A stretch of DNA of 64,000 nt. It comes from Gluconobacter sp. Gdi. GTDB lineage: Bacteria; Pseudomonadota; Alphaproteobacteria; Acetobacterales; Acetobacteraceae. The DNA lies in contig NZ_BLJQ01000003.1 in assembly GCF_014132155.1 (NCBI RefSeq), positions 246,450 to 310,449 on the forward strand, given 5' to 3'. The notes under the pieces are model-generated. The model was not told the origin of the DNA. It worked only from the letters and a program-made list of their open reading frames with translations, and made no database searches. A program made the translations under genes and the position numbers. Below are positions 1 to 64,000 of this stretch, piece by piece. The first letter of the stretch is position 1. Every line of letters begins with the position of its first letter.

Positions 1-482
1 CTCATAATTTCTCTCCACGATATAGCCAGCCTAGCAGCAGGAGGCTGACGACAACGCGTTAGAGGGGATCAACGTTGCGGGGAGAAACCTGTCAAAAGAT
101 GATAGAGATACAGCATGAGCCAGTAGAGTTCTTTCAAAAGTGTCCAGAAAGCTCGAAAGACCTCGAATGGGTCAAAATTGGCACTGATCGACAGCGTAGA
201 GGTTCCTTTAAATGGTCAGGTCTCCTCTCGATAAGCGAAAACCGTCATTTTGAGAAATCCGGGAACAATCGCAAAGTGCCCTGCAAAATGTCATGAGCGT
301 CACAATGGCTTAAAATCTTATTAGTAACCTAGGATCGAAAATTGTTCTTGCTTTCGATCGTGGGTCCGTTCCCTCAGGTCTTTTATAGAGGGTTCTGGCT
401 TCCAAATCGCGTCAAAAACCAAAAGTATAGGGAGTAAGTAGCCAAGGCGTCTCTCCCTTAATTCGTGGTTTCCACTATTGGG
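1..482. other. Left flank without a supported gene
   Basis: I see no convincing coding region here. A 73-codon open frame at 75-296 has no family resemblance and no clear ribosome-binding site, so I leave it out. Near 430-465 a short inverted repeat (AGGGA...TCCCT) lies downstream of the reverse-strand lipoprotein gene and may be its weak terminator. Confidence 0.4.
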
Positions 483-992
483 TTAAATACCCCGATAAAT
501 GCGAGCGCGGATCAAATCAGCATTGTCTGTTGATGCATCTGCATACGGAGTTGCCACCAAGCCAGCGAGCATTTCGACCAGAGGGGCCATGGACTGGACG
601 GTCTGCATATAGTTTGCAGCTGAAGGGTAATAGGTTTGCACAATCGGGGTCGCGATTGTCAGCAGCGTATTGAGGTCGGCTCCAAGAGATTTTGCCCAGC
701 TTTTCCCGGTATCAACCGTAATGGATCCGCCAGAACTGGCTTCAATCGAGGCGGTAACGCTCTCGATCTGGGCTACAAGGCTATCGAACCTGGCCTTGTC
801 ATCAGTGGACAGGTGATTGATTACACCCGGCATTGTTTCGATGATCTGAACCGCATAAGCGATGGCCGCGGCATCCTTGTTTAGGGTGGCTGTGTTGAAG
901 CTGGTGTTGTTGCTCGTCGTCGAGCAGGCCACTGTCGAAGCGAGCAGCATACCTGACAGGCCAAACGCAGCGATGCGATTGAGAAAGTGCAT
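483..992 (-). CDS. Small lipoprotein, paralogue of the prophage lipoprotein at 44824-45333
   Basis: This 169-residue protein starts with a lipoprotein signal peptide; the lipobox is near residues 20-23 (STVAC). The mature part is helical and rich in Ala and Thr. It aligns along its whole length, without gaps worth noting, with the prophage protein encoded at 44824-45333: both share NKDAAAIAYAVQ-type and LNTLLTIATPIVQTYYPSA segments and end in RARIY-G. It lies outside the left attachment repeat, on the reverse strand, behind its own terminator-leader hairpin (1013-1037) like its paralogue. Function unknown; a phage-derived surface lipoprotein left by an earlier insertion is the likeliest origin. 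Confidence 0.8.
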   Translation of the reverse strand: MHFLNRIAAFGLSGMLLASTVACSTTSNNTSFNTATLNKDAAAIAYAVQIIETMPGVINHLSTDDKARFDSLVAQIESVTASIEASSGGSITVDTGKSWAKSLGADLNTLLTIATPIVQTYYPSAANYMQTVQSMAPLVEMLAGLVATPYADASTDNADLIRARIYRGI

Positions 993-1012
993 ATAATAAA
1001 GTCCCTAGATAT

Positions 1013-1037
1013 GAAAAAACCGCCTCAAAAGGCGGTT
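1013..1037 (-). terminator. Terminator-leader hairpin upstream of the left lipoprotein gene
   Basis: Read on the reverse strand, AACCGCCT and AGGCGGTT form an 8-bp stem with a 4-base loop followed by a T run, then CATATCT and the lipoprotein start. The same unit (ACCGCCTC/GAGGCGGT, T run, CATATCTGGAG) precedes prophage genes at 42083 and 44824. Confidence 0.75.
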
Positions 1038-1315
1038 GAAAATGAATGTTGCCGATAATTGATTGGGCCAGATAAAGCTAAAATGTGCTGGGAGAGCTGT
1101 TTCTGGATTATTCCGCGTAGCGAAGTTTAATTGCGCGCAGCAAGGACTTACGCTGAATCACTCTGTTATTTTGCGGTGGGATTTTGAATGATGGGGTCCC
1201 AGTTCTTGCGAAAAGGCAGCCCGATGATTATTTTCTGGAGTGCTCTAATTCTGAGCGGATAATATCAAGAACAGAAAAATAATTAATGATTGAAGTTATT
1301 GATTTTTTAGGAATT

Positions 1316-1381
1316 TCTGACCGGATCGGGTGGTGGGCGCAACAGGGATTGAACCTGTGACCCCTACCATGTCAAGGTAGT
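1316..1381. repeat. Left attachment site (attL), tRNA-Val 3' fragment
   Basis: The 66 bases are identical to 49101-49166. Positions 1331-1381 correspond to the tRNA-Val 3' half from the CCA end through the T arm and anticodon arm; the sequence then departs from the tRNA. Weak similarity continues to the left (GATTTT-TA-GGAAT, about 1301-1315), which suggests the flank was also shaped by a related phage end. Confidence 0.92.
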
Positions 1382-1422
1382 TGAACACTCACGAAAAACG
1401 GCAGTTTTTCAACGGGTCTAGC

Positions 1423-1442
1423 GCAGTCCAATTACGGACTGC
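1423..1442. repeat. Inverted repeat between attL and the integrase gene
   Basis: GCAGTCC and GGACTGC form a 7-bp inverted repeat around a 6-base loop, just downstream of the integrase stop codon. It may end the integrase transcript or be an arm-type integrase site: the element GGACTGCAC also occurs in the right arm near 48967-48975. No T run follows on the reverse strand, so I favour the arm-site reading, with low certainty. Confidence 0.4.
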
Positions 1443-1457
1443 ACCAGTTCTGCACAT

Positions 1458-2561
1458 TTAAGCAGTTATCCCCAGCCACTCCATGATCTCATCGCGGTAG
1501 GCTTCGGGCATCACTTTGGCGTACCGAGTGACCGTTGTGATGTTTCCCCAACCGCCATCAGCTTTTAGTCTCATGAGATCCTTGTGGATGCAGTATTGCC
1601 AGCTTGCCCATGTATGGCGAGCGTCGTGAGGTGTGACGTCTGGCACAAAGAAATTACGCTCTGTCTGCTTCCCCTTCGGAACCCATGTGCGTATTTTTCC
1701 AGGCAGCCCGGCCTTGTGGCACGCGACTGACCAGCCCGCCTTAATCTGGCCGCCGCTCGTGCGACCATTTTCAGAGTAAGAGTCGCCGACCTCTTTGCCC
1801 TGCCCGCTTCGCGATTTACGAGGACGGACAGGACGAAACACGCGTCCGTCTCGATTGGGCAGTGCGGCTAAAGTAGTGCGCACTCGTTCCGGCAGGTCGA
1901 TATGACGCTCGTTTCCCTGCTTCTGCCAGACAACGGCCCTCTTTCCCCGCAGATCAACGCTCGACCAGTCCAGTTCCAGTGCCTCTGACATTCTGGCTCC
2001 GGTTCCGAATAGGAAAACTAGCAATGGCCTAAGGTGGGGCGCTGCGCACTCGATAAGACGCGTCACCTGCTCGGGGCGTAAATAGATCGTTCTGTTCGTC
2101 GGAATGCGCGGCTTGTCGAACGCGGGACGGTCACACCATTTGCGGATCGCCGCAAACTCGAGAACTGACCGCAATGGAGTAAGAACCGATCGGACCTTTG
2201 TTGCGGGACTGGCCTCGGCACCATCCCGCAGGATATGCCGATAAGCCTGGTCCAATGATGTTTGGTCGATGTCCGAAAGGCGGATGGCCCCGAAGTGATC
2301 CAGAAGCCTGAGAAGGTAAGCCTTGGTCGCGTCGGACCTTGGCTCTGCCTCCAGATAAGCTGTTACGGCATGAGCAAACGTTACAACGGCGCGTTTGCCA
2401 TAGATGCCTTCTTGCCAGAGTTCTGCCTCCCGCTTTGCGCGGTATTCTTCTGCCTGCCTCGGGTCAGCAGTTCCTGTGCTTTCATAAATGCTCTGTCCTT
2501 TGACAGTTCCACGGACATAGAGCGTTTCTGAATTGGGGCGCTTGTAGACTTTAAGGGGCAT
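1458..2561 (-). CDS. int: Tyrosine recombinase (phage integrase)
   Basis: Site-specific recombinase of 367 residues that inserts and excises the prophage at tRNA-Val. The catalytic residues are visible: Arg190 in GTGARMSEAL, the box-II pair His312 and Arg315 in TPHDARHTW, Trp338 in the place often held by His, and the nucleophile Tyr347 in TTVTRYAKV. The N-terminal part (residues 1-60) looks like the arm-binding region and residues 60-150 like the core-binding SAM-like domain. The gene is the last of the leftward operon and abuts attL, the usual place for int. Its first 181 bases overlap the excisionase-like gene in another frame. Confidence 0.95.
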   Translation of the reverse strand: MPLKVYKRPNSETLYVRGTVKGQSIYESTGTADPRQAEEYRAKREAELWQEGIYGKRAVVTFAHAVTAYLEAEPRSDATKAYLLRLLDHFGAIRLSDIDQTSLDQAYRHILRDGAEASPATKVRSVLTPLRSVLEFAAIRKWCDRPAFDKPRIPTNRTIYLRPEQVTRLIECAAPHLRPLLVFLFGTGARMSEALELDWSSVDLRGKRAVVWQKQGNERHIDLPERVRTTLAALPNRDGRVFRPVRPRKSRSGQGKEVGDSYSENGRTSGGQIKAGWSVACHKAGLPGKIRTWVPKGKQTERNFFVPDVTPHDARHTWASWQYCIHKDLMRLKADGGWGNITTVTRYAKVMPEAYRDEIMEWLGITA

Positions 2562-2755
2562 TCCAGGCTCAACAGAAGGCGTTTGTAATCTGCCGGATAG
2601 AAGATAATGCGGCTGCCCCAGCGGCGGTGCGTAGGTCCTCCGTGGAACTCGTGGACGCGGCTCAGGTGCTCCCTGAGCTTTGTCTTTCCGATGCGGCCTT
2701 TCAGGCGGTCTAGGACGTCCTGAAAAGTCATTGTTTCGTCAAGCGTCTCACCCAT
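2381..2755 (-). CDS. Excisionase-like DNA-binding protein
   Basis: About 124 residues. Residues 8-60 (TFQDVLDRLKGRIGKTKLREHL onward, then GGPTHRRWGSRIIFY) look like a helix-turn-helix plus wing of the type used by excisionases and MerR-like DNA-binding domains; the rest is basic and low in complexity. The ATG at 2755 is preferred over 2764 because AAGGA lies at proper spacing before it. It overlaps the upstream gene by 8 bp and the integrase start by 181 bp. Its place before int supports a role in controlling excision, but the family call is tentative. Confidence 0.6.
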   Translation of the reverse strand: MGETLDETMTFQDVLDRLKGRIGKTKLREHLSRVHEFHGGPTHRRWGSRIIFYPADYKRLLLSLECPLKSTSAPIQKRSMSVELSKDRAFMKAQELLTRGRQKNTAQSGRQNSGKKASMANAPL

Positions 2756-2939
2756 GGCCACCATCCTTTACCTTCACGGCGCGATACAGCCCGTCCGGAC
2801 TGCGCTCAACTAGACCGAGGCGCATGAGGGGCTGATACGCGTAGCGATTGCGCTTGTCCGGTGCGTGCCAGACGTCCGGCTGTGCTTTCAGGGCGTTCAG
2901 GACGTCACGCTGCGGGCGTGTTAGGACTGGTTCACTCAC
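2748..2939 (-). CDS. Small winged-helix-like phage protein
   Basis: The GTG at 2939 is chosen as start: AGGAGG lies about 7 bases upstream and the codon overlaps the preceding gene's stop by 8 bp. The open frame extends further upstream, but that part reads like a shadow of the neighbour. The 63-residue product (RPQRDVLNALKAQPDVW, then YQPLMRLGLVERSPDG) has the helix-helix-wing rhythm of a small DNA-binding protein. No family recognised. Confidence 0.6.
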   Translation of the reverse strand: MSEPVLTRPQRDVLNALKAQPDVWHAPDKRNRYAYQPLMRLGLVERSPDGLYRAVKVKDGGHG

Positions 2940-3210
2940 GGCCGCCCTCCTGGCAAATGGGGTATCGATATGTTGCGTTAATCTTCTCGATCTCGCGTGC
3001 AAGGATTTTCTTACTCCGGCGTTCGGCAAAAAATCCGAGAAGAACACCTGACCAACATAGAAATTGACCGAATAAGAAGCAAAAGATCTCTCTGTTTTGC
3101 GGCAGAACTGCGAATACGGAAATCAACACAATCGTACCCCCAATAATAGAGAGCACCAAGCAGAGTGCATTCATCCACTGAACGTAGATATAGGGATTTG
3201 AGTTGTTCAT
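2932..3210 (-). CDS. Small two-helix membrane protein
   Basis: A 92-residue protein with two hydrophobic helices (residues about 12-36 and 43-63) followed by a basic, charged tail (RRSKKILAREIEK). It lies in the leftward early operon, with 8 bp of overlap into the next gene. Likely in the inner membrane with a cytoplasmic tail. No family recognised; small membrane proteins in this position sometimes act in superinfection immunity, but nothing here proves it. Confidence 0.6.
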   Translation of the reverse strand: MNNSNPYIYVQWMNALCLVLSIIGGTIVLISVFAVLPQNREIFCFLFGQFLCWSGVLLGFFAERRSKKILAREIEKINATYRYPICQEGGRE

Positions 3211-3219
3211 TTTTTGGAT

Positions 3220-3513
3220 TCACACTCCAGCCGGAACTCGAGAGGCGTGTTTCTCTTGAGCCAGCTCACTGCGTCGAGAAGCCGCTCCTTCAATGAATTC
3301 GCTCATGAATGTCTGAACCTCCGCAATTGAGTAGCCCTCCCTCTTCCAGCCCATGCTCAGAGTATTCATCGCGGTCTTGGCCGCAGCGAGAAAGTCTGTG
3401 TCAGAGGACCTGCGATGCTGGTCTGCAACGCGTTTTCCTTCGGTTCTGGCGCCGGGGCGTAGAGGCACGCCACCAAGCGCAGGAAGACACTCAGAAATAT
3501 GCCTCATACTCAT
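3220..3513 (-). CDS. Hypothetical phage protein
   Basis: The ATG at 3513 overlaps the upstream stop codon (ATGA) and is taken as the start, giving 97 residues. The C-terminal part is helical (FLAAAKTAMNTLSMGWKR, then YSIAEVQTFMSEFIEG). No motif recognised. It is translationally coupled to the 379-residue gene upstream. Confidence 0.6.
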   Translation of the reverse strand: MSMRHISECLPALGGVPLRPGARTEGKRVADQHRRSSDTDFLAAAKTAMNTLSMGWKREGYSIAEVQTFMSEFIEGAASRRSELAQEKHASRVPAGV

Positions 3514-4649
3514 GCTGCACACGCCGTCTTGCGAACGAGATCAGCAATCAGTGTGGCCAATAACGGGCTTTCCACGTTCGAGTGAGGCGAAGGAAGCAAT
3601 GCATTCCAACTGCCGTCGACGTACAAATCGTACACAGCAGCTTTCGCTCTCAGTCCTGCTTCGGTTTTTGCCGAGGTTCCTACAATAATGGGAATTAGAG
3701 CATCACGCTGGGCCCCCAATGAAACGCATTTCTCGTCGTCTGTATCATCCAAATTGTCGGGTAAAGCCCTGACGGCGTCTGCCCAAGCCTTCTCCACCCG
3801 GCAAAAATCTTTGCAGGCCTGTAGAAGCTCTGCGTCGATATGGTTGTCTGCCCAGATGACCCGTAATGGCATAAGGTCTCTCATCGGCGTTTTGACGGCA
3901 CGTTCACTGAGCCACCACTCGCGCCCTGCTAATCCCTCTACGCAGTTCGGAATGCCAAAAGAAAGACCGCGTTTGATGATCATTTCCTGGACTACAGTCG
4001 TGAGTGTTCCAGGTTTGATATCATCGAGCTTTTTAAGCAGGTCATCATCGCCCTGCCCTTGCTGGGCATAAATCTCCACGAGACCATGTGGCGTCAGACG
4101 GAAGGCATGCTTCTTCTCGATCGCAAGTTCGATCAGATACTCTTCATAGTAAGGCATCCAATCGGGCGTTTCTCCTGGCGTGACACAAAACGCATCAGCC
4201 CCGAGACTATTCAGATCCTCTCCAAAAATCCCGGCCGCTAGTCCAAGCAGACGCACCAAGCGCTCACTGTTGTTCATAGCATCTGTAAGATCGAGGCCTG
4301 CGGGCCCCATGCTGTTACGCATGTCCGAGATGCAGAGCATCAGTTCAACGAGAATATCTGATGGGCTCTCGATAGCTGGGGGCGTATGGAGGATTTCTTC
4401 ATAAAGAGCAGCATGACCACGCTCGAGCTCATCATATTCAGCATCGCTGATGCTGCCGGGCTCACTATAGAGCTTGTTGTCAGCTGCAACGTAGGCCGCA
4501 AAACCCTGTGCATATTCCCGTCCAATGACTGATGCGCGTCGCGGTCCATTGTCTGTAAGCGCAGCATCAATCTGGTCTTCAATCATCGGGCGAACGACGT
4601 CAGAAGCCGTATTCTGGACGCACTTCGAGCGTGTGGTTGTTTCAACCAT
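3510..4649 (-). CDS. Hypothetical phage protein, mostly helical
   Basis: A 379-residue acidic, mainly helical protein without signal peptide or membrane segment. AGGAAA lies about 8 bases before the ATG. The last 70 residues (IIVGTSAKTEAGLRAKAAV, then SPLLATLIADLVRK) recall a tail seen in hypothetical proteins of alphaproteobacterial phages. It is the largest gene of the leftward early operon, and its position between operator and integrase suggests a lysogeny or early role. No function assigned. Confidence 0.7.
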   Translation of the reverse strand: MVETTTRSKCVQNTASDVVRPMIEDQIDAALTDNGPRRASVIGREYAQGFAAYVAADNKLYSEPGSISDAEYDELERGHAALYEEILHTPPAIESPSDILVELMLCISDMRNSMGPAGLDLTDAMNNSERLVRLLGLAAGIFGEDLNSLGADAFCVTPGETPDWMPYYEEYLIELAIEKKHAFRLTPHGLVEIYAQQGQGDDDLLKKLDDIKPGTLTTVVQEMIIKRGLSFGIPNCVEGLAGREWWLSERAVKTPMRDLMPLRVIWADNHIDAELLQACKDFCRVEKAWADAVRALPDNLDDTDDEKCVSLGAQRDALIPIIVGTSAKTEAGLRAKAAVYDLYVDGSWNALLPSPHSNVESPLLATLIADLVRKTACAA

Positions 4650-4691
4650 TTCCGAATTTCCTGTTTCTATTTGCCGGTCAGGCGTGTCTGT

Positions 4692-4952
4692 TCAGTCTTC
4701 GTCATCGTCTTGCAGGTCACCGAGCGTCATCTCGAAAACAGAGACGAGCCCAACTGCGAATTCATGGCCGTGCCGATCCTCTGCAATCATCGCGAGGTGA
4801 GATGCTACCGTCGCAATTGACAGCAACTCAGGCGGCATATTGTCGGGCGTTCCGGTGGTGGCCATCCAGCGCGCCAGTCGATCAATCAGATCCGACACCA
4901 TGCCGTTCACTATTGCTGCCCGGCCCGAACCCGGGATTGCTTCCGCACTCAC
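4692..4952 (-). CDS. Hypothetical small phage protein
   Basis: The frame is open upstream to 5141, but that part covers the operators and the 39-residue gene, so a GTG at 4952 (overlapping the upstream stop as GTGA) is the better start; an ATG at 4901 is the alternative. The 86-residue product ends in a helical, acidic segment (LGDLQDDDED). Start uncertain, gene probable. Confidence 0.5.
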   Translation of the reverse strand: MSAEAIPGSGRAAIVNGMVSDLIDRLARWMATTGTPDNMPPELLSIATVASHLAMIAEDRHGHEFAVGLVSVFEMTLGDLQDDDED

Positions 4953-5068
4953 GAGAAATGCTCGGCTGCTGAGGCCAGCAAAGAAAGCAGCGGGTGCAGA
5001 GTGGCGAGCGCACCTGCTGGAACCAGAAAACCAGAGGCAAGAAATGCCAGATCCTTGAACGTGGTCAT
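4949..5068 (-). CDS. 39-residue hydrophobic peptide, first gene of the leftward operon
   Basis: ATG at 5068 has a strong GGAGG 5 bases upstream. The product is short and hydrophobic, with a likely membrane helix (residues 7-31, around FLASGFLVPAGALATL). It lies directly downstream of the operator array and its stop overlaps the next start. Could be a small membrane peptide or a leader peptide that couples translation of the operon. Confidence 0.5.
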   Translation of the reverse strand: MTTFKDLAFLASGFLVPAGALATLHPLLSLLASAAEHFS

Positions 5069-5084
5069 GAGACCTCCGTGGGGT

Positions 5085-5142
5085 GTCGTCACCCCATAAG
5101 GTAACCATAGCGGTCACCGTATAGTCAACAATAAAAGTCACC
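5085..5142 (-). promoter_or_regulatory. Repressor operator array and leftward promoter (pL-like)
   Basis: Four copies of the palindromic 7-mer GGTNACC or a one-base variant are centred at 5090, 5103, 5115 and 5139 (spacings 13, 12 and 24). On the reverse strand TTGACTATAC, a -35-like element, lies between the last two. The same motif, the same 13/12 spacing and TTGACTATA recur between the repressor and cro-like genes (11314-11368), so one regulator probably controls both promoters. The -10 element is not clear. Confidence 0.7.
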
Positions 5143-5164
5143 TATCCGGGGACTTTTATTGTTG
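5126..5164. terminator. Perfect 14-bp inverted repeat, bidirectional terminator
   Basis: Arms 5126-5139 (CAACAATAAAAGTC) and 5151-5164 are perfectly complementary around an 11-base loop. The A-rich 5' arm and T-rich 3' arm give a terminator in both directions. It separates the antirepressor operon from the leftward operator array. A second hairpin (5164-5174 with 5185-5195, 11 bp with one mismatch) follows at once, towards the gene ending at 5216. Confidence 0.75.
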
Positions 5165-5215
5165 GGAAGACGTGGAGCTCCTCTCACGCCTTCCCATTTG
5201 TGCTTTTCGGAAGCG

Positions 5216-5566
5216 CTATCCCGCCGCCCGGAAGTCATCGAGCACGGACTGCACCAGCTCGAAACCCTCACCGAGACCGGCTGGCCAGAGCGCTTGAACC
5301 GCTTTCAGCTTGGCGTTCCGCCCTGAGGCCGTCCTGGCAGGCAGCGCCGCGATCTCATCCATCAGCCGCACGTTCTCGCCTGCCACACTGTCAGCATCCA
5401 GCGTTTGACCGCCATGATACACACGGTCCCATTCCGCATTGGTCACGCAGAACCGCTGGCACTTGGCGATCAACGCCGCATCCGGGTTTGGTTGGGTTGC
5501 CTCAATCTGCTCCAGCGTCATGATGGACGGAGGAACGACCGCCCCTGAAGAAACTTGCACCATCAT
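5216..5566 (-). CDS. Hypothetical phage protein
   Basis: A 116-residue soluble protein, last gene of the antirepressor operon, starting inside the last codons of the antirepressor gene (4-bp overlap). The sequence (ALIAKCQRFCVTNAEW, then ALPARTASGRNAKLKAVQAL) resembles small hypothetical proteins found near replication or regulation genes of alphaproteobacterial phages. No function known. Confidence 0.65.
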   Translation of the reverse strand: MMVQVSSGAVVPPSIMTLEQIEATQPNPDAALIAKCQRFCVTNAEWDRVYHGGQTLDADSVAGENVRLMDEIAALPARTASGRNAKLKAVQALWPAGLGEGFELVQSVLDDFRAAG

Positions 5567-6288
5567 GCGGCCTCTCCTTCATCTCCAGCTCGAAGATGCG
5601 CGCCGGGCACGAGCCGAGCCAGCTTGGCCAGACCCTGGGCTGTGATGCGAACCTGATCGGCAGCCTTTTCCGTTCCGTCCGGACGTACGACGATGGTTGT
5701 CTTGTGTGTCAGGTCACCAGCATTGATGCGCTTCTGATATGCCAGTCGGTTCGCGCTCCCTGCCCGCTTATAGGTCCACTCGTTTGTGTCCATCCAGCGA
5801 AACAGCATCTGCGGGCCGATCTGGAGTTCCTTCGCCGCTTCCGTGCCATTGAACGTGCCTTCCAGGCCGGCAATGCGATCCAGCGCATCCGCCTTCGGTT
5901 GCACAAGAGCAAGCTGGGCCTTCTGCTTCTCCACCACGGTTTGAAGTCCAGTCAGCGCCCGCAAGGCGAGTTGCTCAGGCGTTTCAGGTGGGGCGATCGT
6001 TACGGCTTCCAGTTCCATCCAGCGACGCACGATCTTCAGCCGTAAGTCAGAACGGTATCCAGCAATGAGGGTGTAGGTTAGGTCGCGGGGGAGATTGTAG
6101 CATTTCCGCTGTTCTCCTTTTGCATCCTGATAGACGCCCTCAAATTTGAGGCGGTCGATTTCGTTTTCTGCGAGCATCTTTTCGATGTCTCGGACAACGT
6201 TATCGTGACGTTTGCCCGTTAGCTCCGCGATCTCTCGGCTCGACATTGTCAGCGGAGCAGAACCGCCCATGAGGAGTTCCACGCTCAT
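5563..6288 (-). CDS. Phage antirepressor (Rha-type N-terminus, KilA-C-type C-terminus)
   Basis: This 241-residue protein has an N-terminal Rha/pRha-like domain (residues 14-100: TMSSREIAELTGKRHDNVVR, then YNLPRDLTYTLIAGY), a coiled linker (about 115-145), and a C-terminal KilA-C/ANT domain (GTFNGTEAAKELQIGPQMLF, then TAQGLAKLARLV). Proteins of this build in lambdoid and P22-like phages bind or displace the repressor and trigger lytic growth. It lies in an operon headed by a ribbon-helix-helix protein, as ant lies behind arc in P22. Given the repressor's missing protease residues, this is the best candidate for the induction switch. Confidence 0.85.
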   Translation of the reverse strand: MSVELLMGGSAPLTMSSREIAELTGKRHDNVVRDIEKMLAENEIDRLKFEGVYQDAKGEQRKCYNLPRDLTYTLIAGYRSDLRLKIVRRWMELEAVTIAPPETPEQLALRALTGLQTVVEKQKAQLALVQPKADALDRIAGLEGTFNGTEAAKELQIGPQMLFRWMDTNEWTYKRAGSANRLAYQKRINAGDLTHKTTIVVRPDGTEKAADQVRITAQGLAKLARLVPGAHLRAGDEGEAA

Positions 6289-6764
6289 GCCTTGCCTCCG
6301 TAGCTGACACTTGCATCTGGAAGGTCATGCTCTTCCCGCTCACGAGCGACGATCCCAAAGAGTGTTTGCGCCCGCTCATTGGGGGACATGTCTTTATGAA
6401 TTTGCTGGAAAGCAGCGCAGGAACCTAATGTGTACTGCACTTGGAAACGTTCGGGCAGCGTTCCTTCGGTCTCCAGAGCCCCCATGATGCCCTGACAGAT
6501 ATAATGAGGAACAATCGTAGTCTTTCCGCCTGGCACCTGGACGATGCGAAGCGCATCTCCGTATTCTCCCTTGCGCGTCACCTCAAGGAAATGACGACGT
6601 GCCTGCCGGGAAAGCCCGGTTGCGGCCAAAAGATCCTCATAAGAGGTCCATGGGAAATCAACGCTACCGTTGGGAGGGCAGAAAAAGCGTACTGGCTTGT
6701 CATTGATCTGGTGAACGTGCACCGGCGTTGAATCCGGCACACATGACGTGCTATTCTGCGTCAT
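6285..6764 (-). CDS. Hypothetical phage protein, possible Rha partner
   Basis: The start at 6764 is chosen for AAGGAA about 9 bases upstream; the frame is open to 6851. The 159-residue product carries FPWTSYEDLLAATGLSR and RRHFLEVTRKGEYGDALRIV, which recall the N-terminal Bro/Rha region where a short helix-turn-helix is followed by a variable domain. It overlaps the antirepressor start by 4 bp, so the two are made together. Role inferred from context only. Confidence 0.6.
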   Translation of the reverse strand: MTQNSTSCVPDSTPVHVHQINDKPVRFFCPPNGSVDFPWTSYEDLLAATGLSRQARRHFLEVTRKGEYGDALRIVQVPGGKTTIVPHYICQGIMGALETEGTLPERFQVQYTLGSCAAFQQIHKDMSPNERAQTLFGIVAREREEHDLPDASVSYGGKA

Positions 6765-7014
6765 CGCAGTAATTTCCTTGATCGAGGTTACTGTTAAAGG
6801 CGCCGGGGGATTGTTTGGCGACGTGTCCCGGTGCCTTTTCATTGCGAGCATTTTCTAAAGCTTTTCCTATCAAGTGCCTGATAGTGCTGCTTCGGCTGCG
6901 GAGCCCTCTTGAAATCCCAAAATCGTCAACCGCCTTGAGGTCTCTCGACTTCATAAGGACAATTACTCGTTCAGGTTTTTCTAGGGGCAATCTGTTGCGA
7001 TATGCTGAAACCAT
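6751..7014 (-). CDS. Ribbon-helix-helix (Arc-like) repressor
   Basis: Taking the ATG at 7014 (GGAA upstream), the product has 87 residues. Residues 15-55 (PERVIVLMKSRDLKAVDDFG, then RSSTIRHLIGKALE) show the strand-helix-helix pattern of Arc/MetJ-type DNA-binding proteins. It is the first gene of the antirepressor operon and overlaps the next start by 14 bp. In P22, Arc represses its own operon including ant; the same role is inferred here. The 8-mer ATGACAAT occurs in inverted orientation at 7013-7020 and 7066-7073 and may be its operator. Confidence 0.65.
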   Translation of the reverse strand: MVSAYRNRLPLEKPERVIVLMKSRDLKAVDDFGISRGLRSRSSTIRHLIGKALENARNEKAPGHVAKQSPGAFNSNLDQGNYCDDAE

Positions 7015-7154
7015 GACAATTCCATATAAGGCGTCGGCCAATCCGATGCACAAATATGTCTAATATGATTGTCATTTGAGTTGCAATAGCAATTTCACCC
7101 ACTTTGTCGCTAATGTCCTTGAAATCGCGATTTCAAGGATCGAAGGCGACAGCA
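7015..7154. promoter_or_regulatory. Divergent control region with a 22-bp perfect palindrome
   Basis: The region lies between the two divergent ribbon-helix-helix-type genes. CCTTGAAATCG and its exact complement form a perfect 22-bp palindrome at 7117-7138, 17 bases before the rightward start at 7155. The inverted 8-mers ATGACAAT (7013-7020, 7066-7073) flank the leftward start. No SOS box (GTTC-N7-GTTC) is visible here. Confidence 0.65.
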
Positions 7155-7640
7155 ATGAGTGACACTTCTACCGATAAGCCGACCACAGAACGGCGTGTGT
7201 ATGTGCTCCCACTCGATTTGTTGGAGCGTATTCGCTCATATCAATCTGACAATAACATCTCCTCCGAAGTGGAGGCGGCGCGTCGCCTACTGAGTGAAGC
7301 GCTCCAAGCTCGAGACACAATTAATGATCTGATGAAACAAGTGCGCGCCTATCACCGCCAAGAGAGAGATTTAAGAGCCCTCGCTCGCGATGTCTTAAGC
7401 GGCCATATTCTGGTCATTCAGATCAAGATTGACGACAATAAAGTTGAATTTGGATTGCGGAATGGCGAAGCTGGAATGATCCGCCGAGACGGTAAGATGG
7501 AAACCGGTACCATCAATGAGGATGGAACTATGTGGTTCAATAACTCTTGGCCGCCACTTCATTCGGAAAAATCTGTTAAAAATTCCGGAAGATGGGATTC
7601 TCCACCATCCGATGATTTAGATGACGCAATCCCTTTCTAA
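7155..7640 (+). CDS. Ribbon-helix-helix-like regulator with C-terminal domain
   Basis: The start at 7155 (161 residues) is preferred to 7104, because 7104 would place the 22-bp palindrome inside the gene. The N-terminal half (RRVYVLPLDLLERIRSYQSD, then SEVEAARRLLSEALQ) fits a ribbon-helix-helix fold followed by a coiled segment to about residue 90; the C-terminal part is strand-rich. It is divergent from the Arc-like gene, like mnt and arc in P22. Role as repressor of the antirepressor operon is inferred. Confidence 0.6.
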   Translation: MSDTSTDKPTTERRVYVLPLDLLERIRSYQSDNNISSEVEAARRLLSEALQARDTINDLMKQVRAYHRQERDLRALARDVLSGHILVIQIKIDDNKVEFGLRNGEAGMIRRDGKMETGTINEDGTMWFNNSWPPLHSEKSVKNSGRWDSPPSDDLDDAIPF

Positions 7641-7690
7641 CCAAGTCCCAACCAAAGGCGCCCTCGGCGCCTCAAATCTCATCTTACGAC

Positions 7691-8443
7691 TTAGGCTGCT
7701 ATTTCTGACTGCAGCGCAGTATTAAGCACCATTCCTAGCGAAGAGTGAGGGTGAGCGCCCAGAAGTTGCAACTCGCGTACCAGTTGATTGTACTCTTTTT
7801 GAACGTCTGCACCGCGCTCCGCTGAGGGAGCTAGCGCAATCACTTGCTCACCGATAAACGAAATCTGCTTCTCACGAGCCTTTCCCTCTTCGGGGGGCAA
7901 AACACTGCTGCCATCCACTACATAAGCCCAGGATGTACGGATGATCTCGTCCCCAACAGCTTTAAGCAGCACGCTTCTGATACGAAAAAGTGTGTTCTGC
8001 CTAAGCTGCTGAAGGTTGATTAAATACAAAGCGACGTTTTCAGCTTTCAACTGCTCGATATTTTGATCCAATGTTTCTTGAGAACAGAAGATGTATGACC
8101 CGTCTGTTGGGAAGAGAATGAGATAGGCATGCTCCTCTGCGGGGCTACGATGACTTCTCCAAAATTCTTCGCTGCTGGCGATGGCAACTACTTCACACCA
8201 TGGCCGTCCCGCATCTAGGAGGAATTTAGCGGCCCTGAAGCTGCATAGGTCAGAGAAGCCGAACTCAGACCACTTCCAGCGCTTTGCGTCTGGGATCTTT
8301 GCAGGAACATCAGGGGCTGAAAATTCTGCCAGCCTGCCGGTCGATTTCAGCAGGCCCTTCTTGAGCCACGTCCTGAAACCTTCGTAGCTGATGCCGATGA
8401 TGTCGGCGGCTTGAGCGGTTTTAATTTTAACATTGGTGATCAT
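7691..8443 (-). CDS. MerR-like helix-turn-helix regulator
   Basis: A 250-residue protein whose N-terminus (AQAADIIGISYEGFRTWLKK, residues 9-30) is a MerR-like winged helix with the usual FSFSDL-type second helix (FGFSDLCSFRAAKFLLDAG). The C-terminal 150 residues are unrecognised. The upstream region (8480-8505) has AACCGGT-like inverted elements that may be its operator. It lies just downstream of the AT-rich cassette, on the same strand, 122 bp apart. Confidence 0.65.
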   Translation of the reverse strand: MITNVKIKTAQAADIIGISYEGFRTWLKKGLLKSTGRLAEFSAPDVPAKIPDAKRWKWSEFGFSDLCSFRAAKFLLDAGRPWCEVVAIASSEEFWRSHRSPAEEHAYLILFPTDGSYIFCSQETLDQNIEQLKAENVALYLINLQQLRQNTLFRIRSVLLKAVGDEIIRTSWAYVVDGSSVLPPEEGKAREKQISFIGEQVIALAPSAERGADVQKEYNQLVRELQLLGAHPHSSLGMVLNTALQSEIAA

Positions 8444-8565
8444 AAACCAATTTGTACATATATTTTTGAATCGGTTTCAAGAGACCGGTTTTAATTTTCG
8501 ATCTTATTTCGCGTTGCCTACCTCTTTTTCGGCTTTTCGATAAAATATTGAGTGCTCTGGGGGGA

Positions 8566-9006
8566 TTAAACCTGATGAAGTAATTTGAAAGTTATATTGG
8601 TTATGCGCGTATAAGTTCCAAAAGAATATATGGAGCTAGCGATCCATATGCATTGGAATATACTAAATATATGAAAATTGTAATAAATACATTCAGGGTT
8701 TATAAAGAAACCAACTACTGAAACAATTGCGAATATAACGGATGCAGATATTCCACTCTGAAGATACTTAAACATTAGCGTGAGTAATCCGTTTTTCTTA
8801 AGAGTCGCGTAAATTTTACTGTCTTTTATTGTTAAAATAAGCCCCTGTGTGACACCTAAAAACCCTGCAAATACAGCAGCAAGGGTTGCCGAGGTACTCA
8901 ATAGACCCGAGGGATCTTTGGGAAAGTTAAGCTTCAAAAGATGCCATAAAACTGCGCATCCTATAGCAAGACATATCGGCCAAAATTTCTCTACCAGTGG
9001 GCTCAT
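8566..9006 (-). CDS. Four-helix membrane protein of the AT-rich cassette
   Basis: A 146-residue protein with four predicted membrane helices (about residues 8-26, 38-60, 84-103 and 110-132) and little outside them; the loop between helices 2 and 3 is basic. Its start overlaps the stop of the upstream 315-residue gene (ATGA), so they are translated together. Base composition and codon use are AT-rich, unlike the phage genes around it. The design, soluble protein plus small multi-helix membrane protein, is common in phage-exclusion systems. No family recognised. Confidence 0.65.
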   Translation of the reverse strand: MSPLVEKFWPICLAIGCAVLWHLLKLNFPKDPSGLLSTSATLAAVFAGFLGVTQGLILTIKDSKIYATLKKNGLLTLMFKYLQSGISASVIFAIVSVVGFFINPECIYYNFHIFSIFQCIWIASSIYSFGTYTRITNITFKLLHQV

Positions 9007-9950
9007 TTGGTATCCGAGGGAAGTAGGCCTTCCTCACTCCATTTATAATAAGCCCTTTTTAAGGCAGTCCATCGAACGACATCCGGATAGCGCTGTTGAT
9101 CGCCTAAGGTAAGATTGACCTCTTCAGTTAGCCTCGCTTCCAAGAGGTCTAGAACATGAGTGGGAGAATTTTCATCCTCTTGAGTCTTTAGTTTCAAAGT
9201 CTGAATATTTTGTTCTTTTACAAGTAGCCTTGCCGCGCTTTTGATGTCTTGTACAGCGAGGCTTCGCCCTCTCTTCCGAGAAGCTCTAATTTGAACACTT
9301 AACGTATCGCTACCAGAAACAAGATTATTATCAAGAAATTTTGATAATGACGTATTTTTCATTGTGCTTTCAGAAGAAAAATCTGGAACGTCTATAGAAA
9401 ATTCCAAACATTTGATAATGGACGCGACGTTCATTTCATCGGCTGGCTCTCTTTTCGTAATGGCTGAGAAATTAAAGCCGTCATCGGTTTGTTTTGTTTT
9501 TCCAGAAAGCTCCCGAGCGAATTGAAAAAAATAATTCGATATAGAAGAGATCCGTGGACCGTAGTGATTGTATTGCATTACTAAAATAGAAGTATCTTTG
9601 TCATAAAGAGCGGCAGTTTCTTCGCCAAACCCCTGCCCATCTTTTAATTCAAAGTCTTCCATCGGAGCGTCTTCTAACATTTTTCCAGGGCCGCTATTCC
9701 GACGTTTTGAAAAATCTAAAAAAAATAGATTTCCGTTTTCTCTCTTAATTTTTTCAATTCTTAGAGGGGAATAAGATATAGTACGAAGTCTATTTTTATA
9801 CGGAAGACAATCGATATGCTCTAAAATTTTCTCAAAAGAAATATCGGTTCTTTCGAAAACTTTAAAAGCTATAATCTTCAAGGCACCCTCATTTATAAAA
9901 AATTTATAAAATAACTTATATTTTTTCGATCCTTTTTTACAAAGAGTCAA
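9003..9950 (-). CDS. 315-residue soluble protein of the AT-rich cassette (DUF6731-like)
   Basis: No signal peptide or membrane segment. Residues about 70-145 (LFFLDFSKRR, then GFGEETAALYDKDTSILVMQ and YNHYGPRISSISNYF) recall the DUF6731 family of uncharacterised proteins; this is from memory and should be confirmed. The rest is basic and helical. The gene is AT-rich like its partner, with which it overlaps by 4 bp, and the pair sits between regulator genes near the repressor, a frequent place for horizontally gained defence cargo. Function unknown; a sensor/effector role against other phages is the working guess. Confidence 0.6.
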   Translation of the reverse strand: MTLCKKGSKKYKLFYKFFINEGALKIIAFKVFERTDISFEKILEHIDCLPYKNRLRTISYSPLRIEKIKRENGNLFFLDFSKRRNSGPGKMLEDAPMEDFELKDGQGFGEETAALYDKDTSILVMQYNHYGPRISSISNYFFQFARELSGKTKQTDDGFNFSAITKREPADEMNVASIIKCLEFSIDVPDFSSESTMKNTSLSKFLDNNLVSGSDTLSVQIRASRKRGRSLAVQDIKSAARLLVKEQNIQTLKLKTQEDENSPTHVLDLLEARLTEEVNLTLGDQQRYPDVVRWTALKRAYYKWSEEGLLPSDTK

Positions 9951-10063
9951 ACGTCGGGTTACGATTAAAATAGAATTTTTCCGGTTTTCTGTTGTTTTTA
10001 GAAATTCTTGACCCGAATCCCATGGCCCTGCTCCGGTTACACTCCAAACAATGGAGGATGCCA

Positions 10064-10282
10064 GTGTCCATATTTACACATACTTTTATCGGCTCCGACG
10101 CAGTCTCTCGCGCCACATACGATGATACTTCCCATGTTTTGACGATTACGTTCCGCGATGGTTGGAAGCAGTACGCCTATTATGGAGTGCCATCGTCGGT
10201 ATGGATTGAGTTCACACATGCCTCATCGGCTGGGCATTATGTGCAATCTCGTATCAAGCCGTATTACAGCTTGAGGCGGTGA
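10064..10282 (+). CDS. KTSC-domain protein
   Basis: A GTG at 10064 with GGAGG six bases upstream is the best start (ATG at 10058 touches the Shine-Dalgarno). The 72-residue product is nearly all KTSC domain: a short strand-rich fold with YDDTSHVLTITFRDG, YAYYGVP and a closing SRIKPYY. The family occurs alone in phages or fused to lysyl-tRNA synthetase-like proteins; its molecular role is unknown. Confidence 0.75.
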   Translation: MSIFTHTFIGSDAVSRATYDDTSHVLTITFRDGWKQYAYYGVPSSVWIEFTHASSAGHYVQSRIKPYYSLRR

Positions 10283-10300
10283 CCGGAGATTCCCGGTCAC

Positions 10301-10501
10301 CTACCATCCGTTTCCCCAGGAAGGTTCCATATCGTATTGAGGCGGAGTTCCTGGAGCGGAAGGCTCTGGCCCTGCTCCATTCCACTTCTCGTTGTTCCAG
10401 CCCCAGCCGTCTGGGCCAATTCCTGGGCCGTAGCAGCCTGAGAGCAGCAGCGGGAGCGCTAGAATAATGGTAAGGCGTATGATGTTCTTTATTCGAACCA
10501 T
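10301..10501 (-). CDS. Small Trp/Gly-rich lipoprotein
   Basis: The start at 10501 gives a 66-residue protein with a clean lipoprotein signal (LPLLLSGC lipobox, Cys near residue 23). The mature part is about 43 residues, rich in Gly, Trp and Pro (PDGWGWNNEKWNGAG). It is encoded next to the repressor, so it may be made in the lysogen. Phage lipoproteins such as T5 Llp block receptors; that role here is only a possibility. No clear ribosome-binding site. Confidence 0.55.
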   Translation of the reverse strand: MVRIKNIIRLTIILALPLLLSGCYGPGIGPDGWGWNNEKWNGAGPEPSAPGTPPQYDMEPSWGNGW

Positions 10502-10647
10502 GCGTAGATTGTGCGCTTCATTTGACTGATTACAAAACCACAATCACCCGACATTCCGGTAGTTTGCTGTAACCGAGACAGGGTCAGCCCAAAAACCGGC
10601 TGACCTATCCCGGGTTACATTCTGCACGGCTCAGAACTGAGAAGACG

Positions 10648-11304
10648 TCACAGCCAGGACCATTTCCCAACAACGCGGCCAAGAATGACGAGCTTCTCAA
10701 CCGGACATTCATAACCAGCGTAACGCTTGCTGAGAGCGGTTACTCGTACTGTCGCTGAATCTGTGCCGGCCAGTGCTTCCAGTTGTCTAAGCGCGGCCCC
10801 TGCTCCGTCCTGGATCAGATAGATCCCAGCTGGGGACGGTACCGTGTGGGCAAAGTCGATCAGGACACGATCGGTCGGCAGGTACTCCGGCACCATCGCA
10901 TCGTCCGAAATTCGGACGAAGCCGGGATGGCTTCCCTCGTCTATATGCGCACGGACCATCTCATGCGGGAGGGTCCAGTGCGCCAGGATCGGGAGTTCTT
11001 TGGCTGCTGCGCCATCGACGACCGACGACAGGGTGTATTCGGGAATGGAGACACTGGGCTGAAGGGCGGGAGGCAACCCTGTGGTTGGTGACGGTGCCAG
11101 TCGCCAGTCGCCTTCCATAAGTTCTGGCCAGGTCACGCCGAGATGAGGTGCCAGGCGTTCGGCCCACTCCCGTGACATCTTCCGCTCGCCTTTACGGAGC
11201 TTGAATATCTGCTGCTTGGACGTGTCCGCCCGCCTGCCCAATTCAGGGTCGGTCAGGCGTTCGCGGGCCATGAGGTCGGCCAGTCTGGTCGGATGGTCAG
11301 TCAT
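10648..11304 (-). CDS. CI/C2-type prophage repressor with degenerate S24 domain
   Basis: Taking ATG 11304 (open to 11322), the protein has 218 residues: an N-terminal Cro/CI helix-turn-helix (about 5-62, LGRRADTSKQQIFKLRKGER) and a C-terminal LexA/CI-like domain (about 105-215). Where the family has the catalytic Ser (GDSM-type) this protein has Ala136 (DDAMVP), and where Lys is expected it has Arg173 (LRQLE). It therefore should not cleave itself on RecA activation. Operators GGTNACC lie immediately upstream. No clear Shine-Dalgarno, as in lambda cI made from its maintenance promoter. The cro-like gene is divergent. Confidence 0.88.
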   Translation of the reverse strand: MTDHPTRLADLMARERLTDPELGRRADTSKQQIFKLRKGERKMSREWAERLAPHLGVTWPELMEGDWRLAPSPTTGLPPALQPSVSIPEYTLSSVVDGAAAKELPILAHWTLPHEMVRAHIDEGSHPGFVRISDDAMVPEYLPTDRVLIDFAHTVPSPAGIYLIQDGAGAALRQLEALAGTDSATVRVTALSKRYAGYECPVEKLVILGRVVGKWSWL

Positions 11305-11313
11305 GCAATAATT

Positions 11314-11368
11314 GGTAACCACTTCCGGTGACTGTGTCGGTAACTAAATTATTGACTATATGGTCCCC
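11314..11368. promoter_or_regulatory. Repressor/Cro operator region
   Basis: GGTNACC-type sites are centred at 11317 (GGTAACC), 11330 (GGTGACT) and 11342 (GGTAACT), spacings 13 and 12; a degenerate GGTCCCC is centred at 11365. TTGACTATAT (11352-11361) precedes it and can serve as the -35 of the cro-like gene. Spacing and TTGACTATA match the array at 5085-5142. Just downstream, CCCCAC/GTGGGG (about 11365-11385) forms a hairpin that holds the GGGG before the cro-like ATG. Confidence 0.75.
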
Positions 11369-11387
11369 ACTGTGTTGATGTGGGGTT

Positions 11388-11609
11388 ATGACGCTTGATG
11401 AATATCTGAAAAAGCATGAACTGTCCGATGCTGAGTTCGCACGGCAGTCCGGTATCAATCTTCGGAAAATTGTTGGGGACTGGCGTCGTGGTACGCGTCG
11501 CCCTGGCGCTGAGAACATGCGTAAGATCCTTGTTTTCACGAGTGGTCGCGTTACGCCGAATGACTTTGTTCTGTCGAAGGACCTGATCCAGAGATACCTG
11601 GGTCAGTAA
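11388..11609 (+). CDS. Cro-like repressor
   Basis: A 73-residue helix-turn-helix protein (MTLDEYLKKHELSDAEFARQ at the N-terminus, then GINLRKIVGDWRRGTRRPGA). Its first helices resemble other phage Cro/C2 DNA-binding domains. It is divergent from the repressor with the operators between, the classical switch layout, and would head the rightward replication operon. The leader hairpin noted upstream may lower its translation. Confidence 0.8.
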   Translation: MTLDEYLKKHELSDAEFARQSGINLRKIVGDWRRGTRRPGAENMRKILVFTSGRVTPNDFVLSKDLIQRYLGQ

Positions 11610-11878
11610 TGGTCGGGGGCGGCTCCCATCCTCTGCAGATTATCCAGAAGGTTAATCATGGCTTCGGCGGTTTCGGCAGTGGGCCGGATTGTCGGGGTTG
11701 GCAAAAGTGTGGGCGACAGGATGATGCCGCTGAGCCGCGTCGCAAGACGTGCGGCCGGAATATACTCGTAGATCCCAGTCTGGGCTCTGAGTTGGGCAAG
11801 TCCAAGCAAAGTTGCGTCGATACTGGCAAGCAGCTTTTCCGCCCCCTGCGTTTGATCATCTGGTTTCTCATGTTTCAC
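11603..11878 (-). CDS. Hypothetical protein, convergent to the cro-like gene
   Basis: GTG start at 11878 with AAGGAAGGGG just upstream; 91 residues, helical (AEKLLASIDATLLGLAQL, then TAEAMINLLDNLQRMG). Its 3' end overlaps the cro-like gene by 7 bp on the other strand. It is antisense inside what should be a rightward early operon. The opposite-strand open frame at 11609-12004 looks like a shadow. No function recognised. Confidence 0.6.
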   Translation of the reverse strand: MKHEKPDDQTQGAEKLLASIDATLLGLAQLRAQTGIYEYIPAARLATRLSGIILSPTLLPTPTIRPTAETAEAMINLLDNLQRMGAAPDHY

Positions 11879-12000
11879 ATCTGCCCCTTCCTTGCGGCGT
11901 CACTGGGTCTGAACACCCCGAAATCTGCAGGAGACCAAGGCCAGTGTTGTGGAGCATTCCGTCCAAAGGCACGAAGCAGCCGGTTCGGAGTGAACCGGTT

Positions 12001-12294
12001 ATGAATGACACCATCATTGAAGAATACGCGTCGCTCGTTTCCCAAACGGTGGAAAGTCGTCGAAGGGGACGCAGCCTCAAGGCCGCGATTTACGAAGCAT
12101 CACGTATTCTCGGCCTGACGGAACGTCGTGTTCGTGCCTGCCTTTATCGCGAAATCCGCTCGGTTAAAGTCCCGGAATGGCTGGACGTCCGTGCGCGTTT
12201 TGCGTCCCACCTTGAAGCCGAGGCACGCCGACACGCTGCTGAGGCCGATCTGTTGCGCGCCCGCATAGAGGCGTTGCGAAACGAGGCTGCATGA
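12001..12294 (+). CDS. Small helix-turn-helix-like early protein
   Basis: The ATG at 12001 has GGAG about 10 bases upstream. The 97-residue product has a possible DNA-binding segment (KAAIYEASRILGLTERRVRA), then a basic, Arg/Ala/Glu-rich helix. It is followed at once by two overlapping genes and is the first clear gene of the replication operon. Similar small proteins precede replication genes in alphaproteobacterial phages. Confidence 0.65.
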   Translation: MNDTIIEEYASLVSQTVESRRRGRSLKAAIYEASRILGLTERRVRACLYREIRSVKVPEWLDVRARFASHLEAEARRHAAEADLLRARIEALRNEAA

Positions 12295-12416
12295 TCTGGA
12301 AATGGTTCTGTCAGAAAATGGCGGCTTACTGGCGCTGGGTTGCTCGCTCCCAGGCTGACAAGGCCGCCCTTGCTCTTGCCCGTGCCGAAGAATGGCGCCG
12401 GAGGGCTGGCCTGTGA
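12291..12416 (+). CDS. 41-residue basic peptide
   Basis: ATG overlaps the preceding stop (ATGA), and the gene's own stop overlaps the next start (GTGA). The product is Trp- and Arg-rich and helical (MIWKWFCQKMAAYWRWVARS). Tight coupling on both sides supports expression. Function unknown. Confidence 0.5.
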   Translation: MIWKWFCQKMAAYWRWVARSQADKAALALARAEEWRRRAGL

Positions 12417-13378
12417 GTATTGCTGCGACCCACTGGGCCTTTACGCTGCCCATTCCTGCTACCCATAAGATGGTTCTGCTGGCGTATGCAAACCACGCTG
12501 ATGACAAGGGTGAGACGTGGCCAGGTATGGATCGCCTGGTCCGTCATACGAGCCTTTCCGAGCGGGCAATTCGTCGCTCCAAGAAGTGGCTCACGAAGCT
12601 CGGTCTGATTGCTCCAGTCACGACGGGAAAGCGTTCTGACACGTTCATTCTGAGCGTCGGAATGGAGGTTTCCGAGGGCTTTCTTGAAAGACAGTCTGTC
12701 CGGGAAATGGCCTGTGAGTCCGAAACTGGTGACACAAAAACGGACTATTGGTCCGCTGAAACGGACTCACAGGCCAAAAAAACGGACTGTGTGGCCCCCG
12801 AATCATCAAGAACTATCAAGAACTATCAATCTCCTCCTTTTTGTTCCTCCGCCGAGGCAACGATTTCGACTGCCGATCCTGACCTTGCTCCGAGCAAGAC
12901 CCGTGAGTTCAAATCCGGAGCCCATCAGCTTCAGCTCACTTCCCCGGATGAACCATCGGGGCCTTCGCCTTCCCGAGAGCGGAAGCCGTCCTCCAGGGCA
13001 GGAGCTTGTGATCCGGAAGAGTTCGATGCGTTCTGGGCGGCTTACCCAAGGAAAGATGGCAAAAAGACTGCGAGGGCAGCCTTTGCCAAAGCCCGAAAGA
13101 AGGTTTCGCTGGAACGCCTCTTGGCAGCTGTGAAGGCTTACCCCTTCGCTGAGCCGACAGCCCGCGGTGATTTTCGCCCGATGCCAGCCACATGGCTCAA
13201 CGGTGAACGTTGGGAGGACGATATCGTGGCAGATGCCCTAGAGATGATCGAGCAAGAGCGACGAATGGGTTCTGATGGGCAAAAGGCTTTTGCTGCTGCC
13301 CGGGCAAAATGGGCCGCAGACGGCGGAAGTGGGCGCATGCCAAAGCGTGAAGATTTCGAGATGGGAGTGATGGCATGA
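12413..13378 (+). CDS. Replication initiator-like protein (helix-turn-helix, gpO/DnaD-like)
   Basis: The GTG at 12413 (GGAGGG upstream) overlaps the previous stop and gives 321 residues. Residues 12-75 form a winged helix (HKMVLLAYANHADDKGETWP, then LVRHTSLSERAIRR) like the N-terminal domain of phage replication and RepA-type proteins. A long low-complexity linker follows, then a C-terminal domain (FDAFWAAYPRKDGKKTARAA, ATWLNGERWEDD) common in phage helicase-loading proteins. The DnaB-type helicase gene follows. Likely binds the phage origin and recruits the helicase; no iterons were recognised inside it. Confidence 0.8.
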   Translation: MSIAATHWAFTLPIPATHKMVLLAYANHADDKGETWPGMDRLVRHTSLSERAIRRSKKWLTKLGLIAPVTTGKRSDTFILSVGMEVSEGFLERQSVREMACESETGDTKTDYWSAETDSQAKKTDCVAPESSRTIKNYQSPPFCSSAEATISTADPDLAPSKTREFKSGAHQLQLTSPDEPSGPSPSRERKPSSRAGACDPEEFDAFWAAYPRKDGKKTARAAFAKARKKVSLERLLAAVKAYPFAEPTARGDFRPMPATWLNGERWEDDIVADALEMIEQERRMGSDGQKAFAAARAKWAADGGSGRMPKREDFEMGVMA

Positions 13379-13581
13379 GCCCGGCCCACTGGACCGCACA
13401 GCATTGGACGGCGCTGGAGCGCTACGATCACACGCTTCAGGCTCTGACGGAGGCCTGGCAGGGCCTGTTGGAGCTTAACAGTTTTGATCATGAACGGATC
13501 CTGAAGGAAATCCGGATGGTCTCTCAGGCGATGGCCGTGCGAGCTGTAAAGCACGAGGAGAAATGCCTCCATGAGTGCTGA
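13375..13581 (+). CDS. Small hypothetical protein of the replication operon
   Basis: A 68-residue helical protein (HTLQALTEAWQGLLELN, then AVKHEEKC). ATGA overlap with the initiator-like gene upstream and an 11-bp overlap with the helicase gene. Its position between initiator and helicase suggests a replication accessory role; no motif recognised. Confidence 0.65.
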   Translation: MSPAHWTAQHWTALERYDHTLQALTEAWQGLLELNSFDHERILKEIRMVSQAMAVRAVKHEEKCLHEC

Positions 13582-15082
13582 TCTTCATGGCTTGCAGGAT
13601 CTCTGCACGACGTACCTGCGCCCGCTGGAAAGTATTCAGGCTGAGAACGCGGTCTTGTCCTCAATCCTGCTACGGAACCCGGACTTTGATGCGATTGCTG
13701 AGATCCTGCGTCCTGAACATTTCTCGGCGTTACATCGTGGGGAAATGTATCGGCTGATTGGAAATGCTATCCAAGCCGGCCGACGTGTGGATCCGGTCAC
13801 GATGAGGGAAGCCTTTTCTTCGAACGAGGCTTTGGCCGCCTACGGGGCCCAGAAGGCCGTGCTTGAGGCGATGAACAATGGTATTCCCTGCCCTCATGCT
13901 CTGCTGCGCTCCTACGCTAATGAAATCGTGGATCTCGCGATGCGGCGTAGCCTCAGAAGCATGGCTCGAAAGGTTCTGAACGCGGAGAACGAAACCGAGG
14001 ACGACAATGCCAGTGCAATCATCAGTCGGCTCCAGGAACAGCTTCAGGGTCTCTCTGCGGGTGTGGATGGAACGCGACAAGCCAAGACAGCCAGTCAGGC
14101 GTCTCATGAGGTCATTGGAGATCTGGAGGTATCCTGGAAAGCTGGCACGTTCCTGTCTGGTCTGGATTGCGGGTATGCCGAACTGAACAAACGCCTGCGT
14201 GGCCTACGCCCGGGTGGCATGTATGTGTTGGCTGGGCGCCCAGCTATGGGAAAATCTTCCCTCGCTTTGGGTATTGCTGTGCGTATGGCTTTGCAGGAAG
14301 GCCGCGGTCTTTACTGGTCTGGAGAGATGGACAGCAAAGAGCTCATGGCTCGTGCCATCTCGGCCAAATGCGGGCTGCCTCTGCAAACCGTTCTGACCGG
14401 TATGATCGAGGGCGATAATCAGCCAGAAAAGGTCTCTCGTCATACGCTCGAGCGTATCATTTCTGCTGGTATGGCGGCGAGAAAGATCCCGCTTGTTATT
14501 GATGACCGGGAAGGTCTGAGTGTTCAACAGATTGCCATCCGAGCACGGCGCATGGCGCGAGAACCCGATGGCCTGAAGTTTGTCGTGATTGACTACATTG
14601 GTCTTTTGCGAGGGAGCGATGCAGTGCGCCGTTCTGGTAACCGTGTCGCCGAGGTGACGGAAATCAGCGGCGAGATAGCGCGAATGGCTCGCGAGTTGAA
14701 GGTTCCTGTGATCGCCCTTTCGCAGCTCAACCGACAGTCCGAAAACCGAGAAGATCGGCGCCCAGGCATGGCCGACATTCGAGACAGCGGTGCTATCGAG
14801 CAGGATGCGCGGTGCATTCTGGCTGTCTATCGTGAAGAAGCAGCTTTGCGTCTCCGTCTCGGGCATGATGGCCAAGTGGTCCGCAATTTGAATGAAGGTG
14901 AGCAGGCTTATCAAAAACGTGCGGTCGAGTTTGAAGCTGCTCTGGAGCGATCACAAGGTAAGGGTGAAGTCCTGATCCTCAAGAACCGCGGTGGCACAGG
15001 AGGTGTCATAGATATGTGGTTCGACGGGCCCGCGACATGGTTTCGCGACTTTTCGGAAGACGAAAAAGGTCTAGCTTGGTGA
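13571..15082 (+). CDS. dnaB: DnaB-type replicative helicase
   Basis: A 503-residue ring helicase of the DnaB family that unwinds DNA at the phage fork. The N-terminal DnaB domain (about 15-120: QAENAVLSSILLRNPDFDAI) leads to a RecA-like core with Walker A AGRPAMGKSS (about 218-227), Walker B FVVIDYIGLL, and the ALSQLNRQSENR motif, then SGAIEQDA. GAGGAGAAA precedes the ATG. Length and domain order fit the family. The end overlaps the next small gene by 4 bp. Confidence 0.93.
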   Translation: MSADLHGLQDLCTTYLRPLESIQAENAVLSSILLRNPDFDAIAEILRPEHFSALHRGEMYRLIGNAIQAGRRVDPVTMREAFSSNEALAAYGAQKAVLEAMNNGIPCPHALLRSYANEIVDLAMRRSLRSMARKVLNAENETEDDNASAIISRLQEQLQGLSAGVDGTRQAKTASQASHEVIGDLEVSWKAGTFLSGLDCGYAELNKRLRGLRPGGMYVLAGRPAMGKSSLALGIAVRMALQEGRGLYWSGEMDSKELMARAISAKCGLPLQTVLTGMIEGDNQPEKVSRHTLERIISAGMAARKIPLVIDDREGLSVQQIAIRARRMAREPDGLKFVVIDYIGLLRGSDAVRRSGNRVAEVTEISGEIARMARELKVPVIALSQLNRQSENREDRRPGMADIRDSGAIEQDARCILAVYREEAALRLRLGHDGQVVRNLNEGEQAYQKRAVEFEAALERSQGKGEVLILKNRGGTGGVIDMWFDGPATWFRDFSEDEKGLAW

Positions 15083-15213
15083 CTGGAGATCAGAAATATC
15101 GGCTGGCTGTTGTTCTGGCGCTCATATCTGCCGGCTGTTTCGTGATCTACGAAGGGTTGCCCTTAACGGGGGCTGTACTGATCCTGATCGCTGCCCTTGG
15201 GAGTGGCATATGA
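15079..15213 (+). CDS. 44-residue membrane peptide
   Basis: The GTG at 15079 overlaps the helicase stop (GTGA) with AAGG upstream. Two short hydrophobic segments (AVVLALISAGCFVIYEG and TGAVLILIAALG) fill most of the product. The longer upstream open frame is a shadow of the helicase. Likely a small inner-membrane protein of unknown role. Confidence 0.5.
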   Translation: MTGDQKYRLAVVLALISAGCFVIYEGLPLTGAVLILIAALGSGI

Positions 15214-15629
15214 CCCTTCCCTGGTTCCTGAACCCTTGGGCGGAAGTGCGGCGGTTGCGGGCACGTGAAGCCCTCGCTTCAACAACGTTCGACGTGTTGT
15301 TTGCCGACTATCAGAAAGCACAATTCCACGCTTCCTCACTGAAAAGCGAACACGCCGATCTCAGGCGGCGGATTGCAGAGCGGGAAATGGAACTCAATTC
15401 ATGGGGGCAAAGGTACGCTACTCAATGCCCCATCAATGTGATGGTTGAGCAGGAAAATGCATGCCTCAGAGGCGATCCAAGCCCTCTTTCGTGCAAGGTG
15501 GATTCATACGAATCCGGTGCAGAAAACTGCGGATTTCTTCCTAAAATCCTCTCCGACGATTCACACGAATTTCGATGCTATTGCGGGCACTGCTTTGGGA
15601 AGCCTGTGAAGATGTGGGGCGGGGATTAG
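15210..15629 (+). CDS. Hypothetical protein with coiled coil and Cys-rich end
   Basis: 139 residues. Residues 20-65 form a likely coiled coil; the C-terminus has FRCYCGHCFGKPV, whose CxCxxC pattern could bind a metal. ATGA-type overlap with the membrane peptide upstream. Last gene of the replication operon. No family recognised. Confidence 0.6.
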   Translation: MTLPWFLNPWAEVRRLRAREALASTTFDVLFADYQKAQFHASSLKSEHADLRRRIAEREMELNSWGQRYATQCPINVMVEQENACLRGDPSPLSCKVDSYESGAENCGFLPKILSDDSHEFRCYCGHCFGKPVKMWGGD

Positions 15630-15650
15630 TCCGCCCGGCACCATAGAGTC

Positions 15651-15899
15651 CTATATTTTATCGGAACTATATTTCTCAAGGAGTTTGCGAAGCTGGTCTT
15701 GTGCTGTTTCCCCAGGACCACTGAGAAATTCCGTTACAGAACTATTATAGGGGCCAAGAGTCTCGTAGCGACCTCCTCCCACACCCTGTGAAATCTCCGT
15801 CTCGACATGCATTTCTCCGTCCGAGCCAATGCACAGGTAATGCCAAGTTTCATCATGGTTTCCTTTTTCATGATAATAAAAGCGAATTCGTTCTGCCAT
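15651..15899 (-). CDS. Hypothetical reverse-strand protein
   Basis: An 82-residue soluble protein with a strand-rich N-terminal half (IRFYYHEKGNHDETWHYLC) and a helical end (AQDQLRKLLEKY). It opposes the replication operon and lies in a small reverse-strand cluster with the genes at 16000-16295. A promoter in the AT-rich 15900-16000 stretch is likely. Function unknown. Confidence 0.6.
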   Translation of the reverse strand: MAERIRFYYHEKGNHDETWHYLCIGSDGEMHVETEISQGVGGGRYETLGPYNSSVTEFLSGPGETAQDQLRKLLEKYSSDKI

Positions 15900-15999
15900 G
15901 ATACCTAAAGCCTGTTATTGGAGCGCGGAGTATTGCCGCGTAACACGAAATATCCCTTAATAGAGAAGAGCACATAAATCAGAAGTTAAAATTTTTATT

Positions 16000-16086
16000 T
16001 TAGTCGCGCTCAACACCAAACGGCGCACCCTTCCCGCACTTGCAGCAGTCGTAGGCCCATCCTGATTTTGTTTGTCTCGTGGTCAT
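16000..16086 (-). CDS. 28-residue Cys-containing peptide
   Basis: ATG overlaps the upstream gene's stop (ATGA). The product contains YDCCKCGKGAPFG, a compact cysteine knuckle that could bind zinc. Very short, but the coupling and the cysteine pattern argue for expression. Confidence 0.4.
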   Translation of the reverse strand: MTTRQTKSGWAYDCCKCGKGAPFGVERD

Positions 16087-16295
16087 GGGGATTGTTGGTC
16101 AAGCAGTGCGCGGGCCATTATGGCGGCTTGTAATTCTAATTCATCCAAGCTGGACAAAGGAACTATCGGCTCTTGGTCAAATAATCCACTGACAGTCTTA
16201 ACGACAAGAAAATCTCCATCGATATACCAGTGCGCAAGAGGCTCTCCATCGAAGAGTATCGCTTTAGGGTTCTCAGAGGTGGCAATTTCGGTCAT
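16083..16295 (-). CDS. Hypothetical small acidic protein
   Basis: The frame is open far upstream, but AAAGGAAAATGAA before the ATG at 16295 points to that start, giving 70 residues. The product is acidic and helical at its end (SSLDELELQAAIMARALLDQ). It is coupled to the 28-residue peptide gene. Function unknown. Confidence 0.55.
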   Translation of the reverse strand: MTEIATSENPKAILFDGEPLAHWYIDGDFLVVKTVSGLFDQEPIVPLSSLDELELQAAIMARALLDQQSP

Positions 16296-16373
16296 TTCAT
16301 TTTCCTTTAGTTCTCTAAGTTTATCGCAGTTTTCTCCTTGTACAGCCACACTCGCCTGTACTAAGATTCCTGC

Positions 16374-16994
16374 ATGCCGAAAGCCCTGAAATCCCGCGCC
16401 GGACTCGGCGATACTCTCCGCCGTTTTTCCACTCCGAAGCCCGCAAGAAAAACGGCGTTCGCTGTGTCTCGTGCAGAGGACAACTCGCCCACGCCTGAAC
16501 GGATGGCAAAGCAAGATTACGAATGGCAGGGCAAGAAGCGGTTCAAGCTGAATACCGTCAACGCGCTGCATATGGCGGGCGATATTGATGGTGCCGCAGT
16601 AACCGCAGCCCAGTGGTGGATTTGCGACTATGTGTTCGCGCATCATGGGTATCTAGATATCCTGAGCGATGTTCTGCCCACCGACTATGTGAAGGGCGAT
16701 GTTCACACGTTCGCAATCTCGCGCGGGCACGCTGCCGAGCGGATTGGCATGATCCGCGACCGCCTGGGGCTTTGTGCCCACGTTCGTTTGGAAATGTTAC
16801 TAGCCCATGAGCTGTCATTCTCGGCAATGGCTGAAGCGTTGGTGCCAGAAAAGGCCGCTCACGGTCGCCGGATTATCTCCGGCCAATGCGCGCTCGTGCT
16901 TGAGCAGCTCTCTGATGCGTATGCGGTGGTACGTCGGGAGATACGGGGGGACGTCCAGAGACAGAAAGCTCTTGTACTTGGACCCAGCGCCTGA
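16374..16994 (+). CDS. Hypothetical protein preceding the packaging genes
   Basis: A 206-residue protein: a basic, disordered start (1-45), then a mixed domain (WQGKKRFKLNTVNALHMAGD) and a helical end (MLLAHELSFSAMAEALVPE, then ALVLEQLSDAY) that resembles the C-terminal helix-turn-helix-like domain of alphaproteobacterial DUF6456-type proteins. Between replication and terminase genes phages often place their late regulator, so a late activator or antiterminator is possible; this is inference. The 3' end carries a 17-base sequence repeated at 35418-35434. Confidence 0.55.
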   Translation: MPKALKSRAGLGDTLRRFSTPKPARKTAFAVSRAEDNSPTPERMAKQDYEWQGKKRFKLNTVNALHMAGDIDGAAVTAAQWWICDYVFAHHGYLDILSDVLPTDYVKGDVHTFAISRGHAAERIGMIRDRLGLCAHVRLEMLLAHELSFSAMAEALVPEKAAHGRRIISGQCALVLEQLSDAYAVVRREIRGDVQRQKALVLGPSA

Positions 16995-17058
16995 TACGGT
17001 TGGACAACACTGAATAATTGCGCCTACAGCGCAAGAAGCTTCCCGGACAATCAAACGC

Positions 17059-17403
17059 ATGTCGCTGCCATCCGTCAAAATTGGCGACGTGGTGCGCTGG
17101 CGTGGTTCTGTCCATGTGATTGCGTATTTACAATCAGGAAGCGCTGTTCTCTGTCCAGTCTTGCCGACGAGAACTGTCCGGCATCGTGCCGATATCCTGA
17201 TCGAGTTCCCAGACACACTCTATCTCGGCGTGACAGATGGCGCTCTGATCCGGTGCAAGCCGTTCGTATTTCGCGATGCTTTCAAGTTGACGGTTGATGG
17301 AGCGCTTTCCGACAAGCTAATCCATCGCGTTCATCATGCGATTGATCGAGAAATAGATGCGCGGAGAGTTGAGGCAGGCTTGCCTGAGTATCGAGTGAGG
17401 TAG
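17059..17403 (+). CDS. Hypothetical phage protein
   Basis: 114 residues, strand-rich at the start (VKIGDVVRWRGSVHVIAYLQ, SH3-like rhythm), helical at the end (RVHHAIDREIDARRVEAG). It lies directly before the terminase small subunit gene (2-bp gap). Function unknown. Confidence 0.6.
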   Translation: MSLPSVKIGDVVRWRGSVHVIAYLQSGSAVLCPVLPTRTVRHRADILIEFPDTLYLGVTDGALIRCKPFVFRDAFKLTVDGALSDKLIHRVHHAIDREIDARRVEAGLPEYRVR

Positions 17404-17405
17404 TT

Positions 17406-17843
17406 ATGGTGAGGAAGAAGGTCGACGCACCAGCTCCGGAACCCTCTCGAATTGATATCGCCAGCGCATGGGACGGCGTACTTGTTCTTCTGGAAGAAGG
17501 ATTGACGCTTCGGGAAATCTGCCAGCGTAGCGACATGCCCACATGGGAAGGATTACGGAAATTTATCCGTAAAGACCCCGGCCGAGTTGCACAGTACGCA
17601 CACGCGCGTACCGCGGGCGCGGAGGCGTTAGAGGATGAGCTTCTCCACGCCGCCCGCTCTGCGGGTCCTGAGGATGCCGCGGCCCGAAGGTTGCAAGTTG
17701 ATGCGCTCAAATGGGTGATGAGTAAGCGAGCCCCCAAGGTATACGGTGACAAGATCACGCAGGAACACACCGGCGCTGACGGTGGTCCATTGGAGTTCAC
17801 AGAAATTCGAAGGGTGGTCGTAGACGTACCCAAGAAGGATTGA
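17406..17843 (+). CDS. Terminase small subunit
   Basis: A 145-residue DNA-recognition subunit of the packaging motor. An N-terminal helix-turn-helix (EGLTLREICQRSDMPTWEGL, residues 30-50) is followed by a helical oligomerisation region and DALKWVMSKRAPKVYGDK, the typical C-terminal sequence of this small-terminase family. The large subunit gene follows with an overlap of the stop region. Good match in size and context. Confidence 0.88.
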   Translation: MVRKKVDAPAPEPSRIDIASAWDGVLVLLEEGLTLREICQRSDMPTWEGLRKFIRKDPGRVAQYAHARTAGAEALEDELLHAARSAGPEDAAARRLQVDALKWVMSKRAPKVYGDKITQEHTGADGGPLEFTEIRRVVVDVPKKD

Positions 17844-17845
17844 GC

Positions 17846-19075
17846 ATGACGAAGGCGCTGGAAATACCCACAGCGCGCGTCTTCCTTCCCCTCCTAAAGC
17901 CGAACCGGTACAAAGGCGCATATGGTGGCCGAGGATCGGGCAAATCGCACTTCTTTGGCGGCCTGACCGTTGAAGAGCACTTGGCCATTCCGGGTCATCG
18001 CACAGTCTGTATTCGCGAAATCCAGAAATCGATTGCGCGTTCGTCCAAACAGTTGATCGTGGACAAGATCAACCAGTTTAACCTGAACCGGCATTTCGAT
18101 GTTCAGGATCAGGTCATTAAGACACCGGGGGATGGCCTGATCGTCTTCCAGGGCCTGCAAAACCATACAGCGGATAGCATAAAATCGTTGGAGGGCTTCG
18201 ACCGCGCGTGGATCGAAGAGGCGCAGTCGATCAGCTCATATTCATGGCGGATGCTGCGGCCGACACTTCGTAAGCCGGGTTCAGAAATATGGGCATCGTG
18301 GAACCCGGCATCGTCTGACGATCCGATTGACGAGTTTTTTCGTGGCGAAGGCTCTGACCGCGCCGATCTGACGGCTGTTCGGGCCAACTGGTCTGATAAC
18401 CCGTGGTTCGACGACGGCACGCTGCCAACTGAGCGTGAGGAAGATCAGAGGGCGCGGCCAGACGAATATGACCATGTCTGGGAAGGTGATTACGTCACCA
18501 TCTCGGATGCGGTGATCTTCCGTAAGCGCGTCACGGTAGATGATTTCGAGACGCCAGAGGACGCCCGGTTTTTCTATGGATTGGACTGGGGTTTCTCTCA
18601 GGATCCGACGGCGGTCGTTCGGTGCTTCATCCGCGATGAAGTGCTGTATGTAGATTATGAGGCTGGCGGAACAGGTATCCATCTGGATGAACTGCCCGCC
18701 GTTCTGGATGAGATCCCCGGAACGCGGCGCTGGCCCATCAAGGCTGACTGCGCCTCCCCTCAGAACATCAGTTTCATGGCGACCCGCTACCGCTACAACA
18801 TGACACCCGCCAAGAAGTGGCCGGGGAGTGTGGAAGACGGGATCGACCGCCTGAAGGCGTTCAAGCGCATTGTTGTGCACCGCCGTTGTCCGCGCATCGC
18901 TGAAGAGTTCCGCAAGTACGCATTCAAGGTTGATCCAAAGACTGAAGAGGTCCTTCCGGTCATTGTGGACGCCTGGAACCACTGGATTGACGCATTACGA
19001 TATGCCCTAGACGGCATCATTCAGAACCGCCGCTCCATGCCCTCCTTCGCAGGGTACAAATCAAGGACACGTTGA
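17846..19075 (+). CDS. Terminase large subunit
   Basis: About 409 residues from the ATG at 17846 (AAGGA upstream; a TTG at 17840 is the other choice). ATPase and nuclease of DNA packaging. Walker A is YGGRGSGKSHFF (about 29-40), Walker B RAWIEEAQSIS, and the nuclease part has FYGLDWGFSQDPTAVV with the first metal-binding Asp and DCASPQNISFM later. It is of the PBSX/P22-like terminase type that uses headful packaging in relatives. Overlaps the portal gene by 4 bp. Confidence 0.93.
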   Translation: MTKALEIPTARVFLPLLKPNRYKGAYGGRGSGKSHFFGGLTVEEHLAIPGHRTVCIREIQKSIARSSKQLIVDKINQFNLNRHFDVQDQVIKTPGDGLIVFQGLQNHTADSIKSLEGFDRAWIEEAQSISSYSWRMLRPTLRKPGSEIWASWNPASSDDPIDEFFRGEGSDRADLTAVRANWSDNPWFDDGTLPTEREEDQRARPDEYDHVWEGDYVTISDAVIFRKRVTVDDFETPEDARFFYGLDWGFSQDPTAVVRCFIRDEVLYVDYEAGGTGIHLDELPAVLDEIPGTRRWPIKADCASPQNISFMATRYRYNMTPAKKWPGSVEDGIDRLKAFKRIVVHRRCPRIAEEFRKYAFKVDPKTEEVLPVIVDAWNHWIDALRYALDGIIQNRRSMPSFAGYKSRTR

Positions 19076-20694
19076 TGAAACACTGGTTCAGCCGCAACCG
19101 GGAGCGCAAGCCGTTGCCCGAGCGGCGCGAGCCTGTGCTTCCACGTAATGAACGGCGTCTCAACCTACGATCGTTCCGCCGAGATGGTGGAGAGACAATG
19201 CCTACTGACCCGCGTGACGCGTTCGACGCTTACAAGCCGCCGAAGGGTGTTTGTGGTGAAGCTCCTGCCGCTTTGGCTATGGACGGTGACGATCTGGCCC
19301 TGGTCGGTGACATGACGGGATGGGCGGCTACCGCCTCCCCGATCATGCGCGATTACTTCGAGGATGGTCTGGCCTTCCTCGGCTATCCACAGCTTGCGCA
19401 GATGGCACAGCGGGCAGAGTTCCGCAAGCCTTGCGAGGTCATTGCCCGGGAAGCAACTCGCGAATGGGTCGAGATCCGTTCGGATAAGCAGGGTGGCGAT
19501 GAGAAGGACAACGAGCAAGCCGCTGATCGCATCAAAGAAATTGAGCGCGAATTTGAGCGCCTGAACGTTCGTCGCGTGATCCGAACGCACGTCCTGCATG
19601 GCCTGCTGTATGGCCTTGGGCATGTGTGGATCGGAATTAAGGGCGCACCCATCACGACGGAAGGGCAGTCCAAGCCGCTCGTTATCGGTGAGAACGGCAT
19701 GAGCAAGGGCTCTCTAGAGCGCCTCGCCAATATCGAGCCAATCTGGACCACGCCCAACAGCTACAACGCGAACAACCCGCTGGCGAAGAACTTCTACAGG
19801 CCGGACAATTGGTGGGTTCTTGGCACGATGGTGGATAGCTCCCGCCTGCTGACCACGATCCCCTACCCTGTTTCACAGATCCTGGCGCCTGCGTTCAACT
19901 TCGGCGGCCAGTCTCTTACGCAGCTTCTACGCGCCTACGTCCACAACTACCTGGCCACGCGCAACAGTACAGCCAAGATTGTTCGCAATTTCTCCAAGTT
20001 GGTCCTGAAGACGGACATGACGGGGAATATGCAGACGGATATCGGCCCGGGCATGGACGTTCAGCCGCTGCTCTACGGCGATGTGGATATGGCCTCCGTG
20101 CAGGGTCGCGCTGCGTACATGCAGGATGTGGCCGAGGGCCAAGACACAATCGTGGTGGATAAGGAGCGTGAAGACGCCTCCATTATCGCCACACCGCTGT
20201 CCGGCCTCGATAGCTTGCAGGCGCAGGCAATGGAGGCAATGGCCAGCATCCCCGGCATCCCGCTGGTGAAGCTGTTCGGCATCCAGCCGCAGGGATTGAA
20301 CGCATCCTCAGAGGGAGAAATCCGCGTCTTTTACGACGAGATTTCCGCCTTTCAGGAAGCCCACATCCGACCCACGCTTCAGACCATCTTTGAAGCGATC
20401 CAGATCCACCTATGGGGTAAGATTGACGAGGACCTGTCCTTCCGCTTCGTGCCGCTCTGGCAGATGGATGAGAAGCAGCTGGCCGAGATCGAGAAGATCA
20501 AGGCTGATCTAGGAGCTGTGAACATTACGGCCGGGGTGACCTCCCCCGAGGAAGAGCGAGAACGCCTGTCCACGGATGAGCGCAGCATTTACCGCGGGGT
20601 TAATCTCACCGGGCCGCCGCCTGAGCCGCCCGAACCTGAGCAAATGCCCGACATGGAAAGCCTGCTGAAGCGGGGCGAGGAAGAGGAAGATTGA
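19072..20694 (+). CDS. Portal protein (DUF1073 family)
   Basis: 540 residues. The family motif region FLGYPQLAQMAQRAEFRKPC, then EVIAREATREWV is clear at about 100-130, and the crown/stem region follows (PLSGLDSLQAQAMEAMASIP). It forms the dodecameric ring at the capsid vertex through which DNA passes. C-terminus acidic and Pro-rich. Pfam links this family by name to the anti-CBASS protein Acb1, but no phosphodiesterase HxT motifs are present, so it is simply the portal. Confidence 0.9.
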   Translation: MMKHWFSRNRERKPLPERREPVLPRNERRLNLRSFRRDGGETMPTDPRDAFDAYKPPKGVCGEAPAALAMDGDDLALVGDMTGWAATASPIMRDYFEDGLAFLGYPQLAQMAQRAEFRKPCEVIAREATREWVEIRSDKQGGDEKDNEQAADRIKEIEREFERLNVRRVIRTHVLHGLLYGLGHVWIGIKGAPITTEGQSKPLVIGENGMSKGSLERLANIEPIWTTPNSYNANNPLAKNFYRPDNWWVLGTMVDSSRLLTTIPYPVSQILAPAFNFGGQSLTQLLRAYVHNYLATRNSTAKIVRNFSKLVLKTDMTGNMQTDIGPGMDVQPLLYGDVDMASVQGRAAYMQDVAEGQDTIVVDKEREDASIIATPLSGLDSLQAQAMEAMASIPGIPLVKLFGIQPQGLNASSEGEIRVFYDEISAFQEAHIRPTLQTIFEAIQIHLWGKIDEDLSFRFVPLWQMDEKQLAEIEKIKADLGAVNITAGVTSPEEERERLSTDERSIYRGVNLTGPPPEPPEPEQMPDMESLLKRGEEEED

Positions 20695-21503
20695 CCCAGC
20701 TCCGCTGCACATCGGTAACCGGGAAGGCCCTCAAGCCAACCCGCGTCAGTGCTGCGCTCGAAGCGGCCTACTACCGTGATCTAATGCGCCTCATCCGGGA
20801 GATGGACGACAGCCTGACTTACTGGCTTCAAGCCAACTACCGGAAGCACGAAAGCGCTATCGCGCAGGATAGCGTCTCGGATGAACTGCAGAAGGTCATG
20901 AACAAGCTGACGGCTCGCTGGCGGATGCAGTTCAATGAGGTCGCGCGATACCTAGCCAAGAAGCAGTCCAAACGCTGGCAGCAGCACGCGGACACGTCCT
21001 TGATGGATAAGCTCAAGCAAGCTGGTTTTGCCGTGAAATTCCGACCTTCAAAGGCTGTAGCGGACACTCTGGACAGCGTTATTAATCAGAACACAACGCT
21101 CATCAAAAGTATCGCTGACCACCACTTGAACGAAGTGGCGGACATGGTGCAACGGTCAGTTATGGCAGGACGTGATCTGGCAACACTGACAGCTGAACTG
21201 AAGGAGCGCTATGGCATCACTCAGCGCCGTGCCGCTTTCATCGCGCGAGACCAGAACAACAAAGCCACGTCGTTCATCACGCGGACACGTCAGATCGAAA
21301 TGGGACTGACTGAGGCGATCTGGTGCCACTCAAGCGCGGGAAAGCATCCACGGCCTATGCATGTGAAAGCGGGGCGCGAAAGGCTTCGCTACGATATCCG
21401 TAAGGGCGCTGATGTGGACGGCAACGGCAAGTTGATTTTTCCCGGTGAGGAACCGAACTGCCGATGCACGTCTCAGGTGATTATTCCGGGGTTTGACTCT
21501 TAA
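20691..21503 (+). CDS. Mu F-like minor head protein
   Basis: TTG start overlapping the portal stop, with a purine-rich GAGGAAGAGGAAGA before it; 270 residues. The C-terminal half holds the Mu F (head morphogenesis) domain: RRAAFIARDQNNKATSFI, RQIEMGLTEAIWCHSS, HVKAGRERLRYDI and GEEPNCRCTSQVII with its paired cysteines. Such proteins sit inside the head near the portal. Its 3' end overlaps a reverse-strand small gene by 23 bp. Confidence 0.88.
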   Translation: MTQLRCTSVTGKALKPTRVSAALEAAYYRDLMRLIREMDDSLTYWLQANYRKHESAIAQDSVSDELQKVMNKLTARWRMQFNEVARYLAKKQSKRWQQHADTSLMDKLKQAGFAVKFRPSKAVADTLDSVINQNTTLIKSIADHHLNEVADMVQRSVMAGRDLATLTAELKERYGITQRRAAFIARDQNNKATSFITRTRQIEMGLTEAIWCHSSAGKHPRPMHVKAGRERLRYDIRKGADVDGNGKLIFPGEEPNCRCTSQVIIPGFDS

Positions 21504-21651
21504 CCAAGTCTTGGCAGTCGTCGATCTGTCTTTGAAGCGCATTCATCGGCCCCGCATAAGGAGATTTCGGGTCTGATTCGTTTATTCTCTTCGCAAGATC
21601 GCGAACAGCATCAGCAAGAAGAAGCAACAACTTCCGTTCATTTGCAGTCAC
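21481..21651 (-). CDS. 56-residue antisense helical protein in the head operon
   Basis: A GTG at 21651 has AGGAGA seven bases upstream. The product (MTANERKLLLLLADAVRDLA, then PMNALQRQIDDCQDLVK) is a clean amphipathic helix-turn-helix hairpin or coiled coil with good codon use. It fills the only gap in the head gene run, on the opposite strand. Could be a small regulator expressed in the lysogen. No relative recognised. Confidence 0.5.
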   Translation of the reverse strand: MTANERKLLLLLADAVRDLAKRINESDPKSPYAGPMNALQRQIDDCQDLVKSQTPE

Positions 21652-21666
21652 AACGGCTCTCCTAAA

Positions 21667-22842
21667 ATGACAGACACAATCATGGCCCTAGACCGATCGG
21701 TGCGACGCATCGACGCGGATGGGCATCTGCACGTTGAGCGTTGCGTGCTCAGCGCGGCTGTAGTCTCACCCTATTACGGGCGAGAGATCAACGGGGCCGA
21801 GCGTCTGGGGCTGGAGCCGGACACCATCTACTGGATGTATCGGGACGCCGATGCCTTGCGGGAAGCCGCATCGAGCATCAACGGCAAGCCACTGATCGAG
21901 ATCCACCAGCCGGTCAGTGCAGACGATCACCCGCGTGAAATCACGGTCGGTTCGGTCAACAACGCGACATTCCAGGCGCCTGACCTGATTGGCGAACTCG
22001 CCATTTGGGATGGTGATGCCATCAAACGAATTCAGGACGGTTCCAAGCGGTGCGTGTCAGCTGGATACGCCTACGAGACCGTCCCTGAGACCGGTGAGAT
22101 CAACGGACAGCCCTACACGCTGAAGATGGTCAATATCCGTTTCAACCACCTTGCCCTGGTGGAAGAGCCACGCGTGAAGACCGCCATCATTGGCGACAGC
22201 GCACCACCCAACATCACGAAGGAAACGAGCATGGCTGCCCACAAGCCCATGTCCACAGCGGGCCGCATCGCGGCGGCCATCCGTTCCGGTCGCCTTGCCA
22301 TGGATGCGTCTGAAGAAGACGTCAAGAAGTGCATGGACGAGGACGAGACTGAGGAAGAGAAGAAGGCCCGCGAAGAGAAAGAACGCGCAGCCGCCGATGA
22401 AGAGGCGAAGAAGAAAGAGGACGAAGAGCGTAAGGCTGCTGACGAAGAAGCCAAGCGTGAGGCGGACGAGCAGAAGGCCAAAGACGAGGAAGAGCGGGAA
22501 AAGGACGACGATAAGAAGGCGCAAGACGCCGCCGTCGATGCCAAGATCAAGCTCGCGCTCGACAATCAGCGCCGCGAACTGCGGGCAGCACAGGACGCTC
22601 GTGAAGCCGTTCGTCCTCTCGTCGGCGACGTCATCGGCATGGACAGCGCTGGCGACATCTATCGCTACGCCCTGAAGCAGACCGGTCACGATGCGACTGG
22701 CGTTCATGACAGCGCTCTTCCCGCTCTCGTCAGTATGGCTATCGATGCCAAGCGCCCCGCCCGGCCCGTTCGCCTCGCCGCAGATAGCGCAGCGGACAGT
22801 GATTCCCCTCTGGCGGGCGCTTCAGCTCGCCGCAAAGCGTAA
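21667..22842 (+). CDS. DUF2213 prohead protease fused to scaffold-like tail
   Basis: 391 residues. The N-terminal DUF2213 domain (1-175) contains the signature SPYYGREI, GKPLIEIHQPV, and GSKRCVSAGYAYE, considered the phage capsid maturation protease of this morphotype. Residues about 215-305 are a very charged Lys/Glu/Asp-rich coiled coil, as expected of a scaffold, and the end is a small helical domain. Protease-scaffold fusions are known in related phages. The charged run is a low-complexity repeat at DNA level as well (about 22310-22540). Confidence 0.85.
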   Translation: MTDTIMALDRSVRRIDADGHLHVERCVLSAAVVSPYYGREINGAERLGLEPDTIYWMYRDADALREAASSINGKPLIEIHQPVSADDHPREITVGSVNNATFQAPDLIGELAIWDGDAIKRIQDGSKRCVSAGYAYETVPETGEINGQPYTLKMVNIRFNHLALVEEPRVKTAIIGDSAPPNITKETSMAAHKPMSTAGRIAAAIRSGRLAMDASEEDVKKCMDEDETEEEKKAREEKERAAADEEAKKKEDEERKAADEEAKREADEQKAKDEEEREKDDDKKAQDAAVDAKIKLALDNQRRELRAAQDAREAVRPLVGDVIGMDSAGDIYRYALKQTGHDATGVHDSALPALVSMAIDAKRPARPVRLAADSAADSDSPLAGASARRKA

Positions 22843-22854
22843 GGAGCGGCCCCG

Positions 22855-23370
22855 ATGGGTTTCCCTACCAAGATCAATTACAACTGGGCAAAGGGTTTTC
22901 CAGGCGGCATCGCCTCCGCGAACCCGCGCCGCTCCGCCATTCCCGGACCGATGGGCTTTATTGCTGGCGCGGCTGGCGTCACGGTCGGCGTATTCGGCTG
23001 GGTTCAGGCTGACGGCGTAACCGTTCTGAACAAGCCAATCGCCTCTGAAGCCCCGACCGGCTTCGTACTGCGCGACCAGACGGGTCTTATCACGGCCTAT
23101 CTCGGCGAAAGCACGATGCTGCTCCCGAGCGGCTTCAATGTGCAGCTTATGACGGGCGGCGATTACTTTGCTGTTTCAGCCGCGACTGCTGCAACGCCAG
23201 GACAGGCCGTCTACGCCTCCACGACGGATGGCACGCTTCAGACGGGCGCAGCTGGTACGGCTCCTGAAGGCACAGTCGCAACGGGCTGGATCGTCACACA
23301 AGGCGGCGCTGCCGGTTCCACCATCATCATTTCCGGTGCGGTTGCGCCGATTGCAGGGAGCAACGAATAA
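22855..23370 (+). CDS. Capsid structural cement/decoration-like protein
   Basis: A 171-residue, Gly/Ala/Thr-rich, strand-rich protein directly before the major capsid gene. Features such as KGFPGGIASANPRRSAIPGP and PTGFVLRDQTGLITAYLG fit the structural cement proteins of DUF2184-capsid phages. Likely trims the capsid exterior. Overlaps the capsid gene by one base. Confidence 0.75.
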   Translation: MGFPTKINYNWAKGFPGGIASANPRRSAIPGPMGFIAGAAGVTVGVFGWVQADGVTVLNKPIASEAPTGFVLRDQTGLITAYLGESTMLLPSGFNVQLMTGGDYFAVSAATAATPGQAVYASTTDGTLQTGAAGTAPEGTVATGWIVTQGGAAGSTIIISGAVAPIAGSNE

Positions 23371-24413
23371 TGGCTTCGTTTCGTAACGATGCAACGCGCC
23401 TGGCGCAGGATTGGGGCATCAATCTCCCTGGCGTGACGCATTACGTGGGCGAAAAGGGCAACGCATACGACGCGGCCCCCGTATTCGGTGCCACCACGGC
23501 ACCAAATAGCGGCATTCCGGCCGTCATCAATACGATGGTCGATCCGCAGCTGATCCGTCAGCTCATTACGCCGACCAAGTCTGAAGAGATCTACGGCTCC
23601 CAGAAGAAGGGTGACCGCGCGATCAAGACGGTTATGTTCCCGGTCATTGAGGCTTCCGGCTATGCCGTGGCCTACGGTGACTATGAGCAGGCTGGCGACA
23701 GCTCAGCTAACGCGAACTGGGTCAATCGCCAGTCCTTCACGTTCCAGACCTGGGCCAAGTATGGCGATCTGGAAGCCGAGATGATGGGCATGGGCAACAT
23801 CGACTGGGTTGCCGAACAGCGGACTGCTGGCGCTTCTGTGCTCGAAAAGCAGCAGAACCAGCAGTATCTGTTTGGTGTCACTGGCCTTGAGAACTACGGT
23901 GCCCTGAACGATCCTGCTCTACCTGCCGCCATTACGGCGTCGGTGAAGACCGGCACGGCCACGTCTTGGAGCAGCACGAGTGATCCGAACCTGATTTATC
24001 CAGACTTCGTGACCCTGTTCGCGGCTCTCAATAAGTCCATGATGGGCAACATAAACAATCAGACCCGTCTCAAGGTCGTTGCCCCCTCTGAGCTGTCTCA
24101 GGTTATGACCTACACCAATCAGTTCGGGATCACGCTTGAGGAAATGCTGAAAAAGGCATGGCCGAATATGGTGATCGAGTTTCTGCCAGAAGCCGGGGTT
24201 ACCATGTCGGGCGGATACACCAGCGCTAACATCATGCAGATGTTTGCTCCGGAAATTGACGGCGTCGAGACTGTTACTACGGCGTTCACAGAGCGCCTGA
24301 CTATGGGGCGCCTAGAGCAGTATTCCACCAATGCACGTCAGAAAATGATGCGCGGCGGGTGGGGCACGATCTGGAAGCGTCCGATGGCTGTTGCCCAGAT
24401 GGTGGGGATCTAA
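23370..24413 (+). CDS. Major capsid protein (DUF2184 type)
   Basis: 347 residues, HK97-fold capsid subunit of the DUF2184 family. Typical segments: IPAVINTMVDPQLIRQLITP, YGSQKKGDRAIKTVMFPV, EAEMMGMGNIDW, and the closing TNARQKMMRGGWGTIWKRP. Position after protease and cement genes and before connector genes fits. It should be the most abundant virion protein. Confidence 0.92.
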   Translation: MASFRNDATRLAQDWGINLPGVTHYVGEKGNAYDAAPVFGATTAPNSGIPAVINTMVDPQLIRQLITPTKSEEIYGSQKKGDRAIKTVMFPVIEASGYAVAYGDYEQAGDSSANANWVNRQSFTFQTWAKYGDLEAEMMGMGNIDWVAEQRTAGASVLEKQQNQQYLFGVTGLENYGALNDPALPAAITASVKTGTATSWSSTSDPNLIYPDFVTLFAALNKSMMGNINNQTRLKVVAPSELSQVMTYTNQFGITLEEMLKKAWPNMVIEFLPEAGVTMSGGYTSANIMQMFAPEIDGVETVTTAFTERLTMGRLEQYSTNARQKMMRGGWGTIWKRPMAVAQMVGI

Positions 24414-24415
24414 AG

Positions 24416-24859
24416 ATGGCTGATACCGTCACCGTACTTTGCCGTATGCCGCATGGCTTGCGCTTGCGTATCTCCCATGAGGGAGATGCCGAACGTCGGG
24501 CTCAGCTTAGCGCGGACAAGCGCCCTGACCTGAGCCCGGTCGGCTACGTCAAGGAAATCGAGATCAAGGGTGCAAACCGCGCTCCTGATTATCACCCGAA
24601 GGACAACGTTCTGCTCGGCCGCGTCGGCCGTACGACGGTGGACAAGGCGTTCTGGGACGCCTGGCTTAAGCAGAACGCAGACAGCGACCTTGTGAAGAAC
24701 AAGTGCGTGTTTGCAGAGCAGACGGATGCGCGCGCGAATGCCAGAGCGGACGAGTTCAAGGCTGAAAAGACGGGGTTCGAACCACTCGATCCGGAAGAAC
24801 TGAAGCGCAAGGGCCTCGCCGCTGCTGAAGAAGCTGCTCGGGCACGGGCTTACGCCTGA
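24416..24859 (+). CDS. Hypothetical head protein
   Basis: The ATG at 24416 follows the capsid stop by two bases; 147 residues. Starts with a strand-rich part (VTVLCRMPHGLRLRI), then a central motif TTVDKAFWDAWLKQNADSDL and a long charged helix. Proteins with this FWDxWxxQN-type motif lie after the capsid gene in many phages of this type. Function unknown. Confidence 0.7.
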   Translation: MADTVTVLCRMPHGLRLRISHEGDAERRAQLSADKRPDLSPVGYVKEIEIKGANRAPDYHPKDNVLLGRVGRTTVDKAFWDAWLKQNADSDLVKNKCVFAEQTDARANARADEFKAEKTGFEPLDPEELKRKGLAAAEEAARARAYA

Positions 24860-25305
24860 TGAGCGAAACGACCACGACGCAACCGGGCGTGGCTACGTTC
24901 GATTATGCGACGTGGTCACAGCTCTACCCTGGGCTTGGCGCCAGTACGAACGAAGCGCAAGCAACGGAATACTTCGCTCAGGCCGGGGACTTCCTTAACA
25001 ACACCCCTCGCAGCCCCGTGCAGGATCTTGTCAGGCGCACACGTCTGCTCAACCTGCTCACGGCTCACATCGCGCAGCTTAACCTGCCGGTGGATGCTGG
25101 CGGGAATGGCGCGGGAACAGTGGGGCGCTTAGCAAGCGCGGCAGAAGGATCGACGTCAGTGTCTTTCGACATGGGTGCGCAATCCGGATCGTCCGCCTGG
25201 TTTATGCAGACCCAGTACGGCGCAATGTTCTGGCAGGCCACAGCCTACCTGCGACAGATGCGCTTTGTGCCGGGTCGGTCCCCTCGCCCGAGGATATGGC
25301 CCTGA
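24859..25305 (+). CDS. Head-tail connector (DUF4054)
   Basis: 148 residues with the DUF4054 layout: FDYATWSQLYPGLG at the start, RTRLLNLLTAHIAQLN in the middle and MFWQATAYLRQMRFVPG at the end. Members act as adaptor ring subunits between portal and tail. One-base overlap with the upstream gene. Confidence 0.85.
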   Translation: MSETTTTQPGVATFDYATWSQLYPGLGASTNEAQATEYFAQAGDFLNNTPRSPVQDLVRRTRLLNLLTAHIAQLNLPVDAGGNGAGTVGRLASAAEGSTSVSFDMGAQSGSSAWFMQTQYGAMFWQATAYLRQMRFVPGRSPRPRIWP

Positions 25306-25889
25306 TGGCAAAGTCTGTTCTTAAAGGCTCAGCACGCGTTCAGGCGCAGTTGAACCGGATTGGTCGGGAATTGCAGGGCGGCTGGATGAAGCGGCTACTC
25401 AGTCGGGTTCTTCGTCGTACTCAGGCTCTTCCGCACGCGAATATTGGCTTTCTGGAGGGGGCTGTCTACCCAGACGGAACCCCTCTCGCGACTGTCGCCT
25501 ACTACAACGAGTTTGGCACTGATCGTATCCCAGCTCGCCCCTTTATGCGGCAGGCCATCGCCAAAAATCAGGATCAGTGGCCGAAGCTGTTGGCAGCCTC
25601 TCTGAAAGCCACTCGAGGCGATCTTGAAAAAGCGCTGGATATGACTGCTGAACGGATTGTAGGCCAGATCCAGGCCAGCATTGAAAAAGGCACATACGAG
25701 CCTGATTCTCCCGTCACTAATTTGCTGAAAGATAGATTCCCTAAACGGGAACAGAGCGGCATGACGCCTGCCGATGTTTGGCAGGCCATGCGGGACGTAA
25801 GGAATGGGGCAACAGCACCCGCTGCTAAGCCGCTAGATTGGACGGGTGATCTTTATCAAAATGTGAATAAAGAGGTGGTCAGTGATTAA
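25305..25889 (+). CDS. Tail completion/virion morphogenesis protein
   Basis: The ATG at 25305 overlaps the upstream stop and gives 194 residues. It carries VAYYNEFGTDRIPARPFM, the hallmark of HK97 gp10/phage virion morphogenesis proteins, and a helical middle. It likely helps join head and tail. Context between connector genes agrees. Confidence 0.8.
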   Translation: MAKSVLKGSARVQAQLNRIGRELQGGWMKRLLSRVLRRTQALPHANIGFLEGAVYPDGTPLATVAYYNEFGTDRIPARPFMRQAIAKNQDQWPKLLAASLKATRGDLEKALDMTAERIVGQIQASIEKGTYEPDSPVTNLLKDRFPKREQSGMTPADVWQAMRDVRNGATAPAAKPLDWTGDLYQNVNKEVVSD

Positions 25890-26253
25890 CGTCTTTGCCA
25901 TCGCGAACGCAGCCACAAACGTCGTTAATCCGCCAATCTCTGCCGTTCTAAAGGTCTCAGATGGCGAGACGGAAAACGACGATTTCAGCGTTGCGCCTAG
26001 CACCATCGAAGTCGCTGTCACGATCAAAGTGCAAGCTCTCAGTGCTTCTGACCTACGGCAGCTTCAGAACATCAATCAGTCATCCGACATGCGCGCCGTG
26101 TACATCAAGGGCGGCATTAAAGGCCTGAACCGCCCGTTGAAGACTGGGGGCGATCTCCTGAATTTCTACGGGTCGGACTGGCTCGTCACGCAGGTTCTGG
26201 AAGAATGGGGAGACGGCCAATGGTCCAAACTTGCGGTGACGCGCCAAATTTAG
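25882..26253 (+). CDS. Head-tail joining protein
   Basis: 123 residues, strand-rich (AVLKVSDGETENDDFSVAPS, TIEVAVTIKVQALSASDLRQ), ending in WLVTQVLEEWGDGQWSKLAV, a pattern of neck-stopper proteins in this morphotype. 8-bp overlap with the upstream gene. Function by position and shape. Confidence 0.7.
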   Translation: MINVFAIANAATNVVNPPISAVLKVSDGETENDDFSVAPSTIEVAVTIKVQALSASDLRQLQNINQSSDMRAVYIKGGIKGLNRPLKTGGDLLNFYGSDWLVTQVLEEWGDGQWSKLAVTRQI

Positions 26254-26783
26254 CGTCTTCGGCCATCACCTACGAGCCAACTGACAGCGCCCTTTACAAA
26301 GCACTTGGGAATTACCTCAAGACCGTTCTGCCAGATCCATTCCGCATACGTCAGGGACAGCAGAACCGGACAGCCTCACCGACTGGCCCGTATTGCGTGA
26401 TGCAGCTCATCACCACACGCCTCTTGGCAACGAATGGTTGGACTTACACAGACACGGCCCGCGTGGTTACGGAAATGCGTGAAGTGACTGTGCAGGTGAG
26501 CGCATTCGGCTCCGGGGCTGGCGATGCGCTCAAGCAGGTCTGTGGCCTCTGGCGCGATTTCTACACGACAGACTGGTTGCGGGCGAACGCGCCGATCCTG
26601 TCCCCCCTCACCGCCGCGGAGCCTAGACAACTCGCGTTCGTCAACGGCGAGCGTCAGTACGAAGATGCCTGGTCGGTCGATCTGAAAATGCAGGTCAACT
26701 ACCAGCGCACCATACCGCAGCAATTCGCCTCCGAGCTTCATGTGAAGACTTACGAGGCTGATCTTCCAACAACGCAGGAGTAA
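26220..26783 (+). CDS. Neck/tail terminator protein (LIC_12616-like)
   Basis: 187 residues from the ATG at 26220, which lies within the upstream gene's end; the start could be a little later. The sequence ALGNYLKTVLPDPFRIRQGQ, then GPYCVMQLITTRLLATNGW and REVTVQVSAFGSGAGDALKQ fits phage neck terminator proteins (gp12-like), which cap the tail tube before head joining. Confidence 0.75.
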   Translation: MVQTCGDAPNLASSAITYEPTDSALYKALGNYLKTVLPDPFRIRQGQQNRTASPTGPYCVMQLITTRLLATNGWTYTDTARVVTEMREVTVQVSAFGSGAGDALKQVCGLWRDFYTTDWLRANAPILSPLTAAEPRQLAFVNGERQYEDAWSVDLKMQVNYQRTIPQQFASELHVKTYEADLPTTQE

Positions 26784-26789
26784 CCGGCA

Positions 26790-27938
26790 GTGGCTGGCAT
26801 CCCTATTTCCCAAGTGGTGAGCGTCACCCCCAGCGCACTGACTGCGGCTGGTGGCGTGGCATTCATCAACGGGCTGATCATCACCGAGAATACCACGGCC
26901 GTCCCTGCTGGTACCGTCGTAGAGTACACCTCCGCTGCCGCTGTCTCGACTGCGTTCGGTGCGACATCCACCGAAGCCCAGATGGCGGCTGTGTATTTCA
27001 GTGGCTACACTGGCGCTTCTCAGAGCCCGAGCAAGCTCTACTTTGCTGGCTATACTGTTGATACCGCCTTCGCTGCGTATCTCACGGTCCTCATCGGCAC
27101 GACGCAGGACTTCGCAGGCTTCACAACGGCCTTCGAGCCAGCATTGGCAGACAAACAAGCCATTGCAACGTGGGTTGGCACGCAGGAAGACCGGTTCTGG
27201 TACGTCGCCTGGGATACGGATACCCAAGCCACGACACAGGGATCTACCGAGGCCTTCGGCGTCTGGCTGGCGGGGCAGACAATCGACGGCACGACAGCGG
27301 TTTACAAAGACCCGCTTGTGGCGGCGGGTTGCCTCGGTTGGATGGCGTCTTTGAATTATGACGCCACCAATGGGCGCTGGAACCTTTTCGGATGCCAGTT
27401 CTCCGGGCCATCTGCCACTGTCACTGACGGTACAACTGCAAGCATCCTGACAGCCAACGGCTATTCCTTTTACGGACAGCACGCCAACGGCCTTGGACGC
27501 TTTACCTTCCTGCGCGGCGGCGCTGTCTCCGGCCAGTTCAAGTGGGCAGACAGCTACATCAATCAGATCTGGCTGAATGCATCGTTCCAGTCCGATCTTG
27601 TGACGTTGCTTCTGAGTGCTGGCGATATCCCCTACAACACGCAGGGGGACGCGCTGGTCTCGGCCTCGGTGCAGGACACGATTAATCAAGCGCTTGCCTT
27701 TGGTGTGATCCGTGCGGGCGTCACTCTGACAAAGGCGCAGGCTCAGGAGATCAATAACGCGGCAGGTCTCTCAACCATTTCCGACACCCTGCAAACGCGC
27801 GGTTGGTATTTCCAGCCGAATGTCTCCACGGCTCCCGCCACAACCCGCGTTGCTCGTGAGTCTCCCGCCTGTAAGTTCTGGTACACCGACGGCCAGAGCG
27901 TCCAGAGCATCAATCTTGCTTCCATCGAGGTGCAGTAA
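26790..27938 (+). CDS. Contractile tail sheath protein (DUF3383)
   Basis: GTG start; 382 residues. The DUF3383 signature is clear: MAGIPISQVVSVTPSAL at the start, GATSTEAQMAAVYFSGYTG, FYVAW-like WYVAWDTDTQAT in the middle and NQALAFGVIRAGVTLTKAQ near the end. Polymerises around the tube; shows the phage is a myovirus. One-base overlap with the tube gene. Confidence 0.9.
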   Translation: MAGIPISQVVSVTPSALTAAGGVAFINGLIITENTTAVPAGTVVEYTSAAAVSTAFGATSTEAQMAAVYFSGYTGASQSPSKLYFAGYTVDTAFAAYLTVLIGTTQDFAGFTTAFEPALADKQAIATWVGTQEDRFWYVAWDTDTQATTQGSTEAFGVWLAGQTIDGTTAVYKDPLVAAGCLGWMASLNYDATNGRWNLFGCQFSGPSATVTDGTTASILTANGYSFYGQHANGLGRFTFLRGGAVSGQFKWADSYINQIWLNASFQSDLVTLLLSAGDIPYNTQGDALVSASVQDTINQALAFGVIRAGVTLTKAQAQEINNAAGLSTISDTLQTRGWYFQPNVSTAPATTRVARESPACKFWYTDGQSVQSINLASIEVQ

Positions 27939-28372
27939 TGTCCGGTATCATCACTTCGGCGGATGCCATTTTTTCGCTGACCCTCTTGGCCTTGTGGGAT
28001 AAACCCCTCATCCTTGATAACTGGGGATCAGATCGAGCATGGGAACAGGAAGCGCTGGAGATGGCAGAATTCCGCATGTCGATCGATGGAAAGCTCAACA
28101 AGGGTTATGTCCCGCGTGCGGTTGTACAGTCCCTCACCCTCTCCGCTGGCTCTGCCTCGATCCCCTATTTTGAGGCGATCATCACGGGGCAGCAGCAGAG
28201 CATGAGCATCTACACGCTCGGGGCTGAACTCACGCTAAAGTCTACCGGTCGGAAGTACACATTCACGAATGGCGGCCTGAGCAGCGGCACCGTTGCGCCG
28301 AATGGCGGCGGCACACTTGAGGACCGCACTTTCTCGCTGACATGGGAGCGGGTCTTCCCGGCAGGTATCTGA
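27938..28372 (+). CDS. Tail tube protein
   Basis: 144 residues, strand-rich, directly after the sheath gene. Segments LQDWGSD-like ILDNWGSDRAWEQE, EFRMSIDGKLNKGYVPRAVV and GRKYTFTNGGLSSG fit the DUF3277-type tube family of these myoviruses. One-base overlap with the chaperone gene. Confidence 0.85.
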   Translation: MSGIITSADAIFSLTLLALWDKPLILDNWGSDRAWEQEALEMAEFRMSIDGKLNKGYVPRAVVQSLTLSAGSASIPYFEAIITGQQQSMSIYTLGAELTLKSTGRKYTFTNGGLSSGTVAPNGGGTLEDRTFSLTWERVFPAGI

Positions 28373-28839
28373 TGAAGAGCATCGAATGGATCCCAACCTC
28401 CGGTGAGGATGAGGGCAAGAAGTTCGTTATCACGCGGATGTCTGCTTTCGCTGCTGACAAGTGGGCGCGTCATACCGTGAAGGCTCTCATCAAGTCTGGG
28501 GCAAAAATTCCGGATACCGCTATGGAGGCCGGCATCTTGGGGCTTTCAGGCGTTGCCATGCAGATGTTTGGCTTCATGGATGACGATGATTGCGATAAGG
28601 CGTTCCAGGCGATGCTGGATTGCGTGAAGATCAGCCGTCTTGCCCCTGATGGGAGGACGTATTTGCCTCCCGTACAGTTGTTTGAGAATGATATCTCAGA
28701 TCCGCAGACCTTGGTGGATCTTCGCAGCGAGGCGTTCAAGCTGCACGTGGGTTTCTTCAAGGCCGCCGCGTCCCAGATTTCCCCTCTCGCGGCGGCCCTG
28801 ATCCCACCAGCAAGCCCCGAAAACTCGCCCGCTTCGTAA
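28372..28839 (+). CDS. Tail assembly chaperone, zero-frame product
   Basis: 155 residues, helical in the C-terminal half (DLRSEAFKLHVGFFKAAASQ). It lies between tube and tape measure genes, the conserved site of tail assembly chaperones, which bind the tape measure protein during tube polymerisation. A canonical slippery heptamer inside the gene leads to a longer -1 product (see next entry). Confidence 0.8.
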   Translation: MKSIEWIPTSGEDEGKKFVITRMSAFAADKWARHTVKALIKSGAKIPDTAMEAGILGLSGVAMQMFGFMDDDDCDKAFQAMLDCVKISRLAPDGRTYLPPVQLFENDISDPQTLVDLRSEAFKLHVGFFKAAASQISPLAAALIPPASPENSPAS

Positions 28840-28970
28840 ATGTCTCAAGCGTTATGGGAACCGTCATGGGCTCCGGGCAGGCCACCCTGCACGAACTCCA
28901 GACGGTCTATGACAGCGAGGACATGCTACTGATGTGGGAAGCGGCAATGGTTTGGCGGTTTAATGGGTGA
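28749..28970 (+). CDS. Tail chaperone extension reached by -1 frameshift
   Basis: GGGTTTC at 28749-28755 is a canonical X XXY YYZ slippery site in the correct frame (GGT TTC slips to GGG TTT). From 28755 the -1 frame is open for 71 codons to a TGA at 28968-28970, past the zero-frame stop at 28839. The fusion would have 199 residues and ends in SGQATLHELQTVYDSEDMLL, MWEAAMVWRF, typical of G-T type extensions. It overlaps the reverse-strand gene at 28960 by 11 bp. Confidence 0.75.
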   Translation, partial: GFLQGRRVPDFPSRGGPDPTSKPRKLARFVNVSSVMGTVMGSGQATLHELQTVYDSEDMLLMWEAAMVWRFNG

Positions 28971-29391
28971 GTGGGGTGTCTTGAGCCACGTATATGCCGA
29001 TTAGGCCGCTCTCTACTCCGTTCTTCATTGCAGCCAATTCACCATATTCCCGGCTCCAGAGCGTGTAGCCATGTCCACTAGACGATTTAATGGTGAAGTA
29101 AAATTTTGGCTTCAGCGCGAAGTACAGGGCAGTACCTGCAATTACTGCCGCGACAAGTATTCCAAGGAGAATATTGTCAGTTGTATGGAATTGCCCGTTA
29201 TCATACGCGGAAAGAGCTGCGCCTATTGCTCCAAGTGCAGACGCAATGAAAATGATCCAATATATCGTGGTAGGCTGCTGCGTTACATTCATGAAGGCTA
29301 TTTGGCGAAGCGGGAGGACCATTTCGCCAATTTTCACTGTCGTCTCACTGACTGACAAGCTGGCCGATTTGTAAAAGAGTTTCTGCTTCAT
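28960..29391 (-). CDS. DUF6232-like membrane protein (reverse-strand cargo)
   Basis: 143 residues: N-terminal strands (SVSETTVKIGEMVLPLRQI), two membrane helices (about 44-62 and 74-95), then a second strand-rich part. This resembles DUF6232-type proteins, whose split PH-like domain surrounds a helical hairpin. It is one of three reverse-strand genes inserted between tail chaperone and tape measure genes, and may be expressed in the lysogen. Function unknown. Confidence 0.6.
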   Translation of the reverse strand: MKQKLFYKSASLSVSETTVKIGEMVLPLRQIAFMNVTQQPTTIYWIIFIASALGAIGAALSAYDNGQFHTTDNILLGILVAAVIAGTALYFALKPKFYFTIKSSSGHGYTLWSREYGELAAMKNGVESGLIGIYVAQDTPLTH

Positions 29392-29466
29392 AACGACTCC
29401 GAGTAATGTTCTGAAACATGCCGGAGTTTGGGATGGGGGGAAATGGTTTAGTCTTTCTTCTCCACT

Positions 29467-29880
29467 TCAAGCCCCTCCGCACTCGTGCTCCGAATCAGGA
29501 AGCGTCCATGATTTCATCGTGCGAAGGTCGGTTGTCGTGTAGACCTTGCCTCGGTCATCGCCTTTCGGGCAGTCGGTCGGAAGCGCCACCAGACACATCA
29601 TTACTTGATCGCCGGAATGAGCGCTGTCTACTTCAGGAAGCTGATCGTAGGAGACCTGATAACCGCCGTTGGTCAGGGCAACAGCGGAGCCGGATCCTGC
29701 AACCCATTGGTTATTGCCATCTGATAGGCGCTCTTCGACGGACTTGATGTGAGTAAAGACGCAGGTTCCGGGGCGCTTGGGAAGCCCTGGCTCGCTTGGA
29801 GTAGCTGTTGTCTGCGCCACTGCGGCATCGCTCACCAACAGTGCTGTTACTAGTCCTGTAAAAAGCAGCCAACGGTGCAT
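29467..29880 (-). CDS. Secreted Cys-containing protein (reverse-strand cargo)
   Basis: 137 residues with a Sec signal peptide (cleavage after DAAVAQ, about residue 22). The mature part has four cysteines and ends in TDLRTMKSWTLPDSEHECGG, a conserved tail I recall from small periplasmic hypothetical proteins encoded in many proteobacterial prophages. A periplasmic protein of unknown role, probably made in the lysogen. Confidence 0.7.
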   Translation of the reverse strand: MHRWLLFTGLVTALLVSDAAVAQTTATPSEPGLPKRPGTCVFTHIKSVEERLSDGNNQWVAGSGSAVALTNGGYQVSYDQLPEVDSAHSGDQVMMCLVALPTDCPKGDDRGKVYTTTDLRTMKSWTLPDSEHECGGA

Positions 29881-30013
29881 CGCTCTTACTCCTTGTGGGC
29901 TTCGTTTTTTATGGCTCCGAGGCCAAGTTGGATCGGGTGACGGATAGCTTCTGGGTGATAGACGCGGGTTTTACCGCCCTGTTATAATGGCCATTCCATT
30001 ACGGGGCAGCCAT

Positions 30014-30502
30014 TCACGTTGGTCCACAAGCTCCAGCCTTATGGGCACCGTAAGTTGCCTGGGATAATGTATATTTTTCCCCAGCTGATGAGGACAATTG
30101 GTGGATTAGGCCCTTACAGGAGAATCCTGACATTTCAAGGTACTGTTTAGCCGATCGGGCTGCATTTTCATTCCAGTCTACAGTCAGGCTGTCCACCGCA
30201 ACGGTAGCATCGGCTACTGAGTAACCCTCTCCTGCGTCAGATGATAGCTGATGGATAAGTCCAGCGCGTGAAAAGCCCGTCATTTCCAAGTAATTTGTTG
30301 CGGATCTTACTGCATTGTTTTGTGCAGAAGTTAGGTTGGCTTGCCCCGAAATGGGAAATTTTTCGCCTTCAATGTCTGAGCGCGGCTGTGCCGAGCTATA
30401 ATTACTAAAATTTCTTGTTGGAGAAATGAATTGTCCGATCACGCCAAGGCAAAATAGAGAAAAAAACACACATGATGTGTATTTGAATATTTTTTTTATC
30501 AT
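30014..30502 (-). CDS. Ltp-type superinfection exclusion protein candidate
   Basis: 162 residues: an N-terminal membrane anchor (about 8-26, no lipobox at the usual place) and two tandem 45-residue helical repeats (NAVRSATNYLEMTGFSRAGL, then NAARSAKQYLEMSGFSCKGL, each followed by IHQLSS). These match the repeats of the Ltp lipoprotein of Streptococcus phage TP-J34, which blocks DNA injection by acting on the tape measure protein. The gene lies on the reverse strand immediately upstream of this prophage's tape measure gene. Role by family knowledge; untested in this host. Confidence 0.8.
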   Translation of the reverse strand: MIKKIFKYTSCVFFSLFCLGVIGQFISPTRNFSNYSSAQPRSDIEGEKFPISGQANLTSAQNNAVRSATNYLEMTGFSRAGLIHQLSSDAGEGYSVADATVAVDSLTVDWNENAARSAKQYLEMSGFSCKGLIHQLSSSAGEKYTLSQATYGAHKAGACGPT

Positions 30503-30886
30503 AAGAAATCCCGAATCATGAGTGAATAATATCCATCATTAAGTTGCCTAAATATCCCTAGAATTGAAAATTAAAACTTGAATTTAGTATGTGGTATCTG
30601 CGTTGAATTGCCCATACTTGACATCCTGTACGTCAATACAAACGGTGTTACTCCTCCTCCAATATCTTTGGATCTGGCATTAGGGAATATTCTCCCCGGT
30701 AGAGCGGATTCGGGTCAATGGAAAGAAGAGGCTACTTGTCTTGCTTAGGTGGACGAATATCCGTCGTTAAAGCGTTGTATTGCTAAAGCAATCCGCGCTT
30801 CCCGAGCGCTTAAACGCAGCCTTGTCGCTGCCTGACTGCGAAGCCGCCCCACACCGGACGGCTTTTTTATTGCCTGAAGGCCCATC
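30503..30886. other. Intergenic region before the tape measure gene
   Basis: No convincing gene. It should hold the promoter of the reverse-strand Ltp-type gene in its AT-rich left part. At its right end lies a terminator (30841-30866). The stretch 30730-30840 contains several short self-complementary segments (for example GCGCTT/GAGCGC near 30801-30815), so a small RNA is possible but not shown. Confidence 0.4.
30841..30866 (+). terminator. Terminator upstream of the tape measure gene
   Basis: AAGCCG and CGGCTT form a 6-bp stem around CCCCACACCGGA, followed by a T run (TTTTTT). It lies 20 bases before the tape measure start, in the same orientation as the late genes. Confidence 0.65.
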
Positions 30887-32740
30887 ATGCCAACTCTGCT
30901 AGACAGCCTCGTCATTCAGCTTAATCTTGACGGCAAGAACGTTGCAAAGGGCGCGCAACAGGCCGGGAAAAGCCTTAAAACGCTTGAAGGTCAAGCTGGC
31001 CACACGGCGGGAACGCTATCTGAGGCCGGCAAGACTGCGGCTGATGGGTTCTCGCGGGCACGCACTGAGGCGTTGGCGTTACTTGCTGTCTTTACGGGCG
31101 GCCGATCCCTCAAGGCGTTTACGTCCGAGATCACGCGGACCAACGCGGAATTGGGCTACACGGCGCAGCGCCTGAATATGGATCCGGGTAATCTGTACCG
31201 GATGCAGAGAGCGGTTGAGGCTGTTGGCGGCTCGGCGTCTGAAGTCGGCTCTTCTTTCCAGTCTATGCAACAGGCGCTTACGGACCCTGCGCATGCTGCT
31301 CAGCTTCAGAACACTATGGGGCAGCTTGGACTACGGGCAAACGATTACGTAGATGCGCACGGGAATATCCAACAGGACATACTGAAGCGCCTGAACCGAT
31401 CTACTCAAGGGATGAACCAGGCCGCCAAGAATAGCCTTCTCCAGTCGCTTGGAATGGGCCCCGGTGAGATTAACGAAATTAATCTGACCACACGTGCTTT
31501 CGACAAGCTTCAGGCACAACTGAAGGATACAGCCCCTACTCCCCAGCAAATCCGTGACAGCCAGCAGCTTTTGTCTGACTGGACGGCGATGACTGCCGAA
31601 ACTGAGAAGCTGGGCCGCTCGATCCTTGGCTACTTGATGCCAGGGATCGATAAGGCGGTTACTAGCTTCACAGCGTGGGAGAAGGCTAACGAACCGCTTG
31701 CAAAAGAGATCGGCGAGACCGCGCTTGCAGTTGGTGGCCTGATTACGATTTTGGGCGGGTTGGCAACCGCAAAAGGCTTGCTGATGCTCTTCAAAATCCC
31801 TGGGGCCCTGAAGAACGCGTCCGCACTCAAAGATGCAATGTTCGCTTGTGATTGTGAGGGCGGACCTGGCGCAAGCGGCGCGAAGAAGGGCGAGAATGCC
31901 GCACTGACCGCCAGCGAAAAAACTGCAAAAGAGACAGCCGAGGCTGGCGCGCGAAAGGGCGCGAGTAAGGCTTTGCCAGAAATGGGCACATATCTTGCTA
32001 AAGGTGCAGATGCGAGCGGCCTTATCTTTCGAAAATGGGCACTGAGGCAGGGGCTGCGGGCGATTCCAATCGCAGGAGAATTATACGATCTGTACGGCGG
32101 GGCTCTAAACAAAGGTGAAAGCGCTGCTGTCGACCGACTGCGCGCTCGTGGGGCTTTCGGCAATAACCCGTTCGGGAAGTATTCCGCTGCTGTGGCCGGC
32201 ATCGAAAGCGGCGGTCGGTACGACATAATGGGCGGCGCTGGTGGCAAGTACGCCGGCAAGTATCAGATGAGCCGTGATGCGATTAACGATGCAGCCAAGC
32301 GCCTGCATGAGGATGCACCTTCAACAGATCAATTCCTAAAAGATCCCGGGATGCAGGAGCGCTATTTTCGCGCCTACACGGATATGAATCGCGCCTATCT
32401 ATCTTCCCATGATGCTACGTTCAGTAAGCTTTCTGAGAATAAGCAACTTGCTATCCTTGGATATGCCCACAACCAAGGCGCGGGCGGCGCGCTCAAATGG
32501 CTGCATGGCGGGGCCGTTGGGCATGATGCCTTTGGAACCGCCGGAACTAGATACTCGGACGCCATTTCTGCCGCCCTTATGGGGCCCGACCAGCAAGTGG
32601 CACAGAACAAAACAGAGATCCATGTAGGGGATATCCACGTCACGGCCCACGGCAATGCTAATGGCCAGCAGATCGCTCGGGACGTGCACACTGAGCTGAA
32701 GCGCATTCTTCCTCACACAGCAGCAACGGGACTGGCCTGA
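30887..32740 (+). CDS. Tape measure protein with C-terminal lysozyme-like domain
   Basis: 617 residues. The N-terminal half is helical tape (LDGKNVAKGAQQAGKSLKTL; hydrophobic stretch about 275-305). The C-terminal part (about 430-560) looks like a lytic transglycosylase: AVAGIESGGRYDI with Glu440 as candidate catalytic residue, then GKYAGKYQMSRDA and LGYAHNQGAGG. The protein sets tail length and can open peptidoglycan during injection. The tape is short, so the tail should be short for a myovirus. No obvious frameshift. Confidence 0.85.
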   Translation: MPTLLDSLVIQLNLDGKNVAKGAQQAGKSLKTLEGQAGHTAGTLSEAGKTAADGFSRARTEALALLAVFTGGRSLKAFTSEITRTNAELGYTAQRLNMDPGNLYRMQRAVEAVGGSASEVGSSFQSMQQALTDPAHAAQLQNTMGQLGLRANDYVDAHGNIQQDILKRLNRSTQGMNQAAKNSLLQSLGMGPGEINEINLTTRAFDKLQAQLKDTAPTPQQIRDSQQLLSDWTAMTAETEKLGRSILGYLMPGIDKAVTSFTAWEKANEPLAKEIGETALAVGGLITILGGLATAKGLLMLFKIPGALKNASALKDAMFACDCEGGPGASGAKKGENAALTASEKTAKETAEAGARKGASKALPEMGTYLAKGADASGLIFRKWALRQGLRAIPIAGELYDLYGGALNKGESAAVDRLRARGAFGNNPFGKYSAAVAGIESGGRYDIMGGAGGKYAGKYQMSRDAINDAAKRLHEDAPSTDQFLKDPGMQERYFRAYTDMNRAYLSSHDATFSKLSENKQLAILGYAHNQGAGGALKWLHGGAVGHDAFGTAGTRYSDAISAALMGPDQQVAQNKTEIHVGDIHVTAHGNANGQQIARDVHTELKRILPHTAATGLA

Positions 32741-33462
32741 TGGCTTTTGAGAACGTAACCATGCCGTCCATCTGGGATATTCCGGTGGCCGTAGGCGTCC
32801 CTGCCCTGCTCGGACAGTCTATCGGCGCGGGAGTGGACGCTTCGGCTTCTACTGCTCTGGCGGGTGTCGTTCAAAGTTGGACGATCAATCAGGCCGCAAA
32901 GAAATGGGGCATCTTCAACTCGTCCAATAAGAACGTGCTGTCAGCAGCCCACGTGCATGGCATCGAGTACGAAAGCAGTTATGCGGTTTCAGATGCGCCG
33001 TTAGAAGACGGAGGCTTCACATCCTACAACAAGGTAAAGGCGCCCTATAACGCACGCGTTACGCTAGTCTGCGATGGGTCGGAGACTGGATCAAGCGGCC
33101 TTTTTTCTTCTTTAACAAGCTTGATTTCCGGTCTTACTGGGAGCTCAGGAACGGCCGTTCGGCAGGATTTTCTCAATACACTTGAAAGCGTAGTTGCAGA
33201 CACGAACCTCTATCATGTCGTCACACCTGAGCGGACATATATTAACGCCAATATTGTTGGTTATCGCTGGCGGCGAACGAGTGAAAATGGCCTGACCATG
33301 CTGGTGGCGGAAGTGGCGCTTCAAGAAGTCCGTAAGACAGCAGTATCTACCTTCACTAACACTGCTCAACCTCAGGGGGCTGCGGCGGTCCAAGGGGGAA
33401 CGGTCCAAGGCACCACACCATCGACTGCGGTCCAGACTGCGGTAGCCGGAGTGATGGCATGA
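32740..33462 (+). CDS. Baseplate/distal tail protein
   Basis: 240 residues, directly after the tape measure gene. Strand-rich core (HVHGIEYESSYAVSDAPLED, APYNARVTLVCDGSE) with a central low-complexity insert and a Gln/Thr-rich end. Its place and core resemble Dit-like baseplate proteins of DUF3383-type myoviruses. One-base overlap upstream, 4 bp downstream. Confidence 0.65.
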   Translation: MAFENVTMPSIWDIPVAVGVPALLGQSIGAGVDASASTALAGVVQSWTINQAAKKWGIFNSSNKNVLSAAHVHGIEYESSYAVSDAPLEDGGFTSYNKVKAPYNARVTLVCDGSETGSSGLFSSLTSLISGLTGSSGTAVRQDFLNTLESVVADTNLYHVVTPERTYINANIVGYRWRRTSENGLTMLVAEVALQEVRKTAVSTFTNTAQPQGAAAVQGGTVQGTTPSTAVQTAVAGVMA

Positions 33463-33758
33463 CCCAAATAGAAATACCGCTTTCCGCGGCGGCATCCCAG
33501 ACGATCAAAGTGATTTTAAATCAGCAATCAGTTCGGTTGGATGTGTATCAGAGATCAACCGGGCTGTTCATGAATGTCTGGCTGAACGGAATCCAGGTGG
33601 TCGCCGGTGCTATCTGCCAAAACCTCAACCCCGTCGTGCATGCTGATTACCTTGGTCTTGGGGGGGACTTTATATTCGTGGACACGCAAGGCTCGGATGA
33701 CCCCACTTATGATGGGTTAGGAAGCCGTTACGTCCTGGTTTGGGCAACAATATCATGA
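33459..33758 (+). CDS. Baseplate plug protein (DUF6983-like)
   Basis: 99 residues, all-strand. IEIPLSAAASQTIKVILNQQ at the start and GLGSRYVLVWAT at the end fit the baseplate plug family seen in cyanophage Pam3-type baseplates. Overlaps neighbours on both sides (ATGA). Confidence 0.8.
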   Translation: MTQIEIPLSAAASQTIKVILNQQSVRLDVYQRSTGLFMNVWLNGIQVVAGAICQNLNPVVHADYLGLGGDFIFVDTQGSDDPTYDGLGSRYVLVWATIS

Positions 33759-34786
33759 GCTCGACAACGACTTCCTACGCGCCGAAGCTCCAAACGAGCT
33801 TTACGAAGAAGCGTATCGACGTGACCTTTCATATTCCGAGCGGTTCTATTGCCCCCGGGAGTGATGCTGATACCGTCAAGCTGACCGGGCATCGTGTGCG
33901 CGCGACGGTCACGATGGCCGGGTTTATTGCCGGGTCACAGCTTTCGCTACGCATCGAAGGCATGACGCTTGCAATGATGAACCGGCTTTCCGTCGTTCAG
34001 GCCATGATCAATGTTCAGAACCAGATCTCTATTCGCGGCTCAACGGCAAGCGTTACTGTTCAAGCAGGCGATGACACCTTCGGTCTCAGCACAATTTTCC
34101 GGGGCACAATTGCTGAAGCGTTCGTGGACTTTTCGGGCGCTCCCAATGTCGCTTTCCAGGCGCTCGCGTGGGACAATCAGGCCGCAAAACTCTCCCCAAC
34201 TGCGCCGGCATCGTACGCCGGGACGGTCCCTGCGGCGACGATCTTCTCTGACCTTGCCAGTCGCGCACCTTCTGCATGGCCAGCTAACGACCCGACACGA
34301 CCCTCTGGCGTATTTAACAATCACAGCGTGACCGAAACCGTGACGAATTTCTACGGGTGCGGCACCGTCATGTCGCAGATTGATCACCTCGCCCGCACCA
34401 TTGGCGCGGCTTATGCGTGGGACGTCGATGGCGCACTAAACGTCTGGTCTAAAAAGGACGGTACAGACACCAACCGCATCTCAACGAAGATCAACAAAGG
34501 AACCGGCCTGATTGGATACCCAGCTTACAATCAGAATGGCGTAGTGTTCACCTGCCTGTTCAACCCTACCTTGCGATATAGGGTTCCGATCCGGCTGGAG
34601 AGCGAATACCTGCCTCAAGGGTGGGTAGACAATGAGATGGGACAGTCCATTCCCAAGCTTCCAGCAACAGGCGTTTGGTCGCCTTACACCATCACCCATG
34701 ATATCGCATCCGAGACCCCGGGAGGCCCCTGGTTCTCATATGTTGCGGCCGTTACTGGCGTTGTTCCGCAGGCAAGCACAGCATGA
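33755..34786 (+). CDS. Baseplate hub protein
   Basis: The ATG at 33755 overlaps the plug gene stop and gives 343 residues. The fold appears to be gp27-like: repeated strand modules (HRVRATVTMAGFIAGSQLSL, MINVQNQISIRGSTASV) and a central FYGCGTVMSQIDHLARTIGA segment typical of hub proteins. Lies just before the spike gene, as expected. Confidence 0.8.
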   Translation: MSSTTTSYAPKLQTSFTKKRIDVTFHIPSGSIAPGSDADTVKLTGHRVRATVTMAGFIAGSQLSLRIEGMTLAMMNRLSVVQAMINVQNQISIRGSTASVTVQAGDDTFGLSTIFRGTIAEAFVDFSGAPNVAFQALAWDNQAAKLSPTAPASYAGTVPAATIFSDLASRAPSAWPANDPTRPSGVFNNHSVTETVTNFYGCGTVMSQIDHLARTIGAAYAWDVDGALNVWSKKDGTDTNRISTKINKGTGLIGYPAYNQNGVVFTCLFNPTLRYRVPIRLESEYLPQGWVDNEMGQSIPKLPATGVWSPYTITHDIASETPGGPWFSYVAAVTGVVPQASTA

Positions 34787-35415
34787 CAAATCCAAGCTTT
34801 TCCAATTTCTCAGCACAAGGCTCTGATACTGGCGCTTTGGAAACGCTTATTCGAAAGAACTTGTCGGATTTGGGAACCAACACCCTCGTGCAGGTCAAAG
34901 CGGTCCACCCAGGCGACGGTATCGTTGGCAAAGTGGATGTACACCCGATGGTCCACCAGCAAACAAGCGATGGTGCTTCGGTGCCGCACGGGACAATTTA
35001 CGGCGTTCCTTACCTGCGCATACAGGGCGGCGCATGCGCGATTATCGTTGATCCAGTAGTCGGCGATATCGGATACGCAATCATCTCAGGGCGCGATCAG
35101 TCTAACGCGGTCGAGAGCCGAGCGCCCTCTTCTCCAGGTTCCTTTCGGCAGCACTCCATGGCGGATTGTGTTTATGTGGGCGGATTTCTTGGCGCGGCGC
35201 CGACCCACTATGTGCAGGTTACAACTGACGGCATCCGCCTCGTGACGACTGGTAAAGTGACGATTGAGGCATCCGAAGTGGATATAAAATGCCCAGTGAA
35301 TGTGAGTGGCCCGATTACTGCTACTGGCGACATAACCGGCAATGGCATTTCGTTGGACAATCATATGCACGGCGGCGTGCAGTCGGGCTCAGGCACCACG
35401 GGCAAGCCCCAATAA
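34783..35415 (+). CDS. Membrane-puncturing spike protein (Gp138/gp5-like)
   Basis: 210 residues. An N-terminal OB-fold (HPGDGIVGKVDVHPMVHQQ, then PYLRIQGGACAIIVDPVVGD) leads to a repetitive beta-helix (TGKVTIEASEVDIKCPVNVS) and a tip with LDNHMHGGVQSGSGTTGKP, whose HxH residues in relatives bind an iron ion at the spike apex. Pierces the outer membrane on sheath contraction. Confidence 0.88.
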   Translation: MTNPSFSNFSAQGSDTGALETLIRKNLSDLGTNTLVQVKAVHPGDGIVGKVDVHPMVHQQTSDGASVPHGTIYGVPYLRIQGGACAIIVDPVVGDIGYAIISGRDQSNAVESRAPSSPGSFRQHSMADCVYVGGFLGAAPTHYVQVTTDGIRLVTTGKVTIEASEVDIKCPVNVSGPITATGDITGNGISLDNHMHGGVQSGSGTTGKPQ

Positions 35416-35488
35416 CGCTTGTACTTGGACCCAGAACAAACTACTGTCCGTATAAATTCCCATATTCGCGCACTGCGCGGGATCTCTC

Positions 35489-35842
35489 ATGAAATCGCTG
35501 CTTCTGGACAGAACCACATGGGATCTGTCTCTTGATGCTGACCGCAATCTGGCTGTCTGCACTGAGGGATATTCGATCCTTCAGGACGTGGCGTGTGCTG
35601 TTCGAACGTGGTCGGGAGAGTGCTGGTACGATACCAGCCTTGGCCTGACTTACGACAATGGGATCTTCAACGGCTCAACGCCAATGGCTCTTTTGAAATC
35701 CCAGGCAGAAGCCGCAGCCCTCGCCGTACCTGGCGTCTCTTCTGCTCAGTGCGTTCTGATAGGCCCCCGCCCCGATCGCTCACTTGGCGGCGCGATTGCG
35801 GTGACATTCACGTCCGGAGAAATTGCCAGTGTCCAGTTCTGA
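35489..35842 (+). CDS. Baseplate wedge protein (gp25/W-like)
   Basis: 117 residues with the gp25-like lysozyme-related fold: RTTWDLSLDADRNLAV, ILQDVACAVRTWSGECWYD, GVSSAQCVLIG. Preceded by a 73-bp gap that contains a 17-base sequence repeated from 16971-16987 and a TATAAA box (35450-35455). Its end overlaps the baseplate J gene. Confidence 0.82.
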   Translation: MKSLLLDRTTWDLSLDADRNLAVCTEGYSILQDVACAVRTWSGECWYDTSLGLTYDNGIFNGSTPMALLKSQAEAAALAVPGVSSAQCVLIGPRPDRSLGGAIAVTFTSGEIASVQF

Positions 35843-36791
35843 CGCAACAACGTCGGTCCCGGCCGCGTCGCTCACGGATGCGGGGTTTGTGGCCCCGGCT
35901 GAAACAGATATTCTCGCTGGCGTCCAGGCCGATATCACTGCAGCTCTTGGTGGAAACGTTAATCAGGCACTGACGACGCCGCAAGGCCAACTCGCCATGA
36001 GTGAGGCGGCCATCATAGGCGATTGCCTCGATCAGATCCTTGGCGTCTTCAATGGGGTTGATCCGCGAACGGCTTCAGGGCGGATGCAGGACGCAATCGG
36101 GTATATCGCTTTCCTGACGCGCAATGCGGGCGAGACGCGAGCCGCTTTTGAATATCGCCGCCAGAACAGCGTGGCGCAAAATAGCATTGGAGCCAATGCC
36201 TCAATTCTTGGCGCCATCCTCAGCATCGACGGTGTAACGGATGCCTACGTCACGGATAATCCGAACGGGACTTCGCTGCTTACTGGCGGCGTGACGTTGG
36301 ACCCGCACAGCCTTTACGTTTGCTATACCGGGAGTAATGTCGATCCCGCTGCCGTGGCTCTCGCAGTCATACAGCGAAAATCGCCCGGGTGCGGATATAC
36401 TGGGTCCAATAGCATTACCATTCAGGACCCGGCCGCCGTCTATAATGGCAACGGCCCAAAGTACATGGTGAAGTACGACCTCGCCATTGATACGCCGATC
36501 TACTTCAACGTGCAGATCGTCAATTCAAACGCCGTTCCTTCTACGGCTTTGGGGCAAATTCAAGATGCGATCATCGCCGCCTTCTCTGACGGAACGGCAA
36601 CGCAGCCCCGGCAGGGCTCAACCATTCTTGCCGCGCGGTATTACTGCGCAGTCGGAAACGTTGCGAATTGGGTTCAGCTTGAAGGCATCATGATTGGCAC
36701 GACGTCTGCGGCTGGCGAGCAGCGGATTGACCTGAATATTAATCAAGCGCCTTCGATCTCCGCTGCGAATATCACTCTGACACTGGTGTGA
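35829..36791 (+). CDS. Baseplate J-like protein
   Basis: GTG start at 35829 with GGAGA seven bases upstream; 320 residues. Typical baseplate J features: FVAPAETDILAGVQADITAA, QLAMSEAAIIGDCLDQIL, and ASILGAILSIDGVTDAYV. Structural part of the wedge ring connecting hub and fibres. Confidence 0.88.
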   Translation: MSSSDATTSVPAASLTDAGFVAPAETDILAGVQADITAALGGNVNQALTTPQGQLAMSEAAIIGDCLDQILGVFNGVDPRTASGRMQDAIGYIAFLTRNAGETRAAFEYRRQNSVAQNSIGANASILGAILSIDGVTDAYVTDNPNGTSLLTGGVTLDPHSLYVCYTGSNVDPAAVALAVIQRKSPGCGYTGSNSITIQDPAAVYNGNGPKYMVKYDLAIDTPIYFNVQIVNSNAVPSTALGQIQDAIIAAFSDGTATQPRQGSTILAARYYCAVGNVANWVQLEGIMIGTTSAAGEQRIDLNINQAPSISAANITLTLV

Positions 36792-36792
36792 C

Positions 36793-37395
36793 ATGCTCAA
36801 CGTATCAGAGACGATCCTTGCGCAGTTCGCAAACAGCCCTTCTCTCAGGACGATCATTGAAGGCTTTAACCAAGCCATAGACCCGAGGGAACTGACAGAC
36901 GCATGGTATGACAGCGTCTGGAATCCGCAGACCGCCGTGGGCTGGGGATTGGATGTCTGGGGCCGGATCGTCGGCGTCAGCCGCGTTCTTCAAGTTGCAA
37001 ATATCGGGTTTTTTGGCTTCTCCGAGGGTGCGCCTGACTCTCTCACGTTTGGTGAGGGCGTTTTTTATAACGGGTCTGGTGCCAGTTCCAATTTCAGCCT
37101 GACAGACGATGCCTTTCGGAGGCTGATCTTCGCCAAGGCGGCTGCCAACATCTGGAACGGATCTATCACAGGTCTGAATGCCATCCTGATGCTGCTCTTT
37201 GGAGACAAAGGCCAATGCTACGTCTCAGACAATCAGGACATGACGTTGACCTATGTGTTCGAGTTTTCGCCAACAGGAGTGGACCGATCAATCATCGGTT
37301 CAGGAGTGCTGCCTCGCCCCTGTGGAGTGAGTGTGAATTACATTTTCATTCCCGCAATTGATTATGACACCGACTTCGGGCCCGATATCCAATGA
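36793..37395 (+). CDS. Baseplate/tail protein (DUF2612)
   Basis: 200 residues with the DUF2612 pattern: W-LDVWGRIVGV (residues 51-65), FGFSEGAPDSLTFGEGVFYN and DDAFRRLIFAKAAANIWNG. Follows baseplate J, as in related myoviruses, and links baseplate to fibres. Four-bp overlap with the fibre gene. Confidence 0.85.
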   Translation: MLNVSETILAQFANSPSLRTIIEGFNQAIDPRELTDAWYDSVWNPQTAVGWGLDVWGRIVGVSRVLQVANIGFFGFSEGAPDSLTFGEGVFYNGSGASSNFSLTDDAFRRLIFAKAAANIWNGSITGLNAILMLLFGDKGQCYVSDNQDMTLTYVFEFSPTGVDRSIIGSGVLPRPCGVSVNYIFIPAIDYDTDFGPDIQ

Positions 37396-38429
37396 AGCAA
37401 TCTGACTTTCCGTCGAAGATCATCATTCCCTTTGCCGGGAATGCTTCCAGCTCTTTTGTTCGGGACATCCCGCAGACGACGACAGACCAAGCGGCGGCAT
37501 CCTTTGACCAAGGCTTCCCGGCCAACACTTTTACGAACACGGCTGCGGGGGGAACGCCTCCCGACGGGAAAGACTTCAACGGTATCCTTCGCATCGTAAC
37601 CGGGCTTCTTCGGCAGTATTGTCTCGGATATGTGCCAGTATTTGATGCGACCTATCAGACGGAAATCGGCGGTTACCCAAACGGCTCCCTCATCCAGGAC
37701 GCCACGACAGCCGGTGTTTATTGGCAATCAACAGCAGATGCGAACACTACTACGCCGGGAGCAACTGGCGCGTCGTGGGTCCGGTTCGGTTTTTACAAGG
37801 CGACCCCGAGCACCCTGATCCAGACGTCCAACACAGGGAATATGCTCGTCCCCGCTGGCGTCTATTTGATGCGCTTCCGTTTGCGTGCAGGCGGTGGCGG
37901 CGGCGGGGCTGGCGGTGGCAATTCGACTTCTGCCGTATCGGCTGGCGGTGGCGGTGGTGGCGGAGGCTGGGGCGAAGTCATCATTTCGGTCCAACCCGGC
38001 AACAACGTCTCATGGGTCGTCGGCGCTGGCGGCTCTGCTGGCGTCAATAATGGAACATCCGGCACACAGGGCGGTGACACGATCCTGTACGTCTCTGGCG
38101 TCGAAGTAGCTCGCGTCACAGGAGGCAGTGGCGGAGCGAATGCGACCGAAGGAAGCGTTGGCGCTGGCGGTGTCGGCGGCACATTCAAGGTAACAACTGC
38201 CGTTGGGTATGCCGCAGAGGATGGCGCAGGCGGCGGCTACGGTATTTACGCCGGTGTCAGCCAAGGATGGGGCGGAATAGGCGGTTCATCGTTTGGCAAA
38301 TCGTTCGTGCAGGTCACAGGCCAGAACACGGCGGGCATATCCGGACAATCTGGCGGCGGAGGTTCGGGCGGCACCGGCACCAGCAATGGCGGCTCTGGAA
38401 CTGCGGGGGAAGTGATCTATGACTTCTGA
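37392..38429 (+). CDS. Tail fibre/adhesin with polyglycine-rich receptor domain
   Basis: 345 residues. The N-terminal half (1-155) is a fibre attachment region (KQSDFPSKIIIPFAGNASSS, GYPNGSLIQDATTAG). The C-terminal half (160-340) is built of glycine blocks such as AGGGGGGAGGGN and SAGGGGGGGGWG separated by variable loops, as in the gp38 adhesins of T-even phages, whose polyglycine-II bundles display receptor-binding loops. Likely a host-range determinant. The DNA of this part (37890-38420) is repetitive and GC-rich. Confidence 0.75.
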   Translation: MKQSDFPSKIIIPFAGNASSSFVRDIPQTTTDQAAASFDQGFPANTFTNTAAGGTPPDGKDFNGILRIVTGLLRQYCLGYVPVFDATYQTEIGGYPNGSLIQDATTAGVYWQSTADANTTTPGATGASWVRFGFYKATPSTLIQTSNTGNMLVPAGVYLMRFRLRAGGGGGGAGGGNSTSAVSAGGGGGGGGWGEVIISVQPGNNVSWVVGAGGSAGVNNGTSGTQGGDTILYVSGVEVARVTGGSGGANATEGSVGAGGVGGTFKVTTAVGYAAEDGAGGGYGIYAGVSQGWGGIGGSSFGKSFVQVTGQNTAGISGQSGGGGSGGTGTSNGGSGTAGEVIYDF

Positions 38430-38604
38430 GATATATGCCATCTATCTGACGTCCGCTCAGAATGGGATGCCGGCAGGATATGTGGTGAACAACATCGTCT
38501 GTCCTCCCGGTGCAGAGCCGACCACTTCAAGTGGTCAGGTTGCCGTTGCAGATCCTGACAGAAAATACCCGATCGGAAGCATCTATACGGCGGACAGCGC
38601 ATGA
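38419..38604 (+). CDS. Small tail-fibre-associated protein
   Basis: 61 residues, overlapping the adhesin end by 11 bp and the next gene by 4 bp. Contains GYVVNNIVCPPGAEPTTSSG and ends in KYPIGSIYTADS. No family recognised; position suggests a fibre accessory or chaperone. Confidence 0.6.
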   Translation: MTSEIYAIYLTSAQNGMPAGYVVNNIVCPPGAEPTTSSGQVAVADPDRKYPIGSIYTADSA

Positions 38605-39050
38605 CGTGGACGCCCTGCCAGCGGATTGTAAGAGCTGACATTCCGCCATCATTACGACTAAGGGGCATTAGTTCTGACGTAATGTTGTGCTGGCCAAATG
38701 CGGCCCTGAATGGTGCTGCTGATTACAGCGTCGATTTCTCGGGACTCATGTCCTGCGGCGGCAAAATCGTGGAAACGGTATTTGCGGTGGACGGCGCGGA
38801 AATCGCGTGGTCTTCGATCTTTGGAGGGGTGGTGACGGCCTGGATCAAGTGGCTGTCTCCTGGTCTCCAGTCCGTCCTTGTGACGGTGCGCACTGCTGCT
38901 GGTGAAAACCTCACGGTATCAGTCAGTCTTAACGTTCAGACGGCAGCGTCCCTGATCGTGCCCGCGCTCCCGGCTTTTGCACCGAACGTGCTTGCACTGG
39001 GGGGCGTCTGTTTTCCGGATGCTTCCGGGGCGCCTCTGGTTACTGGATAG
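38601..39050 (+). CDS. Fibre-tail adaptor-like protein
   Basis: 149 residues. ADIPPSLRLRGISSDVMLCW at the start, SIFGGVVTAWIKWLSPG in the middle and a strand-rich end resemble phage fibre-tail adaptor proteins, which form strand-rich linkers between baseplate and fibres. Family call moderate. Confidence 0.6.
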   Translation: MTWTPCQRIVRADIPPSLRLRGISSDVMLCWPNAALNGAADYSVDFSGLMSCGGKIVETVFAVDGAEIAWSSIFGGVVTAWIKWLSPGLQSVLVTVRTAAGENLTVSVSLNVQTAASLIVPALPAFAPNVLALGGVCFPDASGAPLVTG

Positions 39051-39055
39051 AAAAT

Positions 39056-39460
39056 ATGACTACGAGCATCCAAGATCCTGCGATGCAGGTCTATGCGGCG
39101 CAATCGACAGATCTGCTCCTGATGTGGCGCACGGACGGCAATCTCCCTTTGGGCGGTAGGACCGTCACGATTGCGGTCTCAGACTTCTTCCTTTCCATGG
39201 CGTCTCCGTGGATGACCCTGTGGTTCGCGGCTCTCCCGGCCGTTGCCCCGTCTCAGGGGTGGTGGAGGAATGGGGCAGAACTGGCTTATGCGGGAGATCC
39301 TGCGACAGCGCCTGCACTGCCTGGGGGAATAACAACCGCGCAGTTTGCGTCGGTTCGGAGTGCCTATCTGGCCAGTCTTCCAACGTCTGATCCGGGCGAC
39401 GGGGTTTCTGACTGGAACAATAGCGGGATCATCACCAAAAGCCTTGGGGGCGGCGCATGA
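39056..39460 (+). CDS. Hypothetical tail-region protein
   Basis: 134 residues, no signal peptide. Trp-rich segment ASPWMTLWFAALPAVAPSQG, then WWRNGAELAYAGDPA. It lies between adaptor and exported fibre-like genes and ends in a 4-bp overlap. Function unknown. Confidence 0.6.
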   Translation: MTTSIQDPAMQVYAAQSTDLLLMWRTDGNLPLGGRTVTIAVSDFFLSMASPWMTLWFAALPAVAPSQGWWRNGAELAYAGDPATAPALPGGITTAQFASVRSAYLASLPTSDPGDGVSDWNNSGIITKSLGGGA

Positions 39461-41094
39461 AATACATTCGATCTCTGGTCCTGATCCCCTTGGCGGCTTC
39501 GGCCGCTTTTTTTGTGCCTGCAGCCCGGGCTGACAATCCTGGCTTCCTGTTTCAGGGCGGGGCCAGATCTGACAGCAAGTTTCACGCTCCGGGAACATCG
39601 CTGGACAATCAGTCAGTCCTGCAATGGGCTCAGGCCATTGAGGCCACTCTTGCCGCAGCGAATGCCGCGATTCCCAAATCGGGAAACATGGACGCTTCGG
39701 GCAATCTGATTGCTCCGGTGAATTCGCCTCTGGTCAAGATTGGATCCGGCGCTGGCTACGGAGCTTATTTTGTTAACCCAAGCCCCCAGAATGGCGCATC
39801 TCCGAACATCCATGTTGATTTCTCGGCGTTCTGGAACGAGTTGACGCTGTGGTCTAACGCTCCCGGCTCCAACCTGCTGACGTTGTGGAACAAGAGCCCG
39901 ACCGGATTTACAGCGCTTGCCTTCCGTGGGTTTGATCAGGATCTGAACGCACAATTTGAGCACTTTGCGATCGGGTATTTCCCAGGTCTGAATATCGGCG
40001 GCCTCAAGGGGTATTCTGGTAAAGAAGTCTCTTCCTACGACATGGCTAATGACAGCCACGAACGTGCGTCTCTGTATGTTGATCAACAGACGGGAGCACA
40101 TTTCGATGGAATTGGGATTGATATTACCGGGATAATCCCTTCCGGCGCGATGAATACAATTATCTGCCCAGGTGGATGCAGCTTCCCGACTGGCATTAAC
40201 GGGGACGTTGTTGAAAGCCAGACAGTCTACGGGCTTTTCCCCAAGAAGACAGTAATCGTCTCTGGAGAGGGAACCACAACCCTAACCATGAGTGCCCCGG
40301 CTAATTTTTATTCTCCCGATCAAACGAACGGGCAGCCGCTTGTCACGGGGTCTTCCGCCTACACGCAGGCGGATAAGAAGCTGGAAGTTCCTATGGGGAA
40401 CGACGACGATTTTCGTTATTCTGACCTGCACGATAATAACTTTTTTAATTCCCCTATACCTTTTTTCAGCAAGGATTACCGCAAAGGTAAGGTCGGTATG
40501 TGGAACCCGGTTCCGCAGGCGGCTCTTGATGTAAACGACCATATCAGTGCGGGAACTGCGGGGTCTGGAATCACGCCGTCGGCTATTGCTATTCGCGCGG
40601 CGTGCAACATCGGCGCGTTTAACGCCTGCATCATGGGCGGGTCTGGATCGGCGTCTCAGGTCGCAAGCTCTATTTATGACGCAACCTCGAAAAAGTCTGT
40701 CCAGACACTCGGAACCGGCACGGTCATTCGAACGGTCGCGAACGGGGTAAGCGTACAGGACGTCAACCTCACTACGGGCGACACCCAGACATACCACCAC
40801 CCCGTCAATGCTCAGGCGGCGGCATATTCGCTCCAGATCAGTGATTGCGGAACTACAATCTCCGTCACGGGCACAACGGCCATCACCAACGGATGGGGCC
40901 TGCCTGCCGGTTGCCGCATCACGATCAGCAATATGGGAACGGGAACCGTCACTGTTGTCCCGGGCCAGAGCCTGACCCTCGGCTGGTATGACACTCAGGC
41001 TGAGACCGGGACCTACACGTTACCGGGACAGTATTCGTCCGCCGTCCTCGAAGCGAAGACTTCTTACGTCAGCACGATTGAGCGGGGGCAGTAA
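39457..41094 (+). CDS. Fibre-like protein with Sec signal peptide
   Basis: 545 residues. The N-terminus (MKYIRSLVLIPLAASAAFFV, then PAARA) is a standard Sec signal peptide, which is odd for a virion part assembled in the cytoplasm. The mature protein is strand-rich and fibre-like (FFNSPIPFFSKDYRKGKVGM, ALDVNDHISAGTAGSG), and its end (ISDCGTTISVTGTTAITNGW) recalls tail-fibre C-termini. Either a periplasmic or surface protein that mimics the phage's fibre, or a fibre with an unusual assembly route. Confidence 0.65.
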   Translation: MKYIRSLVLIPLAASAAFFVPAARADNPGFLFQGGARSDSKFHAPGTSLDNQSVLQWAQAIEATLAAANAAIPKSGNMDASGNLIAPVNSPLVKIGSGAGYGAYFVNPSPQNGASPNIHVDFSAFWNELTLWSNAPGSNLLTLWNKSPTGFTALAFRGFDQDLNAQFEHFAIGYFPGLNIGGLKGYSGKEVSSYDMANDSHERASLYVDQQTGAHFDGIGIDITGIIPSGAMNTIICPGGCSFPTGINGDVVESQTVYGLFPKKTVIVSGEGTTTLTMSAPANFYSPDQTNGQPLVTGSSAYTQADKKLEVPMGNDDDFRYSDLHDNNFFNSPIPFFSKDYRKGKVGMWNPVPQAALDVNDHISAGTAGSGITPSAIAIRAACNIGAFNACIMGGSGSASQVASSIYDATSKKSVQTLGTGTVIRTVANGVSVQDVNLTTGDTQTYHHPVNAQAAAYSLQISDCGTTISVTGTTAITNGWGLPAGCRITISNMGTGTVTVVPGQSLTLGWYDTQAETGTYTLPGQYSSAVLEAKTSYVSTIERGQ

Positions 41095-41123
41095 TCCCTA
41101 ACATCATGACGCTACTGCGGAGA

Positions 41124-41849
41124 TTATTGAGCAGGCATTCCCTCTTTTTCTGGTTTGCAATCATTATCAGAGCAATTATGTGTGTCACAGCTTCTTACAT
41201 GCTCAAGAACAAGAGGGGAATTATTCCGTTCCAAGCTATATTTATCCGCTACAAAACAGAATTGCGTTATATGTTTTCCCGAAAAGGCATCAATGTATCT
41301 GATATCTCCTATTAAATATAAAGCTTGTTTTGGATTTTCTAGGGCGTGAAGTACGATGTCTGATTGAGGAACTATTACTGACATATTTTCGATAAATCCT
41401 CCGGGATCTATCGTATAGTGGAGTGACTTTTCTTTATAAATATTATCGAATAAATTTTCTAAATCACCATTCTTAGTGAGCCAGAGGTGCATCCGGATAT
41501 TGACTGAATACGCTGGGGTTTTCCCATAGTTGGTCAAGCGGGGAGTAAAAATTTCAGTATGACTGCGATTATATTGCTCATGATCACGTGCGATAATTGC
41601 GCTTTGATCCGAGTCAATCCCTACAAATGCTCGTTGAGCGATAACCAAGGCATCATGTGATATCTTCGTCTGTTGGCTAGAGTTCAAGAAGCTCATGATT
41701 GATATAATCAAGGAAGCGCCAGCGAAAAGGGCGCTTCCAATTGCCGCCCCGGTTGATAGAGGACGTCCATCAGAATGATTATCATCTACCTTGTTGGCGG
41801 AATGTTGGGGCTGGTTCTCTGCGGCTTGGCCGCTTTCCGGTTCCGACAT
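41124..41849 (-). CDS. Membrane-anchored hypothetical protein (reverse-strand cargo)
   Basis: 241 residues: a polar N-terminus, one membrane helix (about 33-55, GAAIGSALFAGASLIISIMS), then a strand-rich outer domain (FTPRLTNYGKTPAYSVNIRM, ALYLIGDIRYIDAFSGKHIT) and a Cys-rich end. The family of TM proteins with an RAFVGI/RAWVGV motif after the helix is common but uncharacterised. AT-rich relative to its neighbours and in reverse orientation, so likely acquired cargo expressed in the lysogen. Confidence 0.65.
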   Translation of the reverse strand: MSEPESGQAAENQPQHSANKVDDNHSDGRPLSTGAAIGSALFAGASLIISIMSFLNSSQQTKISHDALVIAQRAFVGIDSDQSAIIARDHEQYNRSHTEIFTPRLTNYGKTPAYSVNIRMHLWLTKNGDLENLFDNIYKEKSLHYTIDPGGFIENMSVIVPQSDIVLHALENPKQALYLIGDIRYIDAFSGKHITQFCFVADKYSLERNNSPLVLEHVRSCDTHNCSDNDCKPEKEGMPAQ

Positions 41850-41997
41850 TTTGAAATCGACTTCCTAACCGCTGCGATTGTAATTCTTGGTATCTTTTTG
41901 GCCGTGTGGGGATTCAATGGAATGCGTGTTCTATATATCCTTTCACCGCCAAGTAACTTTGGAATCTAAGGTTTGAAGTTACTTTGATTGCGAAATA

Positions 41998-42066
41998 ACA
42001 CGATGAGACTTTCAAGTCTCGTGATTCGACAGAATTAAACACACCGCCCTCTGAGGCGGTTTTTTC
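41998..42066 (+). terminator. Two hairpins before the lysis genes, second with T run
   Basis: GAGACTT/AAGTCTC forms a hairpin near 42004-42020. ACCGCC (42043-42048) and GGCGGT (42055-42060) then form a stem followed by TTTTTT. This second unit, continued by CATATCTGGAG, is nearly identical to 44781-44813 and, less closely, to 1013-1037. Confidence 0.7.
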
Positions 42067-42082
42067 ATATCTGGAGGGCCGA

Positions 42083-42421
42083 ATGGCCGATGAAAGTGCG
42101 CCTGGGCGTCCGCAACGTATCCTCGATTTTCGTATTCCGCTGTGGTCTGCGGGAGTCATGCTTTTCACATACGTTTTCGCCTCGGGTGGGATGTACGTAA
42201 AAATGCAGGAAGTGCAGTCGACCCTGACCAGTCTGGAAGTCAAGGCAGACCGCCGAGACACGGCCGACGAAGAGATGTCGCGGCAGATCGATCGGATGTC
42301 CAGTCGGTTTGACGTCTATGACATGCGGATCACGCGAAATGCTCAAGACATCTCCGACCTGAAGTCGTCTGTTCACGACCTGAATACGGCCGTGACTGTG
42401 GGGAAGGTTCAGGAAAAATGA
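42083..42421 (+). CDS. Membrane-anchored coiled-coil protein of the lysis cassette
   Basis: 112 residues: one membrane helix (about 18-37, PLWSAGVMLFTYVFASGG) and a long coiled coil (38-108, MQEVQSTLTSLEVKADRRD). Size, topology and position before the endolysin fit an i-spanin-like or DUF2730-like lysis protein. Four-bp overlap with the endolysin gene. Confidence 0.6.
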   Translation: MADESAPGRPQRILDFRIPLWSAGVMLFTYVFASGGMYVKMQEVQSTLTSLEVKADRRDTADEEMSRQIDRMSSRFDVYDMRITRNAQDISDLKSSVHDLNTAVTVGKVQEK

Positions 42422-42921
42422 ACCCGAATTACGGCCTCGACCCCGGGCAGGTGAAAAACTTCATTGTCGTTCCGACCCTGACGGCCATGGGAAGCCAGTT
42501 TGCCAGTATCGCTGCTATTAACCTGGTGCTGGGAATTGCCATGGCTGAGAGCCGGCTCCGATACGTTCGTCAACGCACGAATGGCGGATACGGTCGGGCG
42601 CGTGGTCTCTGCCAGATGGAGCCTGACACGCATAATGATTGCTGGACCAACTGGCTCAACGCACCCGCCCAAGCCTCTGTAGCGCTTGTAATCCGTGGGT
42701 TCATTGGCAACCTGACGCCAGACGCTGATCTGATGATCAGCAATCAGGCTTATGATTTTGCCATGGCCCGCATCAAATGCTGGCGCGATCGCGGTCCGCT
42801 CCCTGCGTGGAACGATCCCGTGGGCATGAGCGCCTTTCACAAGCGCGTCTACAACACAGCAGGCGGGGCAGCGGACGCGTCTGCCAATGTCGTCCACTTC
42901 AAGGCTGCGATCGCGGCCTGA
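42418..42921 (+). CDS. Endolysin, lysozyme/transglycosylase-like
   Basis: 167 residues. AMAESRLRYVRQRTNGGYGR, then ARGLCQMEPDTHNDCW gives the Glu plus GLxQM-ExxT pattern of phage muramidases that cut peptidoglycan glycan strands. No signal peptide, so a holin is needed; the candidate is at 44449-44754. No other lysis enzyme as clear is present. Confidence 0.75.
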   Translation: MNPNYGLDPGQVKNFIVVPTLTAMGSQFASIAAINLVLGIAMAESRLRYVRQRTNGGYGRARGLCQMEPDTHNDCWTNWLNAPAQASVALVIRGFIGNLTPDADLMISNQAYDFAMARIKCWRDRGPLPAWNDPVGMSAFHKRVYNTAGGAADASANVVHFKAAIAA

Positions 42922-42938
42922 CGCAACAGGATACCAGA

Positions 42939-44390
42939 ATGTTTCGACGTCTCCTTGCGGGCGCATTGCTGCTCGCTCTGACGGCGTGTGCGCAGGGCAC
43001 GCACACGCCCGCTGGGTCTGTTTCCGTGGCTGATTTCGGATCAGACGTGCAGCCTGCTCCCCGGGATCAGCCTAAGAAGCGTGGAGCGATACGCTACGGC
43101 GCTACAGCGACCGCATCCTCAGCCAATCCCCGGCCAGACTGGTGCTCCTATACTGCGACCGGAAATGTCGCCTGCATTCAGACGGCCACGGCTGTAGCCA
43201 GTGCGATTGGCGATCGTGTCTATGCCAATGGCGGATATTCCAGCGGTCAGACGCTCAGCGGACCGATCGCAAATGGCGGCGCGTTCGATGGCAATCAGAC
43301 CGTCGGCAATGTCGGTTCTGTCCTCCGAACGCTCTCCGCCCATCTGAACGATCAGACAAACATCCTGGACTATGGCGGCGCTGCAGGAACGGCTGACAAC
43401 TCAACCGCGCTCGGTGTTGCCATGTCTGCCGCTCAGACGAACGGTTCTGTGGTCACCATTCCCTATTCGACCAGTGGGTACATGCTGGGAACGGCTGGGT
43501 CTTACACGGTCAAAACGCCTGGGGAATGGGACTTCCGGGGGAATATAATTTCAGGTCCGGGTATTGGCACCCCCAATACAGGCGCCGGAACACTTCTGAG
43601 CCCATACACGAACCCCTGGCTGATTACGTCTAACCGCAAGTGGGTCTATGACCCGGCCGCAATTCCTCAGTTGGGGAATGAAACGACGGTCGCTGAAAGC
43701 CTCGAATGTCTCCCCAACCGGGCTAATGCCTCCAATGCCAACACGGCACGCAACTGGATTGCCTGTCGTTACGTCGGGGCGGATACAGGCTCGGGCGGCA
43801 CGTCGTCCACAGACATCAGCACTGAAGTCGAGAACTGGGTCCTGAACGTCTCCGGGAACCATGGTGTAAGCTTTGAGATCGACACCAACTTCAACGCACC
43901 AGTGACGGATGGACAGTGGACGACCGGGCTGTTTCTGACTGGTGGCGGCGCTGCAGGCACGAACGTCAATTCGGTCGCGCTCTCGATCATGCATGAAGCC
44001 TACGACAAGTCCCGGCTACCGTGGACTACGGGCATTTCCATTCGGCAGGCCAACACCATGCTGGAGTTCCAGAATACGCAGGCTGGTGAGGCCGGGTATT
44101 TCGAGCGCGGATATGACGCGTCCGGGAACTCCCTCTGGAGTGTGGACAAGGCGGGCAATCTTGTCAGCGCAGGTGGCGCGACACTTGGATCCTTCCTGCA
44201 TGCCCCGTCGATCACCATCAACGGCACGACATTCTCCACGCTGGCGACCTGCTCGTCTTCAACGCTGGGACAGGAACGCACGGTGACGGATAGCGCCGTC
44301 AACACGTGGGGCACGACTGTTACGGGCGGCGGGACCTATAGCGTCCTCGCATTCTGCGATGGAGCTAACTGGACCGTTGCCGCCAAGTAA
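42939..44390 (+). CDS. Fibre-like lipoprotein
   Basis: The ATG at 42939 (AGGA upstream) gives 483 residues. It begins with a lipoprotein signal (ALLLALTAC lipobox, Cys about residue 17). The mature part resembles tail spike or fibre proteins: a strand-rich repeat region (GGYSSGQTLSGPIANGGAFD), a pectate-lyase-like centre (ILDYGGAAGTADNSTALGVA), and a fibre-type C-terminus (QERTVTDSAVNTWGTTVTGG). A lipid anchor on a fibre-like protein is unusual; it may be displayed on the lysogen surface. Confidence 0.65.
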   Translation: MFRRLLAGALLLALTACAQGTHTPAGSVSVADFGSDVQPAPRDQPKKRGAIRYGATATASSANPRPDWCSYTATGNVACIQTATAVASAIGDRVYANGGYSSGQTLSGPIANGGAFDGNQTVGNVGSVLRTLSAHLNDQTNILDYGGAAGTADNSTALGVAMSAAQTNGSVVTIPYSTSGYMLGTAGSYTVKTPGEWDFRGNIISGPGIGTPNTGAGTLLSPYTNPWLITSNRKWVYDPAAIPQLGNETTVAESLECLPNRANASNANTARNWIACRYVGADTGSGGTSSTDISTEVENWVLNVSGNHGVSFEIDTNFNAPVTDGQWTTGLFLTGGGAAGTNVNSVALSIMHEAYDKSRLPWTTGISIRQANTMLEFQNTQAGEAGYFERGYDASGNSLWSVDKAGNLVSAGGATLGSFLHAPSITINGTTFSTLATCSSSTLGQERTVTDSAVNTWGTTVTGGGTYSVLAFCDGANWTVAAK

Positions 44391-44448
44391 ACGTTGCTGA
44401 ACGCAACTTGATTTCGCTACGGCGAACAATCCCTGAAATGGAAAGCCG

Positions 44449-44754
44449 ATGACTGATTACTCGACGCTGCTGAACGCGTTGCCGGACAAGTACGCCCTGT
44501 GCGTGTCTGCCTTTATCATCCTGTGCAAGCTGGTCACTGTCCTGGTGAAACCTCCGGCCACGACTTCAAAGCTGGCATGGCTCTACCAGATCGTCAGTCT
44601 GGTCGGGCTGAACGTGGGCTGGGCAGCCAACCGCCTTCAGATCGGAAAAACGGGCGTCATGGTGGCGCGGTCTGATGCGGGCGAGGCCAAGGCTGCACTG
44701 GCTCAGGCGAATATCCCGCTCGCCTCTCCAAAGCCGACCGATCGGCCCTCCTGA
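44449..44754 (+). CDS. Holin candidate
   Basis: 101 residues with two membrane helices (about 16-34, YALCVSAFIILCKLVTVLV, and 45-62, YQIVSLVGLNVGWAANRL) and a charged tail, consistent with a class II holin. It lies downstream of the endolysin, separated by the lipoprotein gene, and is followed by a strong terminator. Assigned by topology and context. Confidence 0.65.
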   Translation: MTDYSTLLNALPDKYALCVSAFIILCKLVTVLVKPPATTSKLAWLYQIVSLVGLNVGWAANRLQIGKTGVMVARSDAGEAKAALAQANIPLASPKPTDRPS

Positions 44755-44780
44755 TTGCATATCGCCAATCACTCTTTCTG

Positions 44781-44813
44781 ACCGCCTCTGAGGCGGTTTT
44801 TTCATATCTGGAG
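44781..44813 (+). terminator. Terminator-leader unit before the prophage lipoprotein
   Basis: ACCGCCTC/GAGGCGGT forms an 8-bp stem with a one-base centre, followed by TTTTTT and CATATCTGGAG, which supplies the ribosome-binding site of the gene at 44824. Nearly identical to 42043-42076. Confidence 0.8.
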
Positions 44814-44823
44814 ACTTTATCGC

Positions 44824-45333
44824 ATGCGTTCTTTCAATCGCCTGGCTGCCCTTGGCCTGTCTGCTGTTCTTCTGGCTTCGACAGCAGCCTGCTCTAGCGT
44901 GGGCAGTACGACCACCTTCAACACGGCGGCTCTGAACAAGGATGCCACGGCCATTGCCTATGCCGTTCAGGTCATCGAGACGATGCCGGGCGTGGTCGAT
45001 CATCTGTCCGCAGATGACAAGGCCAAGTTCGACAGCCTGGTGTCTCAGATCAAGAGTGTCACGGCCAGCATCGAGGCCAGCTCTGACGGTGCCATTACCG
45101 TCAATACCGGGAAAGACTGGGCCAAATCGCTCGGAACCGATCTCAACACGCTGCTGACCATCGCAACTCCGATTGTGCAGACGTACTACCCGTCGGCGGT
45201 CACCTACATGCAGACCGTTCAGTCCATGATTCCGCTGGTGGAAATGCTCGCGGGCCTGACGGGCGCTCCGTATGCCGCCGCATCCTCCGACGATGCCGGT
45301 CTCGTCCGTGCCCGGATCTATCAGGGCGTCTGA
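44824..45333 (+). CDS. Small lipoprotein, paralogue of the left-flank gene
   Basis: 169 residues with lipobox near residues 20-23 (STAAC). Helical mature part (NKDATAIAYAVQVIETMPGV, then LNTLLTIATPIVQTYYPSA). Near full-length similarity to the protein encoded at 483-992. It sits between terminators on both sides, so it is an independently bracketed unit. Outer-membrane or periplasm-facing; an o-spanin or exclusion role is possible, unproven. Confidence 0.75.
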   Translation: MRSFNRLAALGLSAVLLASTAACSSVGSTTTFNTAALNKDATAIAYAVQVIETMPGVVDHLSADDKAKFDSLVSQIKSVTASIEASSDGAITVNTGKDWAKSLGTDLNTLLTIATPIVQTYYPSAVTYMQTVQSMIPLVEMLAGLTGAPYAAASSDDAGLVRARIYQGV

Positions 45334-45358
45334 TCCTCGCGATCGCGACCAACGACAA

Positions 45359-45391
45359 GGGGAGTGGCTTCGGCTGCTCCCCTCTTTTTTT
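45359..45391 (+). terminator. Terminator with TTCG tetraloop
   Basis: GGGGAGTGGC and GCTGCTCCCC pair (with two wobble pairs) around TTCG, then a run of T. It ends the lipoprotein transcript and lies just before the peptidase-like gene. Confidence 0.8.
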
Positions 45392-45407
45392 GTTTCCGGA
45401 GAATGGA

Positions 45408-46166
45408 ATGACTCTTCAACTTGGCAAGCGCGAGCCTAAGCGCGACTCTCGCACGTATAAGTTGGGCCGGGTTCTGGCCGTGCGTCGGCCGAATGTTCCG
45501 GACAGTAAAGACTGGTCTGCGGGCGTGCCTTATCAGATGTGGGGGAATGACCGGTATGGCTGCTGTGCGTTCGCGTCTTACGCAGCCCTCACGGCGACCT
45601 GGACGAAAGCCGCGCAGGCGCTTGTCCTTCTGACGACGTCCACGGTTCTGTCTGCTTATGCTGAAGTCACAGGCTTTGATCCGCAGACGGGTGCAAACGA
45701 TGACGGCACCATTCTGCTGGATCAGCTGAACCACTGGCGGAACCATGGCCTTCCGCGTCCAGGGCAGCCGGGGCGCGATTATCTGACGGCTTATGGAATC
45801 ATCTCGCCAACGGATATTCAGGGGATCAAGCGCGGGATCTGCTATCTCGGCGGCGTTCTGGCAGGCGTCCAGGTGCCACGGGGCTTCATGAGCCTCGGTC
45901 TCGGTGAGACATGGGATCTGTCGAAGCTGTCCGGAAATGACCTCAAGCCCGAAGGCGGTCACGCCATTGCTCTAACGGGCTATATGCCTGCGGGTGTGTT
46001 CTTCAACACCTGGGGCACGCGGACGTTCATGCCCTGGGACACACTCGTCCAGATTGCAGATGAGGCTTATGGCCTTCTGTCTCGCCAGAACTGGCTTGGC
46101 ATTCCTGGCACGTCTCCGAATGGCGAGGACTTTGACGCGCTCCTGGCTGAAGTGAGGGCGGCGTGA
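45408..46166 (+). CDS. Papain-like cysteine peptidase-like protein
   Basis: The ATG at 45408 (GGAGA upstream) gives 252 residues. Candidate catalytic residues are Cys52 or Cys53 (WGNDRYGCCAFAS), His185 (EGGHAIALTGY) and Asn200 (FFNTWG), in the order and spacing of C1/C39-type papain-like enzymes. No signal peptide. Members occur in phages and may cut peptides or peptidoglycan bridges. It lies behind its own terminator, 4 bp before a lipoprotein gene. Confidence 0.7.
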   Translation: MTLQLGKREPKRDSRTYKLGRVLAVRRPNVPDSKDWSAGVPYQMWGNDRYGCCAFASYAALTATWTKAAQALVLLTTSTVLSAYAEVTGFDPQTGANDDGTILLDQLNHWRNHGLPRPGQPGRDYLTAYGIISPTDIQGIKRGICYLGGVLAGVQVPRGFMSLGLGETWDLSKLSGNDLKPEGGHAIALTGYMPAGVFFNTWGTRTFMPWDTLVQIADEAYGLLSRQNWLGIPGTSPNGEDFDALLAEVRAA

Positions 46167-46816
46167 ATAACGAAAGAAATCAGCGTCGTTTTCCACGTAT
46201 GCGAAAGGTGCAGACGGCGTTGCTTTGTCTGATTCTTGCCAGCTGCTCAGCCGGATCTGTGGCGCCTGTCACGATCAGCCAGGCGATTGCCGGCGTGCAG
46301 GCGGATCTGACAAAGGCGGGCGTCGTGAGTGTGTCAGGCGTTCAGTCCTGGACCGTCGATCAGGCGTCACGTTTCGATGCCAACGTGCGGGCGCTTCAAT
46401 GTGCCCAGCATACTTCAGACCCTGTAGTGGCCATGATTGCCGGTCCGGTCACGATGGATCTGACGGGCACGTTCAGCCAGTCAGGGTCATTCTCGGTGTC
46501 GGCGGCATCGGCCATGCCAGTCTTTGGATTGCAGGCCGATACCAGCCGATCCAAGGGGCAAGCTCTGAATGTTCCAGTCCAGTTTGTGCCGCTATCCGCT
46601 CTGCCAGCTGCTGAAATGGGACGGCAGGTCGGATATGCGGGCGCGCTCCTGAGCCAGAACGATGATGTGCGGCATGATGAGGGTGCGCGTATTGAGTTAA
46701 ATCGGAATACGTTGTCGGCTCATGTGAAATTACTGACTTCTGTCTATGATGGCTCTGATTGCTCAGTACCTATCCATGCCTTCGTTGGAGTGCGTTCCTG
46801 CAAAAGCAAAGAATAA
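46163..46816 (+). CDS. Lipoprotein
   Basis: GTG start at 46163, or ATG at 46199 with a better signal peptide (LLCLILASC lipobox). About 205-217 residues; the mature part has repeated strand segments and two late cysteines (DGSDCSVPIHAFVGVRSCKS). Coupled to the peptidase-like gene. Function unknown. Confidence 0.65.
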   Translation: MNNERNQRRFPRMRKVQTALLCLILASCSAGSVAPVTISQAIAGVQADLTKAGVVSVSGVQSWTVDQASRFDANVRALQCAQHTSDPVVAMIAGPVTMDLTGTFSQSGSFSVSAASAMPVFGLQADTSRSKGQALNVPVQFVPLSALPAAEMGRQVGYAGALLSQNDDVRHDEGARIELNRNTLSAHVKLLTSVYDGSDCSVPIHAFVGVRSCKSKE

Positions 46817-46862
46817 TATAAATCACACAAGAAAATATTTGACATATTCTCCAATTACAGTC

Positions 46863-47141
46863 ATGTACCCATCTTTCTTTTCCTACCTACGTTCCCAGGG
46901 TAAAAAAAGTCTAGGCATCGCAGGGACGGTGCACTTGGTACTCATGCCAATGATTCACTTGCCGAGCAGTCTTCTGATTGCTCTGTCTATATTGTTAGCG
47001 CTTTCTCTCTGTAAGTTTATAACAACACTTAAAAACGGAGAAAAAGCAATGATGAGAGACCTTATGAATCCTTCAAAAACAAGTGGTGCGCTTACGATTG
47101 GTATATTAGCTAGTATCCCCGGCATGGTACCGCCCCTGTGA
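46863..47141 (+). CDS. Small AT-rich membrane protein, doubtful
   Basis: From ATG 46863 the product has 92 residues with hydrophobic segments (about 22-47 and 74-90). The stretch is AT-rich compared with its neighbours and has no clear Shine-Dalgarno. The frame is open further upstream, where it shadows the lipoprotein gene. Possibly cargo; may not be a gene. Confidence 0.35.
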   Translation: MYPSFFSYLRSQGKKSLGIAGTVHLVLMPMIHLPSSLLIALSILLALSLCKFITTLKNGEKAMMRDLMNPSKTSGALTIGILASIPGMVPPL

Positions 47142-47204
47142 TGCCTAGTCAGGTGCTATAGGAAAAGAAAAAAGCTAATTTCGTTAAGCGCACCATTACT
47201 TTAT

Positions 47205-48464
47205 TTACCAGCTTCTCGCTCTGACAATTTCATCCAATCTTGTCGTATAACGCGCAGATAGCAGGGACGCCCTCGGGGTCCATGTACGCCGCAAGCCTGT
47301 CGAAGAAGGCCGCACGACGCCGCTTCCAAATCGCGCGTTGATTGCATCCATAACGGCCATTGCTGCGGAAGAGAGGTCAGGTGCCCGTGTTGAAAACAAT
47401 GCCCCCTGAGCACCTGCTGGCCTGAGATCGGTTAACACAACTCCCGCTTTGAAATATCGATATCCTGGCAACCATACGCTCTGAGCTAGATCGGTAGCAT
47501 GCCGTATCAGATCTCGAGTGTCTGACGTGGGCTCAATGGCAGCGCCGACATGCTTTGCGTACCAGGGGTCCCCATTATGAGGATTCGTCTGGATCAAAAC
47601 AGAAAGGTGCGCGGATTCCAGATGCTCGGCGCGCAGCTTTTCTGCCGCTCTGGCCGCGTAATGAGCAACGGCTTCGCGGATCTCGGGCCATTCGGTCAGA
47701 AGGCGGCCAAAGGTCCGTGTCGAGGCAATGCTTTTCCGACTGGACGAAACATCTGAAAGCGCAAGGCACGACTGCCCACGTAGTTCCGCCTGGACGCGGG
47801 CGCCCACGACAGTCAGAAGATTGCGGATTGATTTTGGGTCCAGTGTCACAAAATCTGACACTGTCTCAATGCCCATCGACTGCAATTTCTTTACGGTCTG
47901 CCGTCCAGTTCCCCAGACCTCTTCGATGCTGGTGACGGCGTACCATTCGGCCCGGATACGCGGATCTGTCAGATCACATAGCCCTTCCAGTCGCGCGTGA
48001 TCCTTGGCCAAACCATTCGCTAGTTTGGCGATCGTCTTTGTTGGTCCCCACCCGACGCAGGTCGGAATTTTCGCCTCTCGCCAGACAGCCTCTCTGATGT
48101 TCTTACAGCGCTCATACAAGTCACCTGGCAGACTTGTCAGATCGAGGAACATCTCATCGATCGAATAGGGCTCGACAGCAGGAACGCGCGCCTGAAGAAC
48201 CTCGTACATCCGGCGAGACATGTCGGCATAAAGGGCATAATTGGACGAATACCAAACGACCGGCCGAGCTTCAGGGCGTTTGCGGGCGAAGTGCCAGGGA
48301 TCGCCCATCTTGATCCCAAGGCTTTTGGCTTCGCGTGTTCTGGCTATGGCGCAGCCGTCATTATTACTGAGAACCACGACTGGCTTGCGCTTCAGGCGCG
48401 GCTCGAAAGCCCGCTGACAGGAACAATAAAACGAATTGCCATCAATCAGGCCAAAGACAGGCAT
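47205..48464 (-). CDS. umuC: Y-family DNA polymerase, Pol V catalytic subunit
   Basis: 419 residues. Clear UmuC: FGLIDGNSFYCSCQRAFEP with the first catalytic Asp, VVLSNNDGCAIARTREAK, YSIDEMFLDLT with the acidic pair, and KTIAKLANGLAK in the fingers/thumb region; C-terminal little-finger and tail domains present. Performs error-prone translesion synthesis with UmuD'2. It overlaps the umuD-like stop by one base and is controlled by the SOS box upstream of that gene. Confidence 0.93.
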   Translation of the reverse strand: MPVFGLIDGNSFYCSCQRAFEPRLKRKPVVVLSNNDGCAIARTREAKSLGIKMGDPWHFARKRPEARPVVWYSSNYALYADMSRRMYEVLQARVPAVEPYSIDEMFLDLTSLPGDLYERCKNIREAVWREAKIPTCVGWGPTKTIAKLANGLAKDHARLEGLCDLTDPRIRAEWYAVTSIEEVWGTGRQTVKKLQSMGIETVSDFVTLDPKSIRNLLTVVGARVQAELRGQSCLALSDVSSSRKSIASTRTFGRLLTEWPEIREAVAHYAARAAEKLRAEHLESAHLSVLIQTNPHNGDPWYAKHVGAAIEPTSDTRDLIRHATDLAQSVWLPGYRYFKAGVVLTDLRPAGAQGALFSTRAPDLSSAAMAVMDAINARFGSGVVRPSSTGLRRTWTPRASLLSARYTTRLDEIVRARSW

Positions 48465-48841
48465 CAGACGTCTGTGCGGACTAGGCCGGTCGCTACGGCC
48501 CAGATTGAGACGTCAGTGTCATCGTCGACCTGGAGAGGTTTGGTGGATCCTGACGGGCGAAGCCACCAGCCATCGGGACGCTGTGTTAGTTCGCAAACGC
48601 GCAGCTCATCTCCGACGCTGGCTATCACGACGACACCCGCCCGTGGAGCTAAGGCAGAATCGACCACCAGAATGTCGCCGTGCTTGATTCCGCGTCCGAC
48701 CAGGGCATCACCTTCGACGCGAACGGGGTAGCGGCTTGGCTGACGCAGATCCAAGACGGCCGCCATTAAGTCGATAGTACCCTCGATATTGTCAGCTGTG
48801 GGTGATGCAAAACCCGTTGTGCGGTCGCCTTGATATGCCAT
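48464..48841 (-). CDS. umuD: UmuD'-like subunit, short and without Ser-Lys dyad
   Basis: 125 residues. It begins only about nine residues before the FASPTADNIEG segment that in E. coli UmuD follows the self-cleavage site, so it corresponds to the processed form UmuD'. The catalytic Ser is Ala46 (RVEGDALV) and the Lys is Cys83 (LRVCEL), so it cannot process itself. Phage P1 HumD is a known naturally short UmuD'-like protein. AGGAAG lies before the ATG; the SOS box is 21-35 bases upstream. Confidence 0.85.
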   Translation of the reverse strand: MAYQGDRTTGFASPTADNIEGTIDLMAAVLDLRQPSRYPVRVEGDALVGRGIKHGDILVVDSALAPRAGVVVIASVGDELRVCELTQRPDGWWLRPSGSTKPLQVDDDTDVSIWAVATGLVRTDV

Positions 48842-48861
48842 GTTCTCTTCCTGTCTAATGA

Positions 48862-48876
48862 GAACAAAAAGAGAAC
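48862..48876. promoter_or_regulatory. LexA (SOS) box of the umuDC operon
   Basis: GAAC-N7-GAAC (48862-48865 and 48873-48876) is the reverse-strand form of the alphaproteobacterial LexA site GTTC-N7-GTTC. It lies 21 bases before the umuD-like start. Confidence 0.85.
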
Positions 48877-48971
48877 ATATTAGGCCGCGTCAAATGAATT
48901 CTGTACCGGAAATTCGTTTGTCAGCAATTTCAGAAGGTTAGTGCATCTGTGCGAAACGGTCATTTTGGACT

Positions 48972-48993
48972 GCACGGATTTTGCACGGATTTT
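48972..48993. repeat. Tandem 11-bp repeats, probable integrase arm sites
   Basis: GCACGGATTTT occurs twice without spacer, about 110 bp inside the right end. GGACTGCAC just before it is also found beside attL (1436-1444). Such short repeats flanking the core are typical arm-binding sites for integrase or excisionase. Confidence 0.5.
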
Positions 48994-49100
48994 ATCGGTG
49001 CAGCACGATTCTAGGCGGTAGATATCGGCGATATGCGGCAGCGGAAATGATCGGGCTGGTTCCGAATTTTCTCTTGAAAGCTGCGATTTTATAAGGAATA

Positions 49101-49166
49101 TCTGACCGGATCGGGTGGTGGGCGCAACAGGGATTGAACCTGTGACCCCTACCATGTCAAGGTAGT
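49101..49166. repeat. Right attachment site (attR)
   Basis: Identical to 1316-1381 over 66 bp. Positions 49116-49166 form the 3' part of the intact tRNA-Val, supplied by the phage; the host supplies the remaining 5' part (49167-49190). Confidence 0.92.
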
Positions 49167-49190
49167 GCTCTACCGCTGAGCTATGCGCCC
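49116..49190 (-). tRNA. tRNA-Val (anticodon GAC)
   Basis: 75 bases including an encoded CCA. Acceptor GGGCGCA pairs with TGCGCCC, discriminator A; anticodon stem CTACC/GGTAG encloses TTGACAT, anticodon GAC; T arm CAGG/CCTG with TTCAATC. The 3' half is of phage origin after integration, yet the gene is complete. Confidence 0.95.
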
Positions 49191-49267
49191 CCGATCCGGT
49201 GAGGCGGTGTTTAGCTGTCTCGAATGTGGGTGACAACCCCCTTGAACAAAAAAAATGCACTGAGGTT

Positions 49268-50140
49268 ATGACTGACCCTTCCCCCTATCCTGCTGTAATC
49301 ATTCAAAAGCCTCAGAAAACGGCCATTCCTCTTGTAGTTTCTTCTCCGCATTCCGGACAGAAATATTTTCAGGATTTTCTGGAGAGCAGTCGGCTTTCAT
49401 TGTGGGAGCTTCAGCAGACAGAAGACAGGTTTGTCGATCAGTTGTTCGAATGTGTTCCATCCATGGGGGGAACATTGCTGACAACCGAATTTCCACGGAT
49501 CTGGTGTGACGTTAATCGGGATTGCCGTGAACTGGATTCGGGAATGTTCAAACCTTCCCTTTCCGCCTCTGGTTTGCTGCAGACCTCGAAAGTCCGTGCA
49601 GGTTTTGGGGTTATTCCGCGTTGCGCCACGCAAGGACGACCAATCTATACGCACTGCCTGCCATTGGATGAAGTTCAAAGGCGCCTGGTTGCGTCGTGGG
49701 TCCCCTATCATCAGGCCCTTCAGAATCTTTTGTACGAAATGCAAAAACAGTTTGGCTCAGTAATTCTTCTAGAGGCTCATTCAATGCCCCGCCTGCATCA
49801 GGCGAAAAGCTGCGACATGGTTCTGGGTGATCTGCATGGCAAATCATGCTCCCCCGCTCTCACAGAGTGTGCGGAGCACTATCTTTCAGGCAGAGGATAC
49901 GCTGTTCGAAGGAATGTGCCTTACGCGGGGGGCTACATCACGCGACATTATGGCCAGCCATCTGAGGGCATTCATGTCCTTCAGCTCGAAATATGCCGAT
50001 CCCGTTATTTGAACCCGGTCACCCTTCAGCCGTCGCGTGGGTTTGAACAGGTTAAAAACGATATAGACGGCCTTGTGCTTGAGTTGGCTGATCTTGCATG
50101 TCACGCCTTTCAGGTCAGCGAGGCTGCTGTGGCAGAATAA
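49268..50140 (+). CDS. N-formylglutamate amidohydrolase-like protein
   Basis: About 290 residues from the ATG at 49268. Hydrolyses N-formylglutamate or related N-formyl compounds (histidine degradation in relatives). Family features: LVVSSPHSGQKYF near the start, TEFPRIWCDVNRDCRELD, VILLEAHSMPR with candidate metal ligands, and GGYITRHYGQPSEGIHVLQL, EICRSRYL. First host gene to the right of the prophage; no histidine-degradation genes adjoin. Confidence 0.88.
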   Translation: MTDPSPYPAVIIQKPQKTAIPLVVSSPHSGQKYFQDFLESSRLSLWELQQTEDRFVDQLFECVPSMGGTLLTTEFPRIWCDVNRDCRELDSGMFKPSLSASGLLQTSKVRAGFGVIPRCATQGRPIYTHCLPLDEVQRRLVASWVPYHQALQNLLYEMQKQFGSVILLEAHSMPRLHQAKSCDMVLGDLHGKSCSPALTECAEHYLSGRGYAVRRNVPYAGGYITRHYGQPSEGIHVLQLEICRSRYLNPVTLQPSRGFEQVKNDIDGLVLELADLACHAFQVSEAAVAE

Positions 50141-50258
50141 TCCCGGTGGCTTTTTTATGGTTGCGAACTCAAGAAACCGGTCACTAGATTGTGCCCTGCC
50201 TATTCTTTGAGACTATGCGCTAAGCTCCGGATTTTAAACTCTGGTTTGGGACATAGGC

Positions 50259-51719
50259 ATGTTTCTGGGAATTGACGTCGGAACTTCCGGAATCAAGGTT
50301 TTGTTGGTGGACGAGAACCAACAGGAAGTTGCGTCTCATACAGAGGGTCTGACAGTCAGTCGGCCATACGATGGATGGAGCGAACAGGCTCCGGAAGACT
50401 GGTGGACTGCGACCTGTCGTGGCATCGACCACTTGAAGTCCAGAGTTCCAGAAGCTGTTTCTGCCATACGGGGCATTGGTCTTTCCGGCCAGCAGCATGG
50501 TGCAGTTTTGCTGGATTCTGCGGGAGAGGTTCTGCGCCCGTGTATTCTTTGGAATGATACCCGCTCAGAGGCGGAATGTGCGCTTTTTGAAGAGCGTTTC
50601 CCCCGCAGTCGAGAGATTACGGGCAACGTTGCAATGCCTGGCTTTACCGCTCCAAAAATTCTGTGGGTTGCTCGGCATGAACCTGAAATTTTCGAACGTA
50701 TTCAGCATGTTCTTCTTCCAAAGGCATGGCTGCGCTACAGAATGACGGGTCAGATGATTGAAGACATGTCCGATGCTTCAGGCACTCTCTGGCTGGATGT
50801 GGGAAAACGTGAATGGTCACCTGAAGCCTTGAAGGCAACGGGCCTGACATGTGCCAACATGCCTGAGCTCCGTGAGGGGACTGCGCCAGCAGGATATCTG
50901 AATGAAGAGCTCACCAAACGTTGGGGAATGGTGGCTTCCCCGGTCTTTGCCGGCAGTGCGGGCGATAATGCTGCGGGAGCTGTTGGGCTTGGTGCAATCC
51001 GCAATGGCGATGCGTTTATCTCGCTGGGAACGTCTGGTGTTGTTTGGGTGACGACCAACGAATTTCGTCCGGAGCATCAGTCTGCCGTCCATGCGTTTTG
51101 TCACGCTGTTCCCAAGACCTGGCATCAGATGGGGGTCACTCTGTCTGCCGCGGCTTCGCTTGCCTGGTGGGCAAGAACCTGTGGGATGAAAGAAGCTGAT
51201 CTACTGGCTGAACTTCCTGAAAAACCGTCCCACCCTTCTCCCGTCTTGTTTGCCCCTTATTTGTCTGGAGAAAGAACGCCTTACAACGATGGGACCATTC
51301 GAGGGGCATTTATCGGGCTTTCACAGGACACAAGCCGTTCTGAGCTGACGCAGGCAGTATTAGAGGGGGTGGCATTCTCTTTCCGGGACGCCCTTGAGGG
51401 GCTGAAGGTGTCAGGATCTTCCATTCAGGAAGCCGACGTTATCGGCGGGGGCTCGCGCAGCCCATTCTGGATTTCCATTCTGGCGTCTGTGTTGGATTTA
51501 CGGCTCCATTGCCTGGCACATGGAGAGCATGGTGGCGCATTTGGGGCTGCCAGGTTGGCGCGTCTTGCGGCAACAGGTGAAAGTGTAGAGAGCGTCTGCA
51601 CGTCTCCAGAACGTGTCTCGGCAACTGATCCTGAAGCTGGCCTTCAAAATGAATATGCTGCGGCCTATCGCCGGTATCGTCGGATATATTCAGCGCTTCG
51701 TAACATTCAGGATGCGTGA
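50259..51719 (+). CDS. xylB: Xylulokinase
   Basis: 486 residues of the FGGY carbohydrate kinase family; phosphorylates D-xylulose to feed the pentose phosphate pathway. Seen: FLGIDVGTSGIKVLLVDENQ (phosphate-binding), GLSGQQHGAVLLD with LRPCILWNDTRS, ISLGTSGVVWVTT and VIGGGSRSPFWISILASVL. Cytoplasmic. Upstream gap 50141-50258 likely holds its promoter. Confidence 0.93.
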   Translation: MFLGIDVGTSGIKVLLVDENQQEVASHTEGLTVSRPYDGWSEQAPEDWWTATCRGIDHLKSRVPEAVSAIRGIGLSGQQHGAVLLDSAGEVLRPCILWNDTRSEAECALFEERFPRSREITGNVAMPGFTAPKILWVARHEPEIFERIQHVLLPKAWLRYRMTGQMIEDMSDASGTLWLDVGKREWSPEALKATGLTCANMPELREGTAPAGYLNEELTKRWGMVASPVFAGSAGDNAAGAVGLGAIRNGDAFISLGTSGVVWVTTNEFRPEHQSAVHAFCHAVPKTWHQMGVTLSAAASLAWWARTCGMKEADLLAELPEKPSHPSPVLFAPYLSGERTPYNDGTIRGAFIGLSQDTSRSELTQAVLEGVAFSFRDALEGLKVSGSSIQEADVIGGGSRSPFWISILASVLDLRLHCLAHGEHGGAFGAARLARLAATGESVESVCTSPERVSATDPEAGLQNEYAAAYRRYRRIYSALRNIQDA

Positions 51720-51779
51720 ATTAATTTTGGTAACGCAAACAGAAGAGGTTTTGTCTGCGGAAAACGCGTGGTAGGGCCC

Positions 51780-52385
51780 ATGGTCATGCAGACAAAAATT
51801 CCTTCCGTCTATCTTGCTGGAGATCTCGTCTTTCGACCTGATGCTCTCTCCATATTCGAGCGCCTCAAAGCTATTTGTGCGGAGTATGGGCTTGAAGGGA
51901 TTGCTCCGTTTGACGGGCAAGCAGAAGCTCGTCTGATGCCGCCAGGACGGGAGACCATTCTGGCATTTGTCCGCGCTGACCGAGCATTGATGGATCAGTG
52001 TGATGCAGGTCTGTTCTGTGTGGATCCGTTCCGTCGTGCGGCGGACATGGATCCAGGCACTGCCGTGGAAATCGGTTATATGCACGGTTTGGGCAAGCCG
52101 ATGGAGGGCTATACAGTTGACGGACGACTGTATCCCGAAAAAGTTGAAGCATACTGGGAAAAGTCCTGGAAGCAGCCACTTCGATCGAGGGTCGAGGACG
52201 GGGCGCCCGCTTCAGGCAGTCAGGAAGATCCAGATGGAATGTTGGTTCATTCTGAAGGCCTTCTACAAAATGGCATGGTAGACGGCTTCATCGGCTTCTC
52301 GGGCGGAGAAATCTCTATTGACCCGGATTTTTATGAAGCTTTTCGAAAAGCAGCAAAACGTCTCTCAGGGCGTCTGAGCCATTAA
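51780..52385 (+). CDS. Nucleoside 2-deoxyribosyltransferase-like protein
   Basis: 201 residues. VYLAGDLVFRPDAL at the start, DRALMDQCDAGLFCVDPF, and DPGTAVEIGYMHGLGKPM, whose Glu is the expected nucleophile, place it in the nucleoside 2-deoxyribosyltransferase family (base exchange on deoxyribonucleosides or related N-glycoside hydrolysis). An ATG at 51786 is also possible. Confidence 0.85.
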   Translation: MVMQTKIPSVYLAGDLVFRPDALSIFERLKAICAEYGLEGIAPFDGQAEARLMPPGRETILAFVRADRALMDQCDAGLFCVDPFRRAADMDPGTAVEIGYMHGLGKPMEGYTVDGRLYPEKVEAYWEKSWKQPLRSRVEDGAPASGSQEDPDGMLVHSEGLLQNGMVDGFIGFSGGEISIDPDFYEAFRKAAKRLSGRLSH

Positions 52386-52481
52386 AACGTGCCTTCCTCT
52401 TTGATGCAGCTATGGGAAATGCTCGCTGAGAAGGTTTGAGAGCGCCCGCGGGCAGGATTATCATCTTGAAAGGTTACTGCC

Positions 52482-52721
52482 TTGCGATTTCACAGGCTGA
52501 CCATTGTCTGTTTGAGTATGATGGCGGGATGTGCAGCTTCTCCCCATCGAGATGTGCGGGACGACCTTTTGAAGCCTGTTCATTCTGCTGCTCCAGAGAG
52601 CAATGAGAAAGATGGCCTCAAGGACGGAAAAGTACACGGTTCTATGTCAATGAGTACCGGCTTTGGGGCCGGTCGAGCTTCGAATGAGCTAGGGAGATAC
52701 GGGTCATTGGGAGGATGGTGA
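52482..52721 (+). CDS. Small host lipoprotein
   Basis: 79 residues with a lipoprotein signal (CLSMMAGC, Cys about residue 17). The mature part is polar, with a Gly/Ser-rich end (GSMSMSTGFGAGRASNELGR). No family recognised; small outer-membrane lipoprotein likely. Confidence 0.6.
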   Translation: MRFHRLTIVCLSMMAGCAASPHRDVRDDLLKPVHSAAPESNEKDGLKDGKVHGSMSMSTGFGAGRASNELGRYGSLGGW

Positions 52722-52906
52722 AATACTCTATCATGAAAAGTGACTTTGTTATTTTTTAGGTCAAAGAATATGACATGCTCTGTTTGTAAGTCTTTATCGG
52801 GGTATCTTCCGGCACGCATAGGCGCTTCTTAATGGTTTGGAAAACATGTTTGATGCAGACTTCAAAGGGTCCGCTTATTGTAAATTTGGGATAGTCTGAT
52901 TTTTTC

Positions 52907-54325
52907 ATGCTTTTACGTCTGACAAAAAAGTGCCCACCGTTTCTTTTTGTCGGCATCGTTGTATTCGTTGCAGCAATAGTAGGTATATCTTCGCGCTATA
53001 TCGGGCAGCTTGCTCAGATCTGGCCAGCAAATGCACTGTTGCTGTGGCTGATGATTACTTACCCTCGCTTTAGCCAAAGAAGTTGCTGGATCAGTGCCTC
53101 TGTCGGTTACTTACTGGCTGGGTGGATAATGGCTGATCCGCTTTTTACAAATGCCTGGCTCACAACAGCAAACCTAGCTGGCGTTGGTATGGGGTACATC
53201 TTGTTTCGGCGCTTGGAACGACAAGAGACAGAGTTGGATGGCCCCCAGTCTGTTCTCGCCTTACTGCTGGTTTGTTCAGGCGCGGCAGGGGCCGCAGCGT
53301 TAGTGGGAACAGGAATTGCATTTTCTCTTCCTGGCAGTACCCCGTGGGGGCGCTTTATTTTGTGGTTCAGTAGTGAGCTGAACCGCTATCTCGTCTTGCT
53401 TCCTGTCTGTTTTGCAGGAAAAAAATGGTTTTCGGATCTTGTGAATGCAGGCTGGCGCAGTGTGTTGGTAACGCCAGGCTTCAATATCGCGCCGATTGTA
53501 AGTCTGGCAGCCTCAGTAGTTCTCGCTACCCTCACTGGCGGTCCTGGCGCAATTGCTTTTCCCGTCCCTGCCCTGCTGTGGTGTGCCCTGACCTACAGCG
53601 TTCTGCCTATGTGTCTTGTCGTCCTGATTTTTAACGTCACGGTGATGGGAATTGTAGAAGCCGGGCTTCTGAATTTCCATCAGGCGCATGAGGCTATTGG
53701 TGTAACCGTTTCCTTTCGGCTTGGTCTTTCTTTTCTGGTACTTGGCCCTCTTACAGTAGCAGCTATCATGAACACGCAACGGGCTTTGGTGGCGCGACTG
53801 AATCAATCCATTACTTGGGATAGTCTAACGCATGTTCTGAGCCGCCAGGCCTATCTGGAGAGAAGCGCGGCCTTGATTAAGGACGTCGTAGAAAACCCGA
53901 AGAACAACGGCGTTGCCATACTTATGATAGACCTTGATCGTTTCAAGGATATCAATGACACGTATGGCCATTTTACGGGAGACGCAGCTCTTGTCGCCGT
54001 GACTGCTGCTATTTCTGATGTGCTTTGTCCCAACCAGATTTTTGGCCGCGTCGGCGGAGAAGAATTTGCGATTACCGTTGCTGCTCTTGATGAAAAGACG
54101 GCTATCGATCTGGCTGAGAAAGTTCGCCAAACGGTAGAGCATGCTCCCTGCCTTATTGCTGAATCAGGATTACAGATGACTGTCAGTATAGGAGTTGTTT
54201 ATCGAGACTGTATAAATGAAAAAGACTTTCAGTCTCTTCTTACGAAGGCGGATGCTGCATTATACGAGGCTAAAGCATCTGGTCGTAATTGTGTGGTGAA
54301 ATATTCTCCTTCAAATAATTTTTGA
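52907..54325 (+). CDS. Membrane diguanylate cyclase (MASE1-like plus GGDEF)
   Basis: 472 residues. The N-terminal 280 residues form about eight membrane helices with an IGQLAQIWPANALLLWLM segment typical of MASE1-type sensors. The GGDEF domain follows (about 310-465): MIDLDRFKDINDTYGHFTGD and FGRVGGEEFAI, with the active GGEEF form. No RxxD inhibitory site is seen before it. Makes cyclic di-GMP in response to an unknown membrane signal. Confidence 0.9.
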   Translation: MLLRLTKKCPPFLFVGIVVFVAAIVGISSRYIGQLAQIWPANALLLWLMITYPRFSQRSCWISASVGYLLAGWIMADPLFTNAWLTTANLAGVGMGYILFRRLERQETELDGPQSVLALLLVCSGAAGAAALVGTGIAFSLPGSTPWGRFILWFSSELNRYLVLLPVCFAGKKWFSDLVNAGWRSVLVTPGFNIAPIVSLAASVVLATLTGGPGAIAFPVPALLWCALTYSVLPMCLVVLIFNVTVMGIVEAGLLNFHQAHEAIGVTVSFRLGLSFLVLGPLTVAAIMNTQRALVARLNQSITWDSLTHVLSRQAYLERSAALIKDVVENPKNNGVAILMIDLDRFKDINDTYGHFTGDAALVAVTAAISDVLCPNQIFGRVGGEEFAITVAALDEKTAIDLAEKVRQTVEHAPCLIAESGLQMTVSIGVVYRDCINEKDFQSLLTKADAALYEAKASGRNCVVKYSPSNNF

Positions 54326-54484
54326 TTTTTTTTCTTCGATGTGAGGTTGTATTTTCTATAATTTCTTTGCGGCGTTCTCTTTTCAAGATGGCATAATATT
54401 CCCGTAACTCTGATGATGCATCCGAAAAGCGATAATATGAATTAGCGTCTGAAGAAAAATTAGAAAGAGCTAAAAATTTACTCA

Positions 54485-54945
54485 TTTTTCTAAAAAACGG
54501 CTGAAGGCGGTTCTCCAATTATATCCCTCTGTCAGGCCCATTGGACTTTCTACGGCCAACGTGCTGTTTCTTTTGCACTCGTGGCCTCGATCCGGCGGAT
54601 AACCTCCAGCAACTACGGGAGGTATGATGTCGTCAAGATTGATCAGACCAAGTGGCGGCCATAAGAAACATTGCAGACTGGTTGCCACATCTTTTCTGTC
54701 GTGCTCCGCCCACTGATCGCTCTGTACTGTAATCCAGTCCTCTCCGACGCTTTGTAACTGCCGGTCTGCTCTCTGTGCTTCGGCCCGATGCGCTTTCTGG
54801 TCAGGGCAGGATCACGAACGGCCCGTAGCTTACTTCTCGCGGCCGCCGAAGCGATACTTCATACGCCATAGTTGCGAGCCGTTAGGTTGTACGAGAATGA
54901 ATAAGCTGCCCGTTTGTAAGCTTTTTCTGCTAGCGCAAGGCGATG
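54485..54945 (-). pseudogene. Decayed P4-type integrase
   Basis: Read on the reverse strand, FILVQPNGSQLWRMKYRFGG (about 54847-54920) is the N-terminal signature of P4-family tyrosine integrases. After a stop and frame changes, AEAQRADRQLQSVGEDWITV, QSDQWAEHDRKDVATSLQCF and LWPPLGLINLDDI follow, matching the core-binding region. The catalytic domain is missing. It marks an older, separate integrative element at this place. Confidence 0.75.
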
Positions 54946-55328
54946 CAGTTGAATATCCATCAGCATCGATACCCCACACATGAAATGATACTCTCATTAT
55001 ACTCCGACGCTGCTTGAGCTTGAGGGACTATCACGGAGCATTATAAAGTCCACAAACAGCAAAAATCGCCAGTTTGATGACACTAAAATCACTATGAATT
55101 ATTGTGGGACGCATTGAATGGCGGAGGGATGTCAATGTATTTGAACGGTTAATTGTATGATTTTCAAAGAAAATTTTCGATGAGTATTTTATAATACCCC
55201 TAATTATGCCCCGGATATTAATCCAACATATTATAGTGGTAATTTGAGAGGGTTACGGAGCTTATAAATGAAGAAACCTGCCTATCTCACATGGCGTTTG
55301 CAAACCTGCTTTTTCCTTGTGGAAGATA
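54946..55328. other. Intergenic region without a supported gene
   Basis: AT-rich, with no open frame I can support. It follows the decayed integrase and precedes the histidine kinase 3' end, and is probably residue of the same lost element. Two long T/A-rich stretches near 55130-55230 give no clear terminator. Confidence 0.4.
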
Positions 55329-56549
55329 TTATAACTGTACATCAAACGTTGTTTTCCAATGTGATTTCTCGTCCGTGATCCCTAATGCCAGTCTACCACC
55401 GTGACCTCTGATAATTTGGCGCGCGAGAGGCAATCCGATTCCGTTTCCTCCAGATTTGAATGACACAAACGGCTCGAAGATTTGGTCCCGTAGATCCATA
55501 TCTATACCCGGTCCATTATCGCGAACACGGATAGCAATCGTGTCATTCATAGCTTCGACAGCCAGTTGCACATGAGGATCAGGCTGTGTGAGAGCAGCCT
55601 CCGCGCCATTGTTCAGAAGGTTTAACAGCGCCTGCTCCATCTGCACGGCATCAAGCCGAACCATGATACGGCCGGACGGTACAACGACATCCAGCGCCAC
55701 GCATTCCTTCCATCGCGCAGTAAAAATTCGCACAATCTCCTGAACCAATGCACCAAGATCCGTTAATTTCAGATCCGGCTCTGGCAGGCGGGCAAGATCA
55801 CGGTAACCACGAACAAAACGATCTAACCCTTCAGTACGGCGACGGATTGTCCCAAGTGCCTCGATGATCAGATCGTCTGTCTCATAACGCCCTCTCTTCA
55901 AACTGCATTGTTCGGCAAACAGATCCTCTGCCGTCGCCGACAGAGAAACGATGGGTGTGAGGGAGTTCATGATTTCATGACTCAAGATCTGCAACAGATC
56001 ACGAAGTGCCTGTGCTTCAGCAGCGTTCAGTCCGGCTTCAACGTCTGTCAGTGCCAGATACGCCACGATGCCTCCGGCGCCCCCACCCTTCCCCATTGAT
56101 AGCGCGTAGACCCGGGATGAGCCTCCGCTGGACGCCAGTCGGATCAAACGTTTCTCTGGCCCCGTCGCGTCATTTTCTAATGCCATGACAAGTGGCGGTG
56201 GTGGATCGCGGAGGACACCTTCCGTCATGAACAGACGCCGTGCCGCGCGATTGGCAGCATGCAGGGTGCCATCAACATACTGGATCAGCAGCGGAACCGG
56301 AGCATGGTCCAGCAGCGCCCGGTTGCGCAGTTTTTCCCGATCCACAGATCGCACGACAGAAGGTTCCTGTCGTTTCAGGCGTCGCGCCATACGGATCTGT
56401 GCATCTACGACAGAGCCAGCACAAAACAATCCCAGGCACGATAGCAGAACAGCCGTTGCGTAAAACCCGTGCTGCCACGCCGGAGCCGTGATCAGACAGG
56501 CCGCTACGATGCCGGAAAGCAGCAGAAGCGTTTCAATCGCAACCCGCAT
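55329..56549 (-). CDS. Sensor histidine kinase (NtrY-like)
   Basis: 406 residues: two membrane helices (about 5-22 and 29-47), a PAS-like part (75-170), the HisKA box QILSHEIMNSLTPI with His191, and a HATPase domain with NNGAEAAL, RDNGPGID and GGNGIGLPLARQII. Encoded one base after the response regulator gene, in one operon. The pair is divergent from an ABC exporter operon and probably controls it. Confidence 0.9.
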   Translation of the reverse strand: MRVAIETLLLLSGIVAACLITAPAWQHGFYATAVLLSCLGLFCAGSVVDAQIRMARRLKRQEPSVVRSVDREKLRNRALLDHAPVPLLIQYVDGTLHAANRAARRLFMTEGVLRDPPPPLVMALENDATGPEKRLIRLASSGGSSRVYALSMGKGGGAGGIVAYLALTDVEAGLNAAEAQALRDLLQILSHEIMNSLTPIVSLSATAEDLFAEQCSLKRGRYETDDLIIEALGTIRRRTEGLDRFVRGYRDLARLPEPDLKLTDLGALVQEIVRIFTARWKECVALDVVVPSGRIMVRLDAVQMEQALLNLLNNGAEAALTQPDPHVQLAVEAMNDTIAIRVRDNGPGIDMDLRDQIFEPFVSFKSGGNGIGLPLARQIIRGHGGRLALGITDEKSHWKTTFDVQL

Positions 56550-57761
56550 CTAAAGCCCATACCTTGCCATCCGGCGGTAGAGCGCCGGTCGTGTCAGGCC
56601 TAGCTCCCGCGCCGCTTGTGTGACATTGAATCCGTGTTTGCGAAGAGTCGCCTCGATCAGGGACCGCTCTGTATCGCGCAGTGTAGGCGTGCTTTTTGAC
56701 GCCCCGCCCTGCTCGTCAGCTGATGTCCAACTCCATGTTCCCGTGAGGACCGCCCGCTCAACGGTTGCACGAAGGCTTCGCACGTTTTGCGGCCATGCTT
56801 CTCCACAGAGCAACTGACGCCGCTCTTCATCTATCACTGGCTCCATCAGCCCGTGTCGAACTGAGAAATAGCGTAAAAAATGTCCGCTCAGGGCAAGGAT
56901 ATCCTCCGGTCGCTCGTGAAGAGGCGACAGCGGCAGTATTATCATCCCAAGATGCAGCATCAGTCGCGGGTCAAGAGCAGCCTCCAAACCAGTATGATCC
57001 ACAGATGAAAGGGCAATGACCCGTGGGGGCGTGGGTTCATCCAGCCTGTCTGCCAGATGTCGTTGCATGGGTGCAGACAGCGCTTCAAAGTTACGAAAAA
57101 TCCACGTTCCGCCTCCTTCAGGTAGACCCTCGCAATCTTCCGCGCGGATCGTCACTGCGGGATTGCTCTCCTGAGAAAGCGCATGAATGCGCCGTGCAAG
57201 AAGCATCTTTCCAACCCCTGACGGCCCTGTAATGACCAGTGGAGCACGAGTAACGGCCAAGCGGTCGGCTTCAGTGACAATACGGCGCAGGTTTTCCGAC
57301 GCCACGATCATAACAGGATCGGTTTCAGCCGCCTGATCGGCCCGACGGCCCTTCAGAGTTGTGCCAACCAGCGCAAGAAGGCGCTCATTATTCCAGGGCT
57401 TCATAACGAAATCAGCAGCGCCTGCCCGCATTGCTGCAACCGCAATCGTTACGCCGCTATGGCCGGTTACGACGATCACGGGCAGATCCTGACGGAGAAC
57501 CAGGATATTTCTGAGTAAGGCCAGCCCCTCTGCGCCGCTACTCTCGCCTTTTCTGTAATTGAGATCCAGCAGCACAAGGTCCACAGGAAAAGATGCAAGC
57601 TGTGTCAGAGCCTCTTCCGCTCCATACGCAGACAGCATCTCGATCCCACTTCGGCGAAACAATAGCCTCGCAGCAATCTGCACATCGCGATCATCATCGA
57701 CGAAGAGAAGGCGGGGCACTAACGACTTTCCTTCTCTCGATTCGTTGCGGAAGTCATTCAT
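56550..57761 (-). CDS. NtrC-family response regulator lacking the sigma-54 contact loop
   Basis: 403 residues: receiver domain (1-135) with Asp66 as phosphate acceptor, an AAA+-like domain with Walker A TGPSGVGKMLL (178-188), and a C-terminal Fis-type helix-turn-helix (about 365-403, LRKHGFNVTQAARELGLTRP). The GAFTGA loop that contacts sigma-54 is absent, and the Walker B region is degenerate. So it more likely acts with ordinary RNA polymerase. A 20-bp palindrome (57786-57805) before its start is a candidate binding site. Confidence 0.88.
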   Translation of the reverse strand: MNDFRNESREGKSLVPRLLFVDDDRDVQIAARLLFRRSGIEMLSAYGAEEALTQLASFPVDLVLLDLNYRKGESSGAEGLALLRNILVLRQDLPVIVVTGHSGVTIAVAAMRAGAADFVMKPWNNERLLALVGTTLKGRRADQAAETDPVMIVASENLRRIVTEADRLAVTRAPLVITGPSGVGKMLLARRIHALSQESNPAVTIRAEDCEGLPEGGGTWIFRNFEALSAPMQRHLADRLDEPTPPRVIALSSVDHTGLEAALDPRLMLHLGMIILPLSPLHERPEDILALSGHFLRYFSVRHGLMEPVIDEERRQLLCGEAWPQNVRSLRATVERAVLTGTWSWTSADEQGGASKSTPTLRDTERSLIEATLRKHGFNVTQAARELGLTRPALYRRMARYGL

Positions 57762-57785
57762 TTCGATCTTGACTGGCCTTTCAGA

Positions 57786-57822
57786 GGTGTCCGGTTCCGG
57801 ACACCACGTTCGAAACCGGACA
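57786..57822. promoter_or_regulatory. Palindromic operator between regulator and exporter operons
   Basis: GGTGTCCGG-TT-CCGGACACC at 57786-57805 is a perfect 9+9 bp palindrome; a half site CCGGACA follows at 57816-57822, about two turns away from the first CCGGACA. It lies in the only gap between the two-component genes and the exporter operon. Confidence 0.75.
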
Positions 57823-57919
57823 TATCCTAGATAGATACCTTAATTTCTTCCTTATTTATCAATAAGATAAATTCGATAATCATCCATGATACACTGTTTG
57901 CCAACAGGAGAAACAGTGC

Positions 57920-59239
57920 ATGGATCAACCCGTTTCCAAAGCGTCGTCGAACACTACGATGCGCCCGGCATCAGGCGCAGTTATGGATCGGGTGGTCCCT
58001 CCTTCACGGCGTAAGGTCGTGCTCCGGAAGACCCTGCGTTATGGCGCTCCTGTGGTAGTCATCGGTCTTCTCTGGGCTGGATGGCGTCTCGTACCCGCGT
58101 CGGGAACGCTTTCGGTATCTCAGGACCAGCTGACAGTCGCGACCATACAGTCCGCACCCTTTCTCGATTACCTTCCAGTTCGCGCCACCGTTGCTCCGCT
58201 CAACGTCACTTTTATCGACGCCATACAGGGCGGAGAGGTTTCTGAAGTCGTGGCAAAGGATGGTGCCCTCGTGAAAAAGGGGGACGTTCTGGCACATCTG
58301 ACCAATCCTCAGCTCCAGCTGGACGTCACGTCCAGAGAAGCGCAGATCGCAAGCCAACTCGGTGCAGTTAGTGCCCAGCGCCTGACCCTGCAACAGACCC
58401 GCACAACCGAAGAAACGCAGCTCGCCGAGGCCAGATATAATCTTCTCAAGGCCCAGCGCGAGCTTTCCATCCGCCAGCAACTTCACGGCCAAGGCTTTGA
58501 ATCTGACGCGAACGTTCAGTCCTATCGTGACGAGGCTGACTATTACGCCCAGCGCCTAAAGCGCCTTGAAAATGCACTGTCACTGGATCTGAAGGTCGCG
58601 GATCGGCAGGGAAACGAGATTGACGAAGAAGCCCAGAGGCTGCGATCCAATCTGGACGTCGTGGAGACCAGCCTCAATGCACTAATCCTTCGTGCGCCGT
58701 TGGATGGCCGACTGACCAATTTTGACCTTCAGCCGGGGCAGTCACTGAAAGCTGGAGATAAGATTGGCCAGATCGACAGCGAGGGACAGTATCGTCTCGA
58801 TGCAGACATTGACGAGTTCTACCTAGGTCGCGTCGCAATCGGCGAACGGGCCGAGGCTGATCTTGGCGACACAAAACTGCCAATGACCGTATCCCGCGTG
58901 CATCCACAGGTTACGAACGGCCAGTTTCGCGCGGAACTCACGTTCGACCGTCCTCCGCCAGCAGGGTTAAGGCGCGGAGAAAGCGTCGATCTGCGCATCA
59001 CGCTCGGTGAAACTCATCGTGCTCTCGTCCTGCCAAATGGCGCGTGGCTGGAGGCGAGTGGCGGCTCTTCGGCCTTTGTCATGGCATCAGGGGATCACAG
59101 CGCAGACCGGGTTTCAATTACCTCCGGGCGTCGCAATCCCGAGCAGGTCGAAATTACCGGCGGGTTGCATGATGGAGATCGGGTGATCGTCTCTTCCTAC
59201 AATTCCTACAAGAATTTCAACCATCTCTCGATCCACTGA
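57920..59239 (+). CDS. Membrane fusion protein of an ABC exporter (MacA/HlyD-like)
   Basis: 439 residues: one N-terminal membrane helix (about 42-58), a lipoyl-like half motif (GGEVSEVVAKDGALVKKGDV), a long coiled hairpin (about 130-245), the second lipoyl half (LRAPLDGRLTNFDLQPGQSL) and beta-barrel domains. Bridges an inner-membrane ABC transporter and an outer channel. AGGAG precedes the ATG. First gene of a four-gene operon. Confidence 0.88.
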   Translation: MDQPVSKASSNTTMRPASGAVMDRVVPPSRRKVVLRKTLRYGAPVVVIGLLWAGWRLVPASGTLSVSQDQLTVATIQSAPFLDYLPVRATVAPLNVTFIDAIQGGEVSEVVAKDGALVKKGDVLAHLTNPQLQLDVTSREAQIASQLGAVSAQRLTLQQTRTTEETQLAEARYNLLKAQRELSIRQQLHGQGFESDANVQSYRDEADYYAQRLKRLENALSLDLKVADRQGNEIDEEAQRLRSNLDVVETSLNALILRAPLDGRLTNFDLQPGQSLKAGDKIGQIDSEGQYRLDADIDEFYLGRVAIGERAEADLGDTKLPMTVSRVHPQVTNGQFRAELTFDRPPPAGLRRGESVDLRITLGETHRALVLPNGAWLEASGGSSAFVMASGDHSADRVSITSGRRNPEQVEITGGLHDGDRVIVSSYNSYKNFNHLSIH

Positions 59240-59253
59240 CAGGGCCGAATATC

Positions 59254-59937
59254 ATGCTGATCGAACTTTCTCAAATCCAGCGCCTCTACCGTTCTGACGA
59301 GGTAGAAACCACGGCCCTGCAGGACATCGACCTTCAGATCGAGACCGGCGAATTCGTCGCAATCATGGGGCCTTCAGGCTGCGGCAAATCCACCCTGCTT
59401 AACATCCTCGGCACGATCGACCGGCCGACCGGTGGCTCCTATCGCTTCGGCACACAGGAACTGACCGCAATGAACGAAGCGGAGCTTGCCAAATTCCGCC
59501 GGGAACATCTGGGATATGTATTCCAGAGTTTTAACCTGATCGATGAGTTGACGATCGAAGAAAACATCGAACTGGCCCTCATCTACCGTGAGATGCCCAA
59601 AAGCGAGCGCAGGGAGCGCGTTGCGCATGCGATGGACCATGTCGGCATCGCGCACCGTGCACGGCATTATCCTTCTCAACTCTCAGGCGGCCAGCAGCAG
59701 CGCGCGGCCATTGCGCGCGCCATCGTAGGCCAGCCCAGCCTGATCCTCGCCGACGAGCCAACCGGTAACCTGGACACCGATAACGGCGCACAGGTGATGG
59801 ATATCCTCCAGCGCCTTAATGACGAAGGCGCCACTATCATCATGGTCACACACTCCCCCAGCCACGCCGACCTCGCGCGCCGCCGCATCGACATGCTCGA
59901 CGGTCAGGTCGTGGTCTCCGTCCGCAACGCTATCTGA
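59254..59937 (+). CDS. ABC transporter ATP-binding protein (MacB/LolD type)
   Basis: 227 residues. Walker A GPSGCGKSTLL (about 39-49), Q-loop VFQSFNLIDELT, signature LSGGQQQRAAIARAIV, Walker B LILADEPTGNLD and the His switch MVTHSPSH. Drives the two FtsX-type permeases encoded downstream. Classic size for this subfamily. Confidence 0.95.
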   Translation: MLIELSQIQRLYRSDEVETTALQDIDLQIETGEFVAIMGPSGCGKSTLLNILGTIDRPTGGSYRFGTQELTAMNEAELAKFRREHLGYVFQSFNLIDELTIEENIELALIYREMPKSERRERVAHAMDHVGIAHRARHYPSQLSGGQQQRAAIARAIVGQPSLILADEPTGNLDTDNGAQVMDILQRLNDEGATIIMVTHSPSHADLARRRIDMLDGQVVVSVRNAI

Positions 59938-59952
59938 GGCGGAGTAAGCGTC

Positions 59953-62409
59953 ATGCTCATCACCATCTTGCGCAATATCGTCCGTCAGGCCCGGCGTCAG
60001 CCTCGTTATCTGGCTCTCAACGTGATCGGGCTGGGGCTCGGTATGGCGGTTTGTCTCGTTCTGACGTTGCAGGTTCGGTATGAATACAGCTTCAACGCAT
60101 CCATTCCTGATGCTGCGAATGTTCTGCGCCTTGACGCTCATCACATGAATCCCGGAAACGCCCCTCAGGAGAACGCCGATGTGCCGTTCATCGCGTTTCC
60201 GTTCCTTCATACTGACTTCCCCCAGATTCTTGCCACGACACGCTACGAAACAGCGGATTATCAGCTTCGTGCAGGCGAACGCAGGGTCACGGCCGACACG
60301 GCTATGGTCGATCCATCTTTTTTCGATGTCATTACTTTGAAGCTCGAACGCGGTAACGCCCGCACGGCGTTAACCCGACCAGACGCAATTATTCTTTCAG
60401 CCAATACGGCACAGGCCCTGTTTGGCACGACAGATGTGCTCGGACGCATCATCACGACAGACCATGAAGGCCACCGCGTCAGCCAGACGGTAACGGGCGT
60501 ACTCGTACATCCAAGCGGGCCTGTGACGATTAGGCCTGACGCTGTAACTCCCATTCCCGCCTACGAGATGGAAAAACCGCAATTCACACGCTGGGGCTCC
60601 AGTGCAGGCGATATTTTCATACGGGTACATCATGCCGTCGATCGCAGTGTAATCTCACAAAACCTGACCCGTTTTGTGATCGATCACGCATCCGGCGACG
60701 CGAATGACGATAACAGCGAGGGTGTCCATCCCGAACGTCACTTCGGCCTTTCATTGGTTAGCCTGCGCGAAACGCATTTTCACGATCTACAAGTCATTGG
60801 CGGAGATGAGGCAACCGACCGATCGGTCGTCAATATTCTTGAACTGATCGGTGTTCTGGCGCTCCTGCTCGCCGTTTTCAACGCCGTCAATCTCGCAACG
60901 GCGCGGGCTGGTCTGCGCGCACGAGAGGTGGCTATCCGTAAGACACTGGGCGCCACGCGAGTGGTACTGTTCGTCCAGTTCGTAGGGGAAGCCATAGTCA
61001 ATACCGCCGTAGGGGGCGCACTCGCGCTCGCCCTGTGTGAAGTTGCCCTCCCTTTCACGGCTGCCCTCACCGGTACGACGCTGCATATGGACTATGGCTT
61101 TACGCTTCCCTTCCTTTTCGGGATCGTATTGCTGACTGGTCTTGCCTGCGGCCTCTACCCGGCGATCATTCTTTCGTCCTACCAACCGGCACACGTCCTT
61201 GCCGCAACCCGGATGCCGTCCGGCGGCCGGGTTGCGGCGCGTCTGCGGAATGGGCTCGTCATCATGCAGTTCGCATTCGCCGTGGCCTTCGCGATCTGTA
61301 CGCTCGTGGTGAACCGGCAGGCCAATTTCATGCAGACGCTGGATTTAGGCTTCGCACGTGAAGGCGTGCTTATCAGTTCCGGCGACATGGCGAATGATGC
61401 CGGAAAGCAGCGCGCCCTCATCGAAGCCCTGCGTCACACCCCTGGCGTGGTGTCCACATGTCTCTCTGAACTCACTCCGAATATCGACAATCGTCACCGA
61501 TTTGATGTCACACCCGTCGGCTTGCATAGCGGAGACATTCACGTTCTTGGAGATACGATCATTGGCGACTATGCCACGACGTATCGTCCTCGCCTGCTTG
61601 CCGGGCGCTGGTTTGATAGCAGCCACGGTGAAGACGACAGCCCCGGGGACGATGCGTTCTCTAAGGCGCCAGGTAAAACCTGGAACGTGGTCCTCAACCG
61701 TACTGCCCTGTCCCGACTGGGGTTTGTGATGCCTGAAAGCGCTGTTGGTGCTTTGCTTAAGAGCGGAAGTGTCACGTTACGGGTCATCGGCGTGACCAAA
61801 GACATGCGTTTCATTTCCGCACGCGAAGACGTCTCACCCCAGATCACGTTCTATTCCACCGCGCCTCAGACCTATCCGCACGCATCGGTCCGCTTTTCTG
61901 GTGCCTCTGAAAACATCATGAGAACACGTCTTAAGTCGGCATGGGATCAGGTTTTCCCGGATGCCCCTTCCAGCTTCGAGACAGTTGAGGAACGTATGTC
62001 AACGTTCTACATCACGGAACAGCGACGCGGCTGGCTGTTCTCCATTGCCTCAGGAATTGCCGTCACTATTGCGTGCCTCGGGCTGTATGGGCTTGCGTCC
62101 TTTATTGCACTTCGCAGAACGCATGAAGTCGGCATCCGCAAGGCTTTGGGGGCGACGAGCCAGAAGGTCCTCACGCTCATGTTGCGTGATTTCCTGCGCC
62201 CCGTGCTTGTCGCCTGCGCCCTCGCCGCTGTCCCGGCATGGCTCGTGGTGCAGTCCTGGCTTTCAGGCTTCCATCAGCGGATCTCAGTCTCATGGCTCGA
62301 TTTCGCGATTGTCGTCAGCGGAACCACCGCCATCGCTGCCCTCACCGTCCTTGGACAAACACTACGTCTCGCCCGCGCCGAACCGGCCCGTGCGCTCAGA
62401 GCGGAGTAA
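59953..62409 (+). CDS. FtsX/MacB-type permease
   Basis: 818 residues with an N-terminal membrane helix and MacB-like periplasmic core (1-280), three helices with the FtsX domain (about 285-430: VNLATARAGLRAREVAIRKT), a second periplasmic domain, and a second FtsX domain near the end (LRRTHEVGIRKALGATSQKV). Two FtsX modules in one protein make it a full-length permease. Part of the exporter operon. Confidence 0.9.
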   Translation: MLITILRNIVRQARRQPRYLALNVIGLGLGMAVCLVLTLQVRYEYSFNASIPDAANVLRLDAHHMNPGNAPQENADVPFIAFPFLHTDFPQILATTRYETADYQLRAGERRVTADTAMVDPSFFDVITLKLERGNARTALTRPDAIILSANTAQALFGTTDVLGRIITTDHEGHRVSQTVTGVLVHPSGPVTIRPDAVTPIPAYEMEKPQFTRWGSSAGDIFIRVHHAVDRSVISQNLTRFVIDHASGDANDDNSEGVHPERHFGLSLVSLRETHFHDLQVIGGDEATDRSVVNILELIGVLALLLAVFNAVNLATARAGLRAREVAIRKTLGATRVVLFVQFVGEAIVNTAVGGALALALCEVALPFTAALTGTTLHMDYGFTLPFLFGIVLLTGLACGLYPAIILSSYQPAHVLAATRMPSGGRVAARLRNGLVIMQFAFAVAFAICTLVVNRQANFMQTLDLGFAREGVLISSGDMANDAGKQRALIEALRHTPGVVSTCLSELTPNIDNRHRFDVTPVGLHSGDIHVLGDTIIGDYATTYRPRLLAGRWFDSSHGEDDSPGDDAFSKAPGKTWNVVLNRTALSRLGFVMPESAVGALLKSGSVTLRVIGVTKDMRFISAREDVSPQITFYSTAPQTYPHASVRFSGASENIMRTRLKSAWDQVFPDAPSSFETVEERMSTFYITEQRRGWLFSIASGIAVTIACLGLYGLASFIALRRTHEVGIRKALGATSQKVLTLMLRDFLRPVLVACALAAVPAWLVVQSWLSGFHQRISVSWLDFAIVVSGTTAIAALTVLGQTLRLARAEPARALRAE

Positions 62410-62414
62410 GCGTC

Positions 62415-64000
62415 ATGCTGTCCCACATCGCCCTGGTTTTCTGGCGCGGCATCGTCCAGCGCCGTCTGTTCACAACACTGAACGTGCTGGGCATGGCACT
62501 CGGTATGGCAACGTTTCTCACGTTGGCCCTGATCGTGCGTTACGAATTCAGCTTTGACCGCTGGATTCCACACGCTGCGGACATTTACCGGCTGGACGCG
62601 TTCGATGACAGTGAGACTTCCGTCTCCAGCATCCGCCTGATCGACGCACTACGCGCCGAACATCCGGACTGGAACGCGACCGCCGTCCTGCGAGGCTTTT
62701 CCGGAGCAACCATTCGCGTCAATGAAAACGCCTGGGACGTCTTCATTGCGCGCACCGACCCGCATCTCTTCGATGTCTTTGCTCTGCCGCTTCTGGAAGG
62801 AGATCCCGCAACTGCTCTGGTCCCAGACGGCGTGGTCCTGTCACAGGCAGAAGCCCTCCGTTTCTTCGGGACCGACCATAGCATTCTTGGAAAAACACTC
62901 GACCTGACCCAGAAAGGGCAGACTCACAGACTGCATGTCACGGGCGTTCTGAAGGAACTTCCCGCGAATACCACACCACGATTTGACATCATTGTTCCCT
63001 CTTCGGGGGCAGCCCTGCACATCAATGATCTCTGGCCAATGGCCACATCTGAAATCTGGGTGCGGGTCTCGCCATCGGTCGCATCTCAATTCCCCACCCT
63101 CCTCCAAGGTCTCGTCCAGCGACATGCCGCAGGGCTGGCGGAACAAGACGCTAAAAAATATGTCGTCCGGGGGCGTGCTCTCACCAGTCTGCACTTCTTC
63201 GACGCCACCATTGGAATGCGAGGGACTGACAAACGCCTGTCAGTGATCCTCGGCATCGTTGGTCTGCTGGCACTCGGCGCAGGGCTGGTTAACTTCGTCA
63301 CACTGTCCACGGCTCTTGCGGCAACCCGGGCCCGTGAAGTCGCGATGCGCAAGGTGCTGGGAGCGACGGTCTTGATGCTGGGGCTGTCGTTTACGGCAGA
63401 AGCCATCGGGATGGCACTGATTGCGGCCTTTGTCGCCCTCGCCCTGACTGAACTGACGCTGCCCTGGATCACAACGCTGAGTGGCTGGCCCGTCCGCCTC
63501 GATTTCGGCTTTGCAGTGCCCCTCCTTATCATTACGGCCGTCATCGGAGGGGCCTGCGCAGGAGCCTATCCGTCATGGGTCCTCTCACGCTTCCGGCCGG
63601 CTACGGTTCTCTCGTCTGCCCGCCTGCCTGGAAGCGGTCGCCTCGGGAGCCGCCTGCGCGAAGGGCTGACCATCGTTCAGTTCTCCTTCGCTGTGACACT
63701 GACAATCTGTACGCTGGTCATCTGGCGCCAGACCCGCCTGCTCCAGACCATGGACCGCGGGTTCCACCAATCCGGCCTTCTCGTAAGCCATCTGCCAAAT
63801 GACCCGGCTGAGCGTCTGCGCCAGCAGCGATTGAGCGATCTTGTGCGTAACCTTCCAGGCATCACTGGCGTCACGGTTTCAGACGATGCCCCTGGCGGTG
63901 GCAGCGCAGGCATGACTTTCGACACAACACGGCCGGGAAATGCTATACCCGCCATATTAGCTGTGATCGGAACACAATCCTCGACGCTTCCGGTCTGGGG
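62415..64000 (+). CDS. Second FtsX/MacB-type permease, cut by the window end
   Basis: The ATG at 62415 starts a frame that stays open to the last base (about 528 residues seen). It parallels the previous gene: N-terminal helix (LNVLGMALGMATFLTLALIV), MacB-like core, and first FtsX domain (LSTALAATRAREVAMRKVLG). The remainder lies outside the window. The pair probably forms a heterodimeric permease. Five bases separate it from the gene before. Confidence 0.88.
   Translation, partial: MLSHIALVFWRGIVQRRLFTTLNVLGMALGMATFLTLALIVRYEFSFDRWIPHAADIYRLDAFDDSETSVSSIRLIDALRAEHPDWNATAVLRGFSGATIRVNENAWDVFIARTDPHLFDVFALPLLEGDPATALVPDGVVLSQAEALRFFGTDHSILGKTLDLTQKGQTHRLHVTGVLKELPANTTPRFDIIVPSSGAALHINDLWPMATSEIWVRVSPSVASQFPTLLQGLVQRHAAGLAEQDAKKYVVRGRALTSLHFFDATIGMRGTDKRLSVILGIVGLLALGAGLVNFVTLSTALAATRAREVAMRKVLGATVLMLGLSFTAEAIGMALIAAFVALALTELTLPWITTLSGWPVRLDFGFAVPLLIITAVIGGACAGAYPSWVLSRFRPATVLSSARLPGSGRLGSRLREGLTIVQFSFAVTLTICTLVIWRQTRLLQTMDRGFHQSGLLVSHLPNDPAERLRQQRLSDLVRNLPGITGVTVSDDAPGGGSAGMTFDTTRPGNAIPAILAVIGTQSSTLPVW

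Follow-up and report, generated by a model that had tools for sequence, protein, structure and literature searches.

A putative superinfection exclusion protein of the Ltp family encoded in a moron island beside the tape measure gene of a Gluconobacter prophage

The window, i.e. the whole stretch of 64,000 nucleotides analysed, carries a Gluconobacter myovirus prophage with a sheath gene (PF11863 / PHROG 205) in its contractile-tail module, in agreement with the original prediction of a Gram-negative prophage. The tail assembly chaperone frame (28342..28839, plus strand; PF21822, PHROG 1932) overlaps a second, lambda GT-like reading frame (28840..28970, plus strand), which is conserved in relatives and is predicted to be reached by a frameshift; its last residues are altered at the border of the following gene group. 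That group consists of three minus-strand genes. The first encodes a DUF6232 membrane protein of 143 aa (28960..29391) and is also found beside ltp in two related loci (L003, L009; L numbers denote the loci compared). The second encodes a protein of 137 aa with a hydrophobic N-terminus (29467..29880) and accompanies ltp in L003 and L008. Pfam and PHROG searches assigned it to no known family; homologues were found in two viral contigs and five further genomes of Acetobacteraceae, with no informative family among them. The third, which is transcribed first, is the ltp-like gene itself (30014..30502), with an ATG start; in its 162-aa product a linker joins the anchor helix to two Ltp repeats. 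The region upstream of ltp (30503..30721, minus strand) is common to the window and L008 and may retain the 3' end of an upstream gene that has been lost. An intrinsic-terminator-like boundary sequence (30839..30870, plus strand), also present 3' of antirepressor morons in other Gluconobacter prophages, marks the right edge. It is followed by the gene for the tape measure protein (TMP) of 617 aa (30887..32740, plus strand; PHROG 9570, 2276, 2013). These coordinates confirmed that ltp lies on the opposite strand directly upstream of the TMP gene. At its C-terminus the TMP also has a muramidase-like domain (PHROG 5867 endolysin, 6.8e-27).

The interval between chaperone and TMP genes was compared with that of related prophages. 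In eight Gluconobacter prophages with a related TMP (L083-L089, L091) the gap is about 150 bp and holds no island, vs 2047 bp here; a ninth (L090) has a different island after the chaperone. GC content of the island genes is 45-57%, vs 56-58% in the flanks. The enlarged gap and the deviating GC content indicate that this group of three genes is an inserted moron island of roughly 1.9 kb, with the characters that define a moron: extra DNA between genes adjacent in relatives, differing composition, and a terminator-like sequence. A promoter scan gave a number close to chance (4 found, 2.3 expected). Since ltp runs against the late operon, it is probably transcribed separately, on its own, from the prophage. 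A search of the island DNA against phage records gave no match. Islands on the chaperone side of two relatives encode a 93-aa Cas2-like protein (L003 7609-7890, plus strand; L090 835-1116, minus strand); the L003 protein matched PADLOC Cas2 at 8e-6 and scored 24.2 bits for TIGR01573, just below the cut-off of 24.5 bits, with no other cas genes nearby.

Assignment of the 162-aa product to the Ltp family was secure. Pfam detected two stretches of PF07553 (Lipoprotein_Ltp), with 103.6 bits vs a cut-off of 23.2 (E 5.8e-30). Repeat 1 extends over about residues 60-106 (30185..30325, minus strand), as located by Pfam, AlphaFold and structure comparison; repeat 2 extends over about residues 107-159 (30026..30184, minus strand), as located by Pfam and alignment, and includes Cys129 and Cys159. 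The protein matched two PHROGs annotated as "superinfection exclusion", 15667 (1.8e-45) and 4980 (1.4e-31). PADLOC and NCBIfam gave no match for ltp or either partner gene. The AlphaFold model placed a helix at residues 3-23, followed by a low-confidence linker and six helices forming the two repeats, with pLDDT 95-98 across the repeats. A sequence-profile search of the PDB gave a sole match, 4EQQ (Ltp of phage TP-J34; 1.8e-14), which also ranked first in structure comparison (Z 15.8, 1.3 Å, 98/98 residues). Next came RecX with far lower scores (Z 6-8), a likeness that we attribute to a common helical-repeat arrangement. The Pfam and PHROG matches, together with the recovery of 4EQQ by both profile and structure, establish domain and fold, so the two tandem helical repeats of the original prediction were substantiated. 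dN/dS values of 0.08-0.27 indicated purifying selection on ltp.

The predicted anchoring membrane helix was likewise found: residues 3-23 (30434..30496, minus strand) form a hydrophobic AlphaFold helix (19-residue hydropathy up to 1.78). It probably acts as a signal anchor or uncleaved signal peptide, a cleavable signal peptide being less likely. The N-terminus lacks a lipobox, unlike that of the TP-J34 prototype, and a lipoprotein was rejected on this ground. As read from the sequences, anchors vary among relatives and include a window-like helix, a lipobox (L012), a signal peptide (L050) and two hydrophobic segments (L049). Because the anchor type varies within the domain family, the membership claimed here is that of an Ltp-type fold and domain, not of a lipoprotein. 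Cys129 in repeat 2 and Cys159 at the C-terminus are present in 18/19 aligned members from Gram-negative genomes and phages, the exception being a Selenomonadales protein, and in 65/80 viral loci recovered; the pair is missing from the aligned part of 4EQQ. It likely forms a periplasmic disulfide. Display of the repeats in the periplasm is suggested by three features: an N-terminus rich in Lys, the hydrophobic helix, and conservation of the Cys pair.

TP-J34 Ltp blocks DNA injection, and the block can be overcome by changes in the TMP (PMC3952083, PMC10883804). HK97 gp15 likewise blocks DNA injection, and for both proteins changes in tail tube or TMP genes overcome the block (PMC10883804). We consider it reasonably probable that the window Ltp is a periplasmic, inner-membrane-tethered superinfection exclusion protein that blocks DNA injection through the incoming TMP and is encoded in a mobile moron island. 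The N-terminal helix would insert the protein in the inner membrane, with the two helix-turn-helix-like repeats facing the periplasm. Once another phage has inserted its TMP into the periplasm, where the TMP forms part of the conduit for DNA, the repeats would bind it and stall injection. Action through the TMP is inferred by analogy with TP-J34 Ltp and is the interpretation that we prefer. A published electrostatic model pairs an acidic Ltp with a basic TMP C-terminus (PMC3952083). Such a pairing was not seen between the window Ltp and its own TMP: net charge is -2 for the Ltp repeats and 0 for the last 100 residues of the TMP. The missing charge match would be consistent with an Ltp directed at other phages and not at its own. 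Blocking of virion assembly in the cytoplasm, of the type described in PMC10884400, was judged unlikely given the signal anchor and the conserved Cys pair.

Two other functions were weighed against this reading. Ltp could block injection at another periplasmic or inner-membrane step, by acting on a host injection factor and not on the TMP. The TMPs beside Gram-negative Ltps are unrelated to one another and the acidic/basic match is missing, as would suit a host-factor target; the fold, however, is nearly superposable on that of TP-J34 Ltp, whose block yields to TMP changes, and we regard this possibility as rather unlikely. Still less probable is a general periplasmic or surface protein acting in lysogenic conversion and unconcerned with phage exclusion. 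Ltp-repeat genes do occur on plasmids and chromosomes without obvious phage context, including chromosomal loci of other Pseudomonadota where no phage genes were clearly present (L044, L046, L047, L049, L050), and the co-travelling 137-aa and DUF6232 genes have no assigned function. The chromosomal copies without recognisable phage genes (L044, L046, L049, L050) make a host-cell role possible for some Ltp members. Against a general function unconcerned with phages, the domain occurs often in phages and prophages, and superinfection exclusion is the role of those members whose characterisation was found in the literature (PMC3952083). The L050 chromosomal gene adjoins a toxin-antitoxin-like pair.

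The mobility of the island was evident from its closest match, a G. frateurii prophage (L008). Window and L008 share a cassette of 1319 bp (89% identity) that takes in the 137-aa gene, ltp and the upstream region; the flanks gave no match. A further 66-bp match (window 30801-30866) corresponds to the end of an L008 regulator gene about 2 kb further on; on the simplest reading, a regulator segment still present in L008 has been lost from the window island. Arc-like and antirepressor genes adjoin ltp in three loci (L009, L010, L097); L008, L042 and L045 have antirepressor-type genes there. No arc or ant gene was seen next to the window ltp; such genes appear to have been lost from this island. 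The boundary sequence (30839-30870; with leader to 30886) recurs in 13/26 Gluconobacter genomes, several times between an antirepressor-type gene and the next phage gene, and terminator plus leader (30839-30886) may provide homology through which morons are exchanged by recombination. Judged from these comparisons, ltp-bearing islands are exchanged between unrelated tail modules, often together with Arc/antirepressor genes.

The original prediction had proposed that co-location may keep Ltp matched to the TMP type. The comparisons did not support this. L008 Ltp is 97% identical to window Ltp, but the L008 TMP (called by position and size, no PHROG matching it) has no similarity to the window TMP. 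Between the window and L003, the closest phages, dS was 0.10 for ltp vs 0.75 for TMP and 0.60 for DUF6232, indicating that ltp was exchanged recently and separately from TMP. Two further phages have TMPs homologous to that of the window, with ltp elsewhere: downstream of the TMP and Dit genes in L009, and about 14 kb before TMP, ahead of terminase, in L010. A search for the window TMP in viral contigs returned the already known contig alone.

The viral survey recovered 80 loci, among which those with the Cys pair formed 47 independent clusters. The chaperone-TMP slot holds ltp in at least 5/47 clusters (L096, L129/L133, L141, L148, L152), as it does in L008 and L011. About a quarter of the clusters have ltp 1-3 kb downstream of TMP, in most cases closing a P2-like tail operon at its 3' end, and the remaining loci are by terminase or elsewhere; most clusters thus lie outside the slot, and in most relatives ltp is not adjacent to TMP. 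In three loci (L114, L123, L132) an Ltp gene with a longer, multi-helix N-terminus lies between terminase and portal genes. Were every gap between genes in a phage of 40-60 genes an equally probable site, 5/47 would have a P of about 0.001-0.006, a rough value given that insertion sites are non-uniform and that the TMP calls relied on similarity to twelve seeds. Use of the slot exceeds this rough uniform expectation and is noteworthy in itself. An Ltp that stays adapted to the type of TMP encoded next to it, and that excludes phages of its own type, would account for such use, but the near-identical Ltp beside an unrelated TMP, the dS difference, the displaced ltp of L009 and L010 and the many relatives with ltp by terminase or at the tail-operon end make it very improbable, and we rejected it on the exchange data. 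The slot seems to be favoured for reasons other than Ltp-TMP pairing.

The window Ltp shares with Ltp of the Streptococcus thermophilus phage TP-J34 (PF07553; 4EQQ) two tandem repeats of the same fold, an N-terminal membrane tether with linker, and carriage by a temperate phage, at 29% identity. It differs in having a signal-anchor helix instead of a lipid, the Cys pair, slightly longer repeats, a weak net charge, a Gram-negative host and a gene position in the tail module. HK97 gp15 resembles it in position, between a frameshifted tail chaperone and the TMP gene (gp16) with a terminator before gp16, and in its single predicted inner-membrane helix and Gram-negative host. Unlike the window Ltp, gp15 has about 62 aa, is not an Ltp-repeat protein and is encoded on the late-gene strand. 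In P22, the immI region (sieA-mnt-arc-ant) is an island among late genes where an exclusion gene adjoins genes of the Arc and antirepressor types; SieA is a membrane protein unrelated to Ltp. A similar arrangement was seen for ltp in L009, L010 and L097, and the window island is without the regulators.

Gram-negative Ltp genes are not new, having already been annotated in phages and plasmids. Psychrobacter phage Psymv2 orf32 and the Acinetobacter phage AbIPP1 protein, both annotated as superinfection exclusion, share with the window Ltp the anchor helix and Cys pair; unlike the window gene, theirs are co-oriented with the late genes and lie in the head-tail connector region, at a distance of about 2-3 kb from TMP. 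We found no functional study of a Gram-negative Ltp in the open-access literature. As a tentative and rather speculative extension, the chaperone-TMP gap of phages infecting Gram-negative bacteria might be a recurrent exclusion locus in which unrelated inner-membrane-tethered proteins that block injection by way of TMPs, Ltp and gp15, settled repeatedly, and the disulfide-bearing periplasmic Ltp branch might be a widespread candidate injection-blocking system of Pseudomonadota. Ltp has so far been characterised in Gram-positive hosts. A periplasmic, Cys-paired, membrane-anchored Gram-negative branch would open the TMP/DNA-conduit step to study in tractable hosts, and the natural swap of a near-identical Ltp between phages with unrelated TMPs offers a ready-made test of whether its target is its own TMP, the TMPs of rivals or a host factor.
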